Source: Bryum argenteum
Lineage: Eukaryota > Streptophyta > Bryopsida > Bryales > Bryaceae
Assembly (NCBI GenBank): GCA_037043015.1
Contig: CM073323.1
Span: 9,917,758-9,981,757 of the forward strand
DNA: 64,000 nucleotides
Direction of reading: 5' to 3'
The notes below the pieces were generated by a model that saw nothing but the letters and a program-made list of their open reading frames with translations, made no database searches and had not been told where the DNA came from. Shown here one piece after another: positions 1 through 64,000 of this stretch (position 1 is its first letter; the number at the start of each line of letters is the position of its first letter). The translations under genes and the position numbers were made by a program.

Positions 1-371
1 AAACTGTCTGAATTCACATCTAAAAATGGTGTGTGACGGACATCTTTGAGACGCTCACATAAATGTCTCGTGAAATCCTTTTGCACTCCGCTATGGCTCA
101 AAAAAAATTTATGCTTGGGCTCCCAATACAGTTCATCAGGAACAATATTACTCAGCCCCGGCACTTGCTCGATCGGTAAAACACTCGAATCTGCCAAAAG
201 CTCTTGTTTTTGCGCACCTTTCCTTCCTAATTTGTTGGCATTCTTTGAGCAGTCCTTGAGGAGAAGCCACAAAAGCACCAGTACAAGCACAACCAGGCCA
301 AAAGCCAAGCGCACCAACCACAATTCTCCGATCAAACCGAAAACGAAATGTGCTACCCACAAATCGCCCAT
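1..371 (-). CDS. TIR-NB-LRR receptor, first exon, cut by the window edge (TNL-A)
   Basis: The reverse strand is open from ATG 371 (a second ATG sits just upstream, at 374) to base 1. The protein begins MGDLWVAHFVFGLIGEL, followed by a strongly hydrophobic stretch (about residues 20-40, LVVLVLVLLWLLL) that reads as a membrane anchor. A short linker with one SSVLPIEQ..NIVP unit comes next, then the start of a TIR domain with the motif FLSHSGVQKDF. It is clearly paralogous to the gene starting at 23,693. TIR domains of plant NLR receptors act as NADase or signalling modules in immunity; that role is family knowledge. The remaining exons would lie left of the window, so intactness cannot be judged. 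It is divergent from the RUS gene starting near 3.8 kb. Confidence 0.85.
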   Translation of the reverse strand, partial: MGDLWVAHFVFGLIGELWLVRLAFGLVVLVLVLLWLLLKDCSKNANKLGRKGAQKQELLADSSVLPIEQVPGLSNIVPDELYWEPKHKFFLSHSGVQKDFTRHLCERLKDVRHTPFLDVNSDS

Positions 372-965
372 CATGAGTAAGGTCGAAACCAAACCTCCAG
401 TAGTAACCCTCTCCTCCTCGGGATCTACTTCACCTGGGCCACAATAAGCAAACAATCACCTTCTCAGCAATGCTCATCTAGATCTTCCTCGACCACATAC
501 TACTAACGACCACCTTCTACACTATGGGTTTAACGCTGAGGGATAAATAGCCTTAAGACACCCAGCAAGGGTCCCATCACATCCACGTAGAAAAAAAAGT
601 GGGAAGCCTTAAGTGTTTGTTCAGAAGACTATTTATTCACGTTTCAATCTCACAAACAGGATTAAAAACCCCCCAACACCCAGAAACCTGACCCGTAACT
701 ACTTTTTCTTTAACAAAATCCACTTACCTCGATTTAGTGAGACCCAAGCCAAGCGATAGACTCAATGAATGAGACCTGCACAACCAAGCTTCTCGATGTA
801 AACTTGAAATCTCTTGAAAAGGACGAAGATAGTTTACATGCAAACGGTCTGGTCAGTGCAAACCAGGGGTCTTTCAGGCATGAATCTCAACCATACCTTT
901 GTCTAATCACAGCTCCGAGTCGTTCACATACACCTTCGGAGCGATTTGCCACCATTTAAGGTCAC
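372..965. other. Upstream region of TNL-A
   Basis: No gene is seen. It aligns with 23,694-24,086 upstream of TNL-B, with local insertions, so it is the duplicated promoter and 5' region of the TNL pair. Short ORFs here are not conserved between the two copies. Confidence 0.6.
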
Positions 966-1305
966 TGATTCTCCAAGTAAAGAGTGAGCTTCACACTACT
1001 GAATCTCCAAGTAAAGAGTGAGCTTCACACTACTGAATCTCCAAGTAAAGAGTGAGCTTCACACTACTGAATCTCCAAGTAAAGAGTGAGCTTCACACTA
1101 CTGAATCTCCAAGTAAAGAGTGAGCTTCACACTACTGAATCTCCAAGTAAAGAGTGAGCTTCACACTACTGAATCTCCAAGTAAAGAGTGAGCTTCACAC
1201 TACTGAATCTCCAAGTAAAGAGTGAGCTTCACACTACTGAATCTCCAAGTAAAGAGTGAGCTTCACACTACTGAATCTCCAAGTAAAGAGTGAGCTTCAC
1301 ACTAC
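966..1305. repeat. 34-bp minisatellite, ten copies
   Basis: The unit (ctgaatctccaagtaaagag plus a 14-base tail, tgagcttcacacta) recurs every 34 bases with starts at 971, 1005 and so on to 1277. The copies are essentially identical. The paralogous position in copy B (about 24,088-24,124) holds a single unit, so this is an expansion in copy A after duplication. It lies about 0.6-0.9 kb upstream of the TNL-A start codon. Confidence 0.95.
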
Positions 1306-1850
1306 GTATTTCAACGCTCGTATTCCTGTGTGATTGATCAAGGAGCCTCTGCATTTCTGTCACTAACTTTCGAATGCTCTGGATCTGACACTGATTCTCA
1401 CAGCTAGTGATGATAAGACTACTCTTTGTGATTCCAAACCTAATATGCACTGTAGACCATGAACTACCAGTGAACAATAGCTAGACAAGGAACCCTCCAA
1501 CTCCTGACACCAGCCCCTTTAACCACGCATAAAACGGGCGCTGATCCTAAGCGACTCAAACAAGCACGAGCTTAACAGCACTAGACGGCCAGAGCTCAAA
1601 TCGCCGTACTCAGAATTTACTCCAGCACTCCAAGTACGCTTTCGAAGCAACAGATCCCGTGCCCGCATACACAGCAACAAGCTTAACGATCTTACGAAAC
1701 TCCAGCGCCGAAGCTGAGCTACCGACAACAGCAGCAACTACCCCGGCAGAACTTCACCATCCACTCAAAAATCTAACAAATGATCTCCTCACTTGGTCAA
1801 AAAAGGTCCATTGCTTGAAACCTGGTCAACCTGGTCAAAATTAGGTCAAG
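1306..1850. other. Duplicated intergenic DNA between minisatellite and 270-bp repeats
   Basis: No gene is seen. The stretch matches 24,125-24,750 in copy B, which carries an extra ~70-base insert around 24,515-24,585. It may contain transcription start signals for TNL-A, but no clear motif can be assigned. Confidence 0.5.
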
Positions 1851-3500
1851 TGGATGGCTATTTGATTTTTGTAACAATCGGTTCAAAAATATAGTGGGCA
1901 AAGTGACTTCTTCAATTTCGCAGACTCGAGAGTGTGTGGAATAGAAATGAGTGGCAAGTGACAAACACGTCATTGTAACCCTAAGACAAACTTACAGATG
2001 AATTTGAACTCGTTCTCGTGTTTCCTTGTTCGATGTTGCAATACTACACTATTGTGATGTTTGTAACTTACCTTCTAGCATCGACAGATCAACACTATAA
2101 CCCTAAATTTAGATCAGGTGTATGAAATTTCAGTTTCCGTAACAATCGCTTCATATTGGAGTGAGCAGCGTAACTTTTTCCATTTCGACGATAACTGTTC
2201 AAGAATGTGTGGAAGGAACTGATCGGATGGCAAGAGAGATACTTGCCACTGCAATCCTCACACAAGCAACCGGGTGAATCTAAATTCATTCTCGTGTTCA
2301 ATTGTTCGACTGTTGCAATGACGATTGTGATATATCTTCTACGGTCAAAACAGTAACGACAATTGTCAAAACAGCTCAAAAGCTTGAAACCCAAATTAGG
2401 TCTAGTCTGGGTTCCATACCAATTGCTTCAGAAATGGAATGAGTAAAGTAAAATCTTCCACTCTGTTCGCAAATCCAAGTATATGTAAAAAGAATTGATC
2501 AGACAAACACGCCATTACAACCCTTATTCAGAAGCTACCGGATGAATCTAAATTCGTTCTCGGGTTTGACTGTTCGATGTTATGTGGCAAGACTGATGCA
2601 ATGGTGATTTAATAGATATTTTACGGTCAGATCAGCTCAATTGAAAAATTTGCTGAAGCAAGTGACTTTCTAGGGTTCGTAACAATGGCTTTAGAAATGG
2701 AGTGAACACAGACAATTCTTATATTTCAAGAACAGCTGTTAGCGAATTCGAGAAAGTGTGGAAAGAAATAATCGGCTGCCAAGTCACAAACACGTCAAGC
2801 AACCCTAACACAGATGGATTAAAAATTTTCTTGTTTCCTCGACCGATGTTGTGTTGTAATATAGTGATTGAACTTCCTGTTTGGACAGATCAATACTTAA
2901 AACCCTAAGTCTAGTTCTCGTAACAATCGCTTCAAATTGGAGTACTCGAAGTGGCTTCTCCCATTTCAACGACAGCTCATCGCATATTTGAGAATGTGTG
3001 GAAAAAGATGATCGGACGGCAAACACGCCATTGCAATTCTAACAGAAGCTGTCAGATGAATCTTAATTCGTTCTCATTTTTGATTGTTAGACTGTTGCAA
3101 TAACGATTGTGATTTATCTTCGACGGTCAAAACAATAACGATAATTGTCAAAACAGCTCATAAGCTTGAAACCCAGATCAGGTCTAGTGCAGAACTTTCT
3201 GGGTTCCGTACCAATCGCTTCAAAAATTGAATGATTAAAGTGAATTCTTTCGTTCTATTCGCAAATTCAAGAATACGTAGAAAGAAATCATCGGACAAAC
3301 ACGCCATTGCAACCCAAAACCCAACCTGTCAGATGAATCCGAATTCGTTCTCGTAATTGATTGTCTGATATTTCTTAGATCTTTCTCGTGTCTGTTTGTT
3401 CGCTTCACGGCACTGTATCTTCCGCGCTTAAAGCAGCTACATAGTTTAATTCTTCGATCAAGAATATTAGGTCAAGTGCAAGACTTTCTAAGTTTCATAC
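1851..3500. repeat. Diverged ~270-bp tandem repeat block between TNL-A and RUS-A
   Basis: A landmark phrase (gtaacaatcgcttcaaat or a variant) recurs near 1871, 2139, 2409, 2683, 2920 and 3208, a spacing of about 240-290 bases. Each is followed at similar distances by gaatgtgtggaa, cacgccattgcaac, gatgaatctaaattcgttct and cggtcaaaacagtaacgac. About six old units remain. The same array is present in copy B (about 24,757-26,480), so it predates the segmental duplication. It fills the head-to-head promoter interval of the two genes. Confidence 0.8.
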
Positions 3501-3815
3501 CGATCGATTCAATACGTTCGGGGATGTTTCATATGTTTCTGGAAGTGGCATCCGCCTTACAGGTTATTCAGAAACCTCTTAACTTTTCGTAGCTATTATC
3601 ATGTCTACAGTGCACAAGTTGACGGATACTTACGTTGAAAGATGCGAATCTCACAGCCCGCGCGACACCCTCTCCACGACAAGCACGTCCTCGTCTCAAC
3701 GTGAGAGGGAGGGGTCAGTAAGTAACCCTACTGGAGCTTTCCCCTGACAACCCATATGGGACTAACCCCCCTTCTGTAGCCATCCCCTCTGCTTGAGAGA
3801 ACATTCTGATCAAGG

Positions 3816-5292
3816 ATTGCGAAGGCGCATTTGTTCGAGGAATTCAGCACATCGCGTGCGGTCCCCATCCGCACTGCCATCCTCGTGAAGGATTTCGATG
3901 ACTCTTCAAACTTCCGCTTATGGAGGTCCAAGAACTTTCTCCCATTTCTCCATTCTTGGCAAGCTAATGTGGGAGCCTTTATGTGTGTTGATCTGTGCAG
4001 GGAAGGAGGCCATATTCGGGCTGTTTGGAACAATCTCTTATCCGCATTTCTTCCCGAGGCAAGCTATCAATCATATGCACTTATGCAACATTCACTACTC
4101 TGGTTCCGTCGATGAGCATTTTGTGACATTTTGCAGGGCTATCCTCACAGTGTCACACCAGATTACCTCCCCTTTCAAACATGGGACACATTACAGGTTC
4201 GCATTCTCGTCGACAAAGTGATTTGATTTCAAGAGCTTTCGCGGATTCTTAATGAAGTGCGCATTTTTTGACTCACAGGGCTTGTCAACATACATCCGCA
4301 GCATGCTATCGACGCAAGTAAGATCGCGATTCTTCGTGAATCATATAGAAAAGGAGTTAACTATAGTATGTTATTTGTGTTGGGGTGATTGTTTTGTTTG
4401 GATTTGGAGTACATGAGCTTGAGGAGGTCTAGGGTTATGCATTACAGGTGCTCTTCGGCGGCCTTGGGGTTGGAGAAACAACTGCTACAGCAGTAGGCGC
4501 CACTTTCCAGGTACATTGATGCATGGACTTTGTTGTATGAGTGCCCTCAAAGTTCTTTGGGATGACATATCCGTTGTCTTTTAGGCAATATTGTTGATTG
4601 TAGTTCTTAATCAGTGGTGTTATGTCGGCATAAACATGAAAGAATAGGTGAAACGAATGCTTCATTTACGACATTTTGAGGCATGGAGTTCGTCTTCTTC
4701 CGCGTTGAGCGGGGATCAATGGAACGATGTGCTGAGGATCTTATGCTTGAATATGGCAGTGGTTTTTGCGCGACTTCACTGGCATGTTGGGGAGTATTCT
4801 CCTCACGCTACATCAAGTACGTGAAGAACCAAGCATTTGCACTCTGGCTTGATGTCGGTTTGCCGGCATTCCTTATTGACGATGCAAGTGGATGTTGGAC
4901 TTGCAGGGATCCAACTTAGACAGTAGTGCCAAGCAATGGCGTCTAGCAGCAGATCTACTGAATGACGTTGGTAAGTTGCACTTTCTCTTACTCACGTTCA
5001 AGCACGATGTTGCTACCTACAGCTTAAATTACATTTTCTTTCTTGTGCAGGAATGTTGATGGATCTCGTATCGCCACTATTTCCAGGCGCCTTTGTGACG
5101 ATTCTGTGCATCGGCAGCATGGCTAGATCAGTTAGTAAGCTTACTTCCGCCTCCCGCATTTCGTATGTTGCTCGGTGATTACTTCTGAAATTGGAAAGTG
5201 TCAATGCAGCTGGGGTTGCAGGTGGAGCAACACGAGCTGCGTTGACTCAACACTTCGCTTTACGGAAGAATGCTGCAGATGTTTCTGCGAAG
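3816..5292 (+). pseudogene. ROOT UVB SENSITIVE (DUF647) family gene, 3'-truncated, start codon lost (RUS-A)
   Basis: Eight in-frame exons can be joined: 3816-4058, 4137-4196, 4279-4317, 4448-4510, 4760-4816, 4907-4970, 5051-5134 and 5210-5292. Diagnostic DUF647 segments are GYPHSVTPDYLPFQTWDTLQ, GLSTYIRSMLSTQ, GETTATAVGATFQ, GSNLDSSAKQWRLAADLLND and GATRAALTQHFALRKNAADV. Introns have GT-AG ends except intron 1, which starts GAG|GCAAGC (a GC-AG intron). RUS proteins are plastid- or membrane-associated factors linked to UV-B sensing, auxin transport and vitamin B6 homeostasis (family knowledge). Two defects are visible. The start codon seen in copy B (ATG GCG GAG) is ATT GCG AAG here, with a stop upstream in frame. 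No exon for the C-terminal half of DUF647 was found after 5,292. It could still be expressed from another start, but it looks truncated. Confidence 0.85.
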
Positions 5293-8200
5293 GTAGCAGC
5301 TCGTCAACTTAAAGTCTCCACAAAAACCATTTGTCATCATAGTTGCATTGCTTTCAAGCATCCGTTGTTGTTGAAGAGTACTAGTTCTCTTTCGATGAGA
5401 ACATTGATTTTGATGAATGTGGAGCTTCCCTTTGCTGATATTTTTCCTTCACTCACTGTTCCCCCTCATCGCCTTCGCCTTTGCATGCATTTCCCAGGGC
5501 CACTCTATATTACGGCCCGCTTGGCCTTGGGGGTCCATATTTAATTGAGCCCATTTGAAGTAGAAATGGGCCTTAACTCAAGCACTAATCTATAAAGTGG
5601 GTCGTGAAATTGGCTTCATAATACAAAGTCCACAGACCTACTTGGAAGGCCCAAATTGGAGCTTTTACTTTGAGTTGGGCTTTCCATATGGATTTAAGTG
5701 ACTTATATAAGGGCTCATTTCCAAACTTTGGCACTCACCAATGAGAGTGCTTGAATTGCCCAAATGGGCTCAAGCGGGGAAGTAGGTAGTCATTCCAATA
5801 TTTTGGCTTGGGCCCATAACTTTCCCTCTATAATGCCGCCATATCACTCGCCAGAATAGATTTGTGGGAAGTGAAATGACTCTCAATGGAAAGTCGTTGG
5901 GCCTATTTGAGGGAATCTATGCACTCATAATAAGGGTCGTTTTCACTTGTTTTCAAAAAATATATTCATGCGAAACCTGACCTGTATGTAGGGTGTGAAA
6001 ACTTTAATTATTTTAACGGTGTGAGTTGATCTTAGTATATAGGCATAGATATAGACATCTTAGATTGGCAAGCTCATTGGAGAGTGACCAAGGGACCGGA
6101 AACAACTTTGGAGGATGTGCAAATTATGTAGGAGATTGGACTATTGAAAATTATATAGTTTGGAATTTTATCTTAAATAAGCTATGGATTTTATAAGTGG
6201 AACCTAAAGGTGTACTTAAAACCAATCACTCAATAATGTACACCATGAATACATTAACTTATGTTAACAATGTACACCATGAATACATTAACTTACGAAT
6301 TTAACAGCTATAAGGTACCTCGTGCTTCGTTTCCCCGAGTGATTGGTTTTTGAAGTTATGAAAATCATGAGCCACTTACCTTAGATCAAGTAAAATCATC
6401 AGTTTTGAACTTTTATAGGATGTACTATGAATATAAATCAATTTAATTAATTTAAAGTAGGACCTAAAATAACATCCTGAAATGTTCATTCTAAATACAT
6501 TTAAAATCAGACTTAAAGCTATAAATAACATGTCTATAAGAGTATGAGTAATTAACCCTAAATTCCCCATCTTATTAACACCTAGAATCACAACCACGCA
6601 AACACTTGCTTAATCAATAAACCCTATGATTTCTTAACCATCCCTAACACACAACAAGTACAAGATGAAACAAAATCAGAAAACTTTGTGAACAATAATA
6701 AGAGAAAGAGACTCACAATTTGTGATGAGCACTAAGCGAAAGAGATGCACAAAAACGACGCATAGACTCATATAAGGCAAAATTAGGGTTAGGATAAAAA
6801 GCATGTTGCCTACACTAACTTCCAACCCGTAAACCGAACTAATTGTTATTAAAGTTGAAATCGAAGCTAATTACACCAGACCCTTTCCATATTAATTATC
6901 ATTTTGTTCACTCCTTCATGTTTTGTTTTTTTTCCTTCTACACTATTTTGGTACTCCTAGACCCACAACAATTACCATACTCTAAATCGCTCATCCTATA
7001 TGTAACACCTAACTTGTCTTGCAACTCAAAACAATTTCTTGCAATTTTGAGCAGCCTAGATATTAGGCTAAATTTTAGTAGTTTGGGCTATAATTTGGTG
7101 TAAGTGTGGTAATACTTACAAGGTATATGTCGTATAATTTGCAAATCCAAGTACCAATTTTACAAAGGTAGGATCCAAAAATTACAAAAACAATCTTCAA
7201 AGTTTTTATTAATTTTTGAAATAATGTCTTTAAAAATTTGTTAGAAATTGAAATTTTAGATCTTAATAAACAAATTTACTTGAAAATCACAAAAATATAA
7301 AGGCACCTACTCACTGTGCACTTCTCAACAAACTCAAAGCATGAGAGGATTATTAAAAACATGCCTCATGTTTGCAAGATAGTAGAAACATGAGAGAGAA
7401 ACTCCAAAAAGTGACACAAAAGAAATAGAACCTTAGAAGCACTCTAAACAATTATTTGCGGCAGAGTTAGGGTAATAGTTAGAAATAGGTCCCGCGAGTA
7501 GCTCAACCAGCAAGCAACGTTCTCTTGCTCAGGAACAAGCTCCACAAGGTCAATGTTTCCCCTCCAACCTTGTACACATCTACGGCACCGTAGTAGAAGG
7601 CCAACGTAAATGACTACTACAGCTGAAACTTCAACCAAAGTGATGAAATCTAAACTAGTGTACTAGTAAAGGTGTTGGACAATGAAAGTTGACAACGACA
7701 CGAGGATGAAGAGCAACTCGTTACTACTTACTTAGTTTTTGGAGAGGGTGAAAGAAACCGGGGAAAGTAGATAGTCGGAGTTCTTTGTAAGAAGAATCTA
7801 AATCAGTTGCAGGTACGTAATCATGTTCACATATAGAAGCAATGATTCAAAATTCAATTATATCTGCTTCCTTTGCTTAAGTATAATTTCTTTTAGCAAG
7901 ATAAAAACTCCAACTACTTTCTTGATATAAATGCCAATTGTCGAATTCTATAATCAAATTGGATATCCAACCAAGGTATAACACAATTTTGTTTTTCTAA
8001 TTCAATGTGAGCGATGAGGCTTGCAATTTATTACCACGTTCCAAATATAATCACAACTTTCCGACACAACTTTTACTTAGTGCACTTTTATGGATTATAG
8101 TCTCACACAATCAGAAAGCCAAACTCAAACTTCTTTGCACAATTTTATATGAATCATGTATATTAAAATATAAATTGTTGTTTTACAACAATTATTTCAC

Positions 8201-10432
8201 ATAAAAATTTAACATAAAGCAAAAAAGTTCAAACATGGATACACCTTCTCTTGATATGCTCGAAAAGAAATGGCCTTTGTTTTCCTACTTGTATCTCCAA
8301 CTTTCTTTTGAAAATTTTGTCAGTACTATAACACACTTGCATAGTTCAAAGCCAGTATCTCAAGACCCTATATCCTCTCCAAAATCTAACACAAGAAATT
8401 TATGTAATTATTAACAAAAACATAATTTTACAATTAACGTTTTCGTAGTACCTTTTTAGAATAAACTAAACTTTACTACAATATTTCTATTCAAATACAT
8501 ATATTTTACCACCAACGTTTTGGTACCACTTTTTTAATATAAACTAAATTATAACTAACCATTTCTATTGGTGTGTTCTTTTGGTGTAAGTTTGGCAATA
8601 CTTACGAGGTATATGTGGTAAAATCTGCAAAGCTAAATTCCAATTTTACAAGGGTAGCCTCCAAAAATTGCAATCTTCAAAGTATTTTTGTAATTTTTTT
8701 GGTTAATTTCTTTCAAAATTTGTCAAGATTTGAGATTTTGGATTTTTATAATGAAAAAATACTTTAAAGTCACAAACTAATGAAGGTATCTACTTACCTA
8801 TCGTTCATTTTTTTTCTACAAAAAATTAATGAATTAATAAATTAGAAACATGTTGAATAAATTATTCTCTAATTTATTATTTTAATGGGCTGTTGTAGAA
8901 CTAGGATCGAAGGGAAAACCAAGAAAACAGAAAGAGAATTTGAAAATAAAACTCGGTAGTAAGACAATATGAAATGGGAAAAAGTTATCCCTAATGGGAT
9001 TGAGGGGGTTTATATATCGAGGAGCAAAAAGGTAGAAGTGACAAGTCACAAAAGTGACGAGTCACAAAAGTGACGAGTCACAAAAGTGACGAGTCACAAA
9101 AGTGACGAGTCAGCAAAAAGGAAGGTAGTGGGGTGGCGCATGACCTTGGTGGGTTCCATCAGTGGATGTGCGTCCATCACTATTGTCAAAGGGTGAACTC
9201 TCGGGTATGGGTGACTTCTGAGTCTATGTACTAATTCCTAAATATGGCTAAGTATAAAGAGAGGGAGATGTCTAGGATTTAACCACCCGGGACTTTGAGG
9301 TCCTCGTATTCTCATATTTCAACATTTACAAATTTCAACATTTCAAAATGATTAATCCTATTGTAGTTTTTCTACCGTCTACTAGAAAATAATTTGCATG
9401 AAAGTCTAGAAAGCATAATGACTCTAAAAAATTTTGCATGAGTATATCTAATTTAATTATCTACAAAAGGTAAACATCTAACTGTCATATTCTGGAACGA
9501 TAACTACAGATTGGCTTATATACAAGATCTTATGGCTGGAAGTTCAAAAAATAAAAAAAGATTGGTTCACACCCTTGGAAGTGCATTAAAGTAATAATTT
9601 TTTCTTATTTTCTCTAGGTAGATAACTAAGTTGGAAATCTTCACTTGGAAATTTTTAGTGACTCAATATGCTCTTTGAATTGTTATGCAAATTATTTTCC
9701 ATAGAAAAGGTAAAAAACAATGGTATAGTGAAATATGCATCACATCAAAAATATCTGGTCTTGGAAAATTTAAACAAAGAGAAGGTATTTAATAAGTTTG
9801 AAAATTTTAGACAAATCTCTTGGTTTAATTATTCCTTGACAAACTTTGAAAAAATGAATACAAATTAAATGGTATCTTTGAAATTTGCTTTTGTGGAACC
9901 TCCTAAAAATTAAATTCAAGCCACTTCAAAGCTATATTCTTATAAAAATTATTTTTAAAAGATTTCAAGAAAATATAAAGTAAATTTTTTTCTCTTCCTA
10001 CCCCATTTCTTATTTGTGAAATAAAAGTATTTGTTATACTACTTAAAAGTTCGAATTTGGCTTTGTAAGTCTTATCACAAACACCTTGTATGTATTACTA
10101 CATTCACATTAATTTGTAGCCCAACATGCTAAAATTTGACTCTTTGTTCAGGTGCTTAAATCAACAAAAAGCTGTATTTAGCTTATAAGAAACTTTAGTG
10201 TTCAATTCCACGCCTATACTATTTGTCGTATGAATACTACACTAATTAATTAATCTAAATTTTCACTAATTACCCATATTGTGTAACACCCCAAAACGCA
10301 ATCTCTCTCACCCACACTGATATCAGACCCCTGAGCCTCCAAAAGCTTAGAAAGCCACACTAATTTCACCAAATACCACCCGCACTATTATTTCCACCCA
10401 CACTATTTTTGTTTTACCTACAACCATGATAA
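5293..10432. other. AT-rich duplicated intergenic DNA, no gene recognised
   Basis: The stretch after RUS-A holds only short AT-rich ORFs. From about 5,795 onward it aligns in blocks with 27,216-30,587 in copy B. Copy A carries extra DNA, notably about 8.4-9.5 kb. Around 5.5-5.95 kb there are inverted GGGCCCAT-like segments; part of the corresponding B sequence (27,337-27,400) appears in opposite orientation, which suggests a small fold-back element. The homology ends sharply near 10,432 at ctacaaccatgataa. Confidence 0.6.
9037..9112. repeat. 16-bp tandem repeat, about five copies
   Basis: The unit gtcacaaaagtgacga repeats every 16 bases. It lies in DNA present in copy A and not found in copy B, so it belongs to an insertion or was lost from B. 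The motif gtgac/gtcac makes each unit partly palindromic. Confidence 0.9.
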
Positions 10433-10753
10433 CAACCATACAAACTTGTCTATTATATTTTCCAAACCCCCCCCGTACACTAATTACTTTTTTAAAATAA
10501 ACCCAAACTAATTTTATCAGCCTAAACCCAAGTTTTCTCCTCCAAAAAACATGTTGCTGTTGCCCATACTAATATCCGACCCCTGAACCTACACTAATGT
10601 ATGTGCTATCAGCTAATCCACTACCGGCCCTAAGCACATCATATCTAAAATGCACCTACACTATTTGAACAATCCAATCAGACCACACTAAATTGATTGG
10701 AGAAATAATCCACACTAAAAGCACAAAAATCCACTACCAGCTCCTAACTCATA
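10433..10753. other. Intergenic, nothing recognised
   Basis: AT-rich sequence just beyond the A-side duplication breakpoint. No coding potential or repeat was recognised. Confidence 0.5.
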
Positions 10754-10855
10754 CTCCCTCCGTCCCATTATAATTGTCCAGTAGGTTTAAATAAATCTCC
10801 CTCTAGAGATAGATTTGAGAGAACGTACTGGACAAATATAATGGGACAGAGGAAG
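10754..10855. mobile_element. Stowaway-like MITE (Tc1/mariner type)
   Basis: The ends read CTCCCTCCGTCCCATTATA and, inverted at the right, TATAATGGGACAGAGGAAG, and they are flanked by TA on both sides (10,752-53 and 10,856-57). CTCCCTCCGTCCC termini with a TA target duplication are the signature of plant Stowaway MITEs. At about 102 bp it has no coding capacity. Confidence 0.9.
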
Positions 10856-11149
10856 TACAATTCAAGATGCACCCACACTAAGAATGATTTAGTCTTTCTT
10901 TCCAAGTACCTCATGTGTGACTAGCAAAATTTTAGCAGCGGCACTTTGCATTGTGCTAAATTACTGAAATTCTGGATTCAGTCCCGAGACTACTACAGTG
11001 GGAAACACGCAGGCAAGAGATGTTCGTCAGGCACTTTTGTACGAATGTAGCTCTTCTCCCCACAAACCTAGCGATGATCTTGACGTGAGTATTCCATTCT
11101 TGCTGCGGCTCGCTAGAGCTCAAGACCCACAAATTGCTCCAAGTTCTAA

Positions 11150-11770
11150 TCGGTACCAAACAGGAGTTTAGTGGTTAGAAAATACAAAAGTTAGTACTGT
11201 CAGTTTCTTAGAATAATCATCTCCGTTGGCGAACGACGAGTCTGCTTCCGACTCCACAGACATTTGTCAATGCGTGACGCCATTGCTATCCATTCGTGCA
11301 ATAGGCACGATCGAGTCTCTATAGGTGTTACGAATCTTGTCTTTCAGTCCGGATCAAAAGTTCGTCCACAAGACTAGACTCATTCCAGTCGACGAGTTGT
11401 ATCGCTTAAAGATGTATGTTGTTACTGCTCTTGTTTGACGAGACTTTTGCGATGCAGGTCTCCAACTATACTTCATCGATCGATATCCCCATACACATTG
11501 GTAATCCTTTCCAAAAAGCACCATAATTCTCGAGCGTCATTCATCAAGTGCCTACAACCCAATTTTACGCCGACCTCGTCATGTACAAAAGAGCAAACGC
11601 AATCTTATCCTAATCCAAATTGTACATGGGTGGCTTCCCTTGAAATACAAGCCTAAGTTGCACAAACCACCAACGGTACACCTTGTCGCCCTTCTCTCCT
11701 GAGAACCTCTCAAGTGCAACTACCTTGGACTCATTAACTCCATCCTCAAGCACGTTGTACCTTCTTATCT
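11150..11770 (-). pseudogene. Ty3/gypsy-like gag relic
   Basis: Reading the minus strand, a broken frame gives VVALERFSGEKGDKVYRWWF, then DKIAFALLYMTRSA.NWVV and, after further frame changes, GLKDKIRNTYRDSIVPIARM. This order (F-x-G...W, then K-x-A...L...A-x-x-W, then G-L-K-x-x-I-R) matches the capsid part of plant gypsy gag proteins. Several stops and frame changes show it is dead. No protease, polymerase or LTR was found next to it. The assignment rests on a motif pattern only. Confidence 0.45.
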
Positions 11771-13887
11771 GCTTGATCCATCGTCAAAGATGTTTTATAG
11801 CATATATCAATATCAAAAAATAACTCAACAGTTCTTGACTCTGAAAAGAGAAGTCTACTCATTCGATATCGGAAGCGAACATAATCATAAAATACAGCTC
11901 TGCTCCGCACATCCTTAATCAAAGACCGACATGTCCATAATCGCAACTGATTGTGTGATCTGGTATTTTGGCAGGAATTGATGTTTATTAAATGCTTGTG
12001 TTTCATATGAACAGTTTGAACTCAAATGGAAATATTCCAAGAATGTTCGTGTGTAAATGGGAACTGTGATTAGAAGGTTAAGTATTCTCATAAGCACGTC
12101 TTAGGGTAATACAAATACCAGATAAGGAATAGCATCCTTGTGATGGCTCTATATTTCGGTTGCTGAAATTGCATTATGGGTTGTAACTACCGTAATTGCT
12201 AAGTCCAGCTGTTAAGACTCATTAGTTGGATGTTGTATTGTTACGTGCTACATGTAACTTTTTCAAGACTTTGAGTAGTCCACAAGTAACACACCAACTT
12301 TGGTAGAATTATTTCACAAAATCCTCAAGAATGTAAAAGTGATCATATTCCCAACTTCAATCTTGAATTGTGATATTAACCATATTTTTCAAGAAAAAAT
12401 ATTTATACGTGATTTTAGTCCAAATTTCGTGAATGAGTCCAAATTTTGTTGAATATGATGTATATTATAATTCGATACAAAAGTTGATCACCTCCTGTGA
12501 TTACAAGCCTTACCAATGTTTGTGTATGAATCTGTTTATTATGAAACTTTATAAAGTGGTAGGTTATCCCACTTTACAAAGGAAAAATAGTCCAAAACTA
12601 GACCCTAAGCACTCAAATCCATGCCCTATCTTCAATACATTTTCAATTAGGTTAAGGTTTCTAACACCAAAAATAGACTATATTTGGAATCCATCTTAAA
12701 AAATAAAGTCAAAATCTAACGGTGGATGAAAGAGATCTAGCTCTTCAAAAATCATCCACTTTTTCACTTTTTTATTGTAGAAATATCATCGCAAATCCAA
12801 TCCTAAAGTTCTTTGGATCAAAAAGAGCTTTCAACTAGAGAGTTGTTAGGATGCATCTTAAAGTCTTAGATATGTAAAATAATTCAAGCAAAACTATTTT
12901 CAACTTGACATACTTAGCTTGCAATGGTAAAATATGCCCCATCTTTGGAATCCCAAAAACAAATGCTGCGTCCACTAAAATGCTTGCCATTATTTCCATA
13001 TTCGTTGTATGGATCTGAAACTTTTACCACGCAAACTAGACGTGGTTTGGGACTCAACCCAATTAATATCGTCAATAATGAAATTTTGACGAAGAAGTTA
13101 TGGCTCTTCAAAGTTTTTCCTCTTCATCCAATATGTCGCTTTTCAAGAGTGGGGACATTTAGGGGTTAAAACTCACTTGTCATTGAGATCAAGAGCATGT
13201 AGTCATGGTAAGTAAGTGTGTGTGTACAAAATATCAATTTTCTAAACGATTATTACAATGTTCAGAAATTCCTAACATTAACACTTAATAAACCATGTGT
13301 TATTAAAAGCTTTTATTGTCAAACTGCAATTTTCTACTTTTATGCACTTTTGTGAGTACGGACAAAATCAAAGTCTCTTCTTTACACTTCTACCTATAGG
13401 AGCTTGTACATAAGCCAATTTGGAAGTACTATTGGATGTTTCCCATTGTGAGATTATAATATTTAGAGTTAGGGTAAAAGTTTTTGAGGCTTTGCAATAG
13501 ATAAATTGCCATCATTGTGCAAAGGGGGACTTGATGATTGTTACTTCAAACATATTACTCATATAGGTAACTAAGTTGAGTATGTCCATTGAATTTTAGA
13601 AACTCAATATAGTTTTCAAACTTTTGTAGATGATATTTACAAGAAGGTATGAAAACAATGATTTGTAAAACATACATTATATTATTTGCATTTGCCTTGA
13701 GGACAAGATGAACAATTATTAGGTGTCATTATAAGTTTTGAATTTTTAGGAGAAACTATTTTTTGAAAATTCCTATTATTCTAATTTTAAAAAGTTTTGA
13801 AAGAAAAAATGTAAACCTAAAAATCTTTTTCCAACTTGCTCTTATAAGTCTGGAAGGGTGCTCTTGTAAATTTTAAGAATGCCCTCA
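11771..13887. other. Intergenic, no gene recognised
   Basis: AT-rich DNA with only short unsupported ORFs. The left part could be further gag-relic DNA. No splice-consistent or domain-bearing coding sequence was recognised. Confidence 0.5.
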
Positions 13888-14839
13888 TGTGAGCCAATAA
13901 ACCACCATGAAGAAGACAATTGGTTACAGGGGATGTATGATGAGGAGACTACAAGAAAGGAGGACAAAGGAGAAGAAGAGACAAGAAGAAGATGAAAAAT
14001 ATAAGAAAGATTGAGTTCAAGTTGTCCCGCCAGATCACCCTAAAAGTGACCCCTACTGTTTTTATTTCCATTTCTTTGTCCTAGCTTCGTTTGGAAAGTG
14101 CCATAGCTTTTTGGAAAGCTAAGCCAATTGAACATACACTGCTAAGATCCCAAAATAAAATAGAATCACAATCTTGCTTCTCCAACAACTAATCATTACA
14201 AGTTAAAGAGGAAGAGAGAAAAAATCAACATAGATTGAGAGGGCTTGACAAAAGGTTGAAAAGAAGCTATTTTAAACAATACAAGAGGTGGCCAGGGGTG
14301 GCTGAGCTTAACTCTAGGATGGCTTGCCCTAACTGTAAGATTAAGAAGCCCCAACTACTTGAAGCTCCACGAATGAACGTAACTCAGCCGCCTTCATAAC
14401 ACCACTACAATGTTAAAGGAACAAATCAAGAAAATTCAAATTGTAAAGACAAACATGAATTCCAAATGACAACTATATTGGAATCAGTGGCAAATTATCC
14501 TATTTCAATCCGAGGGATTGTTATTCATCCTTCTACTTTGAGTTCACAAGGGGGATTTTTTCTCGTTTAGACCTTCCTCAACATTCATTCTTTAAATTCA
14601 CTAGGGAGATCCATCCTCCTTTAGTCTGTCCATCCTAAACCTAAAGCTTAAAATTCATACAACATTCTCTACCAATGATCCAATTACAATCACATCGAAC
14701 ATCCAAGGTTGCATCCACAACCTAAATAGTCTAGATTTCATTTAATTCAACCCTAAAGTATGTTCATAATTTCCGAATCTAACATAAATGCAATGACAAA
14801 CAAAAAATAATAATAAGAGAGTGTTTCTAAGCTCTCACA
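13888..14839. mobile_element. Old solo LTR related to the element at 57.4-60.1 kb
   Basis: It begins TGTGAGCCAATAAACCAC and ends GCTCTCACA, the same termini as the 1,289-bp LTRs at the right of the window. In between, shared landmarks include agctttttggaaagct, cactagggagatccatcctc and taaacctaaagcttaaa. It is strongly diverged and about 950 bp long. The flanking five bases are cctca on the left and cctta on the right, a near-match consistent with an aged target duplication. No internal retrotransposon region is present. Confidence 0.75.
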
Positions 14840-15299
14840 CCTTATCAATTTTATTAAAGTTTCAACCTAGGTCAATTGGAAATACAAGGAGGAATTTGGT
14901 TGTAGACAAATCTCAAAAAATCAATTTTTCTCCTCAGCTATTTGAGCCTGAAAATTAAATTTTACTTTAAGATTCAAAAACTGGAATAAACCTTGTAAAA
15001 TTTACACACTATGCTGTATGAAACACTCATTTTAAATTTTAGGCAATTTTTATTTATTTCTACCTCTTTATCCGAGCTCTCCAAATCAGCGTAAAGTTGT
15101 CTCGGCTTTCTTAGTTTGTTCGGGGTTAAAGGAAATATTGTCATTTTGGTGGTAAAATATTTTTAATTTCAAGAAAATGACTCCGAAATGAGCCGTCAAA
15201 TAATGATAATCAGATGTTTGTTATGCAGTGTAATATGTATAAAGTATACAACATACACTTATAACTTATAACAAATAAGAGCAAGAATACTTCATCTTA
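14840..15299. other. Intergenic, nothing recognised
   Basis: AT-rich sequence between the solo LTR and the first decayed LRR units. No feature is seen. Confidence 0.5.
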
Positions 15300-17868
15300 G
15301 AAGTCATCAAATTTTGGCAACTTCTTCAAAAATTGTTGATCTTATATGCTTGATTGACCTGGTTTCTAATTACCTTTCTTTAACCTACAACTATGACATC
15401 TTCAAATTGCTTCTATATACTCAAATTTCTTATTTCCAAATTTACGAAAACTGAAAGAGTGTAGTCTCGTCAAAAGGATCAAGACTACAATGCCATCTAA
15501 GCTCTCCTAACAACATAACCTAAATTTAAGTCAAGTCACTGTAATCACTTGGTGATTTTTTTCCACTCAATTCAATGACTTGACGTATTTTTTTCATTGA
15601 TTTTTTTGAGAAATTATATGGGGATCTAAAGGCAGTTATGCCTTCAAAGCTCATTCACTTATAACTACCTCAAACATCAAGGTACTCCAATTGCTTTAAT
15701 CTACCCAAGTTACTTACTATTTTGTTTAAACTTTTAAACCGAAATATATTCAACCTCTTCAATGCAATAAAGGATTCAATATCATCTATGTCCTTTCATT
15801 ATGAACAATTTGAATATACCATAGCCTCTACCACATTTCAGCAGTCAAATAATTCATTATTTCAAAAAACAAAAACCATCAAAATTTCCACCAATAAAAA
15901 CCCGAATCTTTGAAAATTACATGTGATTAAATTTCAGCATTTTTTGAAGCTTTATCTTCTTCTAAAGCTTCTTATCTCTTTATTTTATTTTATTTTTTGG
16001 TATAAAAACCAAAAAAAATAAATTCAAAAAACATAGTGATAAAATCCCAATGTGAAAATAATAATGATTTCGTTTCCGCAAAAGGAAAATCTGGTAGAAA
16101 TTACAGTATTAAGGTCATAAAAATTATCTAAATTCACCACAATCACTTGGAAATTTCTCCAAATTTCTACTCCTAGAAAAATTTCACTTCTTCAAGGCAA
16201 TCAAGGGTTTAATCAAACCTCTTCAGACCTATACATCGCTTAGCATTAAGATCCTCTAATTGTTGCAATCGACCCAAATCACTCAGAAGATTTTCCAAAT
16301 TTATAAACCAAGAGATATTCAACTTCTTCAAGGCAATCAAAGCTCAAATGCTATCTTCGTCCTTAAACCTAGAACTTTAGAAAGTATTAAGATTCTCCTT
16401 AGTTATAAAAGTCCAATTTTTTCCTCTTTCTCTTAGAAAATAAAAATTTTTGAGTCTAAATTAGAAATACATTTATTGTTTACACAATGGTGTAAATTGA
16501 TGATATCTTTGTAGGTGCATTTATTGTTGCAGGAGATGTTTAGTGAAATTGGATCTTGAAGTTTTGTATACTATTGAAAATCACTGCAAAGTTGTAGACC
16601 CCTTGTTGTAGAAGTAGAAATGAATTGGTTGTTGTAAAAGCTTTGTTGTATAAGAAATTGTATTTTTATTGACAAGAAGTGTGGTATTGCGAATCTAAAG
16701 ACTATTTATTGTCTTTCATGGGCCTAGGATGTAATTTTAATACCTAAGTACCTTATATTTCTACCCTTATCACTTGTACATCTAACTTTTTTAACTTTTG
16801 TACTATTCTACAATTGTCCTCTAAACTATAATGATAAGCTATTTTTATAAGTTCATATCTTTTGCATAATTTCTTCAAATAGTAAAGTAGTTAGTGAAGA
16901 AGACATATTAATGTATATTTATTGTGCTAATATATATGATACTTGAATATCTAAGTCTATGTATACATTATGCCTCCTCAAAGTAAGCAAAAATATATTA
17001 TTTTTCTGCTTCTTGTTCTTTTTATATTTTTCCTACTTAATTTGAGATTTGAGGTTATCAGGTTCCTATTAACTCAATTTACTTGGTAGTTTCTCCAAAC
17101 TTGTGCACTTACCAATATTATTACAGCAAGGCAATGAAGACATTCATCCCATCTAAGTTTTTCAAAGGGGAATAGTAAGAAGCATTAAGGTGTTTTAACT
17201 GTTGCAATTGACCTAAAGCATTTGGTAGTTCCTCCAAACTTGTAAGGAAATCAAAACCATAATGTCTCCTGAACTCTTTAAACAAAAACATTATGAAGCA
17301 CCAAGATCCTCTAATTATTGCATTTAATTCAAACCACATGGTAGCTTATATATGGTTGAGGAGTCATCAATATTCAATTTCTTCAAAGCAAACAAGTCTT
17401 TAATGTCATCAAACTTCTTCACCATAAAACAACATGCATCATAAAGGTCCACTCATCTTTGCAATCAGTCCAAATCAGATTGTAGTTTTTTGACATTGGG
17501 CAATAGCAAATATTTGATTTCTTCAAGGCAATCAAGTCTTGAATTTCATCCACGTTCTTCAAACCAAAATGATAATCAACATCAACGATCCTCCACTTGT
17601 TGCAATCCACTCAAACCACTTGGAAATTAGTCCAATTTCTTGCAATAGCAAATTTACAGCTTCAATGCCATCCATACTCTTTACACCATAACAATAGAAA
17701 GCATCAAGGATCCGCAAATTGTTCGAATCGACTTTATGCTCTTAATTGTTTCTTGAAATGTCTGTGTTTGTAAATATCCAACCTCTTCGCGGCAATCACA
17801 TTTTTGATGCCATCTAAGTTCTTCAAAGCAGAACAACCCCAAGCATCAAGGTCCTCCAAGTGTTGGAG
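15300..17868 (-). pseudogene. Decayed leucine-rich-repeat tail of TNL-B
   Basis: The minus strand carries eroding copies of the same 141-bp LRR unit found upstream. Examples are GLKNVDEIQDLIALKKSNIC near 17.45-17.6 kb, TSLEELPNALGQLQQLKHLN near 17.15-17.25 kb, and weaker traces near 16.2-16.35 kb and 15.5-15.8 kb. Similarity falls with distance from the gene, and frames are broken by many stops. These units lie beyond the third stop of TNL-B, so they were probably once part of its ectodomain-like LRR and have drifted without selection. Confidence 0.7.
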
Positions 17869-20040
17869 TCAACCCAAATCACTTGGAAGTTTATCCAAAC
17901 TTCTGCAATAGCGAAAATTCCACTTCTTCAAGGCAATCAAGTCTTTCATGCCATCTACGTTCTTCAAGTTAGAACAACCCAACGCATCAAGGTCCTCCAA
18001 GTGTTGCAGTCGACTCAAATCACTTGGAAGTTTCTCCAAACTTGTGCAGTAGCGAATATTCAACTTCTTCAAGGCAATTAAGTTGTTGATGCCATCTAAG
18101 TTCTTCAATTCAGAACAGCCTAGAGCATCAAGATCCTCCAAGTGTTGCAATCGACTCAAATCACTTGGAAGCTTCTCCAAACTTCTGCTCCAATTAATAG
18201 TCAACTTCTTCAAGGCACTCAAGTCTTTAATGCCATCTACGTTCTTCAAACTAGAACAATATGAAGCATCGAGATCCTCCAAGTGTTGCAATGCACTCAA
18301 ATTACTTGGAAGTTTCTCCAAACTTTCGCAACAACGAAAATGCAACTTCTTCAAAGCATTCAAGTCTTTAATGCCATCTATGTTCTTCAAACTAGAACAA
18401 TCTGAAGCATCAAGGTCCTCCAAGTTTTCAGGTCCACTCAAATTACTTGGAAGTTTCTCTAAACTTGTGCAGTAGCGAATATTCAACTTCTTCAAGGCAA
18501 TCAAGTTGTTAACGCCATCTATGTTCTTCAAATTAGAACAACCCGAAGCATCAAGGTCCTCCAAGTGATGATGTCGACTCAAATCACTTGAAAGTTTCTC
18601 CAAACTTGTGCACTTAGCAATATTCAACTTCTTCAAGGCAATCAATTTGTAAATGCCATCTAAGTTCTTCAAATTGGAACAACCCGAAGCATCAAGGTCT
18701 TGCAAATGTTGCAGTCGACTCAAATCACTTGGAAGTTCCTCCAAACTTATGCAATGACAAATATTCAACTTCTTCAAGGCAATCAAGTTTTTAACGCCAT
18801 CTATGTTCTTCAAATTAGAACAACCCAAAGCATCAACGTTCTCCAAGTGTTGCAGTTGACTCAAATCACTTGGAAATTTCTCCAAACTTGTGCACTCAGA
18901 AATATTCAACTTCTACAAGGCAATCAAGTTGTTAATGCCATCTAAGTTCTTCAAATTAGAACAACGCAAAGCATCAAGATCCTCCACGGATACAAGTCGG
19001 CTCAAATCACTTGGAAGTTTCTCCAAACTTGTGCAGTAGCGAAAGTTCAACTTCTTCAAGGCAATCAAGTTGTTAACACCATCTATGATCTTTAAATTAG
19101 AACAACCCGAAACATCCAGGTCCTCCAAGTATTGTAGTCGACTAAAATCATTTGGAAGTTCCTCCAAACTTTTGCACTCAGAAATATTCAACTTCTTTAA
19201 GACAATTAAGTTGTTAATGCCATCTAAGTTCTTCAATTTAGAACAACCCCAAGCATCAAGGTCCTCCATAAGTTGCAGTCGACTCATATCAATTGAAAGT
19301 TTCTCCAAACTTGTGTTGTAGCGTATATTCAACTTCTTCAAGGCAATCAAGTTCTTGATGCCATCTAAATTCTTCAAATTAAAACAGCCCAAAGCATCAA
19401 GGTCTTCTAACTGTTGCAGTAGACTCAAATTACTTGGAAGCTTCTTCAAACTTCTGCAGTTACAAATTTTCAACTTTTTCAAGGCACTCAAGTCTTCAAT
19501 GCTCTCTAAGTTCTTCAAATTATAACAACGGGAAGCATCAAGGTCCTCCAAGTGTTGCAATGCACTCAAATCACTTGGAAGTTTCTCCAAACTTCTACAC
19601 AAACGAATATGCAACTTCTTCAAAGCATTCAAGTCTTTAATGCCATCTATGTTCTTCAAACTAGAACAATCTGAAGCATCAAGGGCCTCCAAGTGTTGCA
19701 ATCGTTTCAAATCACTTGGAAAATTCTCCAAACTTGTACACTACCGAATTCTCAACTTCTTCAAGGCACTCAAGTCTTTAATGCCATCTAAGTTCTTCAA
19801 ATTATAACAACCTGAAACATTAAGGTCCTGTAACTGTTGTAAGTGACTCAAATCATTGGGAAGTTTTTCCAAACTTCTGCACCCACCAATATTCAACTTC
19901 TTCAAGGCACTCAAGTCTTTAATGCCATCTAAGTTCTTCAATTGATAGCAAAACTTCACATCAACTTCCTTCAAGTCTTGCAATGCACTCAAGCTCCTTG
20001 GTAGCTCTATCAAATCTTGACAGTGGACTACATTCAGTTT
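17869..20040 (-). repeat. About sixteen 141-bp LRR super-repeats
   Basis: The 47-residue unit is built of two LRRs: CTSLEKLPSDLSRLQHLEDL followed by DASGCSNLKNLDGINNL and IALKKLNIRY. It repeats head to tail; counting LEDLDA-type cores gives about sixteen. Copies differ at solvent-facing positions but keep the leucine frame. Because the array is so regular, the opposite strand also stays open in places, which produces false ORFs. Confidence 0.9.
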
Positions 20041-20520
20041 CTTCAAAGCTGTTAGAGCTTCAAGGCCACCTAGATTCATGGAGGTACGAGAGCTTGTTAA
20101 GGAAATAAATATGAGATTCTCTAACTTCTCAAACTTGAATGTATTGAAATCGAGCTTCCCACATCCATAGACGTCCATGCTTCTCAGATTTTCTAATTTG
20201 TGAACATCAAATTTGATGAGCTTTTTACAATTAAATAAGCACAATACTTCTACATTCGAGCAAGTATGCAATTTTCCTTTTTGGAGGCTATTGACTTCGC
20301 TATTGATAATAATAAGCCTCTGCAAGTATGGCCAAGAGTTTCCGAATGGATTTTTGAGTAGTTCAAAAGGCACATCGAATCCATCTTCATCAATTAAAAA
20401 TCGCCTTTCTTCCATTTGTCCGTTTTGAGCTTCAGCCTTAGCAAATTCAATGTACAAATCATGAATTGTATACTTCAATCCATCTAAATCAAGAAGACCG
20501 TTCCGCATACATGAATCAAC

Positions 20521-21348
20521 CTACATCACAAACATTGGAAATATTAGACTTTCCAAAAAATTTACAATTTCATTAAATGACTCAAAATTGGACTAATCCA
20601 CCGTGTCATTCCTAATAAATTCACTTCCTTCATAAATTTAAATTCAGATATTCATTCACATAACTTATCAACATTGTTTAATCCTTGGCCTCTAAATATC
20701 CTAAATGCAAAATCAATAAAACTAAATATTCTGACCTTCTTCGTTACATCAAAATAGACTTAATCTATTCATTACTAAGGCAAAATAAATGTACAATCTC
20801 AAAGTTAAAATATCTCTGTTTATTTTTCTACTATTGATACATTCATCCCTTCAAGAATACATTCAATGTATTCTTGTTTTGAAGAATACATCCTAACCGT
20901 AGATTAAAAAAAATTACTTATCTTCTTATACATCGGAAAATTAGAAATTGAACCTTAAGTTCTTCTGCATTCCTAAGATCGTGGCTACAAGTTGGTTAAA
21001 ACATTTTCCTATTTTAATCTTAGAAAGCCTTTTCATCTTTACCAAATATATATTGGATTAAAATGCTGAAGCATTCGTTTGAATCAATCAATACTTGCAT
21101 AGTTTACATTGCCAATGTTCAATATCTCATGGATGTCATTATATTCAACTGAAACCTTCTAATACTCGCATGCCGTAACTTTTCACATACTTCTCTGCAT
21201 TCAGCCCTTGCAAAAATTTAAACTTGTACCCACACAAGATATTTAAAAAAGGGTAGCTTTAAAAGCAAGCCCAATATTAAACATTTACGCTACACTTCAT
21301 CACAAGTATCTTGCAACATATACAACACTTAAAATCACATTAACTTAC
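20521..21348 (-). other. Intron 3 of TNL-B
   Basis: It is bounded on the minus strand by TCT|GTAAGT at 21,349 and TGATGTAG|GTT at 20,520. AT-rich, with no other feature seen. Confidence 0.85.
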
Positions 21349-23280
21349 AGATTCTTTCAAATCAACTTCTTTTTTCCGATGGATACCACACATCCAACTC
21401 CACATGTCTCTTGAATCAAAATGTCCATGACGCAATTGAGATGTCCATAAGATTGCCAAGTCCAAAAATATATGTTGATCCTCGTAACACAAAGCATCAT
21501 AACCAAGCCGTAAAACGGAAAATATAGGATGTTTTCCTTCCCTTACGAGGTTGAACTTCTCAGTTTTCACTTTTTCCAAAAATTCCTCCAAAAACTTCTC
21601 CAAGTCCATCTCTTCATTTCCCAATTTTCTTTGCAATTGCGTTCCCAAGACCTTGAGTGCTAACGGAAGATAATGCTTTTTGGATTTCTCTCCATCATGC
21701 GAACCACAATATTTTTCTCCTCAAAACAGCATTCATTGACATACTGTTTGATAATGTCTTTCTTGATTCCCTTTGGCACACTAAGGTAGTAAAAGAAAAC
21801 ATCATTGACACCATTCTCATCTAATTCTGTCATTTGATAACAATCACATTTTCTCATAGAAAGATCTTGAAGTAGAAGTGATTGAGCTCGTGAGGTAACA
21901 ACTATCGTACTCTCTATTGTAACCTCCACAACCTTTAAATATTCAATAACCTCTTCAACGTCAAGGCTTTTAACATTATCAAGTACAAGAAATATTTTTT
22001 GCTTCATCATTCGCGACTTCAAAAGATCAAAAAGCTGTTACATGCCACATACACATTCATTAATATAAATGAATCATTACAATATACTATAGTTTGAGAC
22101 AAATTTGACAAGAGTTTACTTTCATCATGAAATATAACATCCATTTAACTTCATCAAATGGATCTTAATACACATTCCTCTACACTAAAATTAGTTTGTA
22201 ACCAATTGTAGAACTCATCTCTTGTGATTGATGTTTGTCTTCAAGATATTATTGAGTTACGAAGTCAAAAAATATGAATTACATTTACCTTGCCGTTGTA
22301 TGTATTCAATACTGTAGCATCAACTTGAGCCAATTCCATAAGTACTACCTTTCGCAACTCCTCATAACTTTTAATGCCAAATTCGATGTGACATACTTTT
22401 CCTCCATACTCCTTATATTTCTCGTTACAAATGGCTTTTGAAATGGTGGTCTTCCCAATTCCTCCAACTCCATGCAAACCCATCACACACACTTTGTACC
22501 TTGGAGACGGTGTTAGCTTTTCCAAGTTCGATAATATTGGCTGTCACAAGAAACATAGAAAATGTCGAACCATTATCATCTTCCATTCAATATTATTGAT
22601 ACATGTGAAAACAACATCAAGTGCATTGCAAAATAACCTTCTATCTTTGGTGAAAGAGAAGTTAAAGATATACACTATCCTCGACAAGTGACAAGTGAGA
22701 ATCACAACCACATACCTTGCATAGCTCTCGAAATGATTCATTGTAAGGCACATCATACTTAACCTCCGGTCTTACCAACTTGCATATTTCTTCCACAACT
22801 TTTTTGATGAAGGATGGCTCTCCCTCATTCTCATAGCTCATAGCACCATACTTTTTAATTTCAGACAATGCTTTCTCCCATTCATCCAACTTGATTCTTG
22901 GATCATCTTCTACCCATTGCTCCCACTTCTTCAACCACTTTTTGTTCTTTCTACCATCATCAAAATCCTTAAATGACATCTTCAAGAATAATGGCAGTAT
23001 ACTCACATTTGGATTTTTAGCGAACTCATTGAGTTCAATCATTGGCCACTTTGTCTTCGAAAAAAATTCATCTGATATCACCAATATTGCAAGCCGGCAC
23101 TCTCCAGCAGCTCTCATCAAAGATGGGAACCACTTCTCACCTTTCTTCAAACTGTCTGAATTCACATCTAAAAATGGTGTATGACAGACATCTTTGAGGC
23201 GCTCACATAAATGTCTCGTGAAGTCCTTTTGCGCTCCGCTGTGACTCAAAAAAATATTATGCTTATGCTTAGGCTCCCAA

Positions 23281-23520
23281 TACACATCACAAGGAACAAT
23301 ATTACTCGGCCTTTTCTCGATCAGTAAAACACTCGAATCTTCGGGAACAATATTACTTGGCCCCGGCACTTCCTCGATCAGTATTACACTCGAATCTTCA
23401 GGAACAATATTACTTGGCCCCGACACTTCCTCGATCAGTAAAACACTCGAATCTTCGGGAACAATATTACTTGGCCCCACCACTTCCTCAATCAATAAAA
23501 CCCTCGAATCTACCAGTAGC
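23281..23520 (-). repeat. 57-bp coding repeat in the TNL-B linker
   Basis: The linker between membrane anchor and TIR has nearly four 19-residue units of the form DSSVLLIEEVxGPSNIVPE. TNL-A has only one. The expansion is in frame and lengthens the spacer between the anchor and the signalling domain. Confidence 0.9.
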
Positions 23521-23693
23521 TCCTGTTTTAGCGCAGCACCTTCTCTTTCTAACTTATTGGCATTCTTCGAGCACTCCTTGAGGAGGAGCCACAAAAGCAC
23601 CAGTACAAGCACGAACAGGCCAACAGCCAAGCGCACCAACCACAATTCCCCGACCAACCCAAAAACCAAATGTGCTGCCCACAAATCGCCCAT

Positions 23694-24756
23694 CGATCAG
23701 TACTCCAAACCTACAATAATCACCCTCTCCTCTTCGGGATCTACTTCACCTGCGGCACAAAAAGCAAACAATCACCTTCTCAGCCATGCTCATCTGGATC
23801 TTCCTCGACCACATACTACTAACACTGTGGGTTTAAAACTATGGGTTTCGATGATTAGCGATCGATAAATAGCCTTAAGACATCCAGCCAGGGTCCCATC
23901 ACATCCAAGTAAAAAGAAAAGTGGGAAGTCTAAGTGCTTGTTCAGAAGATAGATAACACAAACGATCTGGTCGGTGTAAGACAAAACAGGGGTCTTTCAA
24001 GCATGAAACTCAACCATACCTCTTGTCAAATCACAGCTCCGAATCGTTCACATACACCTTCGAAGCGATTTGCCGCCGTTGAAGGTCACTGAATCTCCAA
24101 GTAAAGAGTGAGCTTCACACCACGTATTACAAGGCTCGTCTTCCTTTGAGATTGATCAACGAGCCTCTGCATTCCTGTCACTAACTTTCGAATGCTCTGG
24201 ATCTGACACTGATTCTCACAGATCGTGATGATAAGACTACTCTCTGTGATCCCAAACCTAGTATGCACTGGAGACCATGAACTACCAGTGAACTATAGGT
24301 AGACAAGGAACCCTCCAACTCCTAACACCGTCCCCTTCGAACAAGCATAAAACGGCCTCTGATCCTAAGCGACTCAAACAAGGACGAGCTTAACAGCACT
24401 AGTCGGCCAGAGCCCGAATCCCCGTATTCACGATTTACTTCGACACTCTAAGTACCCTTCCCAAGCAACTGATCCCGTGCCCGCATACACAGCAACAAGC
24501 TTAACGATCTTATAGTTGATGACACCGACAGCACTCCCACGAGTTCGATCCGGTGACCCTAGAAATTGCCCGGCACCGGACGTCACGAAACTCCAGCGCT
24601 GAAGCTGAGCTACCGACAACAGCAGCAACTAGCCGGGCAGAACTTCACCATCCACTCAGAAATCTGACAAATGATCTCCTCACTTGGTCACAACAGCTCC
24701 ATTGCTTGAAACCTGGTCAACCGGTCAAAATTAGGTCAAGTGGCTAGCTGTTTGGA
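23694..24756. other. Upstream region of TNL-B
   Basis: Copy of 372-1,850 from copy A. It contains the single 34-bp unit at about 24,088-24,124 and an insert near 24,515-24,585 absent from copy A. No gene is seen. Confidence 0.6.
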
Positions 24757-26500
24757 TTTTGTAACAATTGGTTCAAAAATGGAGTAGGCAAAGTGGCTTC
24801 TTCTACTCCGCAGACTCAAGAATGTGTGGAATAGAAATGAGTGGCAAGAGACAAACACGTCATTGCAACCCTAACACAAGCTTACAGATGAATTTGAACT
24901 CGTTCTCAACCCTAACACAAGCTTACAGATGAATTTGAACTCGTTCTCGCTTACAGATGAATTTGAACTCGTTCTCGTGTTTCCTTCCTTGTTTGATGTT
25001 CTGTTGCAATACTATACTATTGTGATGTTTGTAAACTACATTCTAGCATCGACAGATCAACACTATAACCCCAAATTTAGATCAGGTGTATGAAATTTCA
25101 GTTTTCGTAACAATCGCTTCATATTGGAGTGAGCAGCGTAACTTTTTCCATTTCGACGATAACTGTTCGAGAATGTGTGGAAGGAACTGATCGGATGGCA
25201 AGACAGATACTCGCCACTGCAATCCTCACACAAGCAACCGGGTGAATCTGAATTCATACTCGTGTTTGATTGTTAGACTGTTGCAATAACGATTGTGATT
25301 TATCTTCTACGGTCACACCAGTAACGACAACTGTCAAAACAGCTCAAAAGCTTGAAACCCAAATTATGTCTAGTCTAGGATCCATACCAATTGCTTCAGA
25401 AATGGAATGAGTGAAGTAAATTCTTCCACTCTGTTCGCAAATCCAAGTATATGTAAAAAGAATTGATCAGAAAACCCGCCATTACAACCCTTATTCAGAA
25501 GCTACCGGATGAATCTATACTTGTTCTCGTGTTTGACTGTTCGATGATGTGTGGCACGACTGTTGCAATGGCGATTGAATTAATACTTTACGGTCAGAAC
25601 AGCTCAATTGAAAAATTAGGTGAAGTAAGTGACTTCCTAAGCTTCGTAACAATGGCTTCAAAAATGGAGTAAACACAGAAAATTCTTCCATTTCAAGAAC
25701 AGCTGTTAGCGAATTCGAGAAAGTGTGGAAAGAAATAATCGGCTGCCAAGTCACAAACACGTCATGCAACCCTAACACAGATGGATTTAAAATTTTCTTG
25801 TTTCCTTGACCGATGTTATGTTCAAATATAGTGATTTACCTTCCTGTTTGGACAGATCGATACTTTAAACCCTAAATCTAGTTCTCGTAACAATCGCTTC
25901 AAATTGGAGTACTCGAACTGGCTTCCCCCATTTCAACGACAGCTGATCGCATATTTGAGAGTGTGTGGAACGAGATGGTCGGACGACAAGAGACACACCC
26001 GCCATTGCAGTTCTAACACAAGCTGTCAGATGAATCTAAATTCGTTCTCGTTTTCGATCGTCAGACTGTTGCAATTACGATTGCGATTTATCTTCTACGG
26101 TCAAAACAGTAACGACAATTGTCGAAACAGCTCATAAGCTTGAAACCCAAATGAGGACTAGTGCATAACTTTCTGGGTTCAGTACCAATCGCTTCAAAAA
26201 TGAAATGATTAAAGTGAATTCCTTCATCCTACTCGCAAATTCGAGAATATGTAGAAAGAAAATGATCAGACAAACACGCCATTGCAACCCACACCCAACC
26301 TGTCAAGTGAATCTGAATTCGTTCTCGTGATTGATTGTCCGATATTTCTTAGACCTTTCTCGTGTCTGTTTGTTCGCTTTACGCACTGTATCTTCCGCGG
26401 TGAGAGCAGCTCAATAGTTTGATTCTTCGATCAAGAAAATTAGGTCAAGTGCAGGACTTTTTAGGTTTCATACCAGTCGATTCAATACGTTCGGGATTGT
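24757..26500. repeat. Diverged ~270-bp repeat block, copy B
   Basis: This is the counterpart of 1,851-3,500, with the same landmark phrases at similar spacing. An additional local triplication of a segment ending gatgaatttgaactcgttct occurs at about 24,870-24,980. Confidence 0.75.
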
Positions 26501-26794
26501 TTCATATGTCTCTGGAAGTGGCATCAGATTTACAGATTATTCAGGAACCTCTTAACTTTTCGTAGCTATTTCCATGTCTACAGTTCTCAAGTTCACGGAT
26601 ACTTACGTTGAAAGATGCGAATCTCACAGCCCGAGCGACACCCTCTCCACGACAAGCACGTCCTCGCCACAGCGTCCGCGAGAGGGGTCAGTAAGTAACC
26701 CTACTGGAGCTTTCCCGTGACAAACCATATGGGACTAACCCCCCTTCTGTAGCCATCCCCTCTGCTCTGCACGAGAGAACATTCTGATCAAGGA

Positions 26795-27215
26795 TGGCGG
26801 AGGCGCATTTGTTCGACGAATTCAGCACATCGCGTGCGGTCCCCATCCGCACTGCGATCCTCGTGAAGGATTCCGACGACTCTTCAAACTTCCGCCTACG
26901 AAGGTCCAAGAACTTTCCGCATTTCTCCATTCTTGGCAAGCTAATGTGGGAGCCTTAATGTGTGTTAATCTGTGCAGGGAAGGAGGCCATACTCGCGCTG
27001 TTTGGAATAATCTCTTTTCCGCATTTCTTCCCGAGGCAAGCTATCAATCATATGCACTTATGCAACATTCACTACTCTGGTTCCGTGGATGAGCATTTTG
27101 TTTTGTGACATTTTGCAGGGCTACCCTCAGGGATCAATGGAACGATGTGCTGAGGATCTTATGCTTGAATGTGGCTTGAATGTGGCAGTGGTTTTTGCGG
27201 GACTTTACAGGCATC
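26795..27215 (+). pseudogene. RUS/DUF647 gene remnant (RUS-B)
   Basis: It starts with an intact ATG (MAEAHLFDEFSTSRAVPIRT) that copy A has lost. One base fewer than copy A near 26,910-26,920 then shifts the frame and gives a stop. The GC-AG donor CCGAG|GCAAG at 27,035 is retained. Exon 2 begins GGC TAC CCT CA and jumps at about 27,130 into sequence equal to intron 4 of copy A (4,712), so exons 2 (most), 3 and 4 are deleted. A part of exon 5 is followed by a second jump to the equivalent of 5,795, removing exons 6-8. Clearly non-functional. Confidence 0.85.
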
Positions 27216-30200
27216 CCAATATTTTGGCTTAGGCCCATAACTTTCCCTCCATAATGCCCCCATATCACCCGCCACATAAGCTTTGTTAGGAGTGAAAAAA
27301 CTCTCAATGTAAAGCTCCGGCCCCTTCGAGGGCACTCTATACACTCTCATTGGTTGCTATTTAGGTTTGGAAATAGACCCATGTATGGGCCTTAATATAT
27401 AGTGGCCCAATGCACGGGTGACATCCTGTAAGGAATTGTAGAATCTTAAATTACTATAGTTTTTTTTAACCAACCTATTGAGAAGTATACAGTCAGAAAC
27501 TAAAGCACAAGGAAAAAAGCTCAAACTTGTAGAAAAAGGATATAGAGAGCTTCACATTACCTTTGGTTCAAGAAAGCCAGAGGCATTTTAAATTTTTTGT
27601 CAAAAAATAAAATTATGCCAATAAAATTCATGCGTAGGGTATGAAAAAATTAACTATTCTAACCGTCTGTATTGATCTTCCTATATAGGCAAAGATATCG
27701 ACATCTTAGATTGGCAAGGTTATAGGAGAGTGGCAAAGGGAATTGAAACAAATTTGGAAGATGAACAAATTATGTGAGAGATTGGACTATTTGAATTCAT
27801 AAAGATTGGAAATTTATATTATATAAGTTATGAATTTAATAAATGGAATCCAAATGTGTACTTAAAAACAATCAATCCAAAATGTACACCATGAATACAC
27901 TAACATATGAAGTTAACATCTATAAGGTACCTCCTGCTTGGATACCCCTAGTGAGTGATTTCCATACTCATGAAAATCATGAGCTACCTACTTTAGACCA
28001 AGTAAAATCATCAATTTTGAACTTTTTTACGATGTACTACTAAGTTCAAAGTAGGACTTGTAGGTATTTCTAAAATGACATTCTAAAATGTTCATTCTAA
28101 GTACATTCAAGATCAATCTTAAAGCTATAATATGCCTATGAGAGTTTGAGTAATCAACCCTAAATGCCTCACGCTATTAACACCTAACATCACAACAACG
28201 CAAATACTTGCTTAATCGATAAACCTTATGATTTCATAACCAATCTCAACATATAACAACTACAAGATAAAACAAAATCATTGAACCCAGTGAACAATAG
28301 TAAAAGAGACACTCACAAAATTGTGATGAGCACTAAGAGAAAGAGATGCACAAAAAAGACCTAAAGTCATAGACGGCGCAGTTAGGGTTAGAATAAAAAG
28401 TTTGTAAGTTTTTAACCTTAACATCTAAGTTTTTATTAATTTTAGAATTGATTTCTTTCAAAATTTGAGATATTGGATTTTAATTTTAAAAAATTACTTG
28501 AAAATCACAAACACATAAAGCTTACTACTCACTGTGCACTTCTCAACATACTCAAATCATGAGAGGATTACTAATAACATACTTCATTGTTTGTCATGAG
28601 AGAAAAACTCCATAAAGTGACACAAAAGAAGCGGCCTAAACAATTATTTACGGCACAGTCAGGGTTAGAGTTAGAAATAGGTCCCCCGACTAGCTCGACC
28701 AAGCAACGTTCTCCTGCTTAGCAGCAAGCTCCACGAGGACACTACTACTTCTCCAACCTCGAACGCATCCAGCACGCCGCTGCAATTGCAATTGACCAAC
28801 GTAAATCAGCCGGTACGTCATCGAAATGTAATCTAAACTAGTGTACTAGTGGAAGTGTTGAACAAGACACAATGAAAGTGGACATGGACACGAGGATGAA
28901 GAGCAATTGGTTACTGTAAGCAACTTTTCAGAAAGAAACCGGGGAAAGTAAGTAGTGGAAGTTCTTTGTGGGGAGGATCTAAATTGATTGCAGTTACGTA
29001 GTTATGGTCACAAGTAAAAGGAAATTTTCGAAAATTAAAGTATATTTGCTTCCTTTGCTTAAGTACAAGTCCTTTTAGCAAGATTAATTCTCCAATTACT
29101 TTCTTGATATAAATGCCAATTGTCCAATTCCATAACCGATTTAACTCCTTTCTATAGTCTTTGGAGATCCAACAACCAAGGTATAACACAATTTTGGTTT
29201 TCTAAACCAATGTGAGCAATGAGGCTTGCAATTTATTATCACTTGCAAAATATGATCACAACTTTGCAATACAAATTTTACTTGGTGTACTTTTTTGAAA
29301 TATAGTCTCACACAATCACGAAGCCAAACATGAACTTGTTTGCACAATTTTATATGAATCATATATATTGAAATATAATTTTTTTTTAATACATCAATTG
29401 CTTTACATAGAAATTCAACACAAAGCAGAAACTTTCAAATACGGATACACATTCTCTTGATGAGTTCGAAAAGAAATGAACTTTGCTTTCCTACATGTAT
29501 CTCTAACTTTTTTTTACAACTTTTCAACTACCCATATCTTTTTGTTTCCTACCTTTTTACTTGATTCTTCATTCGACCTTATTTACACTCACATTCACAC
29601 TATACAAGGCAAATGTAATGGAAAATGGACTTTAGTCTCACAAAAAAGTGAAAAGTATAGTTAAAAGTAAAAGTTGCGTGTAACAGTTACCTACTTTGAT
29701 TTTATTTTTAACATAAAGCCTCTCCTTCTGCACATGAAAGCTTGATGTGGTATTAAATATTACAGGGAAAATATCACCTGCAGTGCATAGGAGTTCTACT
29801 TGGGTTTGAAGCATAGTGATACTTCATGCACTTAAGCCCACTAAATAAAATAGTAAAATATGCATAACATCAACAATATCTGGTCTTGGAAAAATTAAAG
29901 GATGAGAAGGTGTTTTATAAGTTTGAATATTTTAGAAATTTTTTTTTGGTTTAAATATTTCAAGTCTCTACAAATTTTGAAAGAAATGAATTCAAATTTG
30001 ATGAAATCTTTGAAACTTGCTCTTGTGGAACCTCCTAAAAATTGAATTCAAGCAACTTTAAAGCTTGAGAAGTAATTTTCTTATAAAAATTCTGAAAAAA
30101 GACCTCAAGAAATATAAAATAGAATTTTTTTCCTTCCTACCCCATTTCTTATATGTATAAGAAAAATGTATATGTTATGAAACTAAAAAATTCAAATTTG

Positions 30201-30587
30201 GCCTTGCAAATTTTATTACAAACACCTTGTATGTATTACTACATTCACATAAAATTGTAGACCAACATGCTAAAATTTGATTTTTTTTTTTAAGGTTACT
30301 CAAATCAGCAAAAAGTTGTATTAAGCTTATAAGAAACTTTAGGTGTTAAATATCTCGCCTATACTATTTGTCGTATGAATGCTACACTAATTTATTAATC
30401 TAAATTTTCTCTAAATACCCATATTGTGTAACACCTCAAAACACAATCTCTCTCACCTACACTTAAATCAGACCCCTGAGCCTCCAAAAGCTAATGCTAT
30501 TTAGAAAGCCACACTAATTTCACCAAATCCCACCCGCACTATTATTTCCACCCACACTATTTTTGGTTTACCTACAACCATGATAAT
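27216..30587. other. AT-rich duplicated intergenic DNA, copy B
   Basis: Counterpart of about 5,795-10,432 with blocks missing. No coding sequence was recognised. The homology to copy A stops near 30,587, at ctacaaccatgataa, where GC-richer unrelated DNA begins. Confidence 0.6.
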
Positions 30588-30949
30588 TGCGCCGCTCACT
30601 AGATCCAATCCATGGGGTTCACTAGATCTAATTTTTGTTCCCCACTTAGGTTCCAGTAACCATCCTCTGTGTCACGTAAATATTTTCTAACAATGAAAAT
30701 ATGATCACATGATTCCATGATCGTGGTCATCCATTTCCAATTGCATGCGCACCTTATCTCATTAAGGTACCCACCTAAAACCGCCGATTTTTTCTAGTTG
30801 TCGGTCATGGGACTTGAAGCCATGCTGAACAATCCCAATGTAGGTCACGCCCATGGGAAGAGTCACGGTTATGAATGCTGCTACCTTATGGGTGGAGTTT
30901 CGAGCTCTGAGCTTCTTAAATTGTGTAATTCAGCTTCTATTAACCTTTA
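30588..30949. other. Unique DNA after duplication breakpoint
   Basis: No gene is recognised. A short direct repeat (ttcactagatct/gctcactagatcc) is seen near 30,595-30,630. Confidence 0.4.
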
Positions 30950-32126
30950 GGGTTGGGAGCTCCTCACGGCAAGCACGGTTTCCTCGCCAGACGACGACAC
31001 TGGAGGGAGCAGCATATACACATGGTGAACCTCAGGCTTGGAAACGACGCCCACGTCCTTCTCCATGGCGTAACAGATGTACACCGTATCGACAATGGCG
31101 GACATGGCTTGGTGGAACTGCCCAAGCCCAGTAAGCACAATTAGAGAGCACACATTCGCGGTCATGAGGCTCCGTAACGCGGCTCGATCGCGGCCAAGTA
31201 GTGCGTTGCTCGAATACTACGAAAAATCGTAGAATAGCAACGGTAAGCGCCATCCCCGTCGAAGATACTCAATAAGCACCTCGACGATGAGCGTGGATAC
31301 CACTTGGGTCGCAAGAGCTCCGGCGTGGCCTGGGGCCGCATGCGAGAATGCGCCCCGATGAATGGCCGCGAAGTTGGTGGTGAAGCGCGTGAAAAACTCG
31401 AAGAGTTGGAAGAGCCACGCGAAGACGCGCGCACAGACGACGGCCACAATGTCAGGGGCCTATCTTCCCTACAACCTTGTTGAGTAGAGATTTCAAGAAG
31501 ACCGAGAACGTGAGCATCAGTGCGGACAAGCAGTGTCGCTTCCAAACGACGACCCGGGCGTTACGCATGGCCCGCTTGGTCATCCCCAGAGAGGGACCCG
31601 AGGGCGCGAAGTACCATTGTGAGACCGTGCCGCCACCACGAGAACATGCACTGCCCCGCCACCAACACCACCCACAAATTGCCACTTTCGCCAGGACAAG
31701 ATACGGCGTCACCCAATTCGATTGTTGAAAATGGCAGCACGGAGCGCCCGTGGATTGGCTGCATCTGTTTGTCCCATTCTTAATAGCGTCAAAATTGGGT
31801 GCCACCGCGCCATTAAACAAAGCGTACCACGTGAAAATCCAGATCGGAGTAATGATCACCAGCGTTGCGATGCCCAATACAGGATTCAACAGCAGCAGCG
31901 ATAAATTCTGCTTGATGGATTCCAACGAGGTTTTCAGTATCTGCACTGTGAGGTCAAGCCGGCTCCGGTTCTTGCACACTACAATGAATTGTAACAATGT
32001 GATAAAAGCCGCGACAGAGAGGACTGCGAATGTGATCTGCCCGCTGGTGGACACAGTGGAGCATGTATCGGAGGTGAGGCAAATGCAGGAGGTCACAAGA
32101 AAGAAAGAGACGGGGACAATGCACAT
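30950..32126 (-). pseudogene. Choline-transporter-like (CTL/SLC44 family) gene fragment
   Basis: The minus-strand frame from 32,126 has several hydrophobic helices and family landmarks: LLLLNPVLGIATLVIITPIW, FTWYALFNG, a GTVSQWYFAP motif (the usual x-W-W/Y-F signature) and SLGMTKRAMRNARVVVWKRH. After a frameshift near 31,450 it continues FEFFTRFTTNFAAIHRGAFS, then after a stop near 31,217 SAIVDTVYICYAMEKD and VHHVYMLLP at the C-terminus. CTL proteins are multi-pass membrane proteins linked to choline transport. The N-terminal part is missing, and there is at least one frameshift and one stop. It appears intronless over this part, in a cluster of gene fragments. Confidence 0.7.
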
Positions 32127-32164
32127 GTCGCATATGCTAGTAAAGATTGTATAACGAATGCAAA

Positions 32165-33040
32165 TTATACATGTGGTGCGGCTGCAAGTCCATGGCGCAC
32201 CAAACTAAACTTAGCCTTGTTCTGAGGCTCTAACACTCCCGCCTTCCACTTTGTGACCATCTCTTCGGGAGTCATGCCAAAAGCTTTTTGAAATATCCAA
32301 TGATAATCTGCTTTGGTCTTGTAAACCTCCAAATCCAACAATGCAATAGCAACACGAAATGGTTTGCTACTATGCGCCACACTTTGACTCACAAGTGAAG
32401 AGTCTAACTTCATTCCTTTTAAAACTTTTAGAAGTCGCCCACTCACTTTCACTTCTTTTCCAAAGAGAGGCATTGAAGATTTACCTTGCACAAACTCTTG
32501 GGCTTCTGGAGACTTCAACCAATGGGATCTTTCATCAAATCCCAATGAGTCTTTATTGGCATGGATGTAAAAGCTCTCCAAAACTTTATCTAAGAAAGCC
32601 CTCACTGCCATCTCCAAAGCATCGGATTGAAACTCTACCAACTTCATGTTGGATGCTTCTAACTCCTTGTAAGATTTCTCCAATAACTCCTTGTAAGATT
32701 TCTCCAATATTGTTGTCTTTCTTTTCAGCTCCACTATCTCTTTCATGATGTCGCTTTCGTTGTCAACTTCAACGAGGAGGGAAGGAGAATCGTCCGGAAT
32801 CTCATCCAATGTTGCGCCAAGGTGTCGAATGATGATCTTACCCGGATTTTCTTGAATAACAGCCTTAGTTTGAGATGATGTAGCTTTAGTGGCACTTCCA
32901 TCTTTCGAATTCCCCTTGAAGTGTGCAAGGTAATGCTTGCTCCTCTTTGTTGTCTTTGGTGTTGTTGCTGACTTAATAGGAATACGCTTCTGCATTGTGT
33001 TGTTTAACACCAATTTCACTTTCTTACGATCTGGTTCCAT
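32165..33040 (-). CDS. Hypothetical protein, 291 aa, intact single-exon ORF
   Basis: An uninterrupted frame runs from ATG 33,040 to a stop at 32,165. I do not recognise the family. The first ~60 residues are lysine-rich (MEPDRKKVKLVLNN...). A coiled-coil-like segment at about 97-140 contains a direct repeat of EKSYKELL/EKSYKELE, caused by a 24-bp duplication near 32,662-32,709. The C-terminal half is mixed and globular-looking (WIFQKAFGMTPEEMVTKWKA). There is no signal peptide or membrane segment. It ends 39 bases before the choline-transporter-like frame on the same strand but in another frame. It could be a lineage-specific host gene or a transposon accessory gene. Confidence 0.55.
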   Translation of the reverse strand: MEPDRKKVKLVLNNTMQKRIPIKSATTPKTTKRSKHYLAHFKGNSKDGSATKATSSQTKAVIQENPGKIIIRHLGATLDEIPDDSPSLLVEVDNESDIMKEIVELKRKTTILEKSYKELLEKSYKELEASNMKLVEFQSDALEMAVRAFLDKVLESFYIHANKDSLGFDERSHWLKSPEAQEFVQGKSSMPLFGKEVKVSGRLLKVLKGMKLDSSLVSQSVAHSSKPFRVAIALLDLEVYKTKADYHWIFQKAFGMTPEEMVTKWKAGVLEPQNKAKFSLVRHGLAAAPHV

Positions 33041-34199
33041 TTCTCTGCCACCTAAAGCTCAACCTTCATCTGCATCAAAAACGTGACACACATGCAAACC
33101 ACACGACAATTGATCACCATAAATTTCCTATGGCATAGGCTAAGCTAAGTTGCTCCTATCTACACGTAATCACATCAAAAAGGTAGGAGATTGTCTTATC
33201 ACTTTCAATAAACCTCTGACTTCATATACAATAAAAAGAAAAGCAAATCTGGAAGTCAGAACCTAGCTTACCACTTGCACCAAGATCTGACTCTTTACTT
33301 CTTCTTCACAATTTGAAGAAAGAAGTCCTTTCAGCACTCCAGAACGTCCATGGAAACCATCCGAAAAAAGAAGAGGGAACACCAAGAGCCTGCAGGCAAC
33401 AATTTCAAGAAATGCAAATATCTCAATCCTCACCTTCACAGCAAATGCTCTCAGTATTGTACACGAGACCTTCTTGAGGATCTACCTCCGTAGAAAAGCT
33501 CTAATCAATCGAAAGACATCAAGATCTTCAATATTTATAAAACAATACAAGAAAACCCCATCACCACAGCTGCACTCACCCCGCCCAATTCATTGCATCA
33601 ACTCACTCTCGCCTCTAATTCTAAACCGCGAACAATCTCTCTCACAGCCAAAAAAAAGAAAAAGTAGAAGATTAGGGCGATCAATGTTCCGACCAATGTT
33701 ATTTCCATTACAGTTGGATTATCTGTAATCTGCATGGGATTGCTGGAGTTGGAAAGCTCTGCGTAGGATCCCTCAGCGCGTAATCTGCCTTACTTGATTA
33801 GAACTGGGTCGAAAGCCGGTAAGTCAGAAGGTAAGTCAGAAACTAACTATCGGAAGTTCAGGAAAACAAACCTCGATGATGGTCGCCCTACTCCTACAGG
33901 GAAGACACCTGGGATTCTACCTGCGTGAACTTGGGAGATGGAACTTACGGGTGTTAGCGTAAAATAGGGCGCAGCTGTGAAAACGATTCTTGAGCAAGTG
34001 CACAAAGGACATCACAGAGGAAATTTACCACAGGCTCTATCAAAAGAAATTGCAACTCCTTAAGCCACAAAGTGCAGCTTCCGTAATCGGCTTCAAAACA
34101 AGAAAGAAATGCGAATACAAAGACCACGCACTGTCAAAAGATCCTCCTCCGTAGAAACACCCCGCATCCGACAATCGGCAAAGAAAAAGAAACAAAGAC
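33041..34199. other. Upstream of the orphan ORF, no gene recognised
   Basis: Probable 5' region of the minus-strand ORF. A short tandem aggtaagtcaga repeat is seen near 33,818-33,840. Nothing else is supported. Confidence 0.4.
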
Positions 34200-34854
34200 T
34201 AAATGAGTAATCGGGCGGGTTCAAGACGGGGCCGGGCGAGCCTCGGGACTACCGGGGCAATGAAATGCCCCGACACATGTCCCACCAGCAAAATCGCTCG
34301 TAACAATCATATATCGTAGACATGCTCTTGACCGTGCAAAGACCACTTACCGCGCATGTCACGATACTCCACCATGCCACTTACCGCGTACTTTTAGTCT
34401 CGGCCGTCAAATTATCTCACGCAATCTCAACCGTCCGATGTTTCTCAAACTCAATCATGACGGGCGCCAATGACCTAAAACGTCACTACTATCAACTCTC
34501 GCTCATCATGGAGCCTCCCCCTCCCGGCGACCACCGCCGCCCCTCGCCCGCCTCGCCCAAATGCGCCCGGTCTCCCGGCCCCGCCCCTGTTGTCGTCGTC
34601 GTCCCTCTGTCCGTCAGAAGCCTCCGTCCTGCAAGTCGCGCGATTCGAATTTTCTCCCGCGCAGGGCTGCTTCATCTCCCTCCATCAGCGCTGAGCTCAA
34701 TCCTGCTCAATCCTACGTTATCTATCCTATCAAGCTGCTGGTATGTCTAGCTTCCTCTCTCAAATTTTCTGTGTGCAAACCTTCGACGCTCTGCTGGGCA
34801 CTCTGGTACCAGCGGTCACTGCAGGTATTGATGTTTACTGCATTGTTTGCGCAG
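34200..34854 (+). other. GC- and CpG-rich block with proline-rich ORF upstream of the kinase fragment
   Basis: It is much richer in GC than its surroundings, particularly about 34,500-34,680. An ORF at 34,509-34,750 (MEPPPPGDHRRPSPASPKCA...) is proline- and arginine-rich with no recognised domain. It could be a promoter or first exon carried along with the kinase exons that follow on the same strand. Confidence 0.4.
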
Positions 34855-35184
34855 CGCTGCCACCCCGTGAGCTGCTTGAAAGCCTTTCTAAGGAGCCCCG
34901 CCAAAGGCTGGTATATACTCTACACCTTTTTGTGGTATTTTATTTCGTCAGGCTTTGATGTGATCGGAGCTGAATGTTACTGCATATCTTGAATTTCTAT
35001 AATTCTCTTCACATTACTGCTCCACAGCTCTAGATGCCTGGTTGAATAATGGCAACTTGGTAGCCTTTATTGACGGTGTTTTGCTGCTGCTTGGTTCTCC
35101 AGGGACTTACACTGTTTATGGACATTATTCGAGAGAAGGGTGGTGGAAACCGATACTATGTCATTGATATCAATTACTTTCCAG
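34855..35184 (+). pseudogene. Inositol-tetrakisphosphate 1-kinase (ITPK) fragment, two exons
   Basis: Exon 34,855-34,910 (acceptor TTTGCGCAG, donor CTG|GTATAT) gives LPPRELLESLSKEPRQRL. Exon 35,103-35,184 (acceptor TCTCCAG, donor CCAG|GTATCA) gives GLTLFMDIIREKGGGNRYYV and then IDINYFPG. Joined, they match the C-terminal ATP-grasp part of ITPKs, which phosphorylate inositol phosphates. The usual LFNxDxI is LFMDI, one residue short, so a metal-binding region may be altered. The conserved Asp and Asn of DINYFPG are kept. No upstream kinase exons and no last exon were found, so this is a captured fragment. Confidence 0.8.
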
Positions 35185-36360
35185 GTATCACATGACTCAC
35201 ACGTCTTGTTCGTTGAGATCACGTAAATGCTGGACCAGCTTGAGTCTGCATTTCTAGCAATCTCCGTTTGTTAGCTTCTCTGGTTTTTCAACCTCAATAC
35301 TCTCTCACGAACCAGTTCTCGTCTCATGTTCTCATCGATCATGTTACAAATGTCCTCCTTGTGTGTGCATTGAGTCCTTCCTATAACTTGATATAAGTTA
35401 TGCTTACGCGTCTCACAAGCGAACGACTCTTCGTGTTGGAATTAATGGTTAGTATATTTCGCACGGTTTGGAAAAATGCCTGATTAGGAAGAAGTCTTCA
35501 CGCAATTCTTCTCTGATTTGGCGTTGGACAAAAGTTTGAGGAAGACACGAGTCAGCTCTTCGGATGTCAGCGCAGGTCCTGACACATAATACTAGACATT
35601 GTTCCTCATCCGAAGTCACCTCTGCTTACTTTATATCAAAGGAGCAGAAAATATAAGGGAAACATATTCTTTTGTAGATGTTTCCCGAAGGTCATCCAAG
35701 AGTGACGGGAAGGTGTGATACATTCTGGCCCTCTCCGCACACACCGTTCATAATTTGAAGACAGGTTGAGAATCTTGAACCTTGTGAAACGGTGCCTCGA
35801 AGGTACAGTACGTTCTCGCTGGGAGCAACTTTTTGTAGTTTGCTTCTAGAAATTGGGGTTCAAAACCATCAAGTGCGGAAAGGAGCCGTAGAACTCCCAA
35901 TGCATGGAGTTTCTATATCAGCTCTTCGCCTTTAAGTTGGAAAAACGACCATTGAATGGGCCCCAACCACTCACGCTTCTTTAAATGTGAATGATTGATG
36001 CTTAATATCTGCATCAATCGCTGACTCTTAGCATCTGGCAGACAGATGCAGCTTTAAGCTATTGAGCTATTTGGAAGCGGATTAGTATCACGACTTAGCT
36101 TTTTCTACTTGAGATGCGATTTAAGTCCAACTTCATACCGAACATAACCACCTCCACATCAGGCCACATTCAACACATTCTGTTCTTTGTAGACATGGTT
36201 GCGCATGGCTTGAAATGCTTGCTTGTACGTCCGGAAGAAAAACTGCTTTTTCGAAGGAGTGGCGGAACTTAAGATTGAAGAGATTGAATCTGATGTGTAT
36301 GTAAACACTACTAGGATAACCCCCCATATGCAACGTTTCAAAGCTACATTTACCTCCTCA
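35185..36360. other. No gene recognised
   Basis: Only short ORFs. A minus-strand frame at 36,159-36,455 is open, partly because of the neighbouring tandem repeat. Nothing assignable. Confidence 0.4.
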
Positions 36361-36513
36361 AGCGTTGCTTTTGCTGCGGTTACAAGGACATGTTGTTGGA
36401 GCAACGTCTCTAGCGTTGCTTTTGCTGCGCTTACAAGGACATGTTGCTGGAGCAACGTCTCTAGCGTTGCTTTTGCTGTGCTAACAAGGACACGTTGCTA
36501 AAGCATCGTCTCC
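36361..36513. repeat. 51-bp tandem repeat, three copies
   Basis: The unit starts agcgttgcttttgctg and recurs at 36,361, 36,412 and 36,463. It contains an internal palindrome (gttgctggagcaac). The length is a multiple of three, so the minus strand reads LLQQHVLVSAAKATLET repeatedly, but nothing shows it is translated. Confidence 0.9.
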
Positions 36514-37338
36514 AGCCAAATGACAAAACTCTTGGAAGAGGAGTAATATTGAGGTTCTTCTTATGTACCCAGGTAAGTAGCCCATAAAGTCAAACAAGCC
36601 TTAGCCTAACAACATCTAAGCGCACCGCTTCCCATATACTGCGCTCACTTTTTGTGGTTATACATAAAAACAAATTGTTCGTTAAATTAGTGCTCAACAC
36701 ATCCGAACATGCAGTTGTCATACATGAATATAAGTAGGAAAGTTGCACCTTCAAGCTGGCAATATCATATCATAGAATCAAAATGTTCTCAGTAATATGA
36801 TGAAATTTTAAAGGTAGAAAAGGAACTTTAGACACTAGTACCAAGGTAAACATGCTATGCCACACCATTCTATAATAAATAATAACCTCCTGAGTATTAC
36901 TCCTAACCTGTTGAATAAATGGGGGTGTGTCAATCCTCGTCACTAGGCAGCTCTAGTAGGGGAATGTGTTCTTCTACATCTACAGACAGCTGGCTACTAC
37001 AAAAAAACACTGAAGCGATGGGCTACGATACTGTCCATCAGCTTATAAATATCCAAATTGGGCTCTCTCGCACAACATCACTACCTCACAACCTCCTCCC
37101 AATGCATAACTGCACCAATCCAACACAACATCATCAGTTCCTATTATGACATGTTTGAGAGACCCTCGTGTTGTTGTACAACCTCACCCAAAAAAAAATC
37201 CTAACTCATCTGCTTGTCTTCAAAGCTGCACGTCTTCAAAGCAGTGGTCTGGATAAAGTATGTTGCTTGATCTCTACATAGGAAACTAGCCTGCACAATA
37301 ATCAGAAGGTTAAAAAAATGAGCCTCTATCTTGCTTAC
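36514..37338. other. No gene recognised; possible CACTA-like end at 36,994
   Basis: The sequence CTACTACAAAAAAACACTG followed by AGCGATGGGCTACG at 36,994-37,027 resembles the inside of plant CACTA termini. It is not preceded by an exact CACTA end and no partner was found. The rest is featureless. Confidence 0.35.
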
Positions 37339-37496
37339 CCATTCATGGCAGCGATGATGGGTTTGCGGGTACTAGTGATGGCATTCCAGTGATGTATTAA
37401 GCGAGAGGCGTAGGCATCCACGAACGTCTTCTCTTTCATCTCCTTGATGTCAGCGCCAGCAGCAAATGCCTTCTCTTTGCTTGTTATCACCAACGA
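37339..37496 (-). pseudogene. Enoyl-CoA hydratase exon fragment
   Basis: The minus strand reads MSLVITSKEKAFAAGADIKE and continues to KPIIAAMNG. AFAAGADIKEM and KPxIAAxNG are signatures of mitochondrial short-chain enoyl-CoA hydratase (crotonase fold, beta-oxidation). The exon ends at a good donor, AATGG|GTAAGC. No other exon of the gene was found nearby, so this is an isolated exon copy in a zone of mixed gene fragments. Confidence 0.8.
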
Positions 37497-39253
37497 CATT
37501 GTCTAGTTGCGCTTCAATCACCTACAAGTTGACATTCAATCCGTTCATGCTTCAGAGCACATACACTTCAAAGCCTTGCACTTGCTTACGGGAGTTACCA
37601 TCGCAACGACAGTGTGAGAAAGCAGCGACAAAGACTTGCTACAGAACCCTCTAAAAAATTACCGCTGCTTGTTCCTAAAACACCACAATTGTACAATTCA
37701 CAATACAATTCCACGGTCACAATCACGAAGTCAAAGAGAAAGACAATCTCACCTGATACTGCATCCGCATAGTTATAAGCATAAACCTCAGCAACAATCC
37801 AACAGTTATAAGCAGATACTTGAGAAACAATAAAAACAAAGCCTCCACTTTAATCCACAATAATCATCATCAAACACAAACCCAACCAAAAACACAATTG
37901 AATTGGGAATCATACAGTCTCAGCATGTTGGACCCTAATCGAATGCTGAATAAGTTCATACAAATCAGCATTGGTACGACCTCGTTTCGTCTCCTCCTTA
38001 AAAAAGACTCCAGTTGCTGTAATTCATCAGAAGTCCTCGTATCTTAACAGAGGTCAAGGGCAGGCAATGCTCATCCTCCTGTAAACTCATTGACCCCAAT
38101 CATTATTCAAGTAAAATGTTTCAATTGCTTTTTATTAAAAGTCCTCATCTCTTCACAAAGGTCAAAGGTGGGGCAAACCTCATCATCCTAAAAATCACTA
38201 GTCTCATTCCTCAAAGAGTCATTAAATCATTCTTCAAAGAGAATTTTTAGTCATCCTTTCAAATGGCGTTCCAATCAGAGTAGTGAGCAGATACAAAGTT
38301 TGTAGTATTTTTGCGGAGACAACTTCAAAGTTCGAAGCTCCGAAAGCATCTGAGCGGAGTATTTGAGCGCGTCTCGGAGATTGCTTGCGTCCTGCGAGAG
38401 CGCAAGGTTAAAAAATTGAAATTTAAAGTAAGCACATCGCAACCAGCATTGATTCAAGAAACCTCAAATTGGAGAAATCGGAAAGATAGGCAGAGAGAGT
38501 GCACGGACCACAGAGCGGTGCATGTAGAAAGCATTGTCTTTGCACGAGGCCATTGGCAAATTTTTGAACTCGACGGATCAATATGAACGAGCCAAAACGA
38601 TACAAAGCAACGCGCTCTTCATTGCGAACACGGACAGCTACTTTTTTTATGAGTCAGCTGCTGCGGTGATGATGACCACGGACGTGGAGAATTTGAAAGA
38701 GAGCCCCAAGAGACAGAAGCTGCTCACGCAAATCAAAAATGGCGACCGCGAGCCAGTTGTCCTCCTCCTCCGTGCTTCTCACGGCATCCTCTTGAACCTG
38801 CATCCCACAGCAATGTACAGCAATGTCTGATCCCCCACCCACGATTGAGGGAAAATAAACTCTGAAAATCCTCCCACAGCATTCTGCCTCCGTATCAGTT
38901 CAATGCATCAAACCCCCTCCCGAGTGTTTCCATTGCCTTGATTGATTCCAACAAGGGTTACAAGCCCGCCACTCAATGTCACGGTGTTCCTCGAACATTA
39001 TAGAGGGGCAACATGATTCTACAGTGCAAATACTACTCTTGATTCCAAAAAGGGGGTACAGATGGTCCTTAGGACATCACGATATGAGAGGATTGGCAAA
39101 AGGGCTTTACCGAAGCCTTTGCTGGTTTCCAAGCAACGCTTCTAACCCCCGAGAGTCATTGCTTTGCTACAGATCGTTGAAGAGCAAAGACCTTGCAGAG
39201 TGAGTGACAGGGGTTTAGGGTTCCGCAACCAGTGTGAACCAGTGAACGCCAGT
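37497..39253. other. No recognised gene
   Basis: Two plus-strand ORFs, 38,311-38,586 and 38,534-38,830, are open but match no family I recognise. They are basic and moderately coding-like and could be another captured fragment. The rest is ordinary intergenic DNA. Confidence 0.35.
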
Positions 39254-39550
39254 CACTACTAGTAACAACACTTGTGACTAGTTTGTCTTGTTGGAAGGTG
39301 AAAACTTTCATTCATTTGTTTATTGAGGCATCTCTTCACCAGTAGAGACTCTGAAGCTGATGAGGTCGACATTCCTGGTGGGTATAGATTGCTTGTACCT
39401 ACTATTAAGCAAATGTCCAATTCAATCATGTTAGAATAAAATTCTAATTTGCGCTCATATGACATATTATTTTTGTTGTTTTAAGAAATCCATATTCCTC
39501 AACAAAAATAAGGGGGTAAAAGTTTTTTACCTATTATGAGACAATTAGTT

Positions 39551-42500
39551 TTATTCTTGGGTAACTTCAAGCTCTCCATCAGACTGTAGGTCTTCAATCT
39601 CCTCTAAGCGCAAAGTTCCAACACTGAATTCAGGTAGGACTTCTCGATCATAATCACCTACATCGTCACTTGATAAAGACCTATTGTCTACTTCTAAAGA
39701 AACGTCATCAAAATCTATTGCGTCCTCTTCATGCTCAAGTGGATCCTCACCAGTTGAATCATCTGCCTCTACACCTGACAAACTTACATGAACACGCTCC
39801 CCCAATATATTGGAGGTCTCGCCATGGTCTTGAACTTCATCATCTACATCAACATCCTCTTCTGCACTACTTTCAAATCGAGATTTGCTAAAAAACACTC
39901 TTTTCGACCGAGTGTGCACTGGATGACTATTTTCCACCCTCGATTCAGCTTGTCGTCCAAATAGAACACTTGCTCTAAATCTTTTGGAAACATAAAAGGT
40001 TCATCCGTCATCCTATTGTCAGGCATGAATTTTTGAGCTCGAACACGCATGAACCCACATTCATCCAACACCACGGTGCCCCTTCGTCTGCTAGATTCCT
40101 CTACAGAATCGTACCACTTTCCTTTTATCAACACAGTGGAGAAAGAATCAAAGTTTAACCGAACAATACTACCAACGAGTCCAAAATATTCTTGAGTTCG
40201 GTCAGGGTGTTGAAAAGTTGCCGATATGCCTGAGTCCATAGTGGTCTTCTTTAATGTGTCTTTTGCTCGAACTCTAAAATGCCTACCATAGGCCCACAAA
40301 GCGTTCATAAATTCTCCCCTTGGTTGCGGGCCAATCGCCAAGTCCAACTCCGTATTTGAGACAACTTCTTTATTATAAATAGCTCATGTCACAGATTGAT
40401 GTATCCATTGCCGAAAATCACCAATATCTCTGTTGCCCTCCTTCTCTTCTTCATACCTACAAGTGTCACATGACCCACTTTTAAAATTTAAAAAATCTTC
40501 CAACAATTCTAGCTTATAAGAATTTTAATTTCAAATACTAAAAGTGTAAGATAATAAACTAGCTTAATGTAGAAAAACATACGTAACGACTATATCAAAA
40601 TTATAAGACAACAAGTCCTAGAGGTATAGTTGTATGTATTGATGAAGTTTCAATAAATGAATGGGTTTAAAGAGCAAGATTTATCCTACCTACACCAAAG
40701 AAGTATGTATGATACATTATACATAATTTATATGCAAAATCTGACATACATAGAATTGAAGTAATTTTGTGCGTAAATTTAAAACATTAGGCTTAGTATG
40801 CAAACTTACTTCCGTCTCCACTTATCCATTGAGGGGTGGTTGTGTAGTAAAAACCGATGAGCTTGTTCTTTAAAAACAACATCCATGCCTTGAAGTCTCC
40901 TTCTCGTCGGCAAAACCAAACCCAAGGTTTTGGGATCCTCCTCCGTTACCCATGCAGGAGGTGCACTTTTTTGCAACCTCGTTACAAACTCGCTTGCATA
41001 ATACATGGACTCTGATGCTACATAACCTTCTGCCATGCTCCCTTCTGGTTTTGCTCTTTGTCGAACAAAATCCTTTAATTCCTTCATGTAACGTTCGATA
41101 AAATACATCCAACGATACGATACCAGGCCAGCCATGCCAACTTCCTCTACTAAATGAGGTAACTGGTGGAATTGGGTGTCCAAGACAGTAGGTGGCATAT
41201 GCAACTCAACGAGGCATATGATCTCTGCAGCTTCTTCTAACTTTGCTGGTAAGTCATCTGGATCAATTTCTTTTGAACATATCCACCGAAATAAATTCCC
41301 AACTCTATACACTATGTTGCGCACTTCCGCCGTCAAAGTACCACGTATAGCCACTGGCAATATGTCTTGGATTAAATTATGGTAATCATGGGTTTTCATT
41401 CCGGTCAACTTCCCTTCACTAAATTTGTACATAAAAGAAGAGCCATACCCAGTGGGAGTTTTTGCGTGGCGAACCGTCTCTATCACTTCATCGAGCTCTT
41501 CCTTTGTCCACACCCATGGTGCCGGTACATACTCCACGCTTCTCTTTCCATCATGGTCAAAGGATTCAAATGGTTGGAGAGTACGCCTTATACCTAGTTC
41601 TTTCAAAGCTTCTCGTACCCGCATTGAATCTGCCTTAGTGCCTTTGCAATTGGAAAATGTCTTGAAGATAGCTGCTGAGATATTTTTTTCTACATGCATT
41701 GGATCTAGAAGATGAGGACACTTTAGAGTCTGCAATATCAAAACATTGAGTATCATGAGGTACTATAATACACATGGACAATCAGTAACAACAATTATAG
41801 AATCTAATAAATAATGTTTTATTTGTCTGTATCACAAACTTAAATTAATAATTGAAGCTAGTTACCAAAAACAATGCTCACAAAGCGACTCCATGAAATT
41901 TTAAGAAACATTCTAACAAAAACTATATAGTGAAATCAACCCTTACAACATAACGATCCGATTCAAGAAATCACTTGTTCATTTAATGTAAACCTAAAAA
42001 ATTCCTTCATTATAACCAAGTTGAGTAATATAGTACAAACCTCATAATAAGGAAGTCGATAAAAAATACTGTAAGCCTTCATGCCACTATCTTTTAAAGG
42101 CACACTTCCATTCACAACCTTGTCCCATTGGTCACACCAAAACTTTGGTGTAGTGCGAATTGGAACTCGTTCAGCTCGTTTGTTGCAAGGATACAAACTA
42201 TCATATCGCGGATCCCTCCAAGGGTGCCTCTCGGGCAGAAACCGTCTATGGCCTATGTAGATAACCTTTTTCAAAGCGGTTGAATAGTGCGAGGTTACCT
42301 GATTAGGTCTGCAAGGTGGACACGATTTATGACCTTGCGTTTGCAATGATGAACAAACTCCGTACCCAGGAAAATCGTGCATGGTCCAAAGAAGTGCTAC
42401 ACGAAGAGTGAACCATTCTTTCCTTGATTCGTCGTAAGCATGAATGCCATTCCTCCAAAGAACAAGTAGCTCATCAATTATTGGTGCAAGGTATACATTC

Positions 42501-44597
42501 ATGTCTTTAACTTTCCTTTTCCCTACATAAGAAACAAGGGTAAATACTCTGCTTGATTTCACTACACCACATGAGGTCAATATAAATATGATCACCCAAA
42601 AAAAATGATGAAAACAATAGTTGTTTTACTAACTACTCATTGTTACTAAAAACTGAAAAACTACTAGGATAACCATTTGCATAGAAAACTCTTCAACAAA
42701 ATCAAATATCAATAGTTTCTTTTTTCAATCTATGTAGTATATGAAAATTATATGGATTTCTAAATAACAAAACATTACGTATAGCAAAATCAATTATACT
42801 CTTATTTTCTAAAACTAACATGATTTGATACTTCATAAGCAAAAAACTTGAAGCTAATTACGTGTTGATTGTATACTCCTTGTACCTGGTATAATTGCTG
42901 ACAGAATAACGTGTCGTTTGTGAATTGACAACCACGGAGGTAAATTGTAAATCACTGACATAATAGGCCATGTCGAGTGACTTACGGTGTTGTTTGAGAA
43001 AGGGTTCACTCCATCCATTGCAAGGCCTAACCTCACATTTCTATCTTCTTGAGCAAAACTTGGCCATTGTTTATCAAACTCTCTCCAACAAAGTGAGTCT
43101 GAGGGCACTCTCATAATTTTGTCATGGCTTTTGTTCTCCATGTGCCACGTCATGAGTTTTGATAACTTTGGACTTCTATAGTGTGCTATTAGTCTTGGGC
43201 CCAAAGGGAAATAAAACATTTTCTGCACATACAAGGTACAATCATAATTTGTAAAGAGTGAGGTGCAAGGATGAACTTCTTTAGAATAGATTTAGCGACA
43301 ACCAAAAATAATGTGAGGGTAATCAAACAAAATGTACAATACTTGAATTTGCTATAGCACAATAGGGAGGAACTAACCTTCCGAGGGACGGTTTTTTTTT
43401 CATAGTCAGGATTGTATCAAGACAATTCACATACCGGACAATTAGTGTAATCTGCATACTCCTTGTAGTACAAAATGCTATCACAAGGGCAAGCGTGAAT
43501 AACCTTGTAATCCATGCCAACTCTGCTGATAATAGATCGAGCTTCTTGTCGATTATTAGGAAGTTTGGGCTCCAATGTACTTCCTATTATGTGCTCTGAG
43601 ATGGCCTTCATAATATCATCCATTGCCACATTAGATATGTTGTGTCTTGCTTGGATATTTAGTAACAACAAAATTGTGCTCAATTTGGTAGATGTTGCAC
43701 CACGAAATAGGGGTATGGATGATTCTTGCTGCAGGATAGTAAGTTCTAAATCTTCATTTGCCCCACCAGTAGACCGTGTGCTCGATGTGTTGTAATTGCG
43801 ATGAATTGACAACATTTCTTTTAAAACCTCCTCAAAGTCTTCTTCTTCTTCCCATCCAAATGTCTCTCTTTCATTTTGCACATCATATGAAGGAGAAGAT
43901 GGCCCAACACCTTCATTATCATCACTTGAGGTATGCATGGTAGAGGTGGCGGAAAGTACTTGTGCATCAAAGATGTCCTAGTACCACAACATGAAGATTC
44001 ATATAAAAATAAATTCTCAACTAAATAAATTATAACGTAAAGCAACCTAGTAAACCAAACACCTTTTATATGCACAATATCACTAATATTTTAGGCATGG
44101 ACTTCTCAAAGATAGTAAGCACAAAAACTTTTGGCCTAAAATTTCAAAAGTTGCTAAGTTTGAGCATAGATGTTGAAATCACCTCAATGCCAAAAATTAT
44201 CAATCTTATACATTAATTTACCAATAAATTTCAATAAATAAGTATACTTTCAAATATTAAACACAAAAAGTCATTCCATGTCAAAGCTTTAGAATCCCAC
44301 AATCATAGACCACTTAGAAAAACGTACCTTATATAACGATCCCATTCCGTTTCTTCGAATGTGCTCATTTGCAATACGGAGGAATCTTGGAGTAGGAACA
44401 CTATTTCTTTCACATTTTTTACATGGACAAACCACCCTCAATTGTGAATTAGTCCCCGCTTCTTGGCTTCGAGTACTTTCCGGAAAACGAGTCCATTGCC
44501 TTTGAGATGGTTCCTCATGAGGTTCAAAGTCTTGGTCTCCACTTGTATCATGAGGAATAAATTCTTCTCCCGTAACTGCTTTGTATTTACGCACCAT
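39551..44597 (-). pseudogene. CACTA TNP2-type transposase, decayed
   Basis: Six exons with GT-AG junctions: 44,597-44,328 (transposase-associated motif VVCPCKKCERN), 43,978-43,378 (KVIHACPCDSILYYKEYAD), 43,222-42,886 (RNVRLGLAMDGVNPF, STWPIMSVIYNLPPWL), 42,522-42,041 (MNVYLAPIIDEL, WTMHDFPGYG), 41,729-40,810 (DPMHVEKNI and a DUF4218 block) and 40,456-39,551 (DUF4216, VFYLDDKLNRGW, acidic tail). These are the standard TNP2 landmarks in order. Lesions: TGA at 43,419-43,417 in exon 2, where an Arg codon is expected; TGA near 40,385-40,390 in the last exon; and a probable frameshift near 39,920-39,940 between the DUF4216 block and the acidic tail. The enzyme would not be made, so the element is non-autonomous now. 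Confidence 0.9.
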
Positions 44598-46723
44598 TTT
44601 CCTACATAAGAGCGATCATAGATCAGGATAAGAAAGGAATAGTGCCTCAAAGAAGTGTGAGTTTCAAGACAATACAAATTAAGTGCCTCCACTATTTTGC
44701 TAATTCTTGTAAGCTATCAATGAAGGTGCATATTGCATATCAACCATTTTTTAAACTTATGAAATATAATGTAGCTCTTGACAAAATTCCTTTCTAGTAC
44801 TTCAATAAATGAATTCACAACACCTTTTGCCTCCTCATCCGCACTTTCATTAATATACTATGTTATAGTCTATGCTATATGTTGCTTCACAATGATATGT
44901 TTATTGTATTTGGAAGCATTTAAGTTCAAATCTCTCTATGTTCATTTGTTGAATGAAGCCACAAAAGTTTTATGATGCGCCTTATGACAAATAAAATGAC
45001 ACTATATTGAAGGTTAAGCAGAAAGAAAATTCTAATCTCTAATCCACAAATTTATTTGCAAATTTTATAGAAAATAACCCATTCTCAAATTCTTCTTGTT
45101 CCGTGAATGGTTGCTTGGGATTCCACTGAACAAGAAGCAACCACACATGTATTGTAAAAAAGCTTCTCAAAATCTCTTTTTTTGAAGAACTTTTCCACAA
45201 TGCACATCCTCTTAAATGATATTCTTGATTTCAACTATTAATAACCTTTTGACTCCAAATTTTGTATTCATTTCTACCAAAGTACACTAGAAAAAATAGA
45301 GTCTATTTCAACCTTATTACTCTAATTGTAGAATTTAGTTTAAAATATAAACATTTACCAATCAATAAGACATGATTTTATATTATAGGAGTGTTATAAA
45401 ACCAACGACAAAAATACGTTGGGGTCACATATTGCCTTGAAGTTACATACTTAGGATATAGTGAACATGCTTAGGATTCATTCTCATCCGAGCAATCTCA
45501 GTTACATTGTTGATAACATTCAACAAAAGCATATTGCTATCCACCTGATGCGATCAACCCAGAAGTTCTTCTTAACATAAATACCCTACAAGTGGGAAAA
45601 TTCATATGATTCGTGAAAAGAAGGGGACCTTCGAATGTAAGAAGTTAAGTTTCATATGCCAACTTCTAGAGCATCAAAAAAATAAAAAAATCTGTATATG
45701 CTAAACTCATAACAGCGTTTTTGTAGACACCTAAATCCGTGAAGATTATGGCATGATAATATAACACATGAATAAACTTTAGGGGTCCTTGATAGAGAAC
45801 TTCAATTGGCGACAAGAAATAAAGTGAAAATTATACTTCAGAATATTGTGAGAAATTAGACCAGGTATTTTGAAACTTCTTACGTTCTACACAAGGAAGA
45901 AGGGTTAAAAAATTGTTTGAAGCTGTGAAGTTGCCGATTTGAACGTCTTCAGTCAGGAAGTCCTTCCAAGCATCCTGCAAGAAAGATCACAATTAAAAAG
46001 CCTGACAAGAAGAATGTGATTAAAAAAGGAAAGGCGGCTCCATCACTAATCCAAGTGTTTATTAAGTTACTGTTTCTATTGGAGGGATCACCTGATTTGG
46101 AAGATAGCCATGTTCTTCTGTGTAACTAGCCAAGAACTTCTCAAACCACCTTAGTTTGAGACCCACGCCAGTACTCTCCAAGCATATGTGATTCTTTTAT
46201 GGTTTTCACTTCCTGCCAATCGCCGACTCGGCTAAGAAAATGGAATTGAAGAGAAAACTTCTTGCTGGGTACTAAATTAGAATGTAGAGACGATATGAGA
46301 TTTGAAATTTCTATGTCAAATTGAATACCAATGGAAACAAATAAGGCAACGAAATAAACGAAGGAATCAATCAAAGAAACTTAGGGTGAATAACTGGAAA
46401 CGAGAGAGCTCAGGACAATACTCAGGAACGAATGGAGGAGAGTCCCATCTCCTGAAGTTAATAGAGAGTCCCATAGGAATTTCCGACAATCACTTTACTT
46501 GGGATTTACTCGAGTTAACTTGGGATTCACTCGGGTTAACTTAGAGACTAACTAACTTTCTATCTTCTTAACATGTAGAAGGAGCTGGCTATAGATTCCC
46601 GGCTCGTGGCGTAGATTCCCAGCTTCGCCGTAGGAGCGGGCAAAACCATCGGTTCCTGATGAGGGTTGCAGAGGAAGGCTAGCTTGTTTCTGCATTTTGA
46701 GTACTGTCTTTGAGAGATCAATG
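44598..46723. other. Region between the two divergent CACTA genes
   Basis: AT-rich, only small ORFs. It separates the 5' ends of the TNP2 relic (minus) and the second ORF (plus), so it probably held both promoters. A short direct repeat (cttgggattcactcg, cttgggatttactcg) occurs at 46,498-46,535. Confidence 0.5.
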
Positions 46724-47184
46724 ATGGCGCGCAAGAAGAAGCAGACGGTGAACGCAACCCCAAACTCATGGAAGAGGTTGAAAAAAGTCGCAAACACAAT
46801 TGACTCTGTTGTTGCTGTGCCAACACAAATTTTTGCTTATCAGAGAAGACCACCTTCAGTACCTTGTCAACCTTTAGGTGAGAATAGTCGTGCTGCCAAG
46901 AGAAGGCATAAGGTTCAGGGGTGTCGACCTTTGGTTAGCAAAGAGAGAAGTGACAATCATGAGTTTATTGAAGTTGAAGGCAACACGCCGCAAGAAGACA
47001 GAAGCGATGGTTTTGTTGGCGTACCAGGGAGCTTGCGGCAAGAAGAACGATCTATTGTTGCAGTTCGAGGGAGCTCTCCACGTAAACAACCCTCGGTGAG
47101 TGTGAATGTGTGATGTTGATGCCGTGGTCTGTTAGAATCTTTAGAGTGTGGCAATCACAAGCGCGATTCGTGTGCCGAATGAAG

Positions 47185-47325
47185 CTCGGGGATGCCAGCC
47201 TCGAGCGCGAGTTTTCCAGCCAAAACGGCTGAGAGGGGTGTCTGTTCCGCGTTCTTGAGCACCACGGTGTTGCCAGCTGCAAGCGCGGGCGCCACCTTCC
47301 AGGCGTATATGACCATGGGGAGCGC
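47185..47325 (-). pseudogene. Aldehyde dehydrogenase exon fragment (captured)
   Basis: The minus strand reads [20 protein letters not shown] and [20 protein letters not shown]. [26 protein letters not shown] is the cofactor-binding region of family 2 aldehyde dehydrogenases, which oxidise aldehydes with NAD. The exon is short and ends after EAGIPE; no other ALDH exon is present. It lies antisense within the presumed large intron of the second CACTA ORF, next to the ankyrin exon in the same orientation. Confidence 0.85.
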
Positions 47326-47498
47326 TACGATCAGTTTCAGAGTCACAATAGTATGAGAAGAATAGATTGCTTTCTTGCGTAGATGCGGTCTCCAAGATTG
47401 CCGCCGAATGAAGCTCGTGAAGGTGGCGATCCGTGTGCGGTTCTGTGGTTTTGTATGAATCTGTGGTGCTTCTGAAGCTCCCGGCTAACTTAACTTAC

Positions 47499-47828
47499 TC
47501 GTTTCAATCTCAAGACGGCCACTACCACGATAATGTTGGCACCTACGACGTACGCGTCACGCTCTTTCTGCAGCTTGCTGATGTGTTCCTTGACGTCCTT
47601 ACGCTCTGCGAGGAGCTCGCAAAGATCCTTGTAGTTGAGGTCGTGGGCGTAGTCCAAGGCTGTCTTGTGGTACTTGTCTTTTCTATTCGTTCGTAGAGAC
47701 CAACCCTGTTCCGAACACAACGCCTGGACCACTTTAAGTTGCCCCAAGATTGTTGCAACGTCAAGTGGAGTCTGGTTCTTTTCCTGGTCCATAATCTCGT
47801 TCGCTAAATGCGGTTGCCATCTTAGAAT
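47499..47828 (-). pseudogene. Ankyrin-repeat (PGG-type) protein exon (captured)
   Basis: A complete exon with acceptor TACCCCAG|ATT at 47,828 and donor CGA|GTAAGT at 47,499, open throughout (110 codons). It begins ILRWQPHLANEI, has ankyrin units NQTPLDVATILGQLKVVQAL and KTALDYAHDLNYKDLCELLA, then KEHISKLQKERDAYVVGANI and IVVVAVL, the usual lead into a PGG membrane segment. Plant proteins of this class are membrane-bound ankyrin proteins. Only one exon is present, so it is a captured piece, but it is splice-competent and uncorrupted. Confidence 0.85.
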
Positions 47829-49542
47829 CTGGGGTATCAGGCTTGCGGCACGGGTTTCGATGGCTCAGCGTAGCAGGGAGGGACCTAGCAACTGTTCGGT
47901 AAGCTCCTGAAGCAGAAACGAACAGGGTTGGTCTCTACGAATTAGTCGTACATGTGTTTACACTTTTATTCCCGTTGACTTATGAACCGTCACTGTGTGC
48001 TATTGTTGAAACTCTTTTATCACCAGAGTAATAAATTGCTATTCGAATTTAGGTCTTTTACATGATCGGAGTTTCTAGCTTTTCTGCTTTCCTTACAAGC
48101 TTCATCTTCATGAGTCCTTTCAGTTTTTTTGCTCCGTAGATTCCTGATGTCAATTTCGATCAAATTTATTACTTCATGTTGTAACAATACCAGTTTCCAA
48201 ATATTCTGGTTAGTATCAACATGTATGCATCTGCTATACTTCTCATTTCTGTCGTGTGCAAATCTGCTCATGTTTTGACAAGTTGTTCTTGTGGATGGAA
48301 ACTTATTCTTCGTTCCCATGAAGATACAGTACTTTGTCGATTGCTACTTAAGACTACTGTATTTGAGTGCTGATGTTGACCATGATGAGTGATCTTGGAA
48401 GGATTTTGAATGATTTTGAGTTCATGCTTCTCAAATTTATTTAGTTTTTAATGGGCCCTGACATGCTGAGTGCAGGATCGAGAATTGGACTCTCCACCAA
48501 TTGAGGCTGTATATTTTCGACCAAGTTTTGAAGTAGCCATGAGACAAGCTGGTTCTTCTGATGAAGAGGGGGGCGAGTATGATGACCATGTTGTAAAGAA
48601 AGAAAAGAAAAGGTTAGTAGAAATTCAACAGAAGTGAATCCCTCACGTAGTAAGGTTGTAAGTAGATTTGGGAAATCTGTTTTGGCAGATCCTTTCTCGA
48701 TAGGGACCTTTGAAACCGACCACACAGATATTCCAGAGTATGAAGTCAACTCTCAGTACAGGCCAGTTGGTCAATTTTGGCAACACATTCGAGCTCAAGC
48801 GTTTGTGAGGGCTGCAATGTTTTTTGATTGGGATATTCCATGGTCAAAACAACCCCCCGAATTGAAAATGCGCTTCAGAATTCGATTGAAGAGCATTTAT
48901 AAAGGAGAGTGGGATGATAAATGGGTGATGCAACAAGTCGGCAACAATCTTCGAGAGAAACGTGTTCGAATCAGGAAAGTGTTCAAAAAAGCAGGAACTT
49001 GGAAGGTAACTCCACTTCCCTATGGTTTGAAGGAGCATTCCGCCCGTGCGATTTTTGCCACATTGCAAGACCCCAAACATGTGGACAAGTCCGAAAAATG
49101 CAAGGTTGCTGCCGTTGCAAGAACTGTAGCGATAGGCTACACACACAAACTAGGCCCAGGAGGTGTGAAGTCTCTATTAAGCAAATTTGTAAGTTATTTT
49201 TACCTATTTTGATTCATTATTCCAATACTTTTAACATCTATAATATCTAATAATTGTTTATTATGTTGTAGTGGTGTGCGACTATCTTTTGCTCAAATGC
49301 ACTGCTACTTGTTTACTTTGGACAATCTATAGAATGTGGTGTTCTTACTTTATGTTTATTGTGTTTATTACTTTAACACTGTGAAACGATAATGATTGTA
49401 TTTATTGTGTGTAGGAGAGGATGTTCAAGAGGCATCCCCAAGCAATGGAGGTAGATTATGCAAAGCGTCATGGTTTTGACTCTTTGAGTGCAAGGTTGTT
49501 GAAAGGCGAGACAATAGTGGCTACGCACAATATTGGGGACTA

Positions 49543-50277
49543 GTGGGGAAGGTGGTACGAGCTAGTTTGAAGTGACAATGCGCAATGGGCATGTCTTTGT
49601 GAAAGAACAATACTTTCGATTCTTCACAATGTAAGTGAAATGATATTTCATTATTTCATACTTTTGATTTTCTCAATGAAAGTGAAATGATATATCTTTC
49701 TTTCATAAATGGTTCAAATTGCATACTTTGTTAGAAAATTTCAGCTCCTGTTTGTGAAGAGATCGTTTTGTGTTGGATCTTGTGTTTGATCTGTAATCTG
49801 TAAGCTTTTGTAACATTTCTTTTCTGTAGTCAGGAAACTCATCCTATATTACGAGTAGTAACAATAAAAAGAAGACAAAGTCCTAAAAGCACTGTGTTGT
49901 CGAATGCTCCGAGTGTCCACTGACATGCTTCTGACAGTGGGCCGGCTCCACATCCTCCATTCGGCATCATGGATTACATACCTTGGCCTGCAAGGATCGA
50001 GCTTTGTACGAGAAAGGAAGTTGTTGGTTCTCACCGTTTCATCATGTCCTAAGCCTAGAGATCGTTGCATTGTTGGCTCCGAGTGGCGATGATGGTCTGA
50101 CGAGTGTGGGATTTGTGCGCAGAAGTAGTTGGTGGGCTCGATTGCGGCGTGATGAGTAGCTACTTCTGAATCTTGAGCTTAGAGTTTCGGTGTGGGAGGT
50201 GTTGATGGGCGCTCAGTTGCATTGAGCGGCTTTGTCGAGAATCGAACTTTGATTGGAGGTTGAAAGGTTGAGCGACG
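49543..50277. other. No gene recognised; upstream of the aldehyde oxidase copy
   Basis: Follows the last exon of the second CACTA ORF. The right part (about 50,080-50,277) is probably 5' untranslated or promoter DNA copied with the aldehyde oxidase exon. Confidence 0.4.
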
Positions 50278-52910
50278 ATGGGTCTTCCATCGACGGTGAA
50301 GCCGGCGCACCAGCCACTCGTGTTTGCTCTCAATGGAGAGAAAGTGGAGCTTTCTTCCGTGGTTCCTGCCACCACTCTCGTCACCTACATTCGCAGCGAG
50401 ACTCGTTTCAGAGGCCCCAAACGGGGCTGTGGCGAAGGTACGAGAAACCCTCACAGTTGCACTTGCAGTGAAATGTCTTCTTCGCGTGTAGCCGTGTCCA
50501 TGCTTTTGCCACTCTTAATATCGTGTGGCTTGAACCCCTCTCCTCACATTGAATTGAAGTACTGTGCTCACTATTTGATGTTGTTAGAGTAGTCAATGGC
50601 TCATGTGGGTTTTTAGTTTTTACTTAGCTATGGAGGCGTTTCTTGTGTGATTCTTGTCACTCAAATTTCGTATTTTGAACACGATCGTGGCACTGGTGGT
50701 GTCTACTAGTGAAGCTAAGCTCTCACCGGAGTTTTACCATCGCACGTGCCCCCACATCCACCACATTGCCAGAACGGAAGTTGTCAAGGCTGTCGCTGCT
50801 GAACCTCGAATCGCCGCTTCTTTAGTTCGTCTCCACTTTCACGACTGCTTCGTTCATGTAAGTCATGATCACGACTGTGTTGCTTGATTCGTGTTCTGTG
50901 CACATGCACTGGTTGTCAGTAACAATGTTTTACTAGCTAGAACGTTACGTACTTCAGCACTTTACCAGGGCATTGTTCTTTGGAAATCGGTGTTTTGGGA
51001 CGGTAATTGATGTGACTTTACAAGTCTGGTAATTGAACCAAATTGGTCAAAGTTAGATCTAGAGGATGACAATCTGGTAGAAAAACTGCCAAGAAGTGTA
51101 GCTACTTGTTCTTGAGTAGAAACCCTTTCATCATTGTCACTGTAGTACTTAGACCATGCCGAGTGGTTCCTCAAAACACCACTGTAACATGGACTTGTTG
51201 GGCATAGTCTTAGATTTTTGTAAGATCCCTCGTCTTTTATCAGTGACAGTGTAGTTTGTGTTGAAGGCTTGAAGCTCTATGTATACATGCATGGGGGGAA
51301 TTTTTACTTTGTGCTATGTTGATACTTCCGCAGTGACTTGCACTTCTGATATGAATATCGTTACATCCGGATTAAGTTACAGCCTGTTGTGCTTCTTAAA
51401 GATGAGAATGGGAATGTGATGTGTGGGCAGGGATGCGATGGGTCGCTCCTGCTGGACAACACAACGAGCGGGTACGTGATCGGAGAAGTACGCCGAGCCA
51501 ACATCAACTCCGCCCGAGGCTTCGACGTGATCGACACCAAAGGCAAGGCGCGGCACTTTGAATGAGCTTGTCCTCGAACGGTCTCGTCTTGCGGATATTC
51601 TCGCAATTGCCTCCCGAGATTCTCGTTGCGGTATACATATCATACTCTTTGAATCCTTGATTACCACAATCATCTTGCCCTTTGGGTCTTGATCGATTTG
51701 GTTTTTAAGTATGTATGCGCAGCGGGCCTTGTGCCACCGTATCCAGCTTTTCTTGATCGCGCGACGGCTTTCTCACGGCGAGTGTCCTCGCAAGCGTTGA
51801 TCTTGCTGATATACGTCTGCCTAGTCCAAACTTCAAGTACGCTCAATTGAAGGAGAATTTTGCAAACGTGACCCTGAATGAAAAGGATCTTGTTGCACTC
51901 TCAGGTATGTGCTCAGATCAATCTCTTCAGCTTCGTGTACTCATATTGTGCTTTCATCTCTATGGTATTTTTTTTGTTCACTCTCAATTTAAAAGTTTGT
52001 TATGGGAAGTGGTTGTTTGATAAAGAGCAAAATGGTTTGTTTCTGATGGTTTGCTTGATAAAGGTAACCTGCTCAAAATCCAAGTTTCATCATTAACCCA
52101 TTTTGGTGTATGACCAGAAAGACGTACTTGTTACAAATTTACCCTTCTAAACACCAGTCGTTGGGCATATTAGCGAAGTCATGTGAGTGAGTTCTGGGTG
52201 GTTACCCTGGTTTCGAGCTCTGTTGTGGTCGTGTTCGAATTCTGCGATGGTTTGGAGTTTCCGCAGCTGAGTATTGACTGACATGAATTGCAGGTGGCTG
52301 TGAAGCATGCTTGGTGATGCTGGCAAAGTATGATCCGGAAACGGAAGAAGTAATGGAGGAGTCGGTGAACTCGTGCTTGGTGATGCTGTGCTCGATCGAT
52401 GGCTGCGCAATCACCACCACGGAAGGCTTGGGCAACCAGCGAAGCGGCTTTCATGCCATCCAGAAACGCATGTCGGCATTTCACGGCTCGCAGTGCGGCT
52501 TCTGCATGTACCCCCGGCATGACAATGGCCATCTATGGCCGCCTCAAGCACGAGCAAAAGCAGCAGCAGCACATACACAAATTTAAGAAGCCAACAATGG
52601 GCACCGCAACAGCAGCGGCCCAAGCGCCTAGACCATGGAGAGGGCCATTCAGGGCAGCATCTGTCGATGCACAGGCTATCGACCCATTCTGGACGTGTGC
52701 AAATCGTTCGCCAACGACGTCGACCTCGAAGATCTGGGCCTCAATACTTGCTGGGCCGACAAAGCCCACGCCAAGCCTGAGAATCTGCCCGCGTACGACC
52801 CCAAGCTAAGGCCGACCCCGCGTTCCCCCAATTCCTCATCGAATATGTCGAGTCTATTCACCAAGATTTTAGTTAGATTTCAGTTCTTTCTTGTTTTTCT
52901 TGATAGGTGA
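50278..52910 (+). pseudogene. Aldehyde oxidase (xanthine dehydrogenase family) N-terminal fragment
   Basis: Exon 1 (50,278-50,437) encodes MGLPSTVKPAHQPLVFALNG and ends RGCGEG at donor GAAG|GTACG. Exon 2 starts at 52,294 and continues GGCEACLVMLAKYDP, NSCLVMLCSIDGCAITTTEG, GFHAIQKRMSAFHGSQCGFC. This is the 2Fe-2S module of molybdo-flavin aldehyde oxidases. A 4-base insertion after CGFC shifts the frame. The original frame returns for GSICRCTGYRPILDVCKSFA and DVDLEDLGLNTCW, and another shift precedes ADPAFPQFLIEYVESIHQDF. The FAD and molybdopterin domains are absent. The intron of ~1.86 kb contains a peroxidase fragment. The cluster cysteines are still present; conserved Gly in GGCGAC is Glu here. 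Confidence 0.85.
50630..51904 (+). pseudogene. Class III peroxidase fragment inside the aldehyde oxidase intron
   Basis: The exon 1 frame starts at ATG 50,630. It has an in-frame TGA at 50,648-50,650 in the signal peptide, then KLSPEFYHRTCPHIHHIART and LVRLHFHDCFVH with donor CAT|GTAAGT (50,857). Exon 2 at 51,430 gives GCDGSLLLDNTTSG and NSARGFDVIDTKGKA, then a stop, ACPRTVS and, after a frame change, ADILAIASRDS. A third part gives RDGFLTASVLASVDLADIRL and LNEKDLVALS, ending at a donor (51,904). Secreted heme peroxidases oxidise phenolics in the cell wall. The distal heme region is present but the proximal-His exon is missing. Same strand as the host aldehyde oxidase copy. Confidence 0.85.
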
Positions 52911-53079
52911 AGATTTGATTTTAAGATGCCTTCTAGTATATATTTCATGTGCAAGTTATATTACACTCCTATTTTTGAATATATTATTCTGAATGCGTGC
53001 AGCCAAATAGGTGAGACTCTTTTCTGTTTTATTTACGGTTGCATTTGCAGTCTTGTAGCGTTATGTGTTAACTTTTGGA

Positions 53080-53130
53080 GACAATCGGGTGAACGGACCC
53101 TCCACGTGGGTTCGAGCCCCACGGTTGTCA
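53080..53130 (+). other. Truncated tRNA-like hairpin
   Basis: GACAATC at the 5' side can pair with GGTTGTC at the 3' side as a 7-bp acceptor stem (one G-U pair). In between are one small GGGT/ACCC hairpin and a perfect T-arm, CGTGGGTTCGAGCCCCACG, with a B-box (GGTTCGAGCCC). D- and anticodon arms are missing. It is a tRNA relic or tRNA-derived repeat, not a working tRNA. Confidence 0.45.
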
Positions 53131-53330
53131 AGTAATACAAAAAGCTACGTTGTCAAGTAATATGAAAAGCTACGTTTTTGGCGTAACATTACTTACACCC
53201 CCTACGTAGCATATGTGAAAGCAATGTTTTTTCGTTGCTCATGCTATGTTTGCATACACTCCCCATAGCAAGCTTCTCCTTTCAAAAAGCTACGTTTTAG
53301 GCGTAGCTGTTCCATGTTATTCTAGTAGTG
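53124..53330. repeat. CACTA right-end subterminal repeats and terminus
   Basis: AAAAGCTACGTT units occur at about 53,140, 53,165 and 53,286, with an inverted CGTAGCT near 53,301, and the block ends TTCTAGTAGTG. The first two lie in a 25-bp direct repeat (gttgtcaagtaata...). Short clustered motifs next to a CACTA end are the usual transposase-binding arrangement. Confidence 0.7.
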
Positions 53331-54299
53331 AAAGTAATAAGGAAGGCAAGAATGGAGAATGATCATTCACCTCACCGCGCTTTCGTATATTAAACCATGA
53401 GGCTGGACGTTATATCGTTTGTGAATCGATAGACATTGTACCCACAACGTGCAGCTTGTAATAAGGATGAGTTTGCCGAATTTGCATGATGAAAGAGACC
53501 TTCTTCAGTCAATGTATACATTAGTGATGCATAAAACATCAACAACTCTGACTTCTGTGACCGTTGCAGTGTGTAAAAATCGAGAGTTGCAAACTATAAT
53601 TATGGGGATGTGAAGTGCGATGGGAAAAGCGAAATTGGTGGTGTAACAATTGAGTATTTATTGAATAGAAATTGACAGTTGCAACTTAGCATTTAATCAC
53701 TGAAAACAATTGACATCCTCAATTTAAAATCTACATCCTCACTACTCAATTTACATCCTTCTTACTCATTTTACGTCCTAAATTCAAATTTTAACATCCT
53801 CGAAATTTTTTAGCAATTTTTTTTGTGAATCTTAGTAGTTCGCATATTCATGATCTCAAGATGAATTCCAAGAACTTTCTAGTTGGAAGAGTTCTGATCC
53901 AAAGACTTTGGTATTGGATTTGCAATGATGTTTCTACACTAAGAAATGTGAAATAGTGGATGATTTGTGAGGAGCCACATGTCATTTTTCTACCTTGAAT
54001 TTTAAGTTTTTAACTATATTACTTGGGATGGATTCCAATTAGAGTCTAATTTTAGTGATAGGAAGCTGGACCCAATTAAAAATTGTTTTGAAGATAAGGC
54101 ATGGATCTCAATGGAGGGGTCTAGTTTTGACTATTTCTCCTTTCTTAAAGTTTTGCTAATGTAAATGTTGTGAAATAGTGTTTTTTATGGTTGATGACGA
54201 CATGTTTACCAGAGTACAGAGAATATGCCGTATATGTTCCAGGAAGTATATGTGCCGTATATATTCTTTTACTTTCAATTAATTATATAATTATACAAA
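53331..54299. other. Intergenic between CACTA end and MULE region
   Basis: No gene is seen. Part of it (about 53,850-54,130) resembles, reversed, the AT-rich intergenic DNA near 12.4-12.9 kb (aagttctttggatcaaaaag, tggatgatt), so it is probably another dispersed repeat. Confidence 0.4.
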
Positions 54300-54590
54300 G
54301 TGATTTATTAGAAAAGATTCTAATAAATTATATCTTTTGATTTAGATAACCTATAGTTTATAATAATTTTAAAAGTAAAAATCAATTACTACCTTTTATA
54401 AAAAAGCTCAATAAACTATATCTTTTGCTTTAGGTAACCTATAGACTATAATAATTTAAAAAGTAAAAATCAATTACTACCTTGTACAAAAATGCTCAAT
54501 AAACTATACCTTTTGCTTTAGGTAACCTATACTCTATATTATTTTTGAAAGTAAAAATCAATTACCATTTTGTAGAAAAGGGCTCAAGAA
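54300..54590. repeat. ~88-bp tandem repeat upstream of the MULE gene
   Basis: Three units, landmark (c/t)aataaa(c/t)tata(c/t)cttttg at about 54,321, 54,409 and 54,497, each followed by taacctata and aaagtaaaaatcaattac. They sit directly before the transposase start, a usual place for element promoter or subterminal repeats. Confidence 0.85.
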
Positions 54591-54682
54591 TTAATGATAG
54601 AGTATATATATTTTATTTTCATTTATTAGTGATTTTTCATAATATCATTTTCATATATTCTTTGCGATATTTGATTCACAAG

Positions 54683-56515
54683 ATGGAGGATACACAATTT
54701 AAAGATGATGAACTATTCTACGCTTCCGATTTTGAAGACGATTTAAATGATCTTGTAGGAGTTGAAAATTTCTTAAGGAGCGTTGGTGAAAATAAAGATG
54801 AATTCAGAGAAACTGTAGGGTTTCAAGAAGCATACTTTAAATCGAATTGGGAATCGGACGATGATGAAGAAGAAGATGACAAAAGAGACGTGAAGCCTGA
54901 TCTTCCAACCATAATGGGGGATGACCACATTGACATTGCATCACCAAATTTCACGTATGAGTCATCATCATCCTTGTTTGAGAACATACCAATTCAAACG
55001 TTCCCGAAGTATATTCATTTCACAATGGATTCTCTACTCTTAATGATTAATTGCTTACAAAATGGAAATTCTCCAACATACATCCAAATTCATGATGCGG
55101 ATTCTTCTTTTGTTCCCCTTCCAAATATTCATGGGCGTTCCACAAAAAACAAAGACGAATACTATACTATTGAGCGCTCGAAGGCTTTACAAAAAAAATT
55201 GAAAGTTATAGAGGGTGTTGAGGGCTTTGGATTGTCTCCTCTAAACGACTCCAAAGGTAGAAGAATACCACCAAAAGAACTATGGCGGGCAATTGTTCTC
55301 AAAGGTCATGTCGATAACAATGGCAAGCATTTATCGCAGACTTTGACATTAAATGCAATTCGAGACCAATAGAGTACCGATATCTACGTAGGAGGAATCC
55401 CGGCAGCTTACATTAGAAATTGTGTAAGTTCCTGCGAAGATTGTAAAAATCATAGCATTTGGGATGAAGCTCAGAGTGTTTCGTTAGAGCATCTCGATGA
55501 GACTCTTGATTCACTTTGTAGAGAACACCGTGTTCTTCGAAGGCGTTACAAACGCCGCCTGTACAAAAATAACATTGTAACGTTGTACCGTTGTCATAGA
55601 AGTGGAAACAAAGTAAGAGCTCATAGAAAAACAACCGATATAAAGGCTCTGAAAGACAAAGACAGTAGAAGGGAACGAACATCACGATTGTGCAATTGCG
55701 AGTTTGAGTTGAAAGTGGTTGAACCTAAGTTAGCGGGAAAAACGACAGAGGCGGATAAAGTTAAACTTCAAGCCACTATATACATTCACACCAAACATAG
55801 CGGGCATAACCCAGACTCAGACCAAGATAGCTATTTCTTGCCAGTGCACCCTTATGTTGTATCTTGGGCCATGGAAAATCTAAAGTACATGCATTCTGCA
55901 CGAGCGGTTGCAACAGCTTTAGAGCGTGCCCAAAAATTATTTATGGAGAGCGTTGGAGAGCTTGAACGTGTTACTTATCGATTTCATATTATTCAAAAAG
56001 AAGTACAAGCACTTGCATACTCCATGCGGGTAAATGGTATGTATAATTTTATTAGGATGAATATGGATGTTAGAAAATTTTATTTCTATGTTTCATATTG
56101 ATATTTATTTACTTTTTGTGCTAATTTTGTATGTATTGTGGTTATTGTAGATGCACTTCGACAGGATGACTGGGACGCTGCTCAGATTGAAATTACAAGG
56201 CAGCAAAAAGTTATATATTATCAACCGTATGCACCACAACACGAAGATCCAAGAAAAAGACCGTTTGTGGTAGTTATACAAGATGATTTTATGAACAAAA
56301 TGGCAAAAAGTTTTTCAACCCATAAGTCTTGGGCATTTGATTCCACTTTCAAAACTAATCAGTACGGTTTGCCTCTCTATGCCGTGATCGTTCCCAATGA
56401 CGATGGAAATGGGATTCCAGTTTTCTACATGTTGTGTTCCATCGACAAACAACAAGGCCATGAAGGAATAGCTATCGAATTGGCATTGACTCACATTTTT
56501 GAATCCCTTGGCTTC
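54683..56515 (+). pseudogene. FAR1-like MULE transposase, 3'-truncated
   Basis: Frame from ATG 54,683 (MEDTQFKDDELFYASDFEDD): an acidic N-terminus, then an in-frame TAG at 55,370-55,372. Next come a zinc-binding FAR1/WRKY-GCM1-type region (YRCHRSGNK, RLCNCEFELKV, IYIHTKHSGHNPDS) and an intron at 56,035 (AATG|GTATGT) rejoining at 56,151. The start of the DDE domain follows (WAFDSTFKTNQYGLPLYAVI, VFYMLCSID). It stops at about 56,515, right after ALTHIFESLGF, where a reversed sperm-tail gene fragment begins. The second catalytic Asp and the Glu are therefore missing. A non-functional relic; FAR1 transcription factors of plants derive from such transposases. Confidence 0.85.
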
Positions 56516-56519
56516 AAAT

Positions 56520-56715
56520 GCTGCGCCATCGTGTACTTGGGGCTCGTGTTATAGTCCTGCCTTACATTGTAACGCCCTGGCCCTGGCTTGTCATAGTCGA
56601 ACCATATGGCGGTATTCAAGCCCATCGTGTACTCCGGCTTATTCGGCAGCGTCTGCTTCCAATTCAGCTTGTACTCCCCCGGCCCCGGATTCTCTTCATT
56701 CGAGTCGAAATACAT
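56520..56715 (-). pseudogene. SHIPPO/STPGR-repeat (ODF3-like) protein exon fragment
   Basis: The minus strand reads NEENPGPGEYKLNWKQTLPN, KPEYTMGLNTAIWFDYDKPG and PGRYNVRQDYNTSPKYTMAQ. Two P-G-P-G-x-Y units, each followed by P-x-Y-T-M, define the SHIPPO repeat of proteins found in cilia and sperm tails. No other exon is seen. It directly abuts the broken end of the MULE frame, so one event probably joined them. Confidence 0.75.
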
Positions 56716-57084
56716 CGTCGCTAGCTTTACTCAACCAGGCTCGCTTGCTTCTGCTGCCTCTCACAGCTGAAGCCGCTCACAGTACTCCCTGTCTAGCTCG
56801 TCATCAGACTTTCTGACCTTTCTCTCCACTGCTGAAATTCACAGAGCAAAACTGCTCACTGTCGTCATATTTTTTTGGCTTCAAAGGTCTCAAGCTTTGG
56901 CCACGATCTCAAACTAAAACTGCCATCTCGCGAGAGACTTCGGACTGCTCACCCACACCACAATAGAGTAGTACTTATGGACGATGCCATGGTGGAATTT
57001 TTCTTCGTGATTCCTCATCAACTTGCTCTGAGGTTGACATGATTCTTACCTGCCGTTTCTGTTGTCATGATTTGCAGAGATAGC
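56716..57084. other. Upstream of the Harbinger Myb-like gene
   Basis: Moderately GC-rich (tctcgcgagagact near 56,927). It probably contains the left end and promoter of the Harbinger element, or further captured DNA. No terminal repeat could be assigned. Confidence 0.35.
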
Positions 57085-60000
57085 AATGGAGAACCGCCTT
57101 GATGCTCAACAGTACGGCACACAGTACGGCACACCTACTCATCCCAATGGGCTCTCTGTGGATGGTATGTTCCTATACTACATTGTTTTTTTATTTAAGA
57201 AACAACATGGACCTGCAAAAAAACAAACAACTCTCCGATGCTTCAATGAGTAACTGTGCAATTAGAAAACACAAATACATACACAATGGAACCTAGGTAA
57301 CATAATTGAATTCTATCATGTCCCAGTTAGTATTTTCATTTGAAGTTAAGGTACACTTCACATAGCCAGCTCATTTTATTCTCGATCGCACTTCATGTTG
57401 TGAGCCAAAAAACCACTTTGGGGTGGCAATTGGTCACAAGGATCAAGATCACAAGAGAAATGAAGAAGGGAAGAAGGGAAACAAGGAGAGGATGAAGAAC
57501 AAGGGAAAGAACAAGAAGAAACCACCGGCCGGATGCATTTTTAAGTACCCTTCAGATTCTAGGCCGCCATTTCTCCATCCTAGCTCGGAATTGGGCGTGC
57601 ATTAGCTTTTTAGAAAGCCAACTTAATTGTGCATCTACCCTGAAAATCTCAAAAGCATAGGACAAAAAACCTAGGACTGATTGCCATTTGACTGGGCCTT
57701 GTTTTTATACCATCCGGCCGAGAACACCTTCAACACTACTGACTTTGGGAGGTGATTTCTCCCTCCCTACAGATCGGAATTGGACGAGCCATATACCAAA
57801 AGAAAGCTACTGAGGAGATCTACCAGCATCCTAAATCTCAATCGATTTGGACTAAAACCGAGGGACTGATGGCTATTTGATCTGAGAGGCACTTCCAAGG
57901 AGATGAGCAAATGACAACAATCTACAAGGAAGAGCAAAAACAAGGAAAGAGGGGAGCAAGAAGAGAGAGAAGGAGGCCCATGGCCTTCCTTCTCTTCACT
58001 AACTAAGCATTAGAAGAGGAGAGAGAGAACACCAACATGAATCAATGAACAAGAGGGAATGGATTGATTGATTATAGCTTGAAAACAAGCTCTTAAGTAC
58101 AAATGGAGGAGCCGCCAAAGAGGCGGCTCACCCTAACCCTAAGGCCCTAATCTAAGGCCTCCATGGATGAATGACGCTCCATCCTCCATGGCGCTCCATC
58201 CTCCATGGCCCTCCACCTTGAAGAACCCCTACAAACGAATGTAACTCACAATTGCCACCACAAAGTCAATTGGACAAGACCAAAACAATCAAGTCTCAAA
58301 CACAAATATGAACACCCGAGGTTAATTGTGCAAGGCCAATGGTAAAACATCTAACTCTTAATCAAGCAACTAACCCTATTTCTAATTAAGGATCCACTAG
58401 GGGATTCATTCCTCCTCTAGTCCTTCCCCATCAAACTATGGATCCACTAGGGGATTCATTCCTCCTCTAGCCCTTCCACACTAAATCTAATCTAAGGCTT
58501 AAATAAATGCCAAACATCCTATCCAAGGCCTTACAACAACCATCCTCAAACATGCATATTGTATTCAAAACTTAATTATCTTAATTTCACCAATCTACTT
58601 CAAAATGACATTTGCTAATTAACAATTCATTTATAAAAGTAACAAATAAACAATAACATCAAAAGAGAGCAATAACATGCTCTCACAGTGTGTGACCATC
58701 CGGGACGACTCGAAGAGGAGAAGAACCCAAAACTATGCTCAATGGGCAACACGGTCATATGATAATTGCCTTCCAAGCAATGGACCTACAAGGCTAACAA
58801 GCCTACAAAGAAAGCTCCCGGCAACGCACCAATTTGTGAGCCAAAAACCACTTTGGGGTGGCAATTGGTCACAAGGATCAAGATCACAAGAGAAATGAAG
58901 AAGGGAAGAAGGGAAACAAGGAGAGGATGAAGAACAAGGGAAAGAACAAGAAGAAACCACCGGCCGGATGCATTTTTAAGTACCCTTCAGATTCTAGGCC
59001 GCCATTTCTCCATCCTAGCTCGGAATTGGGCGTGCATTAGCTTTTTAGAAAGCCAACTTAATTGTGCATCTACCCTGAAAATCTCAAAAGCATAGGACAA
59101 AAACCTAGGACTGATTGCCATTTGACTGGGCCTTGTTTTTATACCATCCGGCCGAGAACACCTTCAACACTACTGACTTTGGGAGGTGATTTCTCCCTCC
59201 CTACAGATCGGAATTGGACGAGCCATATACCAAAAGAAAGCTACTGAGGAGATCTACCAGCATCCTAAATCTCAATCGATTTGGACTAAAACCGAGGGAC
59301 TGATGGCTATTTGACTGAGAGGCACTTCCAAGGAGATGAGCAAATGACAACAATCTACAAGGAAGAGCAAAAACAAGGAAAGAGGGGAGAAGAAGAGAGA
59401 GAAGGAGGCCCATGGCCTTCCTTCTCTTCACTAACTAAGCATTAGAAGAGGGAGAGAGAGAACACCAACATGAATCAATGAACAAGAGGGGAATGGATTG
59501 ATTGATTATAGCTTGAAAACAAGCTCTTAAGTACAAATGGAGGAGCCGCCAAAGAGGCGGCTCACCCTAACCCTAAGGCCCTAATCTAAGGCCTCCATGG
59601 ATGAATGACGCTCCATCCTCCATGGCGCTCCATCCTCCATGGCCCTCCACCTTGAAGAACCCCTACAAACGAATGTAACTCACAATTGCCACCACAAAGT
59701 CAATTGGACAAGACCAAAACAATCAAGTCTCAAACACAAATATGAACACCCGAGGTTAATTGTGCAAGGCCAATGGTAAAACATCTAACTCTTAATCAAG
59801 CAACTAACCCTATTTCTAATTAAGGATCCACTAGGGGGATTCATTCCTCCTCTAGTCCTTCCCCATCAAACTATGGATCCACTAGGGGGATTCATTCCTC
59901 CTCTAGCCCTTCCACACTAAATCTAATCTAAGGCTTAAATAAATGCCAAACATCCTATCCAAGGCCTTACAACAACCATCCTCAAACATGCATATTGTAT

Positions 60001-61623
60001 TCAAAACTTAATTATCTTAATTTCACCAATCTACTTCAAAATGACATTTGCTAATTAACAATTCATTTATAAAAGTAACAAATAAACAATAACATCAAAA
60101 GAGAGCAATAACATGCTCTCACACATGTCACACCATGTTTCTGCCTAACAGACCTTCTCTAGTGCAGTCTCACCTGGACTCAGTAATCATGGTCCTAACT
60201 GTCCAACCATTCGCGCAAGAGGCAACGTAGCAGTATCGTGTGCTGCCCCATATGCAAATGTTGCTAGTCCAAGTCAACCGAAGAGAGCCCGGAAGGACCG
60301 AGGCCCCAACTGGTTGCCAACAGAGATTCTTGTGCTCATTCGTGCTAAGCGAGACATGTATTTCAAAGAACTTGACACGATTGACGGGTGTGATCTATTG
60401 ACTCCAGACAGTAGCAAGTGGATTCGCATTTCGCAGCAGATCATGCGGGCTGCTTTTTCTCCTTGCTTACGTGATAGACCCATGTGCAAGACCAAGTCCA
60501 ATCAGTTGATCCCTGAGTACAAGCGGATTGCAGACTATCTCATGCGGACAGGTAGGAACATACCAGATTATTGGGAGATGTCATGTGCAGAAAGAAAAGC
60601 AGAGGGACTGTCCCGTCCATTTGTGCAAGAGTTTTTCGATGCTATACATGAGTGGTACAGCAATCGCCCACTAATTCAGCCTCCCCACGTGCGTGACACG
60701 TTAGCCCCCAACGACATGAACTTTCAACCAACACAACATGACCACGAAGAAGTTGAGGATATTGATAGCGGTTTCGAAAATGAAGAACTCATGAGCTATC
60801 GCAGATGGACGGCTTCAAAACCATTGAGGAATCTTCCCAGCCACGCTCTCCACGCCGCAGCATGTCGATGCCAGCACAAGCAGCTCCTACTCATGACGCC
60901 ACACGAAGCCCAGGTTCCCGACCTTTTATGAGCGTACCGCCTGGCATCACCCCGCAAGTCATTAGCTCATCAGATAATACAACCTATGCAATGGGTAGAC
61001 GTCTCGGTAACACCGCAGTTCGAAGGAAGAACGTATCGGGTCACATAGTCATCGCAGAGGCAACGAAGGCAACGGGGGCGGTAATGGCGAGACAAATGCA
61101 AGAAATTGCAGATGCATCAAGGGAGTTGGAGCGCTCTAAGATTGAGGTCCAGTTGAAACTATTCACCGAACAAATGGCATACCAATGCGAAAAAGACCGA
61201 AGGATGTACGAAGATGTGGCCATTGCCAACGACAACGCCCGACTTGCAATAATAAAACAGGGAAACATGGTCACGTGCTTATCTGAGCTTTCTACAGTGC
61301 TGAGCAGAGGAATGACCATGCCTCCCCGCACACACTGGGATAAGAGTCATAAGACAACTGCACCTGCAGCGGAAGACTTCAACACTGTTGGCCATAACGC
61401 GCCAACTGCTACTGCGAATGCTGCCACTACAGCTGCCTTCACTACTGCTGCACTAAGTAGGCTTGCAAGAGCTGTGATTGCCGCCACTACAGGTGAAGAG
61501 AATGTGAGAGCTCCTGTGCATACTACCGAACCTACTGCTATTATAACTGCCATGTCTACTCCTGGCAAAGGAAGTGAACCTGCAGGAACACAAGTTCACG
61601 ACCGTGAGAACACAACCATGTAG
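57085..61623 (+). CDS. Harbinger Myb/trihelix-like DNA-binding protein
   Basis: Exon 1 at 57,085-57,164 (MENRLDAQQYGTQYGTPTHP, donor GATG|GTATGT) joins in phase to exon 2 at 60,168 (acceptor CTAGTGCAG). The protein runs on through KRARKDRGPNWLPTEILVLI, KWIRISQQIMRAAF, LIPEYKRIADYLMRTGRNIP and DYWEMSCAERKAEGL, a trihelix/SANT-type domain typical of the accessory protein of PIF/Harbinger elements. Such proteins bind the ends and carry the transposase into the nucleus. Near 60,805-60,830 the coding signal passes to another frame (FKTIEESSQPRSPRRSMSMP), by a hidden intron or a 1-base error. An alpha-helical stretch rich in E/K/R follows (about 61,080-61,270), and the frame ends at 61,623. The ~3-kb intron 1 holds an LTR retrotransposon. 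Intactness is uncertain. Confidence 0.7.
57399..58687 (-). repeat. LTR (left copy)
   Basis: Left long terminal repeat; 3' LTR if the element reads on the minus strand. It contains an internal direct repeat, ggatccactaggggattcat, near 58,390 and 58,440. Confidence 0.93.
58835..60123 (-). repeat. LTR (right copy)
   Basis: Right long terminal repeat, same length as the left copy. It differs from it by single-base insertions or deletions, mostly in homopolymer runs. Confidence 0.93.
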
Positions 61624-62193
61624 CATGATTGTGATATTCTAGAAGTCTTGAAACTGTCATGTACTTTGTTGTTGATTGCTCCTTAAATTGTCGTGAGTCT
61701 GCAACGAGCATAGCAACTGTTAGCATAGTTTTGGGACCCTAGGAAGGTGTGATTTCTGAACACATGTGAGCTCAGTCATTAGATTCCAAGTACTGTGAAA
61801 GCAAAACTTTGTTATCTACATACTTCTATTGGAATTCATTTCTTTGGAAATCAGCCATGGAATATTTAAGAGTACCGTGTGTTCATTGAAACCAAGTGCA
61901 TTTTCATTTTTGATTATAGTCTACATTGCATGCACATTTAGTATTTGTCTTTTTAAAAAAAAGGTGCGCCATGGTTGCATGACGTACCCGGATGATGCTT
62001 GGACCAAATCTGAGCGGAGAGCTGAGTACCATCCCAACCCCTGCTTCAACTACCTCCACAGCAAGCTCAGAATTTGGCATTTAGAATTCATGAACCAGTG
62101 TAATTTAATTTGATACTCTAATGTGAAGTTTTTAACTTCTTTTAAATGACAAACAAAACATCTGCAAGACTGTTTGAAAATCGTACCTTCGTG
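61624..62193. other. 3' interval between the convergent Harbinger genes
   Basis: Holds the 3' ends of both genes. A short plus-strand ORF near 61,970-62,110 has no recognised match. Confidence 0.5.
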
Positions 62194-63664
62194 TTAAGGT
62201 TGCGGTCGACGTCGTTGTGTTAGATACACACCAATATCCGTCCTCTTTTGGCTCCCCAACGCCGTGGCAATGCCGTCATCTATGGCCTCACCATCGTCCA
62301 CCACAGGTGCATCTTCATTGACTACCGCACCTTCCAAGCCTTCAATGCGCAGAATCTCTAGCAGTTCCTCGACTTCTTCATGTGATTGCCGGAGAAGAAC
62401 ATTATGTAGAATCGCACAGCATAAAATGACGTCCGGAGTGAAAGTAACATGTAAGGTTGACATTTCTTGCAACTCCCGAAATGATTGTTTAAGTATCCCG
62501 AATGCGTTCTCCACAACACAACGACCCCTTTGTAGCTTCTTATTAAAAAAGGCTTCCGAAATTGATGGGTCACGATGCCCTTTATGAGGAACCATGAGCC
62601 AAGGCAACAGAGGGTAACCCAAATCACCTATTATGCATGGTGTGAAACCATCAACCGCTAGTTGGGCCTGCATGAGATTTCCATGCATAGCTAAATTATA
62701 AAAGATGACCTACGCAGGATACGACTATCATTTGTCGATCCTGGCATTCCTAGATACAAGTCAAGAAACCGCTTATCACTATCGACCACTGCTTGGCAAT
62801 TAATGGTGTACCCACCAGATTTAAAATAATAGTAATCAGGAGCACCTATCCGAGGCTTCGAAATTCCAACATGACTTCCATCAATTGCACCAACTACGCC
62901 TGGTAATCCACAAAGGTTAGAGAACTTAGCTTGAATTTCTCTCAATCTCTCTCCAGTTGGCCACAGAATTTCGTGCCGCATGGTCTGTTTACAGCGTTCA
63001 CCACTTCACGTAGAACTTTTGAGACCGTACTACGACCGATGGCAAACATCTCGCTGCAAATGGTAAAGTTTGCACCGTGGGTCAACTTAAAGAGACTGCA
63101 AGCTACCCTCACTAGAACAGGAATCGCCACCCTATAATTTGTATTCTGTCGTTCTACGTGTCGCCTAAGGATCTCTGCCAAAGAAAAAATAGAGGACTTC
63201 GTCATACGAAACATGGACACCCATCGACTGTTGTCATACTGCTCTAATAAGAACCTGGAGAACCACGTTGTCGAGCGGGGCTTGACCCAGTATCCGATGT
63301 CATCATCGAAAAAAGAAAAAGTGGTACACAGGCGGTACTGATGTAGAGTGTTTCGCATTATGGCCTCTCCGTCTTGGAATGAGCCATCCATGCAGTGCAC
63401 TATGGCAGCAAGGGGATCCTCGTTTTCATCGTCACTGGGAACGATAAAAGGAAGCTCTTGTGCCTCATTAACCTTCAGAGGAGCATTACAAGCCAAACTG
63501 TGAATGCCACAACATTCGGTGGTGAGGTGAATGGGTCCATCAGTAACCCTAAACCAAATCAGTTCACACAATCGATAAGTAAATATGACCATTCGAAAAA
63601 CCCTGAACTGTACATGGCAATGCAAATCCGTAATGGAGGAACATAGAACACAAACCAACATCAA
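62194..63664 (-). pseudogene. PIF/Harbinger DDE transposase with two 1-base frameshifts
   Basis: Read on the minus strand. N-terminal helix-turn-helix part: RWVSMFRMTKSSIFSLAEIL, RVAIPVLVRVACSLFKLTHG, FAIGRSTVSKVLREVV. Catalytic domain: GVVGAIDGSHVGISKP (first Asp), FLDLYLGMPGSTNDSRILRR (second Asp) and GRCVVENAFGILKQSF (Glu). All three catalytic acids are present. The frame breaks twice by one missing T: near 62,970 (KF|LWPTGERL) and near 62,700 (RRSSF|YNLAMHGN). Each sits in a short T-run on the coding strand, so they may be sequencing errors in an otherwise intact gene. The start codon is not certain; 63,391 is one candidate. Confidence 0.85.
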
Positions 63665-64000
63665 AGATCCAGCTCCAACTCTCTAGGTTATGCTCTCATT
63701 AGATGTGGTCATTATCGTTGTTCAAAAGATCCAGCTTGCACCATAATTTTCTGCTGAATTGATCTGGGATGATATACTTTGGAATGTTAACGGTTAAACC
63801 TTTACGTTGCACTGAGTTTGATGAAGTGAGCACTTCTGAGTACTTTAATCTCGCTCAATTTGTTAAGATATTTTCTACTCTGGCATGACTCTGCTCTCTT
63901 GGAAGTTGATAGTAGTAGGTAAAGTTTACACCAGTTTTTCTTTGAACTGCAACTTTGAGCCCTGTTAAATGCTGCAGACCATTGCATATGAACACAGGAG
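63665..64000. other. Upstream of the Harbinger transposase, window end
   Basis: No gene is recognised. It may contain the promoter or right terminus of the Harbinger element. Confidence 0.4.

Follow-up and report, generated by a model that had tools for sequence, protein, structure and literature searches.

CACTA transposons that collect host gene DNA are already known. Tgm-Express1, the soybean CACTA element of the wp allele, is described as a 5.7 kb element with five host gene fragments (PMC1947982). The account of wheat chromosome 3B gives about one gene per capture event (145 genes in 140 events; PMC4290129), and the Chenopodium elements are described with one or two captured fragments (PMC8978399). 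A 2026 review allows that DNA transposons may capture unlinked gene fragments by an “alternative, yet undiscovered mechanism” (PMC13317346). The element presented here is an unusually rich and readable case, and no CACTA element with nine captured loci was found in the open-access literature searched. The preferred reading, with a probability of about 0.8, is that a CACTA element repeatedly took in host DNA through template-switching break repair and was then spread by ordinary transposition.

The window is the whole 64,000-nucleotide stretch of Bryum argenteum DNA that was analysed. The feature in it is a CACTA (En/Spm-type) DNA transposon; the window copy is called W, and its related copies are named by contig (C5a, C5b, C5d, C4 and C6). 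The parts of W are as follows, with sources given by contig and position.

36306..53330, no strand assigned: whole CACTA element, 17,025 bp, with a 3-bp target duplication AAA on both sides
36306..36320, plus strand: left terminal inverted repeat, from comparison of the ends
36357..36509, plus strand: subterminal repeats, three 51-bp direct copies, from repeat comparison
37068..37495, minus strand: enoyl-CoA hydratase (ECH) fragment; source C4:13712440-13712919
37500..39338, minus strand: VPS35 pieces, 1,262 bp in total, broken by two later inserts; source C5:7292816-7296059
38565..38738, plus strand: C7 fragment nested in VPS35; source C7:13675132-13675299, 92%
38814..39155, minus strand: PsbP-domain gene fragment nested in VPS35; source C4:19968802-19969127, 89%
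39566..44597, minus strand: TNP2 transposase gene (Transposase_21, DUF4218, DUF4216), from Pfam scan and copy comparison, exon limits by eye
46721..49209, plus strand: second element gene, exons about 46721-47094 and from about 48476 (by eye), from open reading frames and copy comparison
47133..47321, minus strand: ALDH piece; source C5:17535147-17535582, 93% across the exon
47377..48082, plus strand: C2u piece (47377-47509 and 47950-48082), split by the ankyrin insert; source C2:29791215-29791816
47510..47920, minus strand: ankyrin-gene fragment; source C9:10746436-10746846
47920..47941, plus strand: 22 bp closing the insert and repeating a segment of the ankyrin piece in inverted orientation (fold-back); identical to C9:10746637-10746616
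49830..50684, plus strand: aldehyde oxidase (AO) sequence running from the 5' flank through exon 1 (limits by eye, about 50278-50437) into the 5' part of intron 1; source C2:29297789-29298748
50685..52100, plus strand: peroxidase fragment including exons as well as introns, placed within AO intron 1; source C2:6545137-6546552, 91%
52101..52855, plus strand: AO sequence continuing with the 3' part of intron 1, then exon 2, which starts at about 52294 (by eye); source C2:29297038-29297787, 96.6%
53316..53330, minus strand: right terminal inverted repeat, from comparison of the ends

The termini start with CACTA/CACTR, as in the superfamily (ends CACTACTAGGATAAC / CACTACTAGAATAAC), and share a 15-bp repeat with one mismatch, CACTACTAG(G/A)ATAAC, flanked by AAA/AAA. 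Subterminal repeats are present at both ends, as the 51-bp direct copies at the left and as shorter repeats at the right. A matching 3-bp target duplication accompanies six of the seven elements with both ends in hand (W, C5a, C5b and three small relatives, one of them matching after a 1-bp shift of its end by eye), the exception being C4. A paralogous empty site of the W insertion lies at C8:14256360-14256699. The right terminus proposed in the original prediction, 53330, holds, since 15 of 30 non-self matches stop at query 3330-3333 (window 53329-53332). Its left boundary, 39254, had to be moved to 36306: the CACTACTAG string at 39254 is part of the captured VPS35 fragment, the VPS35 parent on C5 carries an identical string, and the alignment of C5a to W runs beyond this point, out to 36306.

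The TNP2 transposase that had been proposed is present on the minus strand (Transposase_21 E 6e-31, DUF4218 E 8e-24, DUF4216 E 1e-7). As to the non-autonomy of Pack-CACTA elements, W has TNP2 domains, yet its last TNP2 exon is interrupted. The frames of the second gene are open; for a TNPA/TNP1-type protein, the one stretch scanned, 48586-49209, gave no Pfam match at E 1.

About 36% of W (6.1 kb) matches nine loci elsewhere in the genome. Identity to the source loci ranges from about 82 to 99.5% over aligned lengths of about 130-1,600 bp, and each source is clearly the best single match outside the family; AO and peroxidase also gave weaker matches to paralogues, and there was a short one in VPS35. 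The original prediction had counted at least four host genes: its ALDH and ankyrin pieces are borne out by Pfam matches and its AO and peroxidase pieces by parent alignments, all in one CACTA element. The count itself was incomplete, as there are at least nine source loci, the five missed being ECH, VPS35, the PsbP-type gene, the C7 locus and C2u. Also correct were the presence of pieces in both orientations, seen in the strands of the mapped fragments, and the placement of two pieces, ALDH and ankyrin, in what is presumably the second gene's intron. Candidate parental loci were located elsewhere for every piece, other CACTA-ended copies share the pieces, and the fragments did not prove to lie each within a full-length local gene, the outcome that had been named as contrary to capture. 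Capture of unrelated host gene pieces by the CACTA element is supported, as judged from these alignments.

Seven of the nine parents carry a Pfam family. LOB, PsbP and peroxidase genes point to a land plant as the host. The ECH fragment is 82% identical to its source counting gaps, with 7.5% substitutions (parent ECH_1 E 1e-13), and the VPS35 pieces are 82-91% identical to theirs (parent Vps35 E 3e-11). PsbP is recognised in a neighbouring frame of its source (E 8e-8), and the captured part lies mostly outside this domain. The ALDH piece of W is a remnant, its 436-bp match being still present in C5d; Aldedh scores E 2e-13 in W, above the Pfam cut-off, and E 2e-55 in the parent. Only 2 of 411 bases separate the ankyrin fragment from its parent, a single-exon gene with a 593-aa open frame, and Ank_2 is above the cut-off in W (E 8e-8). 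The ankyrin exon is open over 47493-47864 (124 aa), as originally reported, which is expected for a 99.5% copy of a single-exon gene. Slightly below the cut-off are the AO exon-2 piece, with Fer2_2 at E 6e-7, and the piece with peroxidase exon 1, at E 5e-6; they align to the C2 AO gene at 88-97% and the C2 peroxidase gene at 91%. The Pfam scan of the C7 source locus gave only weak sub-cut-off matches, and PDB sequence searches with the source frames from C7 and from C4:7166103 had best E values of 0.09 and 0.16, neither of them convincing.

In a small comparison with two control stretches of 3.3 kb each, no such mosaic was apparent from the unannotated matches. In the right flank these were to a dispersed repeat, to a few partial copies of a 1.9-kb stretch, to the C8 flank paralogue and to one place over 191 bp; the other control held dispersed repeats over about one third of its length and elsewhere matched itself only.

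The copy C5a (C5:8841227-8857998, target duplication TAT/TAT) carries pieces of all nine source loci and matches W at 98.9% over 36306-46425 and at 97.8% over 46792-53330. C4 and C5b, the latter also with a 3-bp target duplication, hold five of the nine pieces, remnants of two and another four-locus mosaic. The source loci of W and C4/C5b amount to 13, on eight contigs (C2, C4-C10), and 14 were seen across the family. C5d contains no AO, peroxidase or VPS35, and its left end was looked for and not found. It was considered as a state before VPS35 and AO capture, and loss is equally likely: VPS35 diverges from its parent by 9-11% against about 4% between W and C5d, which together with the missing left end means that C5d may have lost these pieces. 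Extra stretches in C6 (4.2 kb) and C5d (1.3 kb), tried as further captures, are both ordinary multi-copy repeats; the test covered these two stretches, out of extra DNA that also includes a second C6 insert (6.2 kb), a 1.5-kb C5d insert and 12 kb in C5b.

Five inserts lie within earlier captured DNA, four in W and one composite in C4/C5b. The uninterrupted form survives in the parent locus for all five and also in a relative element for two. The peroxidase piece sits inside AO intron 1 in W, and that intron is uninterrupted in the C2 AO parent and in the C6 copy. At the ankyrin site in C2u, the C2u parent, the C6 copy and C5d all run straight through. An element without the filler, a feature of Pack-TIRs, is thus at hand for peroxidase and ankyrin (C6) and for ankyrin (C5d). 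The VPS35 parent contains neither the C7 nor the PsbP insert. In C4/C5b, three pieces (from C8, C6 and C4) are placed inside a TPR-gene piece, between C10:5361705 and 5361709; at their joints there is one 4-bp gap, and the others overlap by 3, 2 and 2 bp. Because the parents or relatives are uninterrupted, the peroxidase, ankyrin, C7, PsbP and three-contig inserts are taken as later captures. Structure and order of capture, as read from these alignments, are the firm part of the explanation. C5d also carries an ordinary repeat at another point of C2u.

The repair route, which is inferred, is the weaker part. Of 19 junctions tested, seven were counted as cleanly resolved, with microhomologies of 0, 0, 1, 1, 2, 3 and 3 bp, where the null mean is 0.67 (probability of 3 or more, 0.05 per junction); these seven were picked after the output had been inspected, and one has a mismatch beside the joint. 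The other 12 show short filler, indels or failed anchors. Junction microhomology is only weakly above chance, which counts against the repair route. Values of 5-7 bp, obtained by gapped projection of the parents, were discarded, as a stricter ungapped test gave 0-3 bp. Like the exact 22-bp fold-back, a 9-bp string copied twice at the VPS35/PsbP junction (by eye) speaks for template switching. An imperfect 5-bp repeat seen by eye on both sides of the C7 insert is explained as well by a staggered break or a transposition. Capture would start where the element suffered a break or a fork stalled in it, and repair would copy about 0.17-1.6 kb of unlinked DNA. The template would at times be switched, giving the fold-back of the ankyrin insert and the three contigs in one C4/C5b insert, and rejoining would need little or no homology. 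As its ends would not have been hit, the enlarged element would stay mobile, and its cargo, assumed to be a neutral hitch-hiker, would spread by ordinary transposition. The fullest version of this account, a coding CACTA family with serial capture by multi-template repair, captured introns as landing sites for later captures, and nested chimeric gene cassettes built out of 14 source loci on many chromosomes and spread by transposition, is tentative and has rather less than an even chance of being right.

The cargo might instead form a functional chimeric gene kept by selection, for example with AO exon 1 spliced to the peroxidase exons or to AO exon 2. The peroxidase exons share their orientation with the AO 5' flank, the donor of exon 1 and the acceptor of exon 2 (limits by eye), and the cargo of Tgm-Express1 is reported to be spliced into transcripts (PMC1947982). 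In W, however, the peroxidase and AO frames are broken, and captured exons differ between copies more than introns do, the reverse of purifying selection, so that a selected gene seems improbable. The differences between copies are concentrated in captured exons, close to CHG sites, and resemble leftover base errors or the outcome of a mutational process linked to methylation. Since the broken frames lie where the differences cluster, the reading frames of captured exons are not to be over-read either way.

The pieces could also have arrived with gene-bearing transposons of other kinds, such as Helitrons or Pack-MULEs, that inserted into the CACTA element, but this is slightly less probable again. 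Nested insertion is common in plants, and the imperfect short duplication around the C7 piece agrees with it. Yet each piece has one clearly best place outside the family, and the piece searches returned no dispersed family sharing ends. At resolved junctions parent sequence abuts parent sequence, and neither the fold-back nor the three-source composite fits such delivery.

Two close CACTA copies could also have been mobilised jointly with the DNA between them, their inner ends decaying later. This is the published model for Pack-TYPE elements (PMC8903248, PMC13317346), and close to the C6 copy there is an extra CACTA end, at C6:3706342. Exact CACTACTAG/CTAGTAGTG strings occur in W only at 36306, 53322 and 39254, so that the only inner one is VPS35-derived; strings with one mismatch lie at 36953, 42659 and 50703, the last within the peroxidase piece and also present in the peroxidase parent. 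The 13 source loci are spread over eight contigs, and the five nested inserts have parent-contiguous flanks. With no inner ends and with nested, unlinked sources, an origin of W from fused neighbouring insertions is very unlikely.

An assembly artefact or chimeric join is hardly credible: copy differences are abnormally dense in captured exons, which makes local base errors likely, but the same inner junctions are assembled at two to four places whose flanks differ, and an empty site exists.

For several captures a single genome preserves the donor together with the acceptor in its unfilled form and the filled product, making breakpoints, order and templates directly readable, and the family shows how far one mobile element can bring together parts of many genes, exons, introns and 5' flanks alike, in one mobile cassette. 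Like W, Tgm-Express1 is a CACTA element in which fragments of several unrelated host genes come with introns and usable splice sites, and its published description mentions no transposase gene in the sections consulted; W has 17 kb, nine loci, TNP2 domains, a second gene and nested captures with uninterrupted sites. Chimeric transcripts were shown for Tgm-Express1 (PMC1947982); any from W would be putative. The Pack-CACTA/Pack-TYPE elements of Arabidopsis, rice and maize are likewise TIR elements with host DNA between intact ends, which in W comes from nine source loci, but they are described as non-autonomous (PMC8903248), and the neighbour-fusion mechanism misfits the unlinked nested pieces of W. 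CACTA elements of wheat chromosome 3B and Chenopodium also hold host genes or fragments, and the consulted parts of these accounts give no polarity of capture from empty sites, unlike W (PMC4290129, PMC8978399). Metazoan Pack-TIRs (gap filling, FoSTeST) share with W the filler DNA in TIR elements, short microhomology and later transposition; they are animal elements, and the text available does not describe serial nested captures, the word “nested” occurring 0 times (PMC8277862). Maize Helitrons gain fragments stepwise, as read from related copies, and resemble the W family in this respect, but differ in their ends and transposition (PMC3288121).

The CACTA element in the window (G000:C3:9917758-9981757; copy W) carries a mosaic of pieces from nine source loci, as traced by searches covering 25 contigs (258.8 Mb). 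The original prediction had placed its exon-collecting region at 39254-53330, but the left end at 39254 is not borne out by a second copy on C5, which runs past that position and ends at 36306:
C5:8841227-8857998, minus strand, copy C5a

The string at 39254 was rejected as a terminus, being embedded in VPS35-matching DNA; the VPS35 gene on C5 also holds CACTACTAG. With the true left end at 36306 and the 39254 string belonging to VPS35, the element therefore measures 17,025 bp. The left terminus at 36306 reads CACTACTAGGATAAC and, apart from one mismatch, forms an inverted repeat with the right terminus CACTACTAGAATAAC. Target duplications flank W (AAA/AAA), C5a (TAT/TAT), the related copy C5b (TCA) and three small relatives, that is, 6 of 7 elements (the C11 end being shifted one base by eye), the copy on C4 lacking one. 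An empty site is provided by a C8 paralogue of both flanks of W (C8:14256360-14256699). It matches the left flank as far as 36303 at 81% and the right flank starting at 53333 at 86%, and a single base separates the two parts. The right flank also holds a high-copy dispersed repeat (window 53843-54155, positions 444-756 of the right-flank control query).

By its ends, duplication, transposase domains and subterminal repeats, this sequence is classed as a CACTA element. It encodes TNP2 domains on the minus strand, and its second gene runs the other way, on the plus strand. TNP2 exons 1-5 are open in W and exon 6 is not (limits by eye). Which exons are open varies among the other copies: C5a, C5b, C5d and C6 all carry interruptions, and exon 6 is open in C4 and C5b.

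The captured pieces occupy 6,103 of the 17,025 bp, and 7 of the 9 parents (best-matching loci elsewhere in the genome) are backed by above-cut-off Pfam matches, the exceptions being the two unnamed loci:
Enoyl-CoA hydratase (ECH) piece, source C4
VPS35 piece, source C5
Unnamed-locus piece, source C7, weak Pfam matches only
PsbP-domain gene piece, source C4
Aldehyde dehydrogenase (ALDH) piece, source C5
Unnamed-locus piece (C2u), source C2, no Pfam match
Ankyrin gene piece, source C9
Aldehyde oxidase (AO) piece, source C2
Peroxidase piece, source C2

The AO and peroxidase pieces contain introns, and both are therefore DNA copies; the former also includes ~450 bp 5' of the start codon (by eye). 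Frame interruptions are common to the AO parent on C2 (~C2:29292500-29298206) and the element, exon 2 frame changes included, and this parent may itself be a decaying gene.

All nine loci are present in C5a, which aligns to W over 36306-46425 and 46792-53330. C4 and C5b carry ALDH, C2u, ankyrin, AO and peroxidase, with remnants of ECH (36 bp) and short bits of VPS35; in both, 3,312 bp stands in place of 37104-39302, and this replacement is itself a mosaic, in which a TPR gene (C10) is split by DNA from a LOB gene (C8) and from loci on C6 and C4, the last two without a Pfam family above cut-off. The C6 copy has ALDH, C2u and AO and lacks ankyrin and peroxidase (far left not recovered). In C5d, whose left end was not recovered, ALDH and C2u are present but ankyrin, AO, peroxidase and VPS35 are not. 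Four small elements carry a piece of a further, unrelated locus (C5:15802693-15805230), which matches no Pfam family above cut-off; identity is ~94% in the one on C8:
C8:15065771-15068360
C2:5707374
C3:3288385
C4:4539945

The family total is 14 source loci, nine with an above-cut-off Pfam family. The LOB, PsbP and peroxidase genes among these parents indicate that the host is a land plant. The C5b element also contains ~12 kb of additional DNA (C5:7897806-7909740), and extra stretches occur in the C6 copy (6.2 kb, C6:3716045-3722242) and in C5d (1.5 kb, C5:10790815-10792353); a different stretch in each of C6 and C5d was tested and rejected as a capture, both being multi-copy repeats. About 1 kb past the point where the C6 copy is truncated on its right, there is another CACTA left end, which faces the opposite way (C6:3706342-3706453). 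As controls, 3.3 kb of the right flank and 3.3 kb close to the peroxidase parent were searched; they returned dispersed repeats (first-look candidates: 3,666 and 2,718) and a few longer partial copies, and no element-like mosaic was found in either.

The order of the nested captures can be read from uninterrupted versions of the surrounding host-piece sequence that survive elsewhere. The AO intron, site of the peroxidase insert in W, runs unbroken through the C6 copy and the AO parent, one intron base having been replaced by the insert (by eye); C2u is uninterrupted in its parent and in C6, VPS35 in its parent, and the TPR parent likewise, with 3 bp between the two halves seen in C4 and C5b. 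Transposase-region substitutions relative to W amount to 0.6% in C5a, 1.3-1.4% in C4 and C5b and ~4% in C5d and C6. Cargo-to-parent substitutions range from 0.5% (ankyrin) to 9-11% (VPS35), a spread indicating that the captures probably differ in age.

Between W and C5a, AO exon 2 differs by 5.5% and the peroxidase exons by 3.5%, whereas the peroxidase introns differ by 0.3% and the transposase region by 0.6%. Positions ≤4 bp from a CHG site hold 39% of difference events versus 22% of aligned bases, and C4 and C5b show the same trend less sharply. The differences cluster in captured exons:
Window 52294-52855
Window 50685-50857
Window 51431-51640
Ankyrin piece in C5b

This pattern points to errors remaining in the bases or the assembly, or to mutation linked to methylation, and frame changes in these exons should not be taken literally.

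The ankyrin insert closes with 22 bp that repeat part of its own source exactly, in inverted orientation, and one site in the C4/C5b mosaic holds three unlinked sources joined end to end. Break repair by a template-switching polymerase would leave both features. The expected junction microhomology is only hinted at by the junction sequences: it measures 0, 0, 1, 1, 2, 3 and 3 bp (null mean 0.67) at the 7 of 19 junctions without filler, a subset selected after the output was seen. Larger values from a looser earlier display were dropped as overstated. Such repair could have acted as gap filling after excision or as replication-fork switching, either of which would fit.

The 17,025-bp element works like a Pack-type element, although its structure does not display an origin by neighbour fusion; the Pack-type definition also includes non-autonomy, and this element, which may be non-autonomous, retains TNP2 domains but has the sixth exon interrupted. 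The nearest published case found in the open-access literature is Tgm-Express1, with five fragments (PMC1947982). Stepwise capture is already described for maize Helitrons (PMC3288121), and gap filling for animal Pack-TIRs (PMC8277862). Unusual here are the number of sources, their nesting, and the survival together of donor, acceptor and product.
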